Below are positions 1 through 42,517 of a DNA stretch of 42,517 nt, in pieces. The position numbers and the translations under genes were made by a program. Position 1 is the first letter of the stretch; every line of letters begins with the position of its first letter. This stretch comes from Bacteroidota bacterium (GTDB taxonomy: Bacteria > Bacteroidota > Ignavibacteria > Kapaibacteriales > UBA2268), in NCBI GenBank assembly GCA_021824625.1, contig JAKAKE010000230.1, positions 1 through 42,517 of the forward strand, given 5' to 3'. The notes below the pieces were generated by a model. The model saw only the letters and a program-made list of their open reading frames with translations, had not been told where the DNA came from and searched no databases.

Positions 1-2226
1 TGGGAAACTCATGGAGCATTAAGTAATTTAAAAATATATATTTCATCGCAAATTGAAACCAATGTAACTGTTGAAGTAACCGGTAAAGGATATAAAAGAC
101 AACAAACCACAATCCCAAATGATATATTAGAATTTACATTGACACCTGCTTTAGGACAATGTTATAGAAAAACTGACAGACAGCCACCTCAACCAGATAC
201 AGTCTATCCAGGATATGGCATTCATGTCTTTTCTGATCAACCAATCATAGTATATGGACTATCAAATTATGAATACACAAGCGACAGTTATTTAGCATTG
301 CCCTTATCATCTCTTGGTAAGGAATATGTTGTTGCATCGTGGCCAGATATATCAGATAATGGTATTCAATATATGACCTGCTATACCAGTATTGTATCCC
401 CTTATGATGATAATATTGTTAGTTTTACTATGGGAGGAACACAATCATCGAAAACTGCAGGAGGTCAACTTCCCGGAGAAACAAGAAATTATAATTTATC
501 AAAAGGTGATGTTTTATTAATAGGTAGTTTAGGAAATTTTGCCGATTTAACAGGGAGTCATATTAAATCAACAAAACCATTTAGTGTAATATCAAGTAAT
601 TTTTGCGCTTTTGTACCTGATGAAACCTCATATTGTGATTATATGTGTGAAATGGAATTACCTGTTTATACCTGGGGCAAACATTATTTTTATACACCAA
701 TTTTTGGAAGATTGAAAAATTCTATGATTAGGATTTTTTCAAAAGAACCAGGAACAAAATTATTCAGAGACGGAATGGAATTCGCTTACCTTGATAGTGC
801 CTCAGGATTAGAAAACATGGGCTGGATAAGTATCAGGGCTGATGTTGGTGAACCACGACCAATTGTGTTTTCTGGTAATAAACCTATTTATGTTGAGCAA
901 TACAATTGCGGACAAAATGATGATAATATTGTTAGTGATCCATTTATGATGGCACTAACACCTTATGAACTATTTCAAAAGGAAATTACATTCAATACTC
1001 CTTGCATACGAGAAATTATTAGATTTTATCAAAATTATATAAATATTGTTTATAAAGCTTCAGAAAATGATAGTATTCCTGAAGATATGGAATTTGCAAA
1101 TGTTCAAGGTGGGAAATTTGTTTGGAAAAAACTTTCTGATTTAGATCCAAAGCCAGGAGAAACCTTTAGATATCTTATAAGTGGGAAAAAATATTTTTGT
1201 AAAACAATTCTGTTACCTGGGAATGGTGTATATAAAATTAGGGCTAAAGAACCATTTGCAGCGTATGCTTATGGTTTTTCACCTTATGATTCTTATGGTC
1301 ATCCTGCCAGTGTTTCCTTACTCGATTTATCTAAGAGTGATTTTTTACCGCCCAAACCAAGTTTTATAGATAAGTGCTATGATAATATTGTGAATGCCGC
1401 AGTCGAGGATTTACCAAATGATTCTACTAATAGGTCTAATCTTTCAATGATAATATTCCATTCAGATTCTTCTTATAATTACAATTTTAGTTATGATGAA
1501 TTCATAGCAAGGGAAGATTATATGACAAATTGGAATGCATCTGTGATAGATAAATCGAAAGAAGCTAGAGCGATTATCACATTCGCCGATGCTGCAGGAA
1601 ATGATACTACAATTGTTATTGAATATGAGCCAAAAGATGTGGTAATCAGCTCTGACTCCATGTTTTTTGGAAATAAAGAAATTGGTACGGATACAACAAT
1701 CATAATGTTTGTTCATAATTATACAAATTCAGTTGTGAATATTGATTCTGTTTATTTAAAAAATAAAAACAATGGATTTGAAATATTAAATGTCACTCTG
1801 CCCGATACTTTACAACCGGGTGATACTTTGTTTTTCGATGTGAAATTCAATGCTACAGAAGAAGGTTTATTTTCAGATTCGATTGGAGTAGCAGGTGAAT
1901 GTTTTTATAAAGAAAATTTAAGAGCCATAGTTTCTGTTTTATCTGTTACAACAGGAGTTGATTTTTCAATTATTACTGATGAATTTAATATATCACCCAA
2001 TCCCTTTTCTTCTAACATCACCTTAGATATCCTTGGCAATAACAAACCAGTAACTATTATCATTTATGATATATTCTGTAGAACTGTTCTGACAAAGCAA
2101 ATAGAGTTTACTGATTCACTTAACACTCAACACATAACACTCAACACTGAAAGCTTGCCGCAGGGCGTTTATTTTGTGAGAGTACAGGAAAGAGGAGGAA
2201 CGAATGTAATATTTAAAGTGGAATGA
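1..2226 (+). CDS. IgGFc-binding-like secreted protein with T9SS sorting domain (5' end outside window)
   Basis: The frame is open from base 1, so the true start lies upstream; 741 residues are visible. Roughly residues 1-350 resemble the IgGFc-binding N-terminal domain family: repeated beta-rich segments including a 'GYGIHVFSDQPIIVYG' stretch near residue 71 followed by 'YLALPLSSLGKEY'. A later Ig/ASPM-like beta-sandwich (about 550-640) has the 'LQPGDTLFFDVKFN' pattern. The last 80 residues (from 'FNISPNPFSSN', about 662) are a classic type A T9SS sorting domain ending in 'LPQGVYFVRV'. The protein is therefore expected to cross the outer membrane by T9SS and be surface-attached or released. 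Its ligand is unknown; adhesion is an inference from the family. A short heptamer repeat lies inside the sorting domain. No partner genes are visible; the next genes are on the opposite strand. Confidence 0.85.
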   Translation, partial: WETHGALSNLKIYISSQIETNVTVEVTGKGYKRQQTTIPNDILEFTLTPALGQCYRKTDRQPPQPDTVYPGYGIHVFSDQPIIVYGLSNYEYTSDSYLALPLSSLGKEYVVASWPDISDNGIQYMTCYTSIVSPYDDNIVSFTMGGTQSSKTAGGQLPGETRNYNLSKGDVLLIGSLGNFADLTGSHIKSTKPFSVISSNFCAFVPDETSYCDYMCEMELPVYTWGKHYFYTPIFGRLKNSMIRIFSKEPGTKLFRDGMEFAYLDSASGLENMGWISIRADVGEPRPIVFSGNKPIYVEQYNCGQNDDNIVSDPFMMALTPYELFQKEITFNTPCIREIIRFYQNYINIVYKASENDSIPEDMEFANVQGGKFVWKKLSDLDPKPGETFRYLISGKKYFCKTILLPGNGVYKIRAKEPFAAYAYGFSPYDSYGHPASVSLLDLSKSDFLPPKPSFIDKCYDNIVNAAVEDLPNDSTNRSNLSMIIFHSDSSYNYNFSYDEFIAREDYMTNWNASVIDKSKEARAIITFADAAGNDTTIVIEYEPKDVVISSDSMFFGNKEIGTDTTIIMFVHNYTNSVVNIDSVYLKNKNNGFEILNVTLPDTLQPGDTLFFDVKFNATEEGLFSDSIGVAGECFYKENLRAIVSVLSVTTGVDFSIITDEFNISPNPFSSNITLDILGNNKPVTIIIYDIFCRTVLTKQIEFTDSLNTQHITLNTESLPQGVYFVRVQERGGTNVIFKVE
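2117..2151. repeat. Five phased 7-bp repeats inside a coding region
   Basis: Five consecutive heptamers (CACTTAA, CACTCAA, CACATAA, CACTCAA, CACTGAA) lie inside the T9SS sorting domain and are translated in frame. They match, on the other strand, the GTGTTGA units seen at 7601 and 41245. Confidence 0.7.
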
Positions 2227-2234
2227 TAGAAAAA

Positions 2235-2447
2235 TTATAATAAACTTTTAAATTGTTCAATTGAAAGACCGGAACCTTTTATTATTGAAGCCATAGTGTA
2301 AGCATTAATCGGATTAGCTCTTGGTAATGTTAAAATATGATCGCCATCTGTCATTGTTATATGTTTGCCCTGCCGTGCAATCCAAAATCCGGCTTTTTCG
2401 AAAGCATTGACTGCACGTTGGTGATTTATCCCCTGTAATTTAGGCAT
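2235..2447 (-). CDS. hicA: HicA-family mRNA interferase toxin
   Basis: This 70-residue protein has the HicA/YcfA double-stranded-RNA-binding fold signature: a basic N-terminus, 'AFEKAGFWIARQGKHITM' with the conserved histidine at residue 29, then a proline-bearing strand ('LPRANP') and the C-terminal 'KGSGLSIEQFKSLL' helix. HicA toxins cleave mRNA and are neutralised by HicB. It lies 3 bp downstream of the hicB-like gene on the same strand, so antitoxin precedes toxin, the reverse of the E. coli order but common elsewhere. The match to the family is good; whether it is active cannot be told from sequence. Confidence 0.8.
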   Translation of the reverse strand: MPKLQGINHQRAVNAFEKAGFWIARQGKHITMTDGDHILTLPRANPINAYTMASIIKGSGLSIEQFKSLL

Positions 2448-2450
2448 GTA

Positions 2451-2642
2451 TTATACTTCAATCAATACTAATTTTTCATCTTTAACTAATTCATTTTTTA
2501 CGGTTAGATATTCTTCTATAGCATCTTTGATGTTAGCCATTGCTTCCTCTTCCGTCTCTCCCTGTGAGGCACACCCCGGGAGGTCTTCGCACCATACAGC
2601 GTACCCTTCTTCGCTCTTCTTTATTTTTATTTTGTATTGCAT
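2451..2642 (-). CDS. hicB: HicB-family antitoxin (short form)
   Basis: This 63-residue protein carries the HicB partial RNase-H-like fold: 'YAVWCEDLPGCASQGETEEEAMANIKDAIEEYL' is the family hallmark (P-G-C, then G-x-T-xEEA, then the I-x-EYL helix). It lacks the C-terminal helix-turn-helix or ribbon-helix-helix DNA-binding domain of longer HicB proteins, so it should neutralise the toxin by binding it but may not autoregulate alone. It is the first gene of a two-gene unit with the HicA-like toxin 3 bp downstream. Confidence 0.8.
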   Translation of the reverse strand: MQYKIKIKKSEEGYAVWCEDLPGCASQGETEEEAMANIKDAIEEYLTVKNELVKDEKLVLIEV

Positions 2643-2740
2643 TGAGTATCAGAATTATTAAACATCAATTTCGATAACGATAATATTAGGATATTATTAT
2701 TGATTTTAATTAATTTTTATTGAAGAGACTCACTTCAATA

Positions 2741-2766
2741 GATCCTGAACCAAGTTCAGAATGACA
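2741..2766. repeat. Half copy of TGTCAT...ATGACA dispersed element
   Basis: The segment runs from GATCCTGAAC to TCAGAATGACA and matches the right end of the complete element at 8060-8166. No matching left half is recognisable, so it is likely a decayed copy. It sits in the 172-bp gap between hicB and the E1 dehydrogenase gene; apart from this and the heptamer array the gap holds nothing I can identify. Confidence 0.55.
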
Positions 2767-2780
2767 AATAAAAAATATTA

Positions 2781-2808
2781 TCAATTGTCAATTTTCAATT
2801 ATCAATTC
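2781..2808. repeat. Four phased 7-bp repeats (TCAATTN)
   Basis: Four heptamers, TCAATTG, TCAATTT, TCAATTA and TCAATTC, end 6 bp short of the stop codon of the E1 dehydrogenase gene (which reads leftward). The last base of each unit varies while the phase is exact. Confidence 0.7.
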
Positions 2809-2814
2809 TTCAAA

Positions 2815-5001
2815 TTAAAAATTAACAAGTTTTTCCAAATCTTTCAAAATCTTTTCAGCATTTGGCAGAATATCATTCTCGTAAATCGGTGAGTATGCAA
2901 TATGAGAGTCTTTAGCCGCATGACGCATGACAGGTGCATCCAAATCCCTGAATGCTTCCTGGGTTATTGCAGCCGAAATCTCAGCACCAAAGCCCATTGT
3001 CAGCGTATCTTCATGAACAATCAAGAGACGGTTTGTTTTCTTTACAGATTCAAGCACAAGCTCTTTATCCCATGGAATAATAGTTCTCAAATCAATTAAC
3101 TCAATCGTTTTTCCGGTTTTCTTTTCAAAATCTTTTATTGCATTTAGCGAATCTTTCACACCCATTCCATAAGTAACGATGGTAGCATCATTGCCTTCTT
3201 TCACAATTTTTCCTTTCCCGAAAGGAAGAAGATAATTCTCATCAGGTTCAATAGTAGTTGAATATGGAAGTCGGTACATACCTTTATGTTCGAGGAAAAT
3301 CACAGGGTCCTGCAATCTGCATGCTGTTTTCAGCAATCCTTTTGCATCAGCCGCAGTGCTTGGGTAAGCCACCAATAATCCCGGAATATGTGAAAAGAAT
3401 GCTTCTATGTTCTGTGAGTGATAAAGACCACCGTGAATATAACCACCCACAGCCACCCTGATAACAACCGGAGCCGAGAATCCCCCATTTGAACGGTAAC
3501 GCATTGTCGCTATTTCATTTTTTATTTGCATAAATGCGGGCCAGATGTAATCACCAAATTGAATTTCAACGACAGGTTTGTAGCCTCTCACAGCCAAACC
3601 GAGAGCCACTCCTGCAATCGAGGCTTCTGCAAGAGGTGAGTTGAATACCCTGCCTTCTCCGAATGTTTTCGATAAGCCTTTAGTTGCTGTGAAAACTCCA
3701 CCCTTGGGGTCAGCTATGTCTTGTCCGAATATCATCATTTTTGGATTATGCTTCATTTCCTCATGGAGAGCATGATTAACTGCATCAACAAGGACAGCAT
3801 TATTTCCTTCTATTGGTTCAGAATTTGAATAATTCAGATTTCTTGATTCTAATGGTGCAAAAATATGTTTGGTTGAATCTTCGGGTATTTGGTCAGGGCG
3901 AGTGAAAGCCCAGTCTGCCGATTCATCAATTTCTTTTTTAATCTCAACTTCAATGACAGCAATTTCCTTTTCTTCAGCGATTTTATTTTGCAATAAATAA
4001 CTTTTCAATTTCTGAATGCAGTCTTTTGTTTTTTTAGCAGATTCAAGTTCATCAGCAGGCCTGTATTTCTTTTGGTCATCGCTGGATGAGTGAGGCATTA
4101 ATCGTTCGACCAATGCGTGTAGAAGAGCAGGGCCTTTCCCTGACCTGATATGAGCAATTGCCGATTTAGCCGCTTTGTACGATTCAAAAAAATCGGTGCC
4201 ATCGAATGTAAGCATTTTCAAATTTGAATAACAGCAGAATGAATGGCCTACGGTATTGCCCATTGACTGATGTTCTCTCGGAACAGATATAGCATAACCA
4301 TTGTCTTGGATGCAGAAAAGAACAGGTAATTTTTCACGTGAAGCCCAATTAACAGCTTCATAAAATTCCCCCTGGCTTGTTGTGCCTTCGCCTGATGAAA
4401 CATAAGTTACTTCATCTGCTCCATTCTTTTTTGAGGCGAGGGCAGTTCCAACAGCATTGAGAAATTGAGTTCCTGTCGGAGATGAAGAAGTTGGAAGATT
4501 TAGTCTCGGATTTCCGTAATGCCCCGGCATTTGCCTTCCGCCAGATGACAGACACTCGGGTTTTCCGGCGGCAAGAAGGAAATACTCATTTGTCGTCATA
4601 CCCATACCATAAGTAAAGGCGGCATCGCGGTAATATGTCCATCCCCAGTCCTTTCCTTTGTTCAAAGTAAAAGCAACAGCAGTTTGTACTGCTTCGTGTC
4701 CGCTGCATCCTATATGAAAAAATGATTTTCCCTGTTTCACCAATGTCAAATGCTTTTCATCAGAGTATCTGGCTCTGAGCATGGTTTTGAAAGCGTCCAG
4801 AATTACTTCCTTTGACAAATTGAGCTGAGTGTGATGAGGTTTGTTACCGTCAAAACTTATTGGCTCTACTGCACATCCGGGTCCCCTGTCTTGTGAACAG
4901 GATGACCCGACTTTTGATTCGGCTATTACCTGAAGCATAATTTGTTCGGAAGTTAAATCCTTATATATCTGTCTATCGTTTGATTTATTTTTTACTGCCA
5001 T
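2815..5001 (-). CDS. Fused alpha-beta 2-oxoacid dehydrogenase E1 component
   Basis: This E1 decarboxylates a 2-oxoacid using thiamine diphosphate and passes the acyl group to an E2 lipoyl protein. Both halves sit in one 728-residue chain. The alpha part (about 60-370) has 'RQMPGHYG', the TPP/Mg motif beginning GEG (residue 204; usually GDG) and ending 'QDNGYAIS' (N about 234). The beta part (about 400-725) has 'FGQDIADPKGGVF', 'NSPLAEASIAGVALGLA' and 'HGGLYHSQNIEAFFSHIPGL'. Fusions of this sort are typical of Bacteroidota, where they are usually annotated as branched-chain (2-oxoisovalerate) or general 2-oxoacid E1; the substrate cannot be fixed here. I start at ATG 5001 rather than the TTG two codons upstream. 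A TAAATTTG box (5043-5036) on this strand could be the promoter -7, but no -33 element is seen. No E2 or E3 gene is adjacent. The N-terminal extension has a cysteine pair ('GSSCSQDRGPGC') of unknown role. Confidence 0.88.
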   Translation of the reverse strand: MAVKNKSNDRQIYKDLTSEQIMLQVIAESKVGSSCSQDRGPGCAVEPISFDGNKPHHTQLNLSKEVILDAFKTMLRARYSDEKHLTLVKQGKSFFHIGCSGHEAVQTAVAFTLNKGKDWGWTYYRDAAFTYGMGMTTNEYFLLAAGKPECLSSGGRQMPGHYGNPRLNLPTSSSPTGTQFLNAVGTALASKKNGADEVTYVSSGEGTTSQGEFYEAVNWASREKLPVLFCIQDNGYAISVPREHQSMGNTVGHSFCCYSNLKMLTFDGTDFFESYKAAKSAIAHIRSGKGPALLHALVERLMPHSSSDDQKKYRPADELESAKKTKDCIQKLKSYLLQNKIAEEKEIAVIEVEIKKEIDESADWAFTRPDQIPEDSTKHIFAPLESRNLNYSNSEPIEGNNAVLVDAVNHALHEEMKHNPKMMIFGQDIADPKGGVFTATKGLSKTFGEGRVFNSPLAEASIAGVALGLAVRGYKPVVEIQFGDYIWPAFMQIKNEIATMRYRSNGGFSAPVVIRVAVGGYIHGGLYHSQNIEAFFSHIPGLLVAYPSTAADAKGLLKTACRLQDPVIFLEHKGMYRLPYSTTIEPDENYLLPFGKGKIVKEGNDATIVTYGMGVKDSLNAIKDFEKKTGKTIELIDLRTIIPWDKELVLESVKKTNRLLIVHEDTLTMGFGAEISAAITQEAFRDLDAPVMRHAAKDSHIAYSPIYENDILPNAEKILKDLEKLVNF

Positions 5002-5096
5002 TATCAAAATTCTAAAAATAATTGGTATGATAAAACAAATTTACTATCTTGCTTTGAGAAATTTAATCTTTATGTTAACGATTAACAAAATGTTTT

Positions 5097-6245
5097 ATGA
5101 CATGGAAAAAAATATTAGGACAGAATAGAGTAAAAAATTTATTGCAGAAAGCAATAATGGAAAGTAAAATTCCCCATGCTTATTGTTTTTGGGGACAGGA
5201 AGGAATAGGTAAAGATGCTCTTGCAATTGAATTTGCAAAGGTAGTTAATTGCCGGTCTCCCATCAGGACAGAAGCAGGAATTGAAGCATGTGAAAACTGC
5301 CACTCATGCAAATCATCAAATTCCCTGCAACACAGAAATATTCATCTTATCTTCCCGATGCCTGCAGGAAAATCAGGCGATACAAAAAAAGATACTGTTT
5401 TAGAAAAATTAACAGAAGACCAGGTTGAGGAATATTATGAACAAATAAAGCTAAAATCCGAAAATCCTTATCATAAAATATCAATGTCTAATGCAAATCA
5501 GATAAGGATTGCTTCAATAAGGGAACTGAAGAAAAAGCTTGTATTAACCTCTTCGGGTGAAGGCAGGGTGTGTGTCATTGTCTTCAGAGCAGACGAGATG
5601 ACAACCGAGGCTGCAAATGCTTTCCTCAAAACGCTGGAAGAGCCTCACGAAAATGTAACAATAATCATCACAACATCAAGGCAGGATGTGATTCTGCCAA
5701 CTATTCTTTCCCGATGTCAGCAGGTAAGATGTGAACCTCTTAACAATGCTGATATATCACAAGCATTGCAGGATAGAAACAATGTTGCGAAACAAGATGC
5801 ATCATTGATTTCCGCATTTGCTCAAGGTTCCTACACTCGCGCTGTCGAGTTCCTTGGTGAAGCTTTGCAGGAAATGAGGGAAAATGCTATTGAATTTTTA
5901 CGCGCTATGCTTAAAAAGAAAGTTTATAGGATAGAGGTTGCAAGCCATATCGAGCAGTTAACAAAAAAACATGACAGGAGAGAAACAGAATTATTACTTT
6001 CTATGCTTTTACTATGGATGAGGGATGTCTCTAATTTTTCTAAAACAGGTAAAAAAGATAATTTAATCAACATAGATAAATATGAAATTTTACAAAAATT
6101 TACGTCAGGCTATCCAGCCAAAGATTACATAAAAGCAAGCGAAATGCTTGAAAAATCAATTAATCAACTCAGAAAAAATGTAGCACCGCAGCTGGTTTTG
6201 ATGAGAACTGTCCTTGATTTGCGAAGATTATTCTTATTTAGTTAA
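5097..6245 (+). CDS. holB: DNA polymerase III delta' (clamp-loader) subunit
   Basis: This is a 382-residue AAA+ clamp-loader protein. The sensible start is ATG 5097. Walker A is 'GQEGIGKD' (33-40). A zinc module is present as C52...C65-x2-C68-x2-C71. The sensor region 'ADEMTTEAANAFLKTLEEP' is followed by the clamp-loader SRC motif in 'LSRCQQVRCEPL'. It helps load the sliding clamp onto primed DNA as part of the gamma/delta/delta' complex. The Walker B aspartate pair is degenerate (VIVFRADEM), which is normal for delta' rather than for the ATP-hydrolysing gamma/tau subunit, and the length also fits delta'. It is divergent from the E1 gene and followed by ricT on the same strand, a frequent neighbour of holB in many bacteria. 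Confidence 0.88.
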   Translation: MTWKKILGQNRVKNLLQKAIMESKIPHAYCFWGQEGIGKDALAIEFAKVVNCRSPIRTEAGIEACENCHSCKSSNSLQHRNIHLIFPMPAGKSGDTKKDTVLEKLTEDQVEEYYEQIKLKSENPYHKISMSNANQIRIASIRELKKKLVLTSSGEGRVCVIVFRADEMTTEAANAFLKTLEEPHENVTIIITTSRQDVILPTILSRCQQVRCEPLNNADISQALQDRNNVAKQDASLISAFAQGSYTRAVEFLGEALQEMRENAIEFLRAMLKKKVYRIEVASHIEQLTKKHDRRETELLLSMLLLWMRDVSNFSKTGKKDNLINIDKYEILQKFTSGYPAKDYIKASEMLEKSINQLRKNVAPQLVLMRTVLDLRRLFLFS

Positions 6246-6448
6246 ATTTATTTATAATATTAGAATAAGCTAACATATTGAAAAAAAATTAGTTTAGGCA
6301 AGACAACAATCGGTTACAAAATTTTTTAATATGATAAATTTTAGATTGCTTGTTATTAATATTTTTATTATGTTGCATTCAAGATAAAAAGTTCTTTGAT
6401 ATTCTTACCAAGACAATTATGTCTTTCTCTTGTTAATTTGGTAATTAT

Positions 6449-7588
6449 ATGGATGATATATTAAATGATAAACAAAATTTATTCAAATATATATTTAATA
6501 CAAAATATCCGGAGCTTCTGCCTCCGGGCAAAAGCGAATGTCCTTATCATCTTCTGACGGGACATGAAATAACCTTACTGGCACGGCATTATGAGCCTAT
6601 CCTGAATGAAAAATTCAGGTGCGGTTTCCATGTGGCTTCACTCAAATATTGCAACCATCCCCAGATTGATTATTCCAATTTCTGTGAAGTTACTTTCAAA
6701 TCAAAACGTAAGCAGTTGTATAAAAATAATCAAATGTTCGTTTTTTCAACCGGTACTTATGTTATCGTTGAAGTTGATAACGGCTCTGATATTGGCACTG
6801 TTACAGCCAGCGGGCATAATGCCGCCGAAAAACTTAAAGCCCAGTATAAAAATATTGAACCGCTTTATTCAATTCTTCGACTTGCAAATCTTGAAGACCT
6901 CGATAGGTTTTTGAGGAATACTGATGATGAATATATTGCAGTTAACAAGACAAAACATCTTGTTCACAAGCACAAACTTGAAATGAAGGTAACTGATGCC
7001 GAGTGGCAGTTCGACCGTCAGAGATTAACCGTTTATTTTGCTGCCCCGCAGCGAATTGATTTTCGTGAGCTTGTTAAAGACCTCGCAAGAACATTTAAAA
7101 CAAGGATAGAGCTTCGCCAGATTAGCACTCGTGAAGAAGCGAAGCGTTTAGGAGGCGTAGGCTCATGCGGGAGGGATATATGCTGTGAATCCTTCGCATG
7201 TGAATTTTGTCATGTTACTCTCGACCATGCCCGAATTCAACAACTTTCCAACAATGTTACAAAGCTAAGCGGTTATTGCGGCAGGCTTAAATGCTGCCTG
7301 CTTTATGAGTATGACAGCTACAGCGAATCAACGAAAAAATTTCCGCCTATTAATTCAATAATTGAACTTGACGAAGGCAAAGGAAAAATTGTTAAGATTG
7401 ATGTGTTCAGGGATGTTGTATATGTCCAGCTTGAAGCCAACAGTACATATAAAATTATTACGATTATTGAACTAAGTGAACTGTATAGGGCAGGCAGAAT
7501 CAAGGTTCCCGCAAACACAGACCTGAAAGCATTATTCTGCGAAGACAATGGAGCCAGCATAGAAGAACTACAGGCACTTGAAGGGTGA
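6449..7588 (+). CDS. ricT: PSP1-domain protein, RicT/YaaT family
   Basis: This 379-residue protein carries a PSP1 domain (about 95-290). Cysteine-rich signatures 'GSCGRDICCESFACEFC' and 'GYCGRLKCCLLYEYDSY' match the Fe-S-binding cysteines of Bacillus RicT. In Bacillus, RicT with RicA and RicF modulates RNase Y-dependent RNA maturation; in Bacteroidota it is usually found beside holB as here, and its role there is not established. The N-terminal 90 residues are an extra segment with additional cysteines (FRCGFH, YCNHP). It is the second gene of the holB-ricT pair with a 203-bp gap, which holds no recognisable site. The stop codon merges into a heptamer repeat. Confidence 0.85.
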   Translation: MDDILNDKQNLFKYIFNTKYPELLPPGKSECPYHLLTGHEITLLARHYEPILNEKFRCGFHVASLKYCNHPQIDYSNFCEVTFKSKRKQLYKNNQMFVFSTGTYVIVEVDNGSDIGTVTASGHNAAEKLKAQYKNIEPLYSILRLANLEDLDRFLRNTDDEYIAVNKTKHLVHKHKLEMKVTDAEWQFDRQRLTVYFAAPQRIDFRELVKDLARTFKTRIELRQISTREEAKRLGGVGSCGRDICCESFACEFCHVTLDHARIQQLSNNVTKLSGYCGRLKCCLLYEYDSYSESTKKFPPINSIIELDEGKGKIVKIDVFRDVVYVQLEANSTYKIITIIELSELYRAGRIKVPANTDLKALFCEDNGASIEELQALEG

Positions 7589-7621
7589 GTTTTGAATTTT
7601 AAGTGTTGAGTGTTGGAAAAA
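7587..7621. repeat. Five phased 7-bp repeats starting in the ricT stop codon
   Basis: Units GAGTTTT, GAATTTT, AAGTGTT, GAGTGTT and GGAAAAA follow without a break; the first begins at the G of the ricT TGA stop. The array fills most of the gap to the convergent yraN gene. Confidence 0.6.
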
Positions 7622-7630
7622 TATATATTC

Positions 7631-8026
7631 TTACCATATCGCATTTACAAGATGCTCGATTGCAGGCGGCTTCACATTGTAATCTATGGCTATAATATCG
7701 AAGCGGGATTCCACATCATTCAGTTTGTTGATATAATAATATCCTTCAGCAACACGGCGGAGGATTTTCTGTTTTTTTGGTGTTACCGATTCCAAAGGAG
7801 AGCCGTATTCGTTTGTATTCCGGGATTTAACTTCCACAAATACAAGTACGTTTCCATCTTTTGCGACAATGTCAATTTCGCCGATTCTCCCATAAATGAA
7901 ATTTCGCTTGATTATTTTATAGCCTTTCCCGAGAAGCAATTCCACTGCTGTGTCCTCGGCTTCATTTCCTTTTTCGCGTGTGGATTTGAAAGGATTTTTA
8001 TTTATAGGTTCTTGTTTATGACTCAT
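7631..8026 (-). CDS. yraN: YraN/UPF0102 family endonuclease-like protein
   Basis: The protein is 131 residues from ATG 8026. It shows the YraN restriction-endonuclease-like core: 'KGNEAEDTAVELLLGKGYKI', then 'GRIGEIDIVAKDGNVLVFVEVKSR', where E/D...E-x-K form the PD-(D/E)xK-like catalytic triad, and 'RFDIIAID' near the end. The family's cellular role is not settled; a nuclease role in DNA processing is inferred from the fold. An upstream in-frame ATG at 8065 would add 13 residues but lies inside the TGTCAT repeat element, so I reject it. It converges with ricT. Confidence 0.85.
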   Translation of the reverse strand: MSHKQEPINKNPFKSTREKGNEAEDTAVELLLGKGYKIIKRNFIYGRIGEIDIVAKDGNVLVFVEVKSRNTNEYGSPLESVTPKKQKILRRVAEGYYYINKLNDVESRFDIIAIDYNVKPPAIEHLVNAIW

Positions 8027-8059
8027 TTGCCGTATAATAATTCTTAAACAAAATGAAAC

Positions 8060-8166
8060 TGTCATACAGAATACTGAATCAAGTTCAGCACAAGTTTATT
8101 TCAGCATCCATAGGATTCTTTCTGTATTTATAATAAAATGGTTTCTGAACCAAGTTCAGAATGACA
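8060..8166. repeat. Complete TGTCAT...ATGACA inverted-repeat element
   Basis: The element is 107 bp, starts TGTCATACAGAA and ends TTCAGAATGACA, which are imperfect inverted copies. A second internal pair is CTGAATCAAGTTCAG near the left and CTGAACCAAGTTCAG near the right. It fills most of the yraN-purF gap. Related copies are at 2741, 9870, 27553, 28382 and 39759. Confidence 0.7.
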
Positions 8167-8184
8167 GCCCTAATCATCCATTAC

Positions 8185-9684
8185 TTATTCTTCGGTTGAT
8201 AATTTATGATGATTCTCATCTATAGGAACAGGATATTTACCCGTGAAGCAGGCTGTGCAGTAGCCAACTCCTTTATCCTGAGGCACCGACTCAAGCAGTT
8301 TTTCAATCGAAAGATAATGCATTGAATCCACACCTATTGCCTTTCCGATTTCTTCTTCGTTTTCGTAATCATTTGCGACTAACTCTTCGCGGCTGGGAAA
8401 GTCCATACCATAATGACATGGATGCTTAATCGGCGGAGATGTGATTCTCATGTGCAATTCTTTGGGACCTGCCTCGCGAATTAAATTGATTAAGGATTTT
8501 GATGTTGTGCCGCGCACTATCGAATCATCTATTACAACAACATTCCTGTTTTCAATCACACCTTTCACAGGATTGAATTTCACTTTGACCTTGAATTCGC
8601 GATTGTCTTGCCCGGGTGCTATGAATGTCCTGCCTACATAATGACTTCTAATCAAGCCGATTTCAAATACGGTTGGATTTGATTTTTTATTACTGACATT
8701 TACAAAACCGAGTGTGGCAGTGTTTCCGCTGTCAGGCACTGCAATCGCAGTAACTTTTTCTTCTCCGTCTCCTTTCACAGGGCTTTCTTCTGCAAGATTT
8801 TTCCCAAGCTTTCTTCTCACCTTGTCAACGTTATGATTGAAAATCTTGCTGTCGGGACGTGAGAAATAAATATATTCAAAAATGCAATGATGGGAAGTCG
8901 GAGTAAGGTCATCAATCTTATAAGATTCTATTTTTCCTGTTTCGAGTGTCTTGCGGTTAATCACAACCATCTCGTTATGCTCGAGCGACCTGATATACTC
9001 CGCACTTATTATATCAAACGCACATGTCTCGGATGCAACAACATAAGAATATTGTTCACCGACTTTCAGCCTGCCGATGCTGAGGGGCCTGAAACCATGC
9101 GGGTCGCGTGCGGCAATTAATGAATCTTCGGTAAGTATGATAAGTGAATAAGCCCCCTTTGCTGTTCGGAGTGCTTCACGTATTCTTTCGATGATTGATT
9201 TCTCTTTACTTCTTGCAATCAGGTGAAGGAACAATTCAGAATCGGATGTTGTCTGGAATATAGCTCCGTCATCCTGCAATTGTTTCCAGAGTGTATCAGT
9301 ATTTGTCAGGTTCCCGTTATGTGAAATTGAAAGAATACCGCTGTTGTAACGCATTGTGAATGGCTGTATGTTAGCCCTCTTGGACGAACCGGTCGTCGAA
9401 TACCTGTTATGCCCGATTGCAGAATCGCCTTTCAGAACATCTGTCAAAATATGCGGGTCGGAAAAAACATCCAGGACTAATCCTTCTCCGCGATTATATG
9501 CAAATCGTTTTTTGCCTGTTTTTTCATCGGGATAAAAAGTGGTGATACCTGCCGCTTCCTGCCCGCGATGCTGAAGTGCATGAAGTGCATAATAAGTCAT
9601 TATCGAGGCTTGAGGGTGGTTGTAAACTCCGACTATTCCGCAATTACTGCGGGGTTTATCTAATTCATCCTTGAATTTGTTCAT
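8185..9684 (-). CDS. purF: Amidophosphoribosyltransferase (glutamine PRPP amidotransferase)
   Basis: This enzyme catalyses the first committed step of purine synthesis: PRPP plus glutamine to phosphoribosylamine. The 499-residue protein starts with a 14-residue propeptide before the N-terminal nucleophile Cys15 ('SNCGIVGVYNH'). The glutaminase domain follows with 'HALQHRGQEAAGI' and 'GHNRYSTTGSS'. The phosphoribosyltransferase half has the PRPP loop 'VVVIDDSIVRGTTSKSL'. Four cysteines suitable for a 4Fe-4S cluster are present (HHCIFEY, KHPCHYG and YCTAC), so this is the Bacillus-type, Fe-S-containing, propeptide-processed form. It stands alone here with no other pur gene adjacent; the 270 bp upstream contain repeats rather than a clear promoter or purine riboswitch. 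Confidence 0.95.
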   Translation of the reverse strand: MNKFKDELDKPRSNCGIVGVYNHPQASIMTYYALHALQHRGQEAAGITTFYPDEKTGKKRFAYNRGEGLVLDVFSDPHILTDVLKGDSAIGHNRYSTTGSSKRANIQPFTMRYNSGILSISHNGNLTNTDTLWKQLQDDGAIFQTTSDSELFLHLIARSKEKSIIERIREALRTAKGAYSLIILTEDSLIAARDPHGFRPLSIGRLKVGEQYSYVVASETCAFDIISAEYIRSLEHNEMVVINRKTLETGKIESYKIDDLTPTSHHCIFEYIYFSRPDSKIFNHNVDKVRRKLGKNLAEESPVKGDGEEKVTAIAVPDSGNTATLGFVNVSNKKSNPTVFEIGLIRSHYVGRTFIAPGQDNREFKVKVKFNPVKGVIENRNVVVIDDSIVRGTTSKSLINLIREAGPKELHMRITSPPIKHPCHYGMDFPSREELVANDYENEEEIGKAIGVDSMHYLSIEKLLESVPQDKGVGYCTACFTGKYPVPIDENHHKLSTEE

Positions 9685-9734
9685 GTATTTTCTTAAAATT
9701 CATCCAAAAAAAAATACAAATTAAGAAATTTTTT

Positions 9735-9766
9735 CCCCCTTTTCTAAAGGGGGATTCAGGGGGATT
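9735..9766. repeat. C5T3/A3G5 hairpin plus GATTCAGGGGGATT dispersed motif
   Basis: CCCCCTTT (9735-9742) pairs with AAAGGGGG (9746-9753) around a 3-base loop, and is followed by ATTCAGGGGGATT. A related copy, with AAAGGGGGATTCAGGGG, is nested inside the repeat element at 27553-27670, so this is a dispersed repeat and not just a purF-region hairpin. Confidence 0.6.
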
Positions 9767-9818
9767 ATTGACCACACCACAATTGAAAGAATCCAAAGAC
9801 GTTATAAAAACTAAAAAG

Positions 9819-9850
9819 TTTTGAGATATAAGAAAAACAGCGTAATTTTG
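9819..9850 (+). promoter_or_regulatory. Candidate promoter for tRNA-Phe (Bacteroidota type)
   Basis: TTTTG at 9819-9823, 19 bp, then TAATTTTG at 9843-9850 match the -33/-7 form of Bacteroidota primary-sigma promoters. Transcription would start near 9857, about 95 bp before the tRNA. A TGTCAT repeat element occupies most of that leader. Confidence 0.5.
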
Positions 9851-9869
9851 TATTTCGATAAAGTCGTAA

Positions 9870-9940
9870 TGTCATTCTAAACTTGTTCAAAATCCACTTG
9901 GCTGCTTGGCTATGGATTCCGCATCAAGTACGGAATAACA
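9870..9940. repeat. TGTCAT-type inverted-repeat element in the tRNA leader
   Basis: The 71-bp element starts TGTCATTCTAAACTTG and ends CAAGTACGGAATAACA, imperfect inverted copies of each other. It sits between the candidate promoter and the tRNA-Phe gene. Confidence 0.65.
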
Positions 9941-9953
9941 AATAGGAAAACAT

Positions 9954-10026
9954 GGTCAGGTAGCTCAGTTGGTAGAGCAGTGGACTGAAAATCCACGTGT
10001 CGGCGGTTCAATTCCGTCCCTGACCA
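9954..10026 (+). tRNA. tRNA-Phe (anticodon GAA)
   Basis: A full cloverleaf is visible: 7-bp acceptor stem GGTCAGG/CCTGACC, D arm GCTC...GAGC with AGTTGGTA loop, anticodon stem GTGGA/TCCAC with loop CTGAAAA giving anticodon GAA, variable loop GTGTC, and T arm GGCGG-TTCAATT-CCGTC. The discriminator base is A. CCA is not encoded. A strong terminator follows 27 bp downstream, so it is probably transcribed alone. Confidence 0.97.
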
Positions 10027-10052
10027 CATAGAATTTTCAACTAAATAATTTG

Positions 10053-10090
10053 AAGTCAATAAGTTTATCGCTTGTTGACTTTTTTGTTTT
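10053..10090 (+). terminator. Rho-independent terminator after tRNA-Phe
   Basis: An 11-bp stem (10053-10063 with 10071-10081, one G-T wobble) closes a 7-base loop and is followed by TTTTTGTTTT. The next 180 bp up to the recombinase remnant hold nothing I can recognise. Confidence 0.85.
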
Positions 10091-10274
10091 TGACAGATTT
10101 TTTGACACTTTTTAAGAAAACGAGAATGGGACTATGTTTTTGGGGTGTATCATTAGGCTCGAAAATATCTCATTTTTAATGAATATACCTTTAAGTCTTT
10201 ATCATTCAATATCACTCTATAATACATTGCATCAACTCATTATCATGCTCACTTCCTTTTTTTGAAGTTATTAG

Positions 10275-10559
10275 CTACAAGCTGTTATTATCAATAAAAT
10301 ACTTCAACGCAGTGTAGCTAACATTTTTCTTCATCTTAGTGTTGATAATTTTTAGAATAGAACTAACAGGTATCTTCATCTTAATGTAATTTTTAATTTC
10401 TGCTATAAAAGGGTCAAAACGAGTGCCATTTGAATTTTTTGAACCTCGTGGTCTTCCCAATAAAACACCTTTAGCCCTTGCTTTAGCAAGTCCATATTTA
10501 GTTCTTATTGAAATGTATTCACCCTCAGATTCTGGAAAGCAAGTATACGCGCACTTCAC
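10275..10559 (-). pseudogene. Remnant of a serine recombinase (resolvase/invertase), C-terminal part only
   Basis: From about residue 12 the 94-residue reading matches the end of Hin/resolvase-type serine recombinases: 'EGEYISIRTKYGLAKARAKGVLLGRPRGSKN' corresponds to the linker after the catalytic domain, followed by a helix-turn-helix-like DNA-binding segment ('VSSILKIINTKMKKNVSYTALKYFI'). The catalytic domain of about 130 residues, including the active serine, is missing; the first 11 residues of this frame look unrelated. It is therefore a broken gene, though expression of a small DNA-binding protein cannot be excluded. It lies next to tRNA-Phe and at the border of the AT-rich arginine cluster, which makes it a likely trace of a past mobile element. 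Confidence 0.75.
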
Positions 10560-10641
10560 AATTATTCAAGGCAGTGAATAAATGTATAGTTTCTGCATCA
10601 AGTATTGATATTTAAAAGAATTATTTTATAAATTGTATAAT

Positions 10642-10660
10642 TATGCAGAATTATTGCATA
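10642..10660. promoter_or_regulatory. Candidate ArgR operator (ARG-box-like palindrome)
   Basis: TATGCA (10642-10647) and TGCATA (10655-10660) form a perfect inverted repeat around GAATTAT. The overall form, TGCAG-AATT-ATTGCA, resembles ARG boxes (TGAAT-N4-ATTCA). It lies 14 bp upstream of the -33 element of the argR promoter. Binding is inferred. Confidence 0.4.
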
Positions 10661-10674
10661 TATTTACAAAATAT

Positions 10675-10706
10675 TTTGATTAACATCTTTATTTATAGTA
10701 TTTTTG
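10675..10706 (+). promoter_or_regulatory. Candidate promoter of the argR-argH operon
   Basis: TTTG at 10675-10678, 20 bp, then TATTTTTG at 10699-10706 match the TTTG / TAnnTTTG Bacteroidota promoter pattern exactly. Transcription would start near 10713, giving a leader of about 23 bases before the argR ATG at 10736. This also argues against the upstream in-frame start at 10643. Confidence 0.6.
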
Positions 10707-10735
10707 TAAAATTATCTTGTATTATTATAAATTTT

Positions 10736-11206
10736 ATGAAAAAGCACAGATTAAAAGAAATACAAAGAATTATATCTCAAGAGAATATTGGTAATCAGGA
10801 AATTTTATTATCGAAATTAAATGAATGCGGTATAAATATTACTCAAGCCACTCTGTCAAGAGATCTTGCTTATCTTAAAGTTGGCAAATTCTTTATTATT
10901 AATAAAGGCTATATTTATGTCTTGCCACAAGACTTAAAACGGTTGGAAGCACAGTCTTATCAATTGGCTGATAAATTGATTGGGGTACTTTCGATAAAGT
11001 TTAGCAGGAATATTGCTGTAGTCCACACACTTGCCGGATATGCGTCTCAAATAAGTTTAAGCATAGACAATGCAAAAATCCCTGAAAGTATTGGTACTGT
11101 TGCCGGTGATGACACAATTATTATAGTAATTGATGAAAATGCTTCTCAGGAAAAGTTTAGAAATGCTTTACTTGATAATTTCCCGGATTTAAAGGATATA
11201 TTATGA
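10736..11206 (+). CDS. argR: Arginine repressor
   Basis: From ATG 10736 the protein is 156 residues, the normal ArgR length. Residues 1-70 are the winged helix-turn-helix with the diagnostic 'QATLSRDLAYLKV' (Ser41-Arg42 contact DNA). The C-terminal hexamerisation and arginine-binding domain carries 'GTVAGDDTIIIV'. In the family, arginine-bound hexamers repress arginine genes. An in-frame ATG at 10643 is upstream of the candidate promoter and inside the operator-like palindrome, so it is not the start. It is the first gene of a seven-gene arginine operon and overlaps argC by 4 bp (ATGA), suggesting translational coupling and autoregulation of the whole operon. Confidence 0.92.
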   Translation: MKKHRLKEIQRIISQENIGNQEILLSKLNECGINITQATLSRDLAYLKVGKFFIINKGYIYVLPQDLKRLEAQSYQLADKLIGVLSIKFSRNIAVVHTLAGYASQISLSIDNAKIPESIGTVAGDDTIIIVIDENASQEKFRNALLDNFPDLKDIL

Positions 11207-12210
11207 AAGTTGCTTTATTTGGTGCAACCGGTTATACCGGTTCTATATTATTAAAGCTTATTATATCGCATCCTTTTATTGACGAAGTGTTTTCCTTTTC
11301 AAATTCATCCGTGAATACAAATATTGGAATAAGTTCGGACAAAATTAAAAATTGTAAATTTTTATCCTACAGTTCATTATCTGATTATAATTTTGATGTG
11401 GTATTTTCAGCTTTGCCTCATTTAATATCCTCAGAATATTATGTTGAACTAATAGACGATAAAATAATTATTGACCTTGCTGCCGATTTGAGATTAAATA
11501 ATAGTACTGTTTTTGAACAAGTTTATGGAAAACTTCCTGCTGCTGTTAAGTATATCGGCACCTCTGAATATGGTTTGAGTGAATTAAATTATGAAAATAT
11601 CAGCAAATCAAATCTTATAGCAAATCCGGGATGCTATCCGACCGCAAGTTTACTTGCAATTTTACCGGTTGTAAAGGAATTTAATTCAGTTACAAATATT
11701 ATTATCAATGCTTTATCAGGATTGTCAGGTGCAGGAAAAAAAGCCAATGTTGATTTATTATTTTCGGAAAGAGCAGATAATGTAAATGTATATGCTCCTG
11801 GCAGCAAACACAGGCATTATTGCGAAATTAATGAAAAGATAAGTAAATATAACCGAGACATTAATCTTAGCTTTAACCCTTATTTAATACCGGTAAACAG
11901 AGGGATATATTCATCCTGTTCCATTATAATTGAAGAAAATATTTCTTATGAAATAATTAATCAATTATTTAATGATATTTATTCAGATAAACCATTTGTA
12001 AATATTATACCGTTAGAGAAATTGCAACTCAAAGATGTAATTGCTACTAACAATTGCAATATTTCCTTTTCGATAAATTCAAATCATCTGCAGGTTTTTT
12101 CATGCATTGATAATTTGATGAAGGGAGCGGCAGGGGCGGCTATCCAAAACTTCAACCTTAGATTCGGATTTCCTGAAACAACAGGTTTACCGACTTTAAA
12201 TTTATTATAA
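11203..12210 (+). CDS. argC: N-acetyl-gamma-glutamyl-phosphate reductase
   Basis: ArgC reduces N-acetylglutamyl phosphate to the semialdehyde with NADPH, the third step of arginine synthesis. The 335-residue protein has the N-terminal Rossmann motif 'GATGYTGSILLKL', the active-site cysteine in 'NPGCYPTASLLAI' (about residue 144), the 'GLSGAGKKA' segment, and the catalytic histidine region 'YAPGSKHRHYCEI'. The start overlaps the argR stop by 4 bp. A 33-bp gap with a CGGAG ribosome site separates it from argF'. Confidence 0.93.
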   Translation: MKVALFGATGYTGSILLKLIISHPFIDEVFSFSNSSVNTNIGISSDKIKNCKFLSYSSLSDYNFDVVFSALPHLISSEYYVELIDDKIIIDLAADLRLNNSTVFEQVYGKLPAAVKYIGTSEYGLSELNYENISKSNLIANPGCYPTASLLAILPVVKEFNSVTNIIINALSGLSGAGKKANVDLLFSERADNVNVYAPGSKHRHYCEINEKISKYNRDINLSFNPYLIPVNRGIYSSCSIIIEENISYEIINQLFNDIYSDKPFVNIIPLEKLQLKDVIATNNCNISFSINSNHLQVFSCIDNLMKGAAGAAIQNFNLRFGFPETTGLPTLNLL

Positions 12211-12243
12211 CATATTTTTTTACAAAGTTATTCGGAGATACTA

Positions 12244-13236
12244 ATGAAAAATTATGCAAACATCGAAGACTTTCCTATTGAAACCATTGAGGCTTTGCTG
12301 GATAGTGCTTCCATGCTAAAAAAGATTAAATTCAACAATCTATTAAAAAATAAAACTATGGTTGGCCTATTTTTTAATCCATCAACCAGAACCAGAACCA
12401 GTTTTGACCTTGCCATGAGCCAGCAAGGCGGCCATTTCATATCATTAGAGCCGGGCTCAAAGTCTTGGGGAATTGATTTTGAGGAAAACATGGTTATGGA
12501 CGGAGAAAATGAAGAACATTTGAAAGATGCCATAAATGTCCTGAGCAGATATTCTGATTGTATTGGAGTAAGATGTTTCCCTGGATTTTTAGATTGGGAT
12601 TATGACAGGAAAGATATGGTCTTACAAAATATTCTCAAGTGGTCTTCGGTTCCGATAATAAACATGGAAACAATTTCCCATCCCTGCCAGGCATTGGCTA
12701 TGTTGTTAACGATGAAGGAGAAGTTTAATAATCTGAAAAAGAAAAAATTTGTTCTTTCCTGGAGTTATCATCCCAAACCCTTGAACACCGCAGTTGGAAA
12801 TTCGGCATTGATTGCGGCATCTATGGCTGGGATGGATGTTACTGTTGTTAATCCGCCGTATTACGATTTAGATGAAAAGTATATAAATATAGCTAAAGAT
12901 TTCGTTGTTAAAAATGGTGGAACTGTTACACAATCGAATAATCAAGATGAAGGATTGGCAGCAGCAGATTTTGTTTATGTTAAAAGCTGGGGCTCGCTTA
13001 AACAATATGGCAATTTTAAAAAAGAAGAGCAAGCAAAATATAAAGATTGGACTATTACTTCAGCTAAAATGTCTTTGACAAATAATGGCTATATAAGTCA
13101 CTGTCTCCCCATTAGAAGAAATCTTATTGCCACAGACGAAGTATTGGATTCGGAAAATTCATTAATTTATGAGGAAGCAGAGAACAGGCTGCATGTTCAG
13201 AAAGCAATTTTGAATTATCTTTTAGGAGTAAGCTAA
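12244..13236 (+). CDS. argF': N-acetylornithine carbamoyltransferase
   Basis: This enzyme transfers carbamoyl phosphate to N-acetylornithine, giving N-acetylcitrulline. The 330-residue chain has the carbamoyl-phosphate motif 'STRTRTS' (47-53), 'HPCQALA', 'WSYHPKPLNTAVGNSALIAA' and 'SHCLPIRRN', and follows the Xanthomonas AOTCase closely rather than ordinary ornithine carbamoyltransferases, which carry HCLP but not the YHPKPLNTAV segment. In 'MDGENEEHL' (85-93) the first Glu of EEH (residue 90) aligns, from memory, with Glu92 of Xanthomonas AOTCase; the Bacteroides succinylornithine enzyme has Pro there. I therefore call the acetyl rather than the succinyl substrate. The neighbouring argE-like deacetylase and the NAGK-NAGS fusion fit this route. 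Its stop overlaps the argG start by one base. Confidence 0.88.
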   Translation: MKNYANIEDFPIETIEALLDSASMLKKIKFNNLLKNKTMVGLFFNPSTRTRTSFDLAMSQQGGHFISLEPGSKSWGIDFEENMVMDGENEEHLKDAINVLSRYSDCIGVRCFPGFLDWDYDRKDMVLQNILKWSSVPIINMETISHPCQALAMLLTMKEKFNNLKKKKFVLSWSYHPKPLNTAVGNSALIAASMAGMDVTVVNPPYYDLDEKYINIAKDFVVKNGGTVTQSNNQDEGLAAADFVYVKSWGSLKQYGNFKKEEQAKYKDWTITSAKMSLTNNGYISHCLPIRRNLIATDEVLDSENSLIYEEAENRLHVQKAILNYLLGVS

Positions 13237-14408
13237 TGAATAATAAAGTTGTTCTTGCATTTTCCGGCGGGCTCGATACTACATATTGCCTGACTTATCT
13301 TATTGAGAAAGGATTTGAAGTTTACACTGCTTTTGTTAATACAGGCGGTATTGATGAAGCAGGTTCGGAACATGTAAAAAGCCGTTCATTATCACTTGGT
13401 GCAAAAGAACATTTTACGATAAATGCCGAAGATTCCTTTTTTAATAAGGTAATTCAATATATTATTAAGTTCAATTCATGTTACCAGGATGATTATCCTT
13501 TGCTATGTTCTGACAGATATGTAATTGCAGAAGAAGTAATCAAAATAGCTAATAAACTGAATGCGGATAATGTAGCTCATGGTTGCACCAACATTGGAAA
13601 TGATCAGGTAAGATTCGATTCTGCATTTTTGTTTTTAAACAATAAAATTAATATTATAAAGCCGATAAAAGAGCAAAATATTACAAGAGATGAAGAGATA
13701 GAATTTCTAAAAAATAAAGGTGTTAATATTGAGTTCAAATATTCAAAATACTCTATTAATCAAAACATACTTGGCTGCACAATTTCGGGCTCAGAAATTG
13801 ATAAACATGAAGAACCGGAATCCTGTGCTTATCAATTGCATGGTAATTCTCATAATGGCAATTCCGAATATCTTACAATAGAAATCAAGGCAGGAGTGCC
13901 TGTAAAACTTAATTCAGAATCGTTAACGGGTTCTGAAATTCTAAAAAAACTCAACGTTATCGGCAGTAAATTTTCGATTGGTAAAGAGATTTATACAGGT
14001 GATTGTATTATTGGAATTAAAGGCAGAATTTTATTTGAAGCTCCCGGGATTTTTATCCTTATGAAAGCATGGAAAAAAGTTACTCAATATGTCCTGACAA
14101 AACAGCAATTATCATTTTTTAGATTTAGTTCGGAAAAATGGGGAGATTTAGTTTATTCAGGACTTTATTTCGAGCCTCTCTGCCGCGATTTAGAATGTAT
14201 GATTGACAATTCGTTTAAAAATATTACAGGAACTGTAAAAATAAAATTGAGTGATAATAATTTTGAAGTTGTTGAAGTCAAAACGCCTCTGAGTTTATTT
14301 AACAGCGATGTTGCAGTTTATGCTCAAAAGAGCAAGTGGACAAATGAAGTAACTGACGGTTTCATCAAACTTCACACACTCCAGCAAAATATTTCAGGCT
14401 CGAGATGA
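13236..14408 (+). CDS. argG: Argininosuccinate synthase
   Basis: ArgG joins citrulline and aspartate using ATP to form argininosuccinate. The 390-residue protein starts with the PP-loop 'LAFSGGLDTTYCLTYL'. It continues with 'HGCTNIGNDQVRFD' (the citrulline/ATP site) and 'SCAYQLHGNS'. It is the shorter Bacteroidota-like form. An AGGAG ribosome site (13224-13228) precedes ATG 13236, which shares one base with the previous stop (TAATG). Its own stop overlaps the argE start by 4 bp. Confidence 0.9.
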   Translation: MNNKVVLAFSGGLDTTYCLTYLIEKGFEVYTAFVNTGGIDEAGSEHVKSRSLSLGAKEHFTINAEDSFFNKVIQYIIKFNSCYQDDYPLLCSDRYVIAEEVIKIANKLNADNVAHGCTNIGNDQVRFDSAFLFLNNKINIIKPIKEQNITRDEEIEFLKNKGVNIEFKYSKYSINQNILGCTISGSEIDKHEEPESCAYQLHGNSHNGNSEYLTIEIKAGVPVKLNSESLTGSEILKKLNVIGSKFSIGKEIYTGDCIIGIKGRILFEAPGIFILMKAWKKVTQYVLTKQQLSFFRFSSEKWGDLVYSGLYFEPLCRDLECMIDNSFKNITGTVKIKLSDNNFEVVEVKTPLSLFNSDVAVYAQKSKWTNEVTDGFIKLHTLQQNISGSR

Positions 14409-15409
14409 AATTTTTTCGGGAATTGCTGGTCAAAAGCCATGATGGGAATTATTATAAAATCGTTGAGGTGATTTCTAATCACTTCCGCGGTTTTGATAAT
14501 TGTGAAGTTGTCATACAAAATATCTCTGGAAATAAAAACAATGTAATTGTAATTTGGGGCAAACCTGAATTATTGATTAATGCTCATCTTGACACAGTCA
14601 AACCTTCAAGCGGATGGCACACTAATCCTTATGAATTAACAGTGAAAAATGACAACTACTATGGATTGGGAACTTGTGATACAAAAGGTAACATTTTCGC
14701 CATTTCAGAAGCATTGAAGTGTATTTCACCAAAAAATTTAATGTTGTTATTCAGTGTGGATGAGGAATCAAATTCAGTCGAATCGGGTGTCACTCATTTT
14801 TTGGATAGCACTTATGAAGATAATATTAAACAAGTGATTGTTTGCGAACCGACCAATAATTTAATTGCTGATGCTCACAAAGGATATTATTCCTTTTATC
14901 TTAAAGCAAAAGCAACTTCCAGGCATTCATCAGAATCGGCGTATCTTTTTGACAATGCAATATTTAAACTTGGGAAATATTTTAAACCTCTCATTGATTC
15001 AGGATATAATCTGGGTTCGATTAAGGGCGGGATGGCTGGAAATATAATAGCACCCGACTGTTGTCTGCTCGTTTCAATACGATGTTTTAAAGATTTTGAA
15101 GAAGTCTTAAGTGATTTAAATAATGTTTTTGAGGATGAAATTATAATCGAACATAAAACTATTCTTCCGGCTCTGAATAGTAAAATCAACAAAAGAGAAT
15201 CGGTGTGCTTTAATCAGGAGATAAACTCAGAACCTCTGGAATTTTGGACAGAGGCATCTTTGTTTAATAAGAAAGGAATTAATTCCTTTATTTATGGAGT
15301 AGGAAATATTCGGCAAGCACACACTCCCAATGAGTTTGTGTCAAAAATATCGCTGGATAAAGGTATAAATTTTTTTATTGAGGTTATTAAAGGTGTGAAT
15401 AATAAATGA
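14405..15409 (+). CDS. argE: M20-family deacetylase, probable N-acetylcitrulline deacetylase
   Basis: The 334-residue M20 metallopeptidase-like protein has the binuclear zinc ligands in order: His61 and Asp63 ('NAHLDTV'), Asp92 ('GLGTCDTKG'), the Glu120/Glu121 catalytic pair ('DEES'), Glu148 ('CEPTN') and a C-terminal His ('QAHTPNEF'). The family hydrolyses N-acylated amino acids. Because it is coupled to argF' and argG in one operon, its likely substrate is N-acetylcitrulline, releasing citrulline for ArgG; N-acetylornithine is the alternative. It is shorter than E. coli ArgE, as known for the Xanthomonas-type deacetylase. It overlaps both neighbours by 4 bp. Confidence 0.85.
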   Translation: MKFFRELLVKSHDGNYYKIVEVISNHFRGFDNCEVVIQNISGNKNNVIVIWGKPELLINAHLDTVKPSSGWHTNPYELTVKNDNYYGLGTCDTKGNIFAISEALKCISPKNLMLLFSVDEESNSVESGVTHFLDSTYEDNIKQVIVCEPTNNLIADAHKGYYSFYLKAKATSRHSSESAYLFDNAIFKLGKYFKPLIDSGYNLGSIKGGMAGNIIAPDCCLLVSIRCFKDFEEVLSDLNNVFEDEIIIEHKTILPALNSKINKRESVCFNQEINSEPLEFWTEASLFNKKGINSFIYGVGNIRQAHTPNEFVSKISLDKGINFFIEVIKGVNNK

Positions 15410-16656
15410 ATCAGGAACTTCTAAAATTTCTCAAAAAAACTAAATTTGCAAAGGAATTTGAATTATTTCTTGAACAATATCAAAAAACAGAATCAGGGAA
15501 ATTTGCCATAATTAAAATCAGTGGGTCAACCCTGGAAAATCATATTGATTCTATTTCAGAAGATATCGGATTTTTGAATAAATTTAAGTTGTATCCCATT
15601 GTTGTCCATGGTGCAGGTGCCGCATTGGACAAGGCCGTAAGTGGAACCAAGATAAATGGTATAAGGTACACATCTTCAGATGATATTAAAAAAGTACGGG
15701 TAATCACAAATGAATTGACGGCTCGGCTGATTCATAAAATAAAACTTAAGGGCGGCAATGCTGAAAATATGTCAAATTGCCTTGAATGTGATTTCCTGGA
15801 TAAAGAGCTTTACGGGAACGTTGGAAAAATTATAAATGTTAATGCCGAAAAAATATTAAATGCAATACGGGAAGGGAAAACCCCAGTATTTTCAAATGTA
15901 GTTTCCGACAAAAATGGAAATCCGTTCAATATAAACGCCGACTCAGTAGCTCAAAGTTTGTTTAATCACTTTATACCAAAGAGGTTGTTTTTTATTACCG
16001 AAACAGGTGGAGTTTTAGACTCAGAAAATAAAATTATTCAACACATTAATTTGAGCGATTTTACTGATGCTTATGGCGGCATGCTGTTCAAATTAAAATC
16101 TATTAAATCCATTATGCTTGCTCATCCGAACTCTGCAGTGGTTATCACATCGGCTCCAAACCTTATTAAAGAAATTTTTACTATTAAGGGCTCGGGAACA
16201 TTCATTAGTAATTTCCAAATAAATAAATTCGAATCAAAAGAAAATGTTGATTTTGCAAAACTGGCAGATATGTTAAATTCTGCTTTTAATAAGAAATTGA
16301 ATTCAAATTATTTCGACAAAAATATCAAAGCATTCTACATTCATAATGATTATAAAGCAGTAGCAATTATTAAAGATATTGATAAGATTGATTACCTTTG
16401 CAAATTCGCTGTAATGCCATCACATCAGGGAACAGGGCTTGCCAAATATATTTGGGATATATTGAATAAAGATTATAAAACTTTGATTTGGCGTTCAAGG
16501 TCAACTAATCTTGCAAACAATTTTTATAATTCGAGATGCACCGGTATGGTAAAGTCCGAAGGCTGGCATATTTATTGGTATGGCAGGAAATATATGCCGA
16601 TTGAGTTTATCGAAAAGATTACAAACATTGAAGAATCATTTATTACTGGGAGTTAG
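15406..16656 (+). CDS. argB: Bifunctional N-acetylglutamate kinase / N-acetylglutamate synthase
   Basis: The 416-residue chain joins two activities. Residues about 30-260 are an amino-acid kinase: 'AIIKISGSTL' (Lys37), 'YPIVVHGAGAALDKAV', and 'NPFNINADSVAQSLF'. Residues about 265-405 are a GNAT-type acetyltransferase of the vertebrate-like NAGS family, with 'FAVMPSHQGTGLAKYIW' as the acetyl-CoA loop and 'WRSRSTNLANNFYNSRCTG' typical of these domains. It matches the Xanthomonas-type NAGS/K: one protein makes N-acetylglutamate and phosphorylates it (first two steps). There is thus no need for ArgJ or a separate ArgA. A 4-bp overlap with argE and a 3-bp gap to argH keep it in the operon. Confidence 0.88.
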   Translation: MNQELLKFLKKTKFAKEFELFLEQYQKTESGKFAIIKISGSTLENHIDSISEDIGFLNKFKLYPIVVHGAGAALDKAVSGTKINGIRYTSSDDIKKVRVITNELTARLIHKIKLKGGNAENMSNCLECDFLDKELYGNVGKIINVNAEKILNAIREGKTPVFSNVVSDKNGNPFNINADSVAQSLFNHFIPKRLFFITETGGVLDSENKIIQHINLSDFTDAYGGMLFKLKSIKSIMLAHPNSAVVITSAPNLIKEIFTIKGSGTFISNFQINKFESKENVDFAKLADMLNSAFNKKLNSNYFDKNIKAFYIHNDYKAVAIIKDIDKIDYLCKFAVMPSHQGTGLAKYIWDILNKDYKTLIWRSRSTNLANNFYNSRCTGMVKSEGWHIYWYGRKYMPIEFIEKITNIEESFITGS

Positions 16657-16659
16657 ATT

Positions 16660-17847
16660 ATGAAATTATGGGATAAAGGGTATGATTTAGATAAAAAAAT
16701 TGAAGCATTTACCGTTAATGATGACCATATTCTTGATATGAAGTTAATCCGTTATGACATAGAAGCTTCGTTTGCTCATGCTAATATGTTGAGAGAAATT
16801 AAAATTCTTTCAGAAGAAGAATTTTCCAATATTTCCAAAGGATTAAATGAAATATTGAAATTATTGGATGAAGGAAAATTTGAAATTAAAATATCCCAGG
16901 AAGATTGCCATACTGCAATTGAAGAATTTCTAACTGATTTTATTGGCGATGCGGGAAAAAAAATTCATACAGGACGTTCGAGAAACGATCAGGTTTTAAC
17001 TGCAATCAGATTGTACGAAAAACATGAGATAATGCTCGTTTCAAATTTAATAAATGATTTTAATAATAATATTTATACTATCATAAAATCAAATAACGAT
17101 ATAATTTTATCCGGCTACACTCATACCAGAAAAGCTATGCCACTGTCACTCGAATCCTGGCTTGGAGGATTTAGAAATGCAATGAAGGATAATTTAATTT
17201 CTCTCAGTTCGGATTTTGATATAGCTGATAATAATCCATTGGGCAGTGCTGCCGGATTTGGAGTTCCGGTAATCAGGATTAATAGAGAAACGACAAGCAA
17301 GTACTTAGGTTTCAAAAAATGGTACGATACTGATAGTTACTATCAAAATACCAGAGGCAAAATAGAAGGTATGATTATTTCAACACTATCATCAATAATG
17401 CTCGATTTAAACAAGCTTTGTTCAGATTTAATTTTCTATTCAATGGATGAATTCAAATGTTTAAAATTACCTGACACCATTTGCACCGGAAGTTCCATTA
17501 TGCCGCATAAAAAAAATCCGGATGTATTGGAATTGGTCAGGGCGAATTATCATATAATATTAAGTGAAGAAATTAGAGTTAAAACTATTAGTGCAAATTT
17601 GATTTCCGGTTATCACAGGGATTTGCAGCTAACTAAAGCGTCATTAATTAATTCGTTTGAAATTACAAAAAACAGCATTGAAATAATGAGTTACGTTCTC
17701 TCAAAAATAGAATTTAATAAAGAGAATATTGAGTCTCAATTAACTCCGGAATTATATGCAGTTGAAAAAGTTAATAAACTATTAAATAGTGGTGTAACTT
17801 TTCGGGATGCATACAATGAAATATCAAAACAATTCTTAATCAGGTAA
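16660..17847 (+). CDS. argH: Argininosuccinate lyase
   Basis: ArgH splits argininosuccinate into arginine and fumarate, the last step. The protein is 395 residues, shorter than the usual 450-465, mainly for lack of C-terminal helices. Signatures are present: 'HTGRSRNDQVLTA', 'SAAGFGVPV' and the superfamily loop 'GSSIMPHKKNPDVLELVRA' (about 277-295) with the catalytic serine. A GGGAG ribosome site precedes ATG 16660. It ends the operon; a hairpin terminator follows 40 bp downstream and the convergent carB gene begins its 3' end there. Confidence 0.92.
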   Translation: MKLWDKGYDLDKKIEAFTVNDDHILDMKLIRYDIEASFAHANMLREIKILSEEEFSNISKGLNEILKLLDEGKFEIKISQEDCHTAIEEFLTDFIGDAGKKIHTGRSRNDQVLTAIRLYEKHEIMLVSNLINDFNNNIYTIIKSNNDIILSGYTHTRKAMPLSLESWLGGFRNAMKDNLISLSSDFDIADNNPLGSAAGFGVPVIRINRETTSKYLGFKKWYDTDSYYQNTRGKIEGMIISTLSSIMLDLNKLCSDLIFYSMDEFKCLKLPDTICTGSSIMPHKKNPDVLELVRANYHIILSEEIRVKTISANLISGYHRDLQLTKASLINSFEITKNSIEIMSYVLSKIEFNKENIESQLTPELYAVEKVNKLLNSGVTFRDAYNEISKQFLIR

Positions 17848-17887
17848 TTGAATTTCTACTCAGCAAGCTGCGGAGAATCAAACCCAC

Positions 17888-17924
17888 AATTGTAGAACAA
17901 AATTCACCGTTCTGCAATTATGTT
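17888..17924 (+). terminator. Hairpin terminator between argH and carB
   Basis: An 11-bp stem (17888-17898 with 17909-17919, one G-T pair) with a 10-base loop is followed by ATGTTTTC. The T-run is short but follows argH directly; it may also help end carAB transcripts from the other side. Confidence 0.6.
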
Positions 17925-17932
17925 TTCAATTG

Positions 17933-20900
17933 TTACATTTCCTGCCAGCTTTTTATTGCAAAGTCTTCCATTTTCATTGTGCAAAATGCATGAATAAAGG
18001 CGCTGGCAAGACGTGCATTTGTGATAAGCGGGATGTTTCCATCTATGGCGCTCCGCCTGATTAGATAATCTTTTTCCAGCTCTTTCTCGGTAAGGTCTCT
18101 TGGAATATTGATAATTAGGTCAAGCTTTTTATTCCATATATAGTCCAGAATATTGGGTGAACCATTTTCATTAGGCCTGTAAATTCTTATGGTTTCAATT
18201 CCGGCATTTTTGAGAAATTTATTTGTTCTGCCGGTTGTGTAAACATTATAATTCTTCTCGAGCAAAAGCCTTACGCTGCTAAGGAGTTCGGCTTTCGACC
18301 TGACTGGACCACTTGACAAAAGAATATTCTTTTTGGGTATGGTATAACCTACGGAAAGCATCGAGCTAAGAATTGCCTCATAATAATTTTCGCCAAGACA
18401 GCCGACTTCACCGGTGGATGCCATTTCAACGCCAAGCACCGGGTCAGCGGAATGAAGCCTTGAGAAAGAGAATTGGGGGGCTTTAACTCCGATATAATCC
18501 AAATCAAACAATGATTTGCTCGGCTTGACGGGCTTTTCACCCAAAATAGCTTTAGTAGCCAATTCTATCAAATTAGATTTTAGAACTTTGGAAACAAAGG
18601 GAAAACTCCTTGATGCTCTGACATTGCATTCAATGACCTTCACATCGTTATCCTTAGCAAGAAACTGAATATTGAAAGGCCCTGTTATGTTCAGTTCCCG
18701 TGCAATCTGGCTTGTAATCCTTTTAATTCTTCTGATAGTTTCCACATAAACTTTTTGGGGGGGGAATAACATGGTGGCATCACCCGAATGAACACCTGCA
18801 AACTCCACATGTTCAGAAATTGCATAAGCAAGAATTTCACCATCGTCAGCAACGGCATCCATTTCTATTTCTTTTGATTCTTCGATAAACTTTGAAACTA
18901 CGACAGGATACTGCCTTGATACAGATGCAGCAAGGATTAGAAATTTTTCGAGTTCTGTTTCGTTTGAAACAATATTCATGGAAGAACCTGACAGAACATA
19001 AGACGGCCTAACCAGAAGCGGATAACCGACTTCATCGGCAAATTTCAAAATATCGTCTATATTGGTGAGTTCTTTCCATTGCGGCTGGTCAATTGCCAAT
19101 TTATCGAGTAATTCTGAAAATTTGTGCCTGTTTTCAGCCATATCAATGGATTTAGGTGAAGTGCCGAGAATAGTGTCACCTTGGTTAAAAAGCTTCATAG
19201 CAAGGTTATTCGGGATTTGCCCTCCCATGGATACAATTGTTCCCATCGGTTGCTCGAAGTCGAGTATGTCCATAACTCTTTCTAATGTAAGCTCGTCAAA
19301 ATAGAGCTTGTCGCAAATATCATAATCTGTACTCACGGTTTCAGGATTGTAATTTATCATAATAGACCGCAGTCCACTTGCTTTTATGCTGTTTGAGGCA
19401 TTAACAGAACACCAGTCAAATTCTACACTGCTGCCTATACTATAAGCCCCGGAACCAAGAACTACAATGGATTTTTTATCTCTTTCGGGAATAATGTCAT
19501 TTTCAGTACCATTATAAGTCAGATAAAGATAATTTGTTTTAGCAGGATATTCTCCTGAAAGTGTATCTATCTGCTTTACAAAGGGCAGAATATTTCTGTT
19601 TTTTCTTTTCTGTCGTACTTTGTTAACAACTTCATCCATAGAGTCATCATCATTTTTCAAAACGAAACGGGCAATCTGATAATCTGAAAAACCCTTCTTC
19701 TTAGCATTGAGTAAAACTTCATCCGGCAGAGATTCAAGAGAATTAAATTTTAGCAGTTCATCCCTGATTTTAATGATATTATTAAGTTTTTCCAGGAACC
19801 AGCGGTCTATTTTTGTTAGCTTATGTATAACCTCGGTACTATATCCACCCGATAAAGCCTCTGCAATTGTAAAAATTCTCAAGTCTGTCGGTTCGGAAAG
19901 CTCTTTTTCAATATCTTTAATAAATATATCCTTGTTTCCAACAAAGCCGTACATCCCTTGTCCAATCATCCTGAGGCCTTTCTGGATGGCTTCCTCAAAA
20001 TTCCTTCCGATAGCCATCACTTCACCGACGCTTTTCATACTGCTTCCAATTTGTTTGGAGACCCCTTTGAATTTATTCAAATCCCATCTCGGAATTTTAC
20101 AGACAATGTAATCTAATGCCGGTTCAAAAAATGCCGGAGTTGTTTTTGTTATTGAATTTTTCAGGTTATGCAGTCCATATCCAAGAGCCAGCTTTGCAGC
20201 AATGAAAGCCAGCGGATAGCCTGTTGCCTTCGAAGCAAGGGCAGATGAACGCGATAGCCTTGCGTTAACTTCAATAACCCTGTAATCTTCGGAATTTGGG
20301 TCAAGAGCATACTGAATGTTGCATTCTCCAACTATGCCAATATGCCGGATTATTTTAATTGCTAATTTCCTTAGTAAATGATATTCCCGGTTTGTAAGAG
20401 TTTGGGATGGTGCTACGACAATACTTTCGCCTGTATGGATGCCCAGCGGGTCAAAGTTTTCCATGTTGCATACTGTAATGCAGTTATTATATCTATCCCT
20501 GACAACTTCGTATTCAATTTCTTTCCAACCTTTTAAAGATTCTTCGACAAGTAACTGCGGAGAATAAGTAAATGCTTTCCGGGCAAGAGATTCGAGCTCT
20601 TTTTCATTTGAACAGAAGCCGCTCCCAAGACCACCGAGAGCAAACCCGGCCCTGATGATAATAGGAAATCTTAAAGACTGTGCTGCTTTTATAGCATCTT
20701 CGATATTATCGCAGGCTATGCCTTTAGGCACTTTAATATTTATTTGTTTCAGATTTTTTACGAAAAGTTCCCTGTCTTCAGTATCCAGTATTGCCTGAAT
20801 CGGAGTTCCGAGAACCTGAACGCCGTACTTTTCGAAAATATTATTTTTAAACAAGCTGATTCCACAATTCAGAGCAGTCTGTCCTCCAAACGAAAGCATG

Positions 20901-21151
20901 ATACCGTCTGGCTTTTCTTTCTGAATAACCCTTTCGACAAAATAGGGGGTAACAGGAAGAAAATATATTTTATCAGCAGATTTTTCCGATGTCTGAACGG
21001 TCGCGATATTTGGATTAATAAGTACAGTTTCGATATTTTCTTCTCTTAAGGCTTTTAGGGCTTGAGAACCTGAATAGTCAAACTCCCCTGCTTCTCCGAT
21101 TTTAAGAGCTCCGGAACCCAAAAGAAGTACTTTATTTACTTTTCTTTCCAT
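17933..21151 (-). CDS. carB: Carbamoyl-phosphate synthase large subunit
   Basis: The 1072-residue protein has the full family layout: two ATP-grasp halves, each opening with a Rossmann-like segment ('GSGALKIGEAGEFDYSGSQ' near residue 11 and 'GSGAYSIGSSVEFDWCSV' near residue 565), an oligomerisation linker between them, and a C-terminal MGS-like allosteric domain from about 935. It makes carbamoyl phosphate from bicarbonate, ammonia (channelled from CarA) and two ATP. It overlaps carA by 16 bp, which indicates translational coupling. The product feeds both pyrimidine synthesis and the neighbouring ArgF' reaction. Unlike the arginine operon its base composition looks like the rest of the window. 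Confidence 0.96.
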   Translation of the reverse strand: MERKVNKVLLLGSGALKIGEAGEFDYSGSQALKALREENIETVLINPNIATVQTSEKSADKIYFLPVTPYFVERVIQKEKPDGIMLSFGGQTALNCGISLFKNNIFEKYGVQVLGTPIQAILDTEDRELFVKNLKQINIKVPKGIACDNIEDAIKAAQSLRFPIIIRAGFALGGLGSGFCSNEKELESLARKAFTYSPQLLVEESLKGWKEIEYEVVRDRYNNCITVCNMENFDPLGIHTGESIVVAPSQTLTNREYHLLRKLAIKIIRHIGIVGECNIQYALDPNSEDYRVIEVNARLSRSSALASKATGYPLAFIAAKLALGYGLHNLKNSITKTTPAFFEPALDYIVCKIPRWDLNKFKGVSKQIGSSMKSVGEVMAIGRNFEEAIQKGLRMIGQGMYGFVGNKDIFIKDIEKELSEPTDLRIFTIAEALSGGYSTEVIHKLTKIDRWFLEKLNNIIKIRDELLKFNSLESLPDEVLLNAKKKGFSDYQIARFVLKNDDDSMDEVVNKVRQKRKNRNILPFVKQIDTLSGEYPAKTNYLYLTYNGTENDIIPERDKKSIVVLGSGAYSIGSSVEFDWCSVNASNSIKASGLRSIMINYNPETVSTDYDICDKLYFDELTLERVMDILDFEQPMGTIVSMGGQIPNNLAMKLFNQGDTILGTSPKSIDMAENRHKFSELLDKLAIDQPQWKELTNIDDILKFADEVGYPLLVRPSYVLSGSSMNIVSNETELEKFLILAASVSRQYPVVVSKFIEESKEIEMDAVADDGEILAYAISEHVEFAGVHSGDATMLFPPQKVYVETIRRIKRITSQIARELNITGPFNIQFLAKDNDVKVIECNVRASRSFPFVSKVLKSNLIELATKAILGEKPVKPSKSLFDLDYIGVKAPQFSFSRLHSADPVLGVEMASTGEVGCLGENYYEAILSSMLSVGYTIPKKNILLSSGPVRSKAELLSSVRLLLEKNYNVYTTGRTNKFLKNAGIETIRIYRPNENGSPNILDYIWNKKLDLIINIPRDLTEKELEKDYLIRRSAIDGNIPLITNARLASAFIHAFCTMKMEDFAIKSWQEM

Positions 21152-22221
21152 TTTTTTACCATCTCAATAAATTTTTCAAATAAAAAATCAGTATCGGTTG
21201 GCCCACCTGAAGCTTCAGGATGAAATTGCGTAGAGAAAATAGGTTTTTTCTTATGCTTTATTCCTTCGTTTGAGTTATCATTCAAATTCACAAAATATTG
21301 CTCCCATTCATCAGAAAGAGTGGATGAATCAACTGCGAACCCATGATTTTGAGAAGTTATATAAGCCTTGTTTGTTCCAAATTCAATGACAGGTTGATTA
21401 TGGCTGCGGTGGCCATATTTCAATTTATAAGTTTTTGCACCTCCGGCAAGTGCAAGCAACTGATTACCCAGGCAAATCCCAAAAATCGGTTTGTCTTTCT
21501 GGATGGATTTACTGAGATAATTAATTGTATCTACACATTGAGTAGGATCTCCTGGCCCATTTGAAATAAACAGCCCGTCGTATTCTTCTCTGGTAAAATC
21601 ATAGTTCCACGGTACTCGAATGACTTTAGTGTTTAACGTAAGCAAGTACCTGATAATATTGGTCTTAACACCGCAATCAACAAGAAGTATTTTATGTTCA
21701 CCTGACCCGTAAACGATTTTTTCTTTTGTGCTGACACTATCAACAAGGTTATCGAGATTGGGGTCATAGAAATCTATCTTATGATTTTCGAATTCAATTT
21801 TACCAAGCATAGTTCCCTTTTCACGTAGGATTTTAGTCAGAGCCCGGCAGTCAATATCGTAAAGTGCGGGAATTTTATGTTCTTTAAGCCAGTCTCCAAG
21901 ACTTTTTGAAGCATTCCAATGATTATAACTGAAAGAATAGTCTGATATAATCAATCCTGATATATGAATATTTTCCGATTCAAAAAAGTCAGGCAGCCCT
22001 TCAGTAGAAGAGTATCCCGGGGAACCGTAATTGCCAATTAGCGGATAAGTTAATGTTAGTATTTGTCCTTTATAGGATGGGTCAGTCAAACTTTCGGGAT
22101 AGCCGGTCATGGCAGTATTAAAAACTACCTCCCCTGCTTCAGATTCTTCGTAACCGAATGATTTTCCATTTACTTGAGTACCATCTTCTAATATGAGTTT
22201 AGCTGTTTTTTCTTTAATCAT
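21136..22221 (-). CDS. carA: Carbamoyl-phosphate synthase small (glutaminase) subunit
   Basis: From ATG 22221 the protein is 361 residues, the family's normal size; a longer frame to 22299 adds 26 unrelated residues. The N-terminal CarA domain has 'GEVVFNTAMTGYPESLTDPSY'. The class I glutaminase has the nucleophile Cys in 'FGICLGNQLLALA' and the His-Glu pair in 'FHPEASGGP'. It releases ammonia from glutamine for CarB. A TATTTTTG box lies 143 bp upstream on this strand (22371-22364), but without a -33 partner. The 500-bp gap upstream to the NHL gene holds the heptamer array and otherwise AT-rich sequence. Confidence 0.95.
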   Translation of the reverse strand: MIKEKTAKLILEDGTQVNGKSFGYEESEAGEVVFNTAMTGYPESLTDPSYKGQILTLTYPLIGNYGSPGYSSTEGLPDFFESENIHISGLIISDYSFSYNHWNASKSLGDWLKEHKIPALYDIDCRALTKILREKGTMLGKIEFENHKIDFYDPNLDNLVDSVSTKEKIVYGSGEHKILLVDCGVKTNIIRYLLTLNTKVIRVPWNYDFTREEYDGLFISNGPGDPTQCVDTINYLSKSIQKDKPIFGICLGNQLLALAGGAKTYKLKYGHRSHNQPVIEFGTNKAYITSQNHGFAVDSSTLSDEWEQYFVNLNDNSNEGIKHKKKPIFSTQFHPEASGGPTDTDFLFEKFIEMVKKWKEK

Positions 22222-22430
22222 TACTATTGTTAAATTGAGAAAAATTGTTCCGCCTATTGTTCTATTGCGGATTTTTAAGTTTCTTATTTCAAAGACCACA
22301 CATTGTTCAACATTCTTTTGATTTGAAAATTCAAAAAAAATTGTAAACTCATTTGTAATCTTACAAAAATAAGACTTTTCTTCTGATTTGTTGTAATAAT
22401 TTTACACTAAAATACCCTTATTAGCAAATC

Positions 22431-22533
22431 CGACTTCCGACTTCCGACTTCCAACTTCCAACTTTGGACTTCCATCTCCCATCTCCCATCTCCCGACTTC
22501 CGACTTCCAACTTCCAACTCCCGTCTTCCGACT
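22431..22533. repeat. Array of 14 phased 7-bp repeats (CGACTTC family)
   Basis: Fourteen heptamers plus five bases run without a single phase break. Units are CGACTTC, CAACTTC, CAACTTT, GGACTTC, CATCTCC, CAACTCC and CGTCTTC. On the other strand the consensus is the same AGTCGGA-type unit as the array at 37028. It lies in the divergent gap between carA and the NHL gene. The frame that crosses it on the minus strand is not a gene. Confidence 0.9.
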
Positions 22534-22724
22534 ATGGCAAGTTGCCTCAAAATAAAATATAACCCAAAACTGTGAAATAAATTGTTAAATAAGAAGGGGA
22601 AAAAAAGCAAGAGGAATCTCTTAATATATATTTTTTTCCGTTATAACTTTTTTTTTATTATTTTAATACTGGAATTGAAAGTTTAATAAGTGAAATCTTA
22701 TAGTTCGTTATAAAATATTACTGT

Positions 22725-23774
22725 TTGTTAATTTTGAAATTAATTAAATCAATATTGCATTTCTTTATTTTCCTGATTCTGTCTTTGGGTTTATTTTTGT
22801 CCCATCACCAATCTTTAAATGGGAGGGAAAAAATTCAGGATGATGATGCTTTAAGTGGAACATTTGATATTAAATGGCTGGGGAAAATATCAACCGGAAA
22901 GGATTTAAATCAAGAAAAAGGCTTTTTCAAAAAAGTATTTGAGTTCGTTGCAGGTGAAGATTTCAGCGGACTGGTGAAGCCTGTTAATCTTATTGCATTA
23001 GATACATCCACTTTTATTGTTGCAGACCAGGGCGTACAGTTTCCGGTATTAATTAATAAAAGTTCCGGTAGAATTGATTATATAAAAGATAATGAAGAAT
23101 ACTACCCATCGCTTGTTGGGATATGTAATGGTAAAGACGGCAAAATATATTTTACAGATTCAAAAAATAATAAAATTTACGTTTTAAATAGTGATGATGA
23201 TGAGCCAAAAGTTTTGAATGATTCTTTGGTATTGAACCAACCTACCGGAATTGCTTATTCAAATGTTAATGATGAAATATGGGTGTCGGAAACAGCTAAT
23301 CATTTGATCGTTGTTTTAGACAGCAAGGGTAATGTGAAGAGAATGACAGGTAAAAGAGGAACAGCACCCGGTGAGTTTAATTTTCCAACTTATATATGGA
23401 TAGATTCAAACGATAAAGTTTATGTTGTTGATGCTATGAACTTTAGAATCCAGATTCTGTCAAATAATGGGGATGTCTTATCAGTATTTGGTGAAACCGG
23501 AAATGCGACCGGTTTTCTGGCATCACCGAAAGGAATAGCGACGGATTCTTATGGACATATTTATGTAGTTGATGCCTTATTCCACACGGTTCAGATTTTT
23601 GACGATAAGGGAAATTTTCTTTATTATTTCGGAAGGCAAGGCAGTGGAGACGGCGAGTTTTGGATGCCATCGGGAATTTATATTGATAAATATGACAGAA
23701 TTTATGTGGCTGATTCCTACAATTCAAGAATTCAAATTTTTCAATTGTTAAAGAGAGAGAAAAATGAAAAATAA
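22725..23774 (+). CDS. NHL-repeat beta-propeller protein, exported
   Basis: The 349-residue protein begins with a hydrophobic export signal (about residues 4-28). Six NHL-type blades follow from about residue 80; each has a 'P.GIA.D..G.IYVVD...H.VQIF' pattern, for example 'LASPKGIATDSYGHIYVVD' and 'WMPSGIYIDKYDRIYVADS'. NHL propellers are protein-binding or scaffold modules and often sit beside multihaem cytochrome genes. No ATG exists near the start: TTG 22725 or TTG 22734 must serve. Its 3' end overlaps the 12-haem cytochrome gene by 11 bp, so the two are translated as a unit. Likely periplasmic or outer-surface partner of the cytochromes (inference). Confidence 0.8.
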   Translation: MLILKLIKSILHFFIFLILSLGLFLSHHQSLNGREKIQDDDALSGTFDIKWLGKISTGKDLNQEKGFFKKVFEFVAGEDFSGLVKPVNLIALDTSTFIVADQGVQFPVLINKSSGRIDYIKDNEEYYPSLVGICNGKDGKIYFTDSKNNKIYVLNSDDDEPKVLNDSLVLNQPTGIAYSNVNDEIWVSETANHLIVVLDSKGNVKRMTGKRGTAPGEFNFPTYIWIDSNDKVYVVDAMNFRIQILSNNGDVLSVFGETGNATGFLASPKGIATDSYGHIYVVDALFHTVQIFDDKGNFLYYFGRQGSGDGEFWMPSGIYIDKYDRIYVADSYNSRIQIFQLLKREKNEK

Positions 23775-25443
23775 AATAAAAATGTTATTTATAGGTTTTA
23801 TTATTATTTTTTTCGTGAACATGCTCCATTCCGAAAAAATCAGTAATACAAAGCATAATCTTTCAGTAAGCGGCCCGGGAACAGTGAAGGCGACAAGCGA
23901 AACCGAAATTTGTATTTTCTGCCACACACCTCATGCAGCGGCTAAGACACCTTTATGGAACAGGAATGACCCGGGTTTGAGTTTCACATTATATACAAGC
24001 TCGACAACAAATGCATCAATAGGACAACCTGACGGTTCTTCGATAATGTGCTTATCGTGCCATGACGGAACTATAGCTTTGGGGAGTGTTGTCAGCAGGA
24101 CTTCAACTATAAGTTTCGGCTCTGTTACAACGATGCCGACAGGGAACACTAATCTGACAAAAAACATGACTAATGACCACCCTGTTTCATTTGTATATAG
24201 TTCAGCACTGGCAACAGCAGACGGGCAGTTGCTGCAACCGGGTTCGATAACTCCGCCTGTTAGTTTATATAATACTAAGGTTCAGTGCACATCCTGCCAT
24301 AACCCGCATGAAAACACTTCAATAAAGTTTTTAGTAACATCCTCCCAAAATTCTGCTTTGTGTGTGAGTTGCCACAATAGGACTTATTGGGCTAATTCCA
24401 CACACAAGACTTCAACAAAAACATGGAATGGTACAGCACCAAATCCCTGGTTTCATACTCCATGGACAACTGTTGCTGCAAATGCATGCGAAAACTGTCA
24501 TACTCCCCATAATGCCGGTGGTGCAGTGCGAAACATGAATTATTCCGCTGAAGAAACAAACTGTCTGAACTGTCATAATGGAAATGTCGCCTCAACGAAT
24601 ATACAATCCCAGTTAACAAAAACATACAGGCATAAAGTTGCAAATTATACAGGAGTGCATGACCCGACTGAGGCAAACATTGTTACGACACAGCATGTTG
24701 AATGTGTGGATTGCCACAATGGACATGCAAGCAATGCCACCACAGCTTCAGCACCGAATGTCAGAGGTTCATTACTTGGTGTTAAAGGTGTGGATACCGA
24801 CGGGAATAATGTTAATCCATCTCTATACCAGTATCAGATTTGTTATAAATGCCACTCAAGCAGTTCGTGGAGACCTGGAAGCCCTACAACAAGACAGATT
24901 GCACAGAATAATGTCCGGCTTGAGTTTGACCCGGCAAATCCTGCATTTCATCCAATAGAATCAGCAGGACCAAATGCAAATGTTCCTAGCCTTATTTCAC
25001 CCTGGACTACAACAAGTAAAATGTACTGCTCGGACTGCCATGCATCTGATGGTACCGGAGTTCCTAAAGGGCCACATGGGTCAACATATGCACAGATACT
25101 TGTAAAACAATATATGCGGGGTGACAATGTAAGCGAATCAGCTGCCAATTACGCTTTATGTTATACATGTCATAGCAGGACATCTATATTAGGTGATAAT
25201 TCTTTCAAAGAACATAATAAACATATTGCTGGAGAAAATTTCCCATGTAATAATTGTCATGACCCTCATGGAATCAGTAGTACACAAGGGAACAGCACAA
25301 ACAATTCAAATTTAATTAATTTTAATACTGCTTATATCACCCCCTCCAGTGGAGGAATATTAAGGTTTGACGACCAGGGTTTGTATAAAGGCAGATGTTA
25401 CCTGACATGCCATGGGAAAAATCATAATCCCTTGAGCTATTAA
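23764..25443 (+). CDS. Dodecahaem c-type cytochrome
   Basis: The 559-residue protein has a signal peptide (about 1-23) and 12 candidate haem attachment sites: eleven CxxCH (CIFCH, CLSCH, CTSCH, CVSCH, CENCH, CLNCH, CVDCH, CYKCH, CSDCH, CYTCH, CNNCH) and a last CYLTCH (CX3CH, residue 545). Many sites are followed by '.PH' or 'GH', giving candidate distal histidines, as in doubled-CXXCH cytochromes. Residues 30-205 match the separate tetrahaem protein at 25748 ('CHTPHAA', 'LW', 'GQPDGSS.MCLSCHDGT.ALGS', 'NDHPVSF', 'CHNPH'), so the N-terminal part is a paralogue. It is expected in the periplasm or on the cell surface, carrying electrons. Coupled to the NHL gene upstream; a weak hairpin follows. 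Confidence 0.9.
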   Translation: MKNKIKMLFIGFIIIFFVNMLHSEKISNTKHNLSVSGPGTVKATSETEICIFCHTPHAAAKTPLWNRNDPGLSFTLYTSSTTNASIGQPDGSSIMCLSCHDGTIALGSVVSRTSTISFGSVTTMPTGNTNLTKNMTNDHPVSFVYSSALATADGQLLQPGSITPPVSLYNTKVQCTSCHNPHENTSIKFLVTSSQNSALCVSCHNRTYWANSTHKTSTKTWNGTAPNPWFHTPWTTVAANACENCHTPHNAGGAVRNMNYSAEETNCLNCHNGNVASTNIQSQLTKTYRHKVANYTGVHDPTEANIVTTQHVECVDCHNGHASNATTASAPNVRGSLLGVKGVDTDGNNVNPSLYQYQICYKCHSSSSWRPGSPTTRQIAQNNVRLEFDPANPAFHPIESAGPNANVPSLISPWTTTSKMYCSDCHASDGTGVPKGPHGSTYAQILVKQYMRGDNVSESAANYALCYTCHSRTSILGDNSFKEHNKHIAGENFPCNNCHDPHGISSTQGNSTNNSNLINFNTAYITPSSGGILRFDDQGLYKGRCYLTCHGKNHNPLSY

Positions 25444-25455
25444 TTGGACTTTTTA

Positions 25456-25496
25456 AATAATTTAAAATAAAGCTGTTAGCTAAATTATTAATTTTT
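25456..25496 (+). terminator. Weak hairpin after the dodecahaem gene
   Basis: AATAATTTA (25456-25464) and TAAATTATT (25481-25489) form a perfect 9-bp but AT-only stem with a 16-base loop, followed by AATTTTTATT. It may end or attenuate the transcript. The rest of the 300-bp gap to the tetrahaem gene is AT-rich with no site I can name. Confidence 0.35.
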
Positions 25497-25747
25497 ATTC
25501 ATATTATTGTCAAGTATTATTTATGTTAAAATTAAAAACTCTCAAGTAATAAATTATTGATTTATTTAGCTTTACCTAAATGTTAAATTTATTTTTTTCT
25601 TTGATATTTATTATTTTTTACATAATTTTATATAGATGATTACGTCTGATTTTAAAAATGAATATAAAGTTTTAGATGAGCAGAGTAAGGAAAAATGTTG
25701 GCGAATAAAAATAACGCCATTTTATTGTAATTTTTTTTGGAGGTTTT

Positions 25748-26362
25748 ATGAAATTTTTAAAGATATTTTTGGTTTTAATATTTGTGTTGTTCGTTGCAGG
25801 AAGTATGAACAGCTTTGCAGTAATAACAGGCTCAGCTCATGACTTTTCAAATGATGCCTGGAATTCGAGTAGCCAGATTTGTTTGCCATGCCATACACCA
25901 CATAATGCAAATGCAACCTATAAACCATTATGGAATCATGCTATAACAGCATCAACATTTACTGTTTATTCAAACAGTTCTATGGACGCAACAGTTGGAC
26001 AGCCGGACGGAGCATCCAAGTTGTGTCTAAGTTGTCACGATGGTACAGTTGCACTCGGTAGTTACGGTGGAGCGACAGGTACAACTATGATAACAGGAAC
26101 AGCTCTTTTGGGCACAGATTTAAGTAACGACCATCCTGTTTCCTTTACCTATGATGCTGCACTTGCAACAACCGATGGGGAACTTTACAATCCGACGACA
26201 GCAAATTCCGGACTCGGCGGCACAATAGCTGCAGATATGCTTGAAAGCGGCAAAGTGCAGTGTTCGTCCTGCCATGATGTTCACAATACAGCAAATGTTG
26301 CAAAATTGCTTGTTAAGACGAATGCAGCAAGTGCATTGTGTCTTACTTGCCACAATAAGTAA
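25748..26362 (+). CDS. Tetrahaem c-type cytochrome, exported
   Basis: The 204-residue protein has a signal peptide (about 1-24, ending 'NSFA') and four CxxCH sites (CLPCH, CLSCH, CSSCH, CLTCH). Five further histidines (AHDF, TPHN, WNHA, NDHP, DVHN) are enough for bis-His ligation. It resembles the first third of the dodecahaem protein upstream. A GGAGG ribosome site 7 bp before ATG and a strong dedicated terminator suggest an abundantly made, independently regulated small cytochrome. It could be a periplasmic shuttle; small tetrahaem proteins such as Geobacter OmcE also polymerise into wires, and that possibility is open but unproven. Confidence 0.88.
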   Translation: MKFLKIFLVLIFVLFVAGSMNSFAVITGSAHDFSNDAWNSSSQICLPCHTPHNANATYKPLWNHAITASTFTVYSNSSMDATVGQPDGASKLCLSCHDGTVALGSYGGATGTTMITGTALLGTDLSNDHPVSFTYDAALATTDGELYNPTTANSGLGGTIAADMLESGKVQCSSCHDVHNTANVAKLLVKTNAASALCLTCHNK

Positions 26363-26393
26363 TCATTTGATTGTGAAAATCGCAAAAATAATC

Positions 26394-26420
26394 GGGGCGA
26401 TTAATAACCGCCCCTTTTTT
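26394..26420 (+). terminator. Rho-independent terminator after the tetrahaem gene
   Basis: GGGGCG (26394-26399) pairs with CGCCCC (26409-26414), 9-base loop, followed directly by TTTTTT. It is a textbook intrinsic terminator. Confidence 0.92.
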
Positions 26421-26444
26421 ATGTGAAATTTGAAACTTTAAGAA

Positions 26445-27512
26445 ATGAAGATAAAATTTTTTTTATTATGTCTTATATCAATAATATTTATTTTTCTTGC
26501 TTCCTGCTCGACTAAAATAGCAAGAAAAAGTGAACTGGTGATATTTCCATCCCCGCCCGATACTACAAGAATTCAATATCTGACAAGTATCAGAAGCTCG
26601 ATTGATATAACAGGAGGCAGGTCCTGGTTTGTAAGAATGATTATGGGTGAAGAAAAAGATTACCCGATTCAAAAACCGTACGGGATTTCAGTAGTAAAAA
26701 ATAAAATATATATATGCGATACAAAGCTTCCTGGACTTGAAATAATTGACCTCGGGAAAAAGACATTCGATAATTTTACACCCGGAGGAAGAGGAGTACT
26801 TAAATTACCTATTAATTGTTTTGTTGATGAAAACTATATACTTTACGTTGCGGATGTTGACAGGAAGGATATTGTTGTTTTCGATAAAAACAACGAATTT
26901 CTAACCAGCTTTGGCAATGGAGTGATTGAAAAGCCAACAGATGTGTTTGCATATAAAGACAAGATATATGTTGCGGATATAAAAGGGGGAAAAATACATG
27001 TTTTCTCTAAGGATGATTATAGCTTAATAAAATCATTTCCTGATGCTGATACAAGCGAGGCGGAGTATTTGCACCAACCAACAAATATATATATTAAAGA
27101 TGATTATCTCTACGTAACAGATTTCGGTGAATTTAATATAAAAGTTTATGATATTGATGGGAAATATATAAAATCAATCAGCAGTTATGGAAATGGCATA
27201 GGGCAATTGGTAAGGCCAAAGGGTATAGCACTGGATAAGGATAATAATCTATATGTTGTTGATGCCGCATTCGAAAATGTTCAAATATTCAATCCGGAAG
27301 GACAAGTTCTGATGTTTTTTGGCGGAAGCTATAAGGGTGAAGGTTATATGTATATGCCGGCTAAAGTTGCGATTGATTATGAGAATTTAGACTATTTCAG
27401 GGATTATGTTGACCCTGCCTTTGATTTAAAATTTTTAATTTTTGTTACGAATCAGTTTGGGCCCGACAAAATTACTATTTATGGATTTGTAGAGCCTAAA
27501 AAAGTACATTAA
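26445..27512 (+). CDS. NHL-repeat beta-propeller lipoprotein
   Basis: The 355-residue protein has a lipoprotein signal (lipobox 'LASC' at about residues 18-21), a linker starting 'STKIARKSELVIFPSPPDTTRIQYL' (broken by the typical 'FP.PP...R.QYL' pattern of outer-membrane 6-bladed propellers), and about six NHL-like blades ('RPKGIALDKDNNLYVVDAAFENVQIF', 'KPTDVFAYKDKIYVADI' among them). It is likely anchored to the outer membrane. Similar lipoproteins are commonly encoded beside multihaem cytochromes. It starts 25 bp after the tetrahaem terminator, so it needs its own promoter, which I do not see, or read-through. It is a paralogue of the propeller at 22725. Confidence 0.82.
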   Translation: MKIKFFLLCLISIIFIFLASCSTKIARKSELVIFPSPPDTTRIQYLTSIRSSIDITGGRSWFVRMIMGEEKDYPIQKPYGISVVKNKIYICDTKLPGLEIIDLGKKTFDNFTPGGRGVLKLPINCFVDENYILYVADVDRKDIVVFDKNNEFLTSFGNGVIEKPTDVFAYKDKIYVADIKGGKIHVFSKDDYSLIKSFPDADTSEAEYLHQPTNIYIKDDYLYVTDFGEFNIKVYDIDGKYIKSISSYGNGIGQLVRPKGIALDKDNNLYVVDAAFENVQIFNPEGQVLMFFGGSYKGEGYMYMPAKVAIDYENLDYFRDYVDPAFDLKFLIFVTNQFGPDKITIYGFVEPKKVH

Positions 27513-27552
27513 TTAAACATAAATTATTCATGAAAAAAAAAAGTTTGCACAT

Positions 27553-27670
27553 TGTCATTCTGAACTCCGGACCAAGTACGGGGCTGGCTACGTGAAGAAT
27601 CTTTCCCCATTATTAAAGGGGGATTCAGGGGAATTTTAGATTCTTCGCCGTTACAATCCTCAGAATGGCA
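27553..27670. repeat. TGTCAT-type element with nested GGGGGATT repeat
   Basis: The element starts TGTCATTCTGAACTCC and ends CCTCAGAATGGCA. Inside, at 27601-27638, lies a copy of the CCCC...AAAGGGGGATTCAGGGG motif seen at 9735, flanked by GAAGAATC and GATTCTTC arms. It looks like one repeat family inserted in another and fills the gap before the pentahaem gene. Confidence 0.6.
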
Positions 27671-27759
27671 GTCCTGTTCTTGCTTTTGAGGTATCAATTA
27701 GTTTCTATTGATTAATCCGGGTTAAGCAACACTGTGAATTTTACAGATAATATAAACGG

Positions 27760-28326
27760 ATGAATAAAAATAAGATAAATAAAGTCATAATATTATTAAT
27801 ACTATTTGTATTATTTAATTTTCTTCTGACATCCTGTTCAGCCGAGAAGAATTATGAAACATTAACTTTTTTTTTTGACGGTGTTCCTGACCCTAATGCC
27901 AAACCTTCACTGACCGATTCCAACAAAACAACCAAGGAACAGAATTTAAAACAATATGTGAAATCGGAGGAAATTTTCACACATCCGCCTTATGGTGACA
28001 GAGCTTGTGAAAATTGCCATGATGCTAAATCCGCAAACCGGTTAAATGCTTCGGAGCCTGGTTTATGTTATCAATGCCATGATGATTTTAGTAAGAATCT
28101 AAGATATGTTCATGGGCCTATAGCCTCCGGTTACTGTACTCAATGTCATGAACCTCATCAGGGTAAGTATAAAAATTTATTAATAAGGGATGGACAGAAA
28201 TTATGTTATTACTGCCATGAAAAAAATGATGTATTGGAAAATGAGAATCACACTGGAATTGAAGATACAAAATGCTGGGATTGCCATGACCCGCACGGCT
28301 CGAATGAGAAACATTTTTTGAAGTAA
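27760..28326 (+). CDS. Pentahaem c-type cytochrome lipoprotein
   Basis: The 188-residue protein has a lipobox 'LLTSC' (about residues 22-26) and five CxxCH sites: CENCH, CYQCH, CTQCH, CYYCH, CWDCH. The 'CWDCHDPHGSNEKHFL' and 'CTQCHEPHQGKYKNLL' repeats are the doubled-CXXCH pattern and match the OmpA-cytochrome at 30474. It should be attached to the outer membrane, facing either the periplasm or the outside. A 60-residue charged linker before the first haem would let it reach a partner. It precedes the beta-barrel gene by 186 bp of repeat DNA and fits the role of the cytochrome partner of that barrel. Confidence 0.87.
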   Translation: MNKNKINKVIILLILFVLFNFLLTSCSAEKNYETLTFFFDGVPDPNAKPSLTDSNKTTKEQNLKQYVKSEEIFTHPPYGDRACENCHDAKSANRLNASEPGLCYQCHDDFSKNLRYVHGPIASGYCTQCHEPHQGKYKNLLIRDGQKLCYYCHEKNDVLENENHTGIEDTKCWDCHDPHGSNEKHFLK

Positions 28327-28346
28327 ATTATGAATTATGAATGAGA
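28326..28346. repeat. Three phased 7-bp repeats at a stop codon
   Basis: AATTATG, AATTATG, AATGAGA start at the last base of the pentahaem gene's TAA. AATTATG, AATGAGA recur at 28477-28490, just before the barrel gene, so the two copies flank the TGTCAT element between them. Confidence 0.55.
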
Positions 28347-28381
28347 GGTTAAAAAAAATTGGAATCGCTAATTGAAATAAA

Positions 28382-28460
28382 TGTCATACAGAACGCAGTG
28401 AAGAATCTACTTATAAAGCACCTATAGACAATTAGATGCTTCTCTTCGCTCAACATGACA
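28382..28460. repeat. TGTCAT...ATGACA element, 79 bp
   Basis: The ends are TGTCAT (28382-28387) and ATGACA (28455-28460). Internal arms GAAGAATCT and AGATGCTTC match the copy at 39759-39831 closely. It separates the pentahaem and barrel genes. Confidence 0.65.
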
Positions 28461-28512
28461 AAGGTGATGGTTGCTGAATTATGAATGAGAGGAATTAAAA
28501 AGTTGAAAATAA

Positions 28513-30477
28513 ATGCGAATTAAGTATAAAAACATATATCTGATTATTTTATTGATATTTTCTTTTGCTGAAGCGGTGGGGCAAACCTCTTTGTATTCGC
28601 TGGGGCCCTGGAATTTTAGTTCTTTTTCAGGTTCTATATTACTTGAGGGTTCATACAAACAACAAAAGGATATCCTTACATCAAATTTTACAGAATTAAT
28701 GAAATCGTCTGCCTTCCGTAGTTTTATAAAGATGAATACAAGCAGTTATATCTGGCATCCTAATTTTATGACATTGGATGCAGATTTGGAATATAGCCCG
28801 AATGCCCGAATTGATAAATATCTTGTAATCCCAAACCGTACAGAATCAAACACTGCAGAAAGAATAAATGTAAACATATCACTATTGAATAGTCTTCCTG
28901 TAACAATCGGCTTTTTTGGTGGGATTGGACATAGCTATACAAGCAGGGAGTATGCAACAGATGTTGAGTTAAAGAGTAAAATGTATGGAAGCATACTTAC
29001 TTTGAAAAATTCCTTTATGCCGTTAAATGTCAACGTGCAAAGAAATGAGTGGGGAGAAACAGAATTATTGACAGGCAGAAGATTTTTCTATGATACTAAA
29101 TCATTATCAACGACTGCATCAAGGAATTTCAGTTCGATTAGCCAGAATCAGTTGAATTTCAATTATGATGATATTACAAGCGATTATTCTGCGACCGGGG
29201 CTCTTAATACTAAGTTAACTCACGCAACAATGTCCAACAGGTTAGCAATCAATGGCGATGGGAAAACCGAATTAAATTCGTTCTTGTCCTATCTGAATTC
29301 CATAGGTGCTCAGCAGTCAAACAGAATAGATGAAAATGCAAATTTTAAAATCGTACTGCCGGAAAATGTTCAGGTGTCAGCATCATATCTGTTTGCAAAA
29401 ATTAAACAGGATAATCTTAATATCACACAGCACAATCCAATACTGAGACTTGAACATCAACTTTATCTCAGCCTGCATACTTTTGCATATTATCAATATT
29501 CTAACATGGACGTTGAAATTTACAAAGAAGTAAGAAATACCGGTGGACTTGGTTTTAATTACCAAAAAATTATAAAATCCGGAATGCTTTATATAAATTA
29601 TGAGTTCATCGGATTAAATGAGAAAAGAAAAAGCACTTCTGCACCTATAATTGTACGTAATGAAGAATATGTACTTGAAGACGGCAGGGTAATTCTATTA
29701 AAAAATCCTTTTGTTCGGCAGAGTACAATTTCAGTAAAAAACATTAATGGAACAATTATATATCAGGAAAATATTGACTACATTCTGATTAAGAGAGGTG
29801 ATTTTATCGAAATTCAGAGGTTGCCGGGGGGACAAATAGCTAACAGAGGCAGTGTTTTCGTTGATTATGAAGCAGAAAGTCAAAGCTCTTACAGTTTTAA
29901 TTCGTTTTCCCATGTATTTGAAACAAGAGTATCTCTTTTTGACAGGTTTATAGAAGCATATATTAAAATTCTTGAGAATAACTTCAGCAATGTAAATGCA
30001 CCTGAAACAAGGATCCTGAAAGTATCGCACCAAAAAGTTGCCGGAATTGAAGTAAGGGAGGGAGCATTTTCAGGCGGCATGGAAGCTGATATTTACAACA
30101 CCAATATAGTGCCATACAATTCATACAGGATTTATGTGAATTATAACGGCGAGATAATGAAAAATATGATTTTTTCAATGCTTGGAAATTTTCAGTATTA
30201 TCATTTGACACAGGACAAAGAGATTCAGAAATTCGCAGATATATCAGGAAAGATTGAATATAGTTTTGCAGATTGGTCAAGGATAAATATAGAAGGTTCT
30301 TACAGGTTCCAGGAAGGTCGCGGATTGGGAATGGAATTGTATAACATAAAAGCCGAATACAGAATAAATTTATTGAAATTATTTATAACAACGGGTGTGG
30401 AAGCATTTTACCGGAAATTTATCGGAACAACATCCGATTTTAATAGTGCTTATATAAGGGTTGAACGAAAATTTTGA
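28513..30477 (+). CDS. Outer-membrane beta-barrel, candidate porin of a cytochrome conduit
   Basis: The 654-residue protein has a signal peptide (about 1-24, 'FAEAVGQ'). The remainder is dominated by alternating polar/aromatic strands and ends in '...SAYIRVERKF', a terminal Phe typical of barrels recognised by the BAM complex. About residues 380-455 form a non-barrel insert with 'YVLEDGRVILLKNPFV', 'DYILIKRGDFIEIQRLPGG' and 'GSVFVDYEAES', a pattern found in large barrels beside multihaem cytochromes. No known enzyme family is recognisable. Its stop overlaps the next gene, a multihaem OmpA fusion. By analogy with MtrB and OmbB, it may insulate a cytochrome crossing the outer membrane; this is inferred from context, not from sequence identity. 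Confidence 0.7.
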   Translation: MRIKYKNIYLIILLIFSFAEAVGQTSLYSLGPWNFSSFSGSILLEGSYKQQKDILTSNFTELMKSSAFRSFIKMNTSSYIWHPNFMTLDADLEYSPNARIDKYLVIPNRTESNTAERINVNISLLNSLPVTIGFFGGIGHSYTSREYATDVELKSKMYGSILTLKNSFMPLNVNVQRNEWGETELLTGRRFFYDTKSLSTTASRNFSSISQNQLNFNYDDITSDYSATGALNTKLTHATMSNRLAINGDGKTELNSFLSYLNSIGAQQSNRIDENANFKIVLPENVQVSASYLFAKIKQDNLNITQHNPILRLEHQLYLSLHTFAYYQYSNMDVEIYKEVRNTGGLGFNYQKIIKSGMLYINYEFIGLNEKRKSTSAPIIVRNEEYVLEDGRVILLKNPFVRQSTISVKNINGTIIYQENIDYILIKRGDFIEIQRLPGGQIANRGSVFVDYEAESQSSYSFNSFSHVFETRVSLFDRFIEAYIKILENNFSNVNAPETRILKVSHQKVAGIEVREGAFSGGMEADIYNTNIVPYNSYRIYVNYNGEIMKNMIFSMLGNFQYYHLTQDKEIQKFADISGKIEYSFADWSRINIEGSYRFQEGRGLGMELYNIKAEYRINLLKLFITTGVEAFYRKFIGTTSDFNSAYIRVERKF

Positions 30478-32258
30478 TAAGTAAACATAAATATAAAATC
30501 ATAATTGTTATGGCAATGTTATTGTTTGTCATATTCAATTATTTTAAATTAACACCACAGGAACAGCCGGAGAAGGTTAACTGCACGGTTTCAGGCTGCC
30601 ATGCGGATTATCTGAAATTAAAAGTCGTACACCCGGTGATTAAAGATGATTGTGAAACATGTCATTTTAAAAACAGCAATAAACATCCTGATGGTGTTGG
30701 TAAAGAATATAGTCTGCCAAAAAATGTTCCTGAACTATGTTATGATTGCCATGATTTATCAATTAAAAATCAGAAATCGGAGCATGTGCCATTCAAAGAT
30801 GGCGAATGCCTGACATGCCACGACCCTCATGGTTCGAATCAGAAGTTTTTATTGAATACAAATGACGGGAAAATAATTTGCACTTCATGCCATACTGATT
30901 TAGATAATGAAAAGTATGTTCATGGCCCCGTTCAAAAGTTGGAATGTCTTGCATGCCACTCTCCACATAATTCAATACATAGTAAATTGAAGAAGCAGGA
31001 AGAGCCTGAATTATGTTTAAAATGCCACAATAAAAGCATTAAGTCTGGTGAGAATGAGTTTGAAGCCATCAAACCTAAGCTGAACAGGAAATACGTACAT
31101 CCACCCGCCATGTATGGCTGTAATGAATGTCATAAACCACATTCATCAAAAAATAATTTTCTATTGACAAGCGAATTTCATGAAGGGAATTATGTTCCCG
31201 GTAAAGCTGAATCGTTTGCCTTGTGTTTCAAATGTCATGACCAAAATTTGCTCACAATGAAAAATACAGAAAATGCAACAAATTTCAGAAACGGAAACAC
31301 AAACCTCCATTTTCTGCATATAGGAAATGAAAAAGGAAGGAATTGTACATTGTGCCATGACATTCACGGAGCTAATAAAGAGCATTTAATCAAGGATGTG
31401 GCAAAGTTGGGCAGTTGGACAATGAATTTAAATTATATAAAATCAGAAAATGGCGGAAGCTGTGCTCCCGGATGTCATAAGCCGCTGGATTATGATAAGA
31501 CCCTGCCTGTTATTGCAGGTAAAAGTGACATAGAATCACCGATTAAGGTAACCGATAAAGCGAAGGAAGTTAAAGGCAGCGTATCCGGCAAGTTGATTTT
31601 GGGTGGAGGAATTGATAAGAAGCTGATTGTGGGTATGAATATTCATTTTATGAACCGTGATAGTTCATTCAAGGATATAACAACTGTGCAAAAAGATTTA
31701 AGCTTTTCAATGAAAAATTTAAAAGCCGGAGAATATATTGCCTGGATTGAGCAAGGAGACCTGGATGATATTGATTTAGTATCAACAGAATCCTTGAATA
31801 AATTTATTATAAATGAGAATGAAGATGCTAATAATAAAAACAATATTAATTTTGAATTAAGGAAGGTTGTCATTGTAAAGCAGGGTGCAGAAAAGCCATC
31901 AGTGAAATTGAAAGTTAAACCTGATGAGACAAGGTTATTAACCTATACCGATGAAAACAATGTAATAGAGAATAGAAATATTAAAAACTATCTTAATTCA
32001 TTCTTAAGATATTTGAAATCACATAAAAATTCAAAGCTGATAATCATTGCCCATACCGATGATCTGGGAACTTTAGTTGAATTGCAGGCAAAAAGTGAAA
32101 ACGTCGCCCGTGAAGTTGAAAAATTTTTTATCAGCAAAGGGATAGCAAAATTCAGACTATTAACTATGGGAAAAGGTTCACTTGAACCCGTAGCAAACAA
32201 CAACACAAGCGAAGGGCGTGCAAAAAACAGAAGAATAGAAATGAAAATTATACAATGA
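30474..32258 (+). CDS. Multihaem cytochrome c fused to an OmpA peptidoglycan-binding domain
   Basis: The 594-residue protein has three parts. Residues 1-35 are a basic N-terminus and a hydrophobic signal or anchor. Residues 36-335 carry 11 candidate haem sites: an unusual CTVSGCH (CX4CH), nine CxxCH (CETCH, CYDCH, CLTCH, CTSCH, CLACH, CLKCH, CNECH, CFKCH, CTLCH) and CAPGCH (CX3CH). Residues about 360-440 look like a carboxypeptidase-regulatory-type beta-sandwich ('VKGSVSGKLIL...NLKAGEYIAWI'). Residues about 500-594 are an OmpA-C domain: 'IIIAHTDDLG' and 'TSEGRAKNRRIEMKI' contain the peptidoglycan-binding Asp and Arg. The start is TTG 30474, overlapping the barrel stop (TTGA); ATG 30510 would shorten the signal. 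It should be a periplasmic electron carrier tied to the cell wall, coupled to the barrel. Confidence 0.87.
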   Translation: MISKHKYKIIIVMAMLLFVIFNYFKLTPQEQPEKVNCTVSGCHADYLKLKVVHPVIKDDCETCHFKNSNKHPDGVGKEYSLPKNVPELCYDCHDLSIKNQKSEHVPFKDGECLTCHDPHGSNQKFLLNTNDGKIICTSCHTDLDNEKYVHGPVQKLECLACHSPHNSIHSKLKKQEEPELCLKCHNKSIKSGENEFEAIKPKLNRKYVHPPAMYGCNECHKPHSSKNNFLLTSEFHEGNYVPGKAESFALCFKCHDQNLLTMKNTENATNFRNGNTNLHFLHIGNEKGRNCTLCHDIHGANKEHLIKDVAKLGSWTMNLNYIKSENGGSCAPGCHKPLDYDKTLPVIAGKSDIESPIKVTDKAKEVKGSVSGKLILGGGIDKKLIVGMNIHFMNRDSSFKDITTVQKDLSFSMKNLKAGEYIAWIEQGDLDDIDLVSTESLNKFIINENEDANNKNNINFELRKVVIVKQGAEKPSVKLKVKPDETRLLTYTDENNVIENRNIKNYLNSFLRYLKSHKNSKLIIIAHTDDLGTLVELQAKSENVAREVEKFFISKGIAKFRLLTMGKGSLEPVANNNTSEGRAKNRRIEMKIIQ

Positions 32259-32295
32259 AATAAAAAATTAATTATTCAGAAATTCAGGAATTGAT

Positions 32296-34590
32296 ATGTT
32301 CGGGAAAATCATTATTTACATTCTCTTTTTTATGTCAGCCGTAACGTCAGGGATATTTTTTCTTTCATATAAAAAAGAAGGTGAAAAGTTATTGCTTGCA
32401 AGAAAAATGTTTTATGGAATCTTGGCAGGAATAATAATCGTTAGCGTATATTTTATGATAAATATATTTGCTCATAATTTTCAATTCACATATATATTTG
32501 AATATTCATCGAAAGAACTACCTGCATACCTGCTCTTTTCATCTTTTTATGCAGGCCAGGAAGGTTCATTTTTACTTTGGTTATTCTTATTTGCAATTTT
32601 CGGTTTTTTTGTTATCAGATATGCAAAGCAGCATGGTTACGAATCAATGGTTATGGGTTTGTACTGCATGCTCATTGCTATGATTCTATTGATAATCGTC
32701 GTAAAGAGTCCTTTCGATTATATATGGGATACTTATAAAGATAATAAACTCGAAGTTGGTTTTATGCCGGCAAATGGCAAGGGATTGAATCCTGTGCTGG
32801 AGAATCCATGGATTACAATTCATCCTCCGATTTTATTCGCAGGTTATGCCGCCGCTGCAATTCCATTTGTTTTTGCTATAGCAGGATTGATTCAAAGAGA
32901 TTATAAGAAATGGATTGAGATTACACTGCCATGGACAATAATAGCATCTGCACTTCTTGGCTTAGGCATCAGCCTCGGAGGTTTTTGGGCTTACGAAACT
33001 CTCGGATGGGGCGGCTTTTGGGGTTGGGACCCGGTAGAAAATTCTTCACTGCTACCTTGGTTATGCACTATGGCACTTATACATACGATGATTGTCCAAA
33101 GAAAAACGAATGGATTGGTCAAAACAAACTTTGTTATTGCAATTGTTACTTTTATACTTGTGCTATATGCAACCTTTCTGACGAGAAGCGGAATCCTCGG
33201 AGACAGTTCGGTACATTCTTTCACCGACCCGGGTAATACGGTTTATTTTCTTCTTGTCGCAATACTCATTGTTTTTGTATTAATAAGTGTATTCACATTT
33301 TTGATGAGAAACAGTGACATCAAAAGCTCGCACATAAACTTTAATGCCAGTTCAAGGGAGTTTATGCTTACCTTTGGTTCCATATTTTTACTCTTGTCAA
33401 CTGCCATAATTTTGATAGGTACAAGCTGGCCCATATTATCCGAAATGTTCGGGATGAAGAAAAGTTCGGTTGAAACCTCACTTTATAATAATTGGAACCT
33501 GCCTATTATGTTTTTTGTGTTATTGACAAATGGTTTTTCATTGTTCTTAAACTGGAAATCCAGCTCAATAAAAAATGTTTTCAAAAAATCTTTGATTGCA
33601 ATCATTCTGACAATAGTTGCACTAATAATATTTGTTTTTACAGGAGTAAATGAATTTAAATATATTCTTCTTTTAGCGGCAGTGATGTATTCATTTTTTG
33701 TTAATGCGGAATTTGCTGTAAGGAATCTGAAAAGTCACCCTTTAAAACTCGGGGGATATTTGTCTCATATAGGAGTATCATTGTTGATGATTGGTGTGGT
33801 TGCAACGGGTGGATATTCGAAATCAGAATTGGTAAATCTAAAAAAAGGCGTTGTTTTCAAAGTGCTTGGATATAATTTATCATTAATTGACAAAATTGAA
33901 ATCGAGAAAGAAAAAACAGACAGGCAGAAGTTTATTTACAGGATAAACATCGAAAAAAACGGGTCAAGTACGATTGTTGACCCGATTGTATATTGGAGCG
34001 ATTTCAACGAGCGAAAATCACCGATTATTGAACCCGGAATTAAACGTGATTTGGCTAAGGATATTTATATTACTCTTAAAAGTTCGGAAGTAAAAAGTAA
34101 TTTGAAAACTGTGTCTGCACAAAAAGGTGTAACGACAAACTTTCTGATTGACAGTTCAATTACTTTCCATGTTTCGGGTTATGACATGTCTCATTCCGGA
34201 ATGCAGGATGAAACTAAAGCCAAGTTGGGAGTTGTTGTGAATTATAATATCAAAGGCAAGGTGATTACAGATACATTATATACAAAGCTTGGAAGTTCAT
34301 CTGTTTACAAGGATATTGTATGGAAAGAAGTGCCCGGCACAAACATTGATATTGCATTCTCGCATTTTATGCCTTCACACGAGGATATTGCAAAGTCGGA
34401 ATGTGTCTTTGCTTTTAAGCCGTTTAACGAACAATACAAAGAGCCGGAGGAAATATTGACATTTGAATTATCAATAAAACCTTTCATAAATTTTGTATGG
34501 CTTGGTGTTATATTAATTACTATTGGATTAATAATTTCATATTTCAATCAAAGGAAACTGAAAAATATAATAAATTTAGAAACTGATTAA
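32296..34590 (+). CDS. ccmF: CcmF/NrfE-type cytochrome c haem lyase
   Basis: The 764-residue polytopic membrane protein (about 14-15 hydrophobic segments) has the family's tryptophan-rich haem-handling WWD motif 'WGGFWGWDPVENSSLLPW' (about 231-250), with flanking conserved histidines ('WITIHPPILFAGYA' and 'ALIHTMIV'). A periplasmic domain (about 510-740) follows before a last helix. Proteins of this family ligate haem to apocytochromes at CxxCH in the periplasm. It follows the OmpA-cytochrome by 37 bp and probably shares its transcript, suggesting a haem lyase devoted to the haem-rich proteins of this locus, perhaps including the CX3CH and CX4CH sites. Other Ccm genes (A, B, C, E, H) are not in the window. 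Confidence 0.9.
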   Translation: MFGKIIIYILFFMSAVTSGIFFLSYKKEGEKLLLARKMFYGILAGIIIVSVYFMINIFAHNFQFTYIFEYSSKELPAYLLFSSFYAGQEGSFLLWLFLFAIFGFFVIRYAKQHGYESMVMGLYCMLIAMILLIIVVKSPFDYIWDTYKDNKLEVGFMPANGKGLNPVLENPWITIHPPILFAGYAAAAIPFVFAIAGLIQRDYKKWIEITLPWTIIASALLGLGISLGGFWAYETLGWGGFWGWDPVENSSLLPWLCTMALIHTMIVQRKTNGLVKTNFVIAIVTFILVLYATFLTRSGILGDSSVHSFTDPGNTVYFLLVAILIVFVLISVFTFLMRNSDIKSSHINFNASSREFMLTFGSIFLLLSTAIILIGTSWPILSEMFGMKKSSVETSLYNNWNLPIMFFVLLTNGFSLFLNWKSSSIKNVFKKSLIAIILTIVALIIFVFTGVNEFKYILLLAAVMYSFFVNAEFAVRNLKSHPLKLGGYLSHIGVSLLMIGVVATGGYSKSELVNLKKGVVFKVLGYNLSLIDKIEIEKEKTDRQKFIYRINIEKNGSSTIVDPIVYWSDFNERKSPIIEPGIKRDLAKDIYITLKSSEVKSNLKTVSAQKGVTTNFLIDSSITFHVSGYDMSHSGMQDETKAKLGVVVNYNIKGKVITDTLYTKLGSSSVYKDIVWKEVPGTNIDIAFSHFMPSHEDIAKSECVFAFKPFNEQYKEPEEILTFELSIKPFINFVWLGVILITIGLIISYFNQRKLKNIINLETD

Positions 34591-34619
34591 TGATAAGAAA
34601 TTTTGAAATTTATTATTAA
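34587..34619 (+). terminator. Imperfect hairpin at the end of ccmF
   Basis: TTAATGATAA (34587-34596) pairs with TTATTATTAA (34610-34619) with one wobble and it overlaps the ccmF stop. No T-run follows, so its role as a terminator is doubtful. Confidence 0.3.
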
Positions 34620-34682
34620 CAGTTCAAAGAGAATTGGGGAAATATCATGGCATGAAGCACGGGAATTGGGAATTGCTAAAAT

Positions 34683-34858
34683 AAATTTATTAGATTTGCA
34701 GAGATATAATTTGGTAAGGTAGCTCGGAGCAGATGAAACCATGGGTGGTACGATATCGTAGCTGAGCGAAAACAGGGAAATAGCTTCATATATACTTGGA
34801 TTGTTTGTGATGAATCAATTCTTAATATTCTTAAATTTTGTAGATTTGCAGAGAATAA
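34683..34858. repeat. Gene-free stretch with a 14-bp direct repeat 150 bp apart
   Basis: TAGATTTGCAGAGA occurs at 34691-34704 and 34841-34854, each preceded by AAATTT and followed by AT-rich sequence. Between them is a perfect palindrome, TACGATATCGTA (34749-34760). No coding potential is visible in the 311 bp from ccmF to the DUF6471 gene. It could be the footprint of a small lost insertion. Confidence 0.4.
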
Positions 34859-34901
34859 AATATAAATTTCACAGATTTTCATTTATTTGTGTAAGTAATA
34901 T

Positions 34902-35189
34902 TTAAGAATGATATTTAATTGATATATCATTAATAGGTTTTACATTATTATTTTTATTTTGAATTTCATATAGATTGTCAAGGATATACCTACATTGTAA
35001 ATAAAAAGATAAACTAAAAGTACCCCTACTAATTTTATTATCAATACTTGCTTTTGTTTCATTGATGCCAATTTTACTTAGTAAGATTGATAATTCATCA
35101 GTGGTCAAACCTTTTTTAACCAGTTCAGATTTTAATAATCTCTTTGATTGATCTTTCCAGTCTAAAATAATTAAATCAGAATTTTTCAT
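34902..35189 (-). CDS. DUF6471 small protein
   Basis: The 95-residue protein matches the DUF6471 pattern: 'DWKDQSKRLLKSELVKKGLTTDELSILLSKIGINETKASIDNKISRGTFSLSFYLQC' (in pieces: W-K...LLK-EL-KKG, then LS.IG..ET..SI-NKI-RGTFS, then LQC). The helical layout and the RGTFS turn suggest a compact helix-turn-helix DNA-binding protein, but no function is established for the family. It is a single gene facing away from the helicase. A perfect 20-bp palindrome lies just upstream, next to a TATATTTG box, which fits an autoregulator. Confidence 0.7.
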   Translation of the reverse strand: MKNSDLIILDWKDQSKRLLKSELVKKGLTTDELSILLSKIGINETKASIDNKISRGTFSLSFYLQCRYILDNLYEIQNKNNNVKPINDISIKYHS

Positions 35190-35214
35190 AGCAGAATATC
35201 CTCATTGTTTTTAT

Positions 35215-35248
35215 CAAATATAAGAAATAATTATCATATATGATAATT
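35215..35248 (-). promoter_or_regulatory. Candidate promoter box and 20-bp palindromic operator of the DUF6471 gene
   Basis: On the minus strand TATATTTG (35222-35215) matches the -7 consensus TAnnTTTG. Six bp upstream is a perfect palindrome AATTATCATA/TATGATAATT (35229-35248), placed in what would be the -7/-33 spacer, where a bound repressor would block polymerase. No -33 TTG at the right distance is seen. Confidence 0.45.
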
Positions 35249-35440
35249 TATATCAATATTATTTGTGAATATAATTTTTTTGATGCTTTATATATTGACT
35301 GAGACTAAATAGAAAAAAAAACATCCATTACAACAAATTCCCTCCTTATTTGTCTTATGCGTAGCTATAACTGCCGAATAATTAGATAACTAAAGCATAA
35401 GTGTGTTTCTTTCGTAGTTCACCACTCAGGTTTCCACAGG

Positions 35441-35489
35441 TTATTTTAAATAAATGTAGTTTTAAGCTGAATTGATTTATTTAAAATAA
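35441..35489 (+). promoter_or_regulatory. 5' leader hairpin of the DEAD-box helicase gene
   Basis: A perfect 14-bp inverted repeat, TTATTTTAAATAAA (35441-35454) and TTTATTTAAAATAA (35476-35489), with a 21-base loop ends 16 bp before the start codon. A wider, weaker pair (CTTATGC 35354-35360 with GCATAAG 35395-35401) lies upstream. Helicase genes often have structured leaders tied to cold-shock or self-control. The remainder of the 316-bp gap shows no gene. Confidence 0.45.
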
Positions 35490-35505
35490 TAGTAGAAGGT
35501 TTACA

Positions 35506-37029
35506 TTGATAAGATTAAAATTTGAGGAACTGCATTTGTCCGATGAAATGCTGAGAGCGGTGGTTGATATGGGATTCGAGGAGACAACCCATATCCAGTC
35601 GGAAACTATTCCGACGTTGATGGAGGGAAAAGATGTTATCGGACAGGCACAGACAGGCACAGGCAAGACAGCCGCTTATGCGATACCGATTATAGAAAAT
35701 ATTGCCAATGATGTTGAATATATCCAGGCAATAGTGATGTGCCCCACAAGGGAATTGGTGATACAGGTGAGCGATGAATTTCAAAAATTACTGAAGTATA
35801 AAAGCAATATTACGGTTGTTCCTATTTATGGGGGACAGGAAATCGGCAGGCAGTTGAAAGCATTGAAGAAAAATCCGCATATCATAATAGGCACACCCGG
35901 GCGTACGATAGACCATATTAAACGCGGCACCCTGAAGTTGGAATCAGTTAAGTTTGTCGTCCTCGACGAAGCAGATGAAATGTTAGATATGGGATTCAAA
36001 GATGATATTGAATTAATCCTTGCAAAAACACCGAAAGCAAGGCAGACAATTATGTTTTCTGCAACTATGCCGGAAGAAATTACAAGAATTATGAAGAGGC
36101 ATCAGAATCAACCAAAGAGAATTGATGTTACTCAGAAAAAAATTGATTCGCCGAAAATCGAACAAATATATTTTGAATTGCAGGAAAAAACAAAACCGGA
36201 AGCATTGGCGAGGCTTCTGGACCTTCACAATATCAAACTGGCTTTGGTATTCTGCAACACAAGAAGGAAAGTTGATACATTGGTCGAGGTGCTGAAATCG
36301 AGGGGATACTTCGCAGAGGGCTTGCATGGCGAGATGAATCAAAATCAACGGGAAAGAATGATGAACAACTTCCGCAACGGCTCTACTGAAATATTGGTAG
36401 CGACTGATGTTGCCGCCAGAGGGATTGATGTTAATGACGTGGAAGCAGTGTTCAATTATGACCTGCCGGGTGATGACGAAGATTACATCCACAGAATCGG
36501 CAGAACAGGCAGAGCAGGTAAGTCGGGAATTGCTTTTACTTTTATAGTTGGCAAAGAAATTTATAATATGAGAAGAATCGAAAGATTAAATGAGACAAAA
36601 ATAAAACGCTCGATGATACCAACCATAGACGACCTCGACGAATCAAGATTGGAAGCCATAAAGAATATGATATCGGCAACGATTGACAAAGGACATTTGA
36701 GCAAATTCATTAATTACATTGAAACTTTAGTGGATGAAGAATTTGTTACTATGGACATAGCCGCTGCATTATTGAAAATCACTCTCGACAGAAAAAATGA
36801 AAGTTATGACAATTCTATGAATTTTCATGATTACTCATTCCAGGAAACTCCCAAAGAAAACTTTAAACGTGGCAAAGGCAGAAGCAGTGGCAGGAGAAAA
36901 GGTAATTTCCGCTCCGGCGGCTTTGATAGAGGCGAAAGTAAAAAATCAGGCTATAACCACGGTAAATTTGGCAAGGACAAACATAAAAGTAAAGAGAATA
37001 AACCTTGGAATAAGAAGAGAAGTAAGTAG
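35506..37029 (+). CDS. deaD: DEAD-box ATP-dependent RNA helicase
   Basis: The 507-residue helicase has all core motifs in order: Q motif ('FEETTHIQSETIP'), motif I 'AQTGTGKT' (48-55), Ia 'PTRELV', Ib 'GTPGR', II 'DEAD' (about 155), III 'SAT', V 'ATDVAARGIDV', VI 'HRIGRTGRAG' (about 329-338). A C-terminal extension has a DbpA/RRM-like patch (weak) and a basic, Gly/Lys-rich tail of about 60 residues for RNA binding. It remodels RNA, likely in ribosome assembly or RNA decay. Start is TTG 35506, supported by an AAGG site 6 bp upstream and by the Q-motif position. The stop codon TAG is the first part of a heptamer array. Confidence 0.92.
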   Translation: MIRLKFEELHLSDEMLRAVVDMGFEETTHIQSETIPTLMEGKDVIGQAQTGTGKTAAYAIPIIENIANDVEYIQAIVMCPTRELVIQVSDEFQKLLKYKSNITVVPIYGGQEIGRQLKALKKNPHIIIGTPGRTIDHIKRGTLKLESVKFVVLDEADEMLDMGFKDDIELILAKTPKARQTIMFSATMPEEITRIMKRHQNQPKRIDVTQKKIDSPKIEQIYFELQEKTKPEALARLLDLHNIKLALVFCNTRRKVDTLVEVLKSRGYFAEGLHGEMNQNQRERMMNNFRNGSTEILVATDVAARGIDVNDVEAVFNYDLPGDDEDYIHRIGRTGRAGKSGIAFTFIVGKEIYNMRRIERLNETKIKRSMIPTIDDLDESRLEAIKNMISATIDKGHLSKFINYIETLVDEEFVTMDIAAALLKITLDRKNESYDNSMNFHDYSFQETPKENFKRGKGRSSGRRKGNFRSGGFDRGESKKSGYNHGKFGKDKHKSKENKPWNKKRSK

Positions 37030-37160
37030 TCGGGAGTTGGAAGACGGAAGTCGGAAGTCGGAAGTCGGAAGTCGGGAGTCGGAAGACGGGAGTTGGAAGT
37101 CTGAAGTCTGAAGTCGGAAGTCGGGAGTTGGAAGACGGAAGTTAATAGTTAAAAGTTAGT
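37028..37160. repeat. Array of 19 phased 7-bp repeats (AGTCGGA family)
   Basis: Nineteen heptamers run without a phase break: AGTCGGG, AGTTGGA, AGACGGA, AGTCGGA (several), AGTCTGA, AGACGGG and finally AGTTAAT, AGTTAAA, AGTTAGT. The first unit begins at the A of the helicase TAG stop. All units are purine-rich on the plus strand. The same consensus occurs inverted at 22431-22533. Confidence 0.92.
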
Positions 37161-37316
37161 CTTGTTTGCCAAAAAAACCAGATACACTTTTCATTAGGTA
37201 ATCCTTTCTAATCTTCATATTCATTACCGGAATAAGTTAAAAACCACACCCCACACCTAATTTTTTAATATTGCATATTTATTTCGGGAAAGTTGATTAA
37301 TTTATTTTTGTTGGTT

Positions 37317-37349
37317 TTGACAAAAAGCAATTTATTATAATAGAATTTG
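37317..37349 (+). promoter_or_regulatory. Candidate promoter of the isocitrate dehydrogenase gene
   Basis: TTGACA at 37317-37322 is followed after 18 bp by TAGAATTTG (37341-37349). It resembles both a sigma70-type pair and the TTG / TAn(3)TTTG Bacteroidota form, with one extra base in the latter. Its place 30 bp before the ATG is suitable. Confidence 0.35.
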
Positions 37350-37379
37350 TTTTTCAAAATATAAATATAAGGATTGTAA

Positions 37380-39608
37380 ATGGAAAAGTATGTTATTAAC
37401 TGGACAAAAATTGATGAAGCACCTGAAATGGCTTCATACTGTCTGCTCCCCATAGTTAAAAGCTATTTGAAAGGTACCGGAATTGATGTTGTTACAAAAG
37501 ATATTTCATTACCCGGAAGAATTTTAGCAAATTTTCCCGACAAACTGAAGGAAGAGCAGAAAATTCCTGATTACCTGACTGAACTTGGTAATCTTGCTAA
37601 AACACCTGAAGCCAACATTATCAAATTGCCGAACATAAGTGCTACAATGCCCCAGCTACAGGCTGCGGTTAAGGAATTGCAAGATAAAGGATATGAAATA
37701 CCGGATTATCCCGAAGAGCCGAAGAACGATGAGGAAAAAGCATTGCAAACCAGATTCAGCAAGGTGCTTGGTTCGGCTGTAAATCCCGTTTTGCGTGAAG
37801 GAAACTCCGACCGAAGACCTGCGGTTGCCGTTAAAAAATTTGCACAGAAATTTCCACACAAAATGATGAAGCCCTGGCCCCAATCAGGTTCCAAGGCAAG
37901 AGTTTCTCATATGGCAGAAAAAGATTTCTATGCAAATGAAACATCTGTAACCGTCGACAAAGCCTGTGATGTTAGAATCGAATTTGAAGGTACGGATGGA
38001 ACAAAAAAGATATTGAAAGAAAAGCTGTCGCTGCTTCCGGGTGAAGTAATTGATTCGACTGTGATGAATGTAGCGGCATTACGAAAATTTTATGCCGAGC
38101 AGATTGAAGAAGCCAGGAAAGACGGTGTACTTCTTTCTCTTCACCTCAAAGCTACAATGATGAAAGTTTCCGACCCGATTATGTTCGGGCATGCAGTATC
38201 TGTTTATTATAAAGATGCACTTGACAAGCATGCTGATGTACTTCGTGACATTGGAGCAAATGTAAACAACGGGCTTTCAGATATTCTCGATAAACTGAAT
38301 AAACTTCCTGCGGCTAAAAAAGCAGAGATTGAAGCAGATATAGTAAAGGTTTATGCAAAACAACCGGAGCTTGCGATGGTTGATTCAAGAAAAGGGATTA
38401 CTAACCTGCATATACCGAATAATATAATAGTAGATGCCTCGATGCCTAATGTAATTCGTGACGGCGGCAGGATGTGGAATAAGGAAGATAAACTACAGGA
38501 CTGCATCGCAATGATACCTGACAGATGCTATTCTACGATGTATGAAGAAATTCTCGAAAATGCAAAAGCGAACGGTCAGTTTGACCCTTCGACTATGGGA
38601 AATGTTGCAAATGTCGGATTGATGGCTCAGAAAGCCGAAGAGTATGGTTCTCACGACAAAACTTTCGAAGCAACAGGCAATGGAAAAATTCGAGTTATCA
38701 ATAATTCAGGTGAAGTGCTTCTCGAACAGAATGTGGAGAAAGGCGATATATTCAGGATGTGCCAAGCAAAGGATGCACCTATTCGCGATTGGGTAAAGCT
38801 TGCAGTCAGAAGAGCCAGAGCCACAGGTTCTCCCGCAATATTCTGGCTCGACGAAAACAGGGGGCATGACAGGCAAATCATAAAGAAGGTAAATAAATAT
38901 CTGCCCGAAGAAGATACATCCGCTCTTGAAATACGTATTATGAAACCTATTGATGCGATGAAGTTCACTCTGGAAAGAGTACGCAAGGGATTGGATACTA
39001 TTTCTGTTACAGGAAATGTCCTTCGTGATTATCTTACAGATTTGTTTCCGATTCTTGAGCTGGGTACGAGTGCAAGGATGCTTTCTATAGTTCCACTGCT
39101 GGATGGCGGAGGATTGTTTGAAACCGGTGCAGGGGGTTCAGCTCCCAAGCATGTTGAACAATTACTGAAGGAGGGGCATATAAGGTGGGATTCGCTCGGT
39201 GAATACTGTGCATTGGTGCCTTCACTCGAAATGATAGCTGAAAAATCAGGAAATGCAAAAGCTAAAATAATGGCTGAAACATTAGACCAGGCAGTTGGGA
39301 ATTACCTGGAGAATGCAAGGTATCCCTCACGCAAGGTGAATGAAATTGACAACAGGGGAAGCTCTTTCTACCTGTCAATGTATTGGGCTCAGCAACTTGC
39401 AGCACAAGATAAGGATTCAACACTGAAGGAACGTTTTGGCAAAATTGCAAAAGCACTCGAAGAGAATGAAAAGAAAATTGTCGGGGAACTTCTTGAGGCA
39501 CAGGGCAAGCCTGCTGATATCGGAGGTTACTATTTACCCGACCCGGAAAAAGCAACAAAGGTTATGAGACCAAGTGCGGTGTTCAATAATATTATTGATA
39601 CGATGTAA
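37380..39608 (+). CDS. icd: NADP-dependent isocitrate dehydrogenase, monomeric type
   Basis: The 742-residue protein is of the monomeric IDH-II family (usual length about 740). It oxidises isocitrate to 2-oxoglutarate with NADP in the TCA cycle, linking carbon flow to glutamate and hence arginine synthesis. Typical stretches are 'TDEAPxxASYxLLPIVKxF' near the start (here '[20 protein letters not shown]'), '[22 protein letters not shown]' (about 134-155), 'NNGLSDIL', '[15 protein letters not shown]' and '[31 protein letters not shown]' (quoted in parts: [29 protein letters not shown]). It stands alone with its own terminator. Confidence 0.95.
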
Positions 39609-39629
39609 GAAAAAAAAATCATCTATTTT

Positions 39630-39669
39630 AAAGGGGAATCATGCAGAGGTAGGATTCCCCTTTTAGTTT
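39630..39669 (+). terminator. Rho-independent terminator after icd
   Basis: An 11-bp perfect stem, AAAGGGGAATC (39630-39640) with GATTCCCCTTT (39653-39663), has a 12-base loop and is followed by TAGTTTAG. It lies 21 bp past the icd stop. Confidence 0.85.
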
Positions 39670-39758
39670 AGTTACACTTCAATTTTTTTATTAATTGTTT
39701 TCATTAACCCAAAATATTCATTAGAAACCATGAAATACCTATGGACTAAGAACAGGCT

Positions 39759-39831
39759 TGTCATTCTGAGGAGTGAAATGACGAAGAATCTCTTACACGA
39801 ATGAGATGCTTCGACTTCGCTAAGCATGACA
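39759..39831. repeat. TGTCAT...ATGACA element, 73 bp
   Basis: The ends are TGTCAT (39759-39764) and ATGACA (39826-39831), with internal arms GAAGAATCTC and GAGATGCTTC forming a stem. It is the closest relative of the 28382 copy. It occupies part of the 450-bp gap between icd and the 13-haem gene; the rest is AT-rich apart from the terminator and promoter listed. Confidence 0.65.
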
Positions 39832-39955
39832 CTTACAAACTATTATGAATTTCCTAATGAATAATTTGTATTTATACAATTCATTTCCATCTCATTGTTT
39901 AGCTAAGCCTAAAACATTATAACAACTTAGTGGTTGCAGATATTTTACTGATAGT

Positions 39956-39987
39956 CATTGAATTGTAGTAAAAAATAAATAACTTTG
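39956..39987 (+). promoter_or_regulatory. Candidate promoter of the 13-haem/FeS/NrfD operon
   Basis: ATTG at 39956-39959, 20 bp, then TAACTTTG at 39980-39987 match the Bacteroidota -33/-7 pattern with the same 20-bp spacing as the argR promoter. The leader to ATG 40057 would be about 63 bases. Confidence 0.55.
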
Positions 39988-40056
39988 TATATGATAATAA
40001 AGCGGAAAAGCAGTATTGATGATAACTAATATTTATGAATTTTTGTTAATTTTAAA

Positions 40057-41226
40057 ATGAAGGATAAATCACATATTTTCTTTATTTTTTCAATCATTTT
40101 CGGATTAATAATCATTGCCCAAATCGCTGACTGGCTCCTGAAACCTGCGAGCTTTGACAAGTTCGGACACTACAGATGGAATGCCGTCGGCGAAATTCAA
40201 TCTCAGAAAATTGTTAACCAGAATATTAAAGTTTGTCGTGAATGTCATAAAGACATTTATCAGATACACGAAAAGGATGCACACTATAATGTACCTTGTG
40301 TTGACTGCCATGGTGCAGGTAATTTGCATGTTGCATTTCACAAAGGCGGAAAAGGAGCAAAAAATATATCAGTAAAACAAGCAGTATTGAAGAAGGAATA
40401 TAATCTTGAAGGTTGTCTCTATTGCCACAGAAAATTAGCGGCAAGGCCCTCGGATTTTCCGCAGATTGATGTTGAACAGCATTTTAAATTTCTGAATGTA
40501 ACTGACCAAAAAACAAAATGCACGGATTGTCATAATCCACATGAACCCATATTCCTTTTAACTGACGTCAGGAATTCCAGGTTACATCCAATCGTTTACA
40601 AGTGTAATGACTGTCACAATAAACCTGTAAAGAGCAGTTACAGCGACGTTCCCAATCACCCGAAAATATTTGAGTGTAAGGACTGCCATGCTGAAATAGT
40701 AAATGATTTCAGTCAGCGTCCTCATCATAATTATGTTGAGTGCAGAACCTGTCATCTTTTCCACAAGGAAAATGAAACAATTGGAAGAATATACAAAAAC
40801 GGGAACGCAAAGTTTTGTTTGTTATGTCATGAAAAGAAAAGTTTTAAGAGTGAGACATATCCTCCTAAAATTGAATGGCCTTCTCATATAAGTAAAATCG
40901 GATATATTAAAAACGGAGATGAAAAGACATGCTTGAATTGCCATTCCAATCAGATTCATAAGATGGTTTTAGGTAATGGAAAAAGTCCTCATAAAGGAAA
41001 TTGGAGAAAGGAACATAAAAATTTTGCATTTAATAAAACAACGAACAAGATGAATAGCTCATGCAGTTTATGCCATCAGAAAGATTTTTGTTCATCTTGT
41101 CATAAGTTGGAGATGCCTCACCCCGGAGATTTTGCCGAGGTGCATAAAGACATGATTCAGAAAAAAGGTAAAACATTGTGTTATAATTGTCATGGAAGGC
41201 AGTTTTGTGCTGCATGCCATGAATAA
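40057..41226 (+). CDS. Membrane-anchored 13-haem c-type cytochrome
   Basis: The 389-residue protein has one N-terminal membrane helix (about 8-27), probably an uncleaved anchor in the inner membrane, and 13 CxxCH sites: CRECH, CVDCH, CLYCH, CTDCH, CNDCH, CKDCH, CRTCH, CLLCH, CLNCH, CSLCH, CSSCH, CYNCH, CAACH. Further His residues are frequent and could supply distal ligands. It lies directly upstream of an FeS protein and an NrfD-type protein, the order of Cbc4/Nrf/Hmc-like quinone-cytochrome modules. It is therefore likely the periplasmic acceptor (or donor) of electrons exchanged with menaquinol at the NrfD protein. Direction of flow is not fixed by sequence. Confidence 0.9.
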   Translation: MKDKSHIFFIFSIIFGLIIIAQIADWLLKPASFDKFGHYRWNAVGEIQSQKIVNQNIKVCRECHKDIYQIHEKDAHYNVPCVDCHGAGNLHVAFHKGGKGAKNISVKQAVLKKEYNLEGCLYCHRKLAARPSDFPQIDVEQHFKFLNVTDQKTKCTDCHNPHEPIFLLTDVRNSRLHPIVYKCNDCHNKPVKSSYSDVPNHPKIFECKDCHAEIVNDFSQRPHHNYVECRTCHLFHKENETIGRIYKNGNAKFCLLCHEKKSFKSETYPPKIEWPSHISKIGYIKNGDEKTCLNCHSNQIHKMVLGNGKSPHKGNWRKEHKNFAFNKTTNKMNSSCSLCHQKDFCSSCHKLEMPHPGDFAEVHKDMIQKKGKTLCYNCHGRQFCAACHE

Positions 41227-41230
41227 ATTC

Positions 41231-41300
41231 ATTGAAAATTTGGAATGTTGAGTGTTGTGTTTTTTGTGTTGTATGTTGAGTTGAAAATTGAAAATTAAAA
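41231..41300. repeat. Array of ten phased 7-bp repeats filling an intergenic gap
   Basis: Ten heptamers (ATTGAAA, ATTTGGA, ATGTTGA, GTGTTGT, GTTTTTT, GTGTTGT, ATGTTGA, GTTGAAA, ATTGAAA, ATTAAAA) run from 4 bp after the 13-haem stop to 2 bp before the next ATG. The gap is thus almost nothing but this degenerate array. Confidence 0.7.
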
Positions 41301-41302
41301 TT

Positions 41303-42070
41303 ATGGGTTTTGATATGGGACATAAAGACAGACGTAAATTTATAAAGTTAGGACTGTACAGCAGTGCCGGTGTTCTTGTCGGTTCTTTTTATGCTTTCAG
41401 TAAAAGAGAAATAAGCCCGGAGTTAAAAAAATATGAGGATTTGCTAAAGTTCGACTGGGGATTTATCGTTGACACGACAAGATGTATCGGCTGTGGTGCC
41501 TGCGTAAGAGCCTGTAAGATTGAAAATGATGTACCGGACACATATTTCAGGACATGGGTAGAAAGATATGAAATCAATAATAAAGAGATAGTCAGGGTTG
41601 ATTCGCCGGAGGGAGCAATAGAAAGTTTCAAATCGAATAATTATTCCGATGACATAGTTAAAGCTTTTTTTGTACCTAAATTATGCAATCACTGCTACAA
41701 TTCTGCATGTACACAAGTTTGTCCGGTTGGCGCTACATTTCATTCGCCTGACGGGGTTGTCCTGATTGACAAAGAGCATTGTGTCGGCTGCGGATATTGT
41801 GTTCAAGCCTGTCCTTATGGCTGCAGGTATATAAACCACGAGAAAGGAACGGCGGATAAATGCACGTTATGCTACCACCGCATAAGCAAAGGTGAAAGTC
41901 CGGCATGTGTGAACGCATGCCCAAGGAATGCGAGAGTATTCGGAAATCTTAAGGACCCGAAAAGTCAAATCCGCAAAATCCTGCATCAAAGAAGATATGG
42001 CTTGCTAAAACCTGATTTGGGAACTAATCCCAAATGTTATTATATTGGACTCGATTTGGAGGTTAAATAA
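41303..42070 (+). CDS. Tat-exported four-cluster 4Fe-4S ferredoxin (NrfC/HybA-like)
   Basis: From ATG 41303 the protein is 255 residues. It opens with a twin-arginine signal ('DRRKFIKLG' plus a hydrophobic stretch), so it should be exported folded to the periplasmic face. Sixteen cysteines form four cluster motifs: 'CIGCGACVRAC', 'CNHCYNSACTQVC', 'CVGCGYCVQAC' and 'CTLCYHRISKGESPACVNAC'. This is the NrfC/PsrB/HybA electron-relay layout, which passes electrons between an NrfD-type quinone protein and a catalytic or haem subunit. The TTG at 41288 lies inside the heptamer array, so ATG 41303 (or 41315) is preferred. Its stop overlaps the start of the NrfD gene by one base. Confidence 0.92.
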   Translation: MGFDMGHKDRRKFIKLGLYSSAGVLVGSFYAFSKREISPELKKYEDLLKFDWGFIVDTTRCIGCGACVRACKIENDVPDTYFRTWVERYEINNKEIVRVDSPEGAIESFKSNNYSDDIVKAFFVPKLCNHCYNSACTQVCPVGATFHSPDGVVLIDKEHCVGCGYCVQACPYGCRYINHEKGTADKCTLCYHRISKGESPACVNACPRNARVFGNLKDPKSQIRKILHQRRYGLLKPDLGTNPKCYYIGLDLEVK

Positions 42071-42517
42071 TGGATCCTTCACATGGTTTTTTATTTCCGA
42101 ACGAACTTCATATAACATGGACTGTAATGATTGTCCTTTATCCCTACATTACAGGGATGGTGGCGGGTGCTTTTATTGTTTCATCTTTTTATCATGTTTT
42201 TGGCATGGAAAAACTAAAACCTATTGCCAGGTTTGCTCTTGTTTCATCATTTGCTTTTTTACTATTTGCAACCTTACCTTTATTAAATCATCTTGGAAGG
42301 CCTGAGCGTGCAATCAATATTCTGCTTACTCCAAATTTCAATTCTGCAATGAGTGGGTTTGGATTTATATATATGTTTTACATGATTATTGTTTTCCTTG
42401 AAATTTGGTTCAGTTACAGGGTGGAATTAATTGAAAGATATTATAAGTCTAAGGGAATAGTAAAATTTATTTATAATATAATTATATTAGGGAATACCAA
42501 TGATAATGAAAATACAA
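42070..42517 (+). CDS. nrfD: NrfD/PsrC-family membrane quinone oxidoreductase subunit (3' end outside window)
   Basis: ATG 42070 shares a base with the FeS gene stop (TAATG). The 149 residues present are open to the window edge. They begin 'MDPSHGFLFPNELHITW' and contain three or more hydrophobic helices; 'LFATLPLLNHLGRPERA' followed by 'FNSAMSGFGF' is the NrfD/PsrC signature around the quinone-binding end (helix with Gly-Arg-Pro-Glu). The family has 8-10 helices and oxidises or reduces menaquinone at the periplasmic side, passing electrons to the NrfC-like protein. Gene order 13-haem, FeS, NrfD resembles Geobacter Cbc4 (CbcS-CbcT-CbcU). The rest of the operon is not visible. Confidence 0.88.
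   Translation, partial: MDPSHGFLFPNELHITWTVMIVLYPYITGMVAGAFIVSSFYHVFGMEKLKPIARFALVSSFAFLLFATLPLLNHLGRPERAINILLTPNFNSAMSGFGFIYMFYMIIVFLEIWFSYRVELIERYYKSKGIVKFIYNIIILGNTNDNENT

Follow-up and report, generated by a model that had tools for sequence, protein, structure and literature searches.

The stretch of DNA analysed here (the window, 42,517 nucleotides) encodes a tetrahaem cytochrome that, by its sequence, is a homologue of OmcE, the subunit of a Geobacter cytochrome filament. It lies in what is probably an OmcE-type nanowire operon, in which a beta-barrel, a pentahaem lipoprotein and an MtrA-like cytochrome would form an outer-membrane complex serving the filament. A sequence-only reading had described the cluster as a porin-cytochrome conduit; the barrel fold, the lipoprotein cytochrome, the adjoining large cytochrome and the conserved linkage were all recovered, while the nanowire role had been missed. 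Because the tetrahaem protein is of the OmcE filament type, the locus would be a nanowire locus and more than a conduit.

Gene cluster and proposed filament subunit

The cluster consists of eight open reading frames, all on the + strand, spanning 22725-34590 in the window's ORF list; this list and the motif counts agree with the one-strand block and haem numbers given in the sequence-only reading. Strict haem-motif DNA matches over the whole window numbered 46, against 2.45 expected from shuffling. The features are as follows:

22725..23774, +, NHL1, six-bladed-type NHL beta-propeller with an N-terminal hydrophobic signal (PF01436, E 2.5e-27)
23764..25443, +, dodecahaem cytochrome, OmcE-like N-terminal domain plus eight further haems (7TFS match, motif count)
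25748..26362, +, tetrahaem cytochrome, OmcE-type filament subunit (homology to 7TFS and 9YUQ)
26394..26420, +, GC-rich stem-loop with six GC pairs and a 9-base loop, then a T6 run, directly 3' of the OmcE-type gene
26445..27512, +, NHL2, lipoprotein NHL beta-propeller, lipobox-like ...FLASC (PF01436, E 1.6e-9; PF17170)
27760..28326, +, pentahaem lipoprotein, lipobox-like ...LLTSC, FFFDGVP motif (PF09699, E 6e-28)
28513..30477, +, outer-membrane beta-barrel, about 28 strands, inserted region at about 389-459, C-terminal Phe (AlphaFold2 model)
30474..32258, +, 11-haem cytochrome with beta-sandwich and OmpA-like tail (motifs, PF00691, TIGR03508)
32296..34590, +, CcmF/NrfE-type haem lyase (PF16327, PF01578)
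40057-41226, +, 13-haem cytochrome, part of a module at 40057..42516
41288-42070, +, FeS protein, same module
42070-42516, +, NrfD, cut by the contig end, same module

The tetrahaem protein carries four CxxCH motifs and matches 7TFS, which is OmcE according to the available part of PMC12954529, over query residues 6-204 (E 1.1e-27), and 9YUQ (E 7e-27); the homology thus covers the mature protein. The profile built for the OmcE-type family (A2) matches 7TFS at E 2.5e-41 and the OmcS structure 6EF8 at E 0.97 only. Eight histidines (H31, H49, H52, H97, H129, H176, H179 and H202) are invariant in an alignment of 10 rows; four belong to the haem motifs and four are further residues, all eight align to histidines in 7TFS and 9YUQ, and together they provide the candidate ligands for four c haems. 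From this likeness the protein may be expected to polymerise into a filament as OmcE does.

The dodecahaem cytochrome, whose gene overlaps that of NHL1 by 11 bases, has 11 CxxCH motifs and one CX3CH. Its residues 12-205 match 7TFS at E 6.7e-33, revealing an OmcE-like domain (about residues 12-206) that had been overlooked in the sequence-only reading, and a role as filament adaptor is proposed for the protein on this basis. It is 49-57% identical in KSB1-phylum and Draconibacterium loci, and NHL1 is found upstream of it in L011, L012, L013, L015, L020, L079, L082 and L083, as well as in the split loci L092, L093, L095 and L097. NHL2 sits between the OmcE-type and pentahaem genes in related loci.

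The stem-loop following the OmcE-type gene is possibly an attenuator, as suggested by the RNA fold of 26345-26444 (z -2.70) and a comparison of the gaps between loci. That comparison gave eight hairpins, several without a good T run, at a threshold (score 20) set after the table had been viewed. No sigma-54 sites were found upstream of the cluster genes in the window; the six matches in 5 of 25 scanned sequences (one each in L014, L084, L088 and L091, two in L087) follow no pattern.

Outer-membrane barrel and adjoining cytochromes

The barrel was modelled by AlphaFold2 as a large antiparallel barrel (pLDDT 84.4, pTM 0.62). The window protein had no hit in NCBIfam, nor any in Pfam at E<=0.01, and none of nine barrels (9/9) matched a Pfam or NCBIfam porin-cytochrome or MtrB-type family at E<=1. 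Curated MtrB-type family models are present in those libraries. The only library matches of the nine barrels (RVP_2, HtaA, AraR_C, Phage_tail_terminator_4, DUF3964 and tail_tube_6XGR) were taken as chance. A TonB-dependent or other known transporter was considered and rejected, there being no family match; the sequence-only reading had named such an identity, or the lack of a barrel fold, as what would speak against it, and neither was found. The top Foldseek matches are unrelated large barrels with TM-scores < 0.45, and the 50 matches listed do not include 6r2q_B of the Mtr complex. This chain ranked best of 989 aligned PDB chains in a structural ranking (Z 17.4, the next being 15.9; rmsd 9.7), so that the model shows a slight preference for the Mtr barrel, with a small lead. 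Conducting electrons, exporting subunits, or both are candidate roles for the barrel.

The large cytochrome, whose gene overlaps the barrel gene by 4 bases, contains nine CxxCH motifs, one CX4CH and one CX3CH (11 in total), with the OmpA domain (PF00691) at residues 502-586. It matches TIGR03508 (DmsE family) at E 5e-26, below the cut-off, and its closest solved chain is 6r2q_A, chain A of the Mtr complex (E 1.5e-20), a match that may be generic because paired-CXXCH cytochromes resemble each other. Only the beta-sandwich and OmpA parts of its model are confident, the haem part being too poor for a fold search. The pentahaem lipoprotein has five haem motifs and a Cys26 invariant in nine aligned rows, and its closest solved chain is also 6r2q_A (E 1.5e-18); this shared closest chain is a point for the nanowire-operon reading. 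An outer-membrane barrel gene thus lies beside multihaem cytochrome genes, which is the arrangement that characterises porin-cytochrome conduits. Such clusters are in print for Ignavibacterium (PMC4245776; also PMC7399161, each available in part), in line with the sequence-only reading. The haem lyase matches TIGR00353 at E 3e-83, yet below the model cut-off.

Further downstream, 40057..42516 is probably an inner-membrane quinol-oxidising module, a companion of the cluster and not part of its core. The NrfD frame continues on another contig of the same genome, where it is followed by a Rieske protein, a cytochrome b and a 10-haem cytochrome. Quinol-oxidising genes near the window cluster, and directly after the cluster in L014, are a further point for the nanowire-operon reading.

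Conservation and co-occurrence

Distant bacteria carry the core of the cluster with its gene order unchanged. Barrel loci were compared in 17 loci from 15 genomes, over which the order is kept: a large cytochrome lies directly 3' of the barrel in 17/17, an NHL propeller and an OmcE-type gene lie upstream in 16/16 assessable loci, and the pentahaem lipoprotein is upstream in 15/16 assessable loci. The gene set is therefore conserved together, as the sequence-only reading required. The wall-anchored cytochrome was rejected as a defining part, since the OmpA tail is BLAST-detectable in just 6/17 loci; CcmF lies downstream of the large cytochrome in the same 6/17 and was likewise rejected as a core component. 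All six belong to the window's family, and both parts are additions seen only there.

In the KSB1 phylum (82 genomes), the 18 genomes that have the barrel are also the 18 that have the OmcE-type gene (Fisher 1.7e-18 for strong hits and 6e-15 for every listed hit, with relatedness ignored). These counts leave out weak partial hits to the barrel in G466 (E 6e-4) and to the OmcE-type gene in G524 and G528 (E 4e-4 and 6e-4), and adjacency is not established in G517 and G518 because the two genes are on different contigs. Within the window's family (54 genomes), the barrel is present in 6, the OmcE-type gene in 7 and both in 5 (p 3.8e-5). G016 has the barrel and no OmcE-type gene; G002 and G013 have the OmcE-type or dodecahaem gene and no barrel, the dodecahaem gene of G013 being followed directly by the large cytochrome. 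Across the window's phylum (395 genomes), the barrel profile listed three genomes, or two once G182 was set aside (47 positions, E 5.8e-6, within a 1196-aa frame). These discordant genomes (G016, G002 and G013), the barrels' lack of a porin family and the small Mtr lead are points against the preferred reading.

The related KSB1-phylum clusters comprise a kinase, a sigma-54 regulator, an NHL protein, the OmcE-type protein, a SurA-like isomerase, a multihaem lipoprotein and the barrel; in a related cluster, a 21-haem lipoprotein adjoining the barrel beats the DmsE-family cut-off (251.6 vs 192.2), which also speaks for the nanowire-operon reading. The sequence-only proposal of a separate type was too strong, because this parts list, with its added isomerase and regulators, resembles the printed Geobacter osc (OmcS-companion) region.

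Proposed mechanism and relation to known systems

In the nanowire-operon reading, the tetrahaem protein would polymerise, OmcE-like, into an extracellular haem filament served by the outer-membrane complex. Electrons would leave the menaquinol pool via an inner-membrane module such as the downstream one, be carried over the outer membrane by the large cytochrome, which would sit within the barrel, and be handed to the filament by the pentahaem lipoprotein. The dodecahaem protein, which adds eight haems to an OmcE-like head, may join filament to complex, and the propellers may help in assembly or docking. A bolder version is put forward tentatively, as a possibility short of even: a self-contained, co-inherited wire-plus-socket of filament subunit, dodecahaem adaptor (its OmcE-like head capping or nucleating the filament) and dedicated MtrAB-like barrel complex. 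If true, the filament would connect haem-to-haem with a transmembrane conduit of its own. Murali et al. suggested that each cytochrome filament may partner a conduit of the Pcc/OmbB-OmaB-OmcB or Oet kind (PMC10553843, in part). A point against the preferred reading is that Geobacter genetics question any conduit role of cytochrome filaments (PMC11077965, in part).

Alternatively, the barrel could be a channel for filament secretion or assembly, with the adjoining cytochromes as folding or docking partners and electrons reaching the filament elsewhere. This is rather unlikely, although the barrel closely tracks the filament subunit, a SurA-like isomerase lies between the OmcE-type and barrel genes in KSB1-phylum clusters, and in Geobacter the genes beside omcS have been linked to OmcS nanowire maturation and secretion (PMC12977616), with OscH assigned to folding, OscE/F/G to secretion and OscD to morphology (PMC13194489; both available in part). 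For secretion alone, a channel would have no need of an adjoining MtrA-like cytochrome gene, which overlaps the barrel gene by 4 bases in 8/17 loci (the window and seven others), and the listed barrel neighbours in window-type loci include no isomerase. The same machine could also run in reverse and take up electrons supplied by Fe(II), by an electrode or by a partner cell, as proposed via such conduits for syntrophic sulfate reducers (in the available text of PMC10553843). Nothing in the sequence fixes the direction; we consider uptake unlikely, the nearby quinol-type genes fitting export at least equally while staying compatible with it. Very improbable is a porin-cytochrome conduit of the ordinary kind, with the OmcE-like protein as a monomeric surface cytochrome that never polymerises: homology to a filament subunit is no proof of polymerisation, and sequence poorly predicts which OmcS homologues form wires (PMC12977616, in part), but all eight OmcE-aligned histidines are conserved, the dodecahaem carries a second OmcE-like domain, and extra OmcE-type copies occur in L079, L080, L082, L083, L084 and L094.

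Secretion, anchoring and charging of cytochrome filaments are described as an open problem. A 2025 review, in its available part, includes anchoring in the membrane and the points at which electrons enter in its key challenges, and finds that porin-cytochrome complexes have yet to be tied to nanowire formation by direct biochemical evidence (PMC12307469). Under the nanowire-operon reading, the locus offers a small ordered candidate set for a nanowire socket, because a barrel nameless in Pfam and NCBIfam tracks the OmcE-type gene (82 genomes, one phylum) in one gene order. It places this candidate in FCB-type bacteria, and the OmcE-headed dodecahaem is a directly testable adaptor candidate. OmcE loci in Bacteroidota or KSB1 were not reported among the literature matches listed, and the words 'multiheme', 'nanowire' and 'OmcE' do not occur in the available text of the KSB1 genome paper (PMC9012183).

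Among known systems, the OmcE filament of Geobacter sulfurreducens (7TFS) is built from a tetrahaem subunit that is homologous to the window's and has all eight histidines in common with it; what differs, on the window side of the comparison, is that the OmcE-headed dodecahaem, both propellers and the barrel complex are encoded in one operon with the subunit. In the osc region of G. sulfurreducens (genes named OscC-J in the part available of PMC13194489), the filament genes are followed by an eight-gene maturation and secretion block (PMC12977616, in part), and GSU2507/2506 encode a sensor kinase and a sigma-54 regulator (PMC10599522, in part). By description only, the KSB1-phylum clusters come close to this parts list. 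Their filament protein is, however, of the four-haem OmcE type and not an OmcS-type hexahaem, and the window's type, again by descriptions, lacks isomerase and regulators alongside and adds the dodecahaem, a second propeller and the MtrA-like cytochrome. The Pcc/OmbB-OmaB-OmcB and Oet systems, compared by description only, likewise cluster a periplasmic cytochrome, a barrel and a lipoprotein cytochrome. MtrCAB (6R2Q) shares the large barrel and an adjoining multihaem cytochrome closest to its chain A, whereas here the nine barrels match no Pfam or NCBIfam porin family, an MtrC-like decahaem is absent and a filament subunit is linked.

Gene block and OmcE-type cytochromes

The eight-gene set that the sequence-only reading had placed on one strand is present, and haem-motif DNA in the window (46 matches, 2.45 expected) lies far above chance. 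The features are as follows:

1-2226: large ORF whose end, with the motif judged by eye, we take to resemble a type IX secretion sorting domain
22725-34590, + strand: NHL1 (propeller), dodecahaem cytochrome, tetrahaem cytochrome, NHL2 (lipoprotein propeller), pentahaem lipoprotein, barrel, 11-haem cytochrome with OmpA tail (large cytochrome), CcmF/NrfE-type haem lyase
26394-26420: GC-rich stem-loop and T6 run just 3' of the tetrahaem gene (z -2.70)
40057-42516: 13-haem cytochrome, FeS protein and start of an NrfD, 3' of the cluster

The apparent sorting domain points to a bacterium of the FCB group. The barrel and cytochromes named in the earlier reading were confirmed, but the OmcE-type nature of the tetrahaem protein and of the dodecahaem head had been overlooked. 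Among solved chains, the tetrahaem protein matches 7TFS (E 1.1e-27), the OmcE filament of Geobacter according to PMC12954529, and about as well 9YUQ (E 7e-27), an entry of 16 chains titled 'putative multiheme cytochrome c' that is probably another filament. Four haem-motif histidines and four further histidines are invariant in ten family members, and all eight align with histidines in both 7TFS and 9YUQ; in OmcE, one haem is described as ligated by a histidine of the neighbouring subunit (PMC12307469, PMC12954529). Additionally, dodecahaem residues 12-205 form an OmcE-like domain (7TFS, E 6.7e-33) that is followed by eight more haem motifs. A second OmcE-type gene of the same genome, with five haem motifs, lies away from the cluster (L017:9823-10476, contig C11); similar 5-haem copies are found 3' of the large cytochrome in loci L080, L084 and L094 and 5' of NHL2 in L082.

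In a scan of 18 OmcE-type and 30 other genes, strong hairpins lie 3' of 8 and 1, respectively (p 8e-4), and with gaps of at least 60 bases the counts are 8/15 and 1/19 (p 0.004), on a strength threshold set after the fact and with the T run missing in some hairpins. Judged from sequence, such a hairpin would fit partial termination, with the filament subunit made in excess.

The barrel, its cytochromes and their gene order

Folded from nine sequences, the barrel is modelled with about 28 long antiparallel strands and an inserted region near residues 389-459 (pLDDT 84.4, pTM 0.62); by the textbook formula, 28 strands give a radius of 24-28 Å, so that the modelled barrel would in principle be wide enough for a cytochrome. 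None of the nine barrels matched a porin family in Pfam or NCBIfam. In structural alignment against 989 PDB chains, chain B of the Mtr complex (6R2Q) ranked first (Z 17.4, 418 residues, rmsd 9.7), followed by unrelated barrels at Z 15.9, and it was absent among the best 50 Foldseek matches, so the model's preference for the Mtr barrel appears weak. The best solved match is 6r2q_A of the Mtr complex for the profiles of both the large cytochrome (E 1.5e-20) and the pentahaem protein (E 1.5e-18); the depositors' molecule name for this chain is wrong for a cytochrome, and we take it to be MtrA. The structure model of the large cytochrome is poor in its haem part.

Conservation was assessed in 17 barrel loci from 15 genomes; the carriers that have a name comprise two KSB1 MAGs and one with the label Draconibacterium. 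The expected linkage of barrel and OmpA-cytochrome held for the cytochrome, which lies directly 3' of the barrel in 17/17 loci (one barrel being split over two contigs) with a gene overlap of 4 bases in eight; it did not hold for the OmpA tail, which occurs with CcmF in the same 6/17 loci, all in the window's family. NHL2 and the OmcE-type gene precede the barrel in all 16 loci with enough contig on that side (L016 stops short; in L019 and L080 the contig ends within the OmcE-type gene), and a pentahaem gene in 15 of 16, L084 having none among the genes listed. Ten of the 17 loci carry a dodecahaem-type gene on the barrel's contig and three further genomes elsewhere in the assembly, as does G455, there judged solely by an OmcE-profile match in a long frame; among the barrel-carrying genomes examined, G016 and G488 showed no such gene.

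Co-occurrence and a second cluster form

Among 54 genomes of the window's family, the barrel is found in 6, the OmcE-type gene in 7 and both in 5 (Fisher 3.8e-5; 8e-4 without the window's genus); the relevant genes of the discordant genomes G002, G013 and G016 lie on contigs of 6.0, 3.1 and 4.0 kb. The G013 locus (L096:1-3103) is different or rearranged, since its large cytochrome lies directly 3' of the dodecahaem gene with no filament gene, propeller, pentahaem gene or barrel between them. Across the wider sample of the phylum, few genomes have the barrel (3/395 genomes among the matches listed, 2 without one short partial match). In the KSB1 phylum (82 genomes) the barrel occurs in 19 and the OmcE-type gene in 20, and once three weak partial matches are dropped the same 18 genomes carry both (Fisher 1.7e-18; counting all listed matches, 6e-15; the statistic ignores relatedness).

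Eight of these 18 carriers have the window's form (type I), whereas the barrel of the other ten is more distant (E 1e-15 to 1e-37). All six distant-form loci fetched read, on one strand, NHL, OmcE-type gene, 325-331-aa ORF and barrel; the ORF is a SurA-like PPIC isomerase in 3/3 loci tested. In five of the six, a lipoprotein with 5, 7 or 21 haems is encoded 5' of the barrel, and L098 has a 5-haem gene 3' of it. The 21-haem lipoprotein scores above the DmsE-family cut-off, as would be expected if one protein did the work of the pentahaem protein and the large cytochrome. A histidine kinase and a sigma-54 regulator adjoin the cluster, identified by Pfam in L091 and, among type I loci, in L020; elsewhere there are ORFs of matching size.

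Electron source and reading of the locus

The last 71 bases of the window overlap exactly with the end of another contig of its genome (L116). On that contig lie the remainder of an NrfD, a 10-haem ORF and genes for a Rieske protein and cytochrome b; together with 40057-42516 this would probably constitute a quinol-oxidising module. In L014, Rieske, cytochrome b and 11-haem cytochrome genes lie directly 3' of the cluster. Elsewhere, the window's genome encodes a protein of 730 aa that combines b561-type and NapC/NirT-type parts with 6-7 haem motifs and is reminiscent of Geobacter CbcL; it is flanked by 19-haem and 13-haem ORFs (L115:6066-12807, contig C156).

The account with the best support is a filament of OmcE type that has its own outer-membrane complex; the barrel may act as a conduit, an export channel or both. 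In the accounts of PMC12977616 and PMC13194489, companion genes of the OmcS (osc) region of G. sulfurreducens are tied to folding and secretion. A Geobacter genetic study gives evidence against a respiratory role of filaments (PMC11077965). It has been proposed that each cytochrome filament may act with a porin-cytochrome conduit (PMC10553843); with the present locus that proposal gains a linkage, both in the order of the genes and in which genes occur together.
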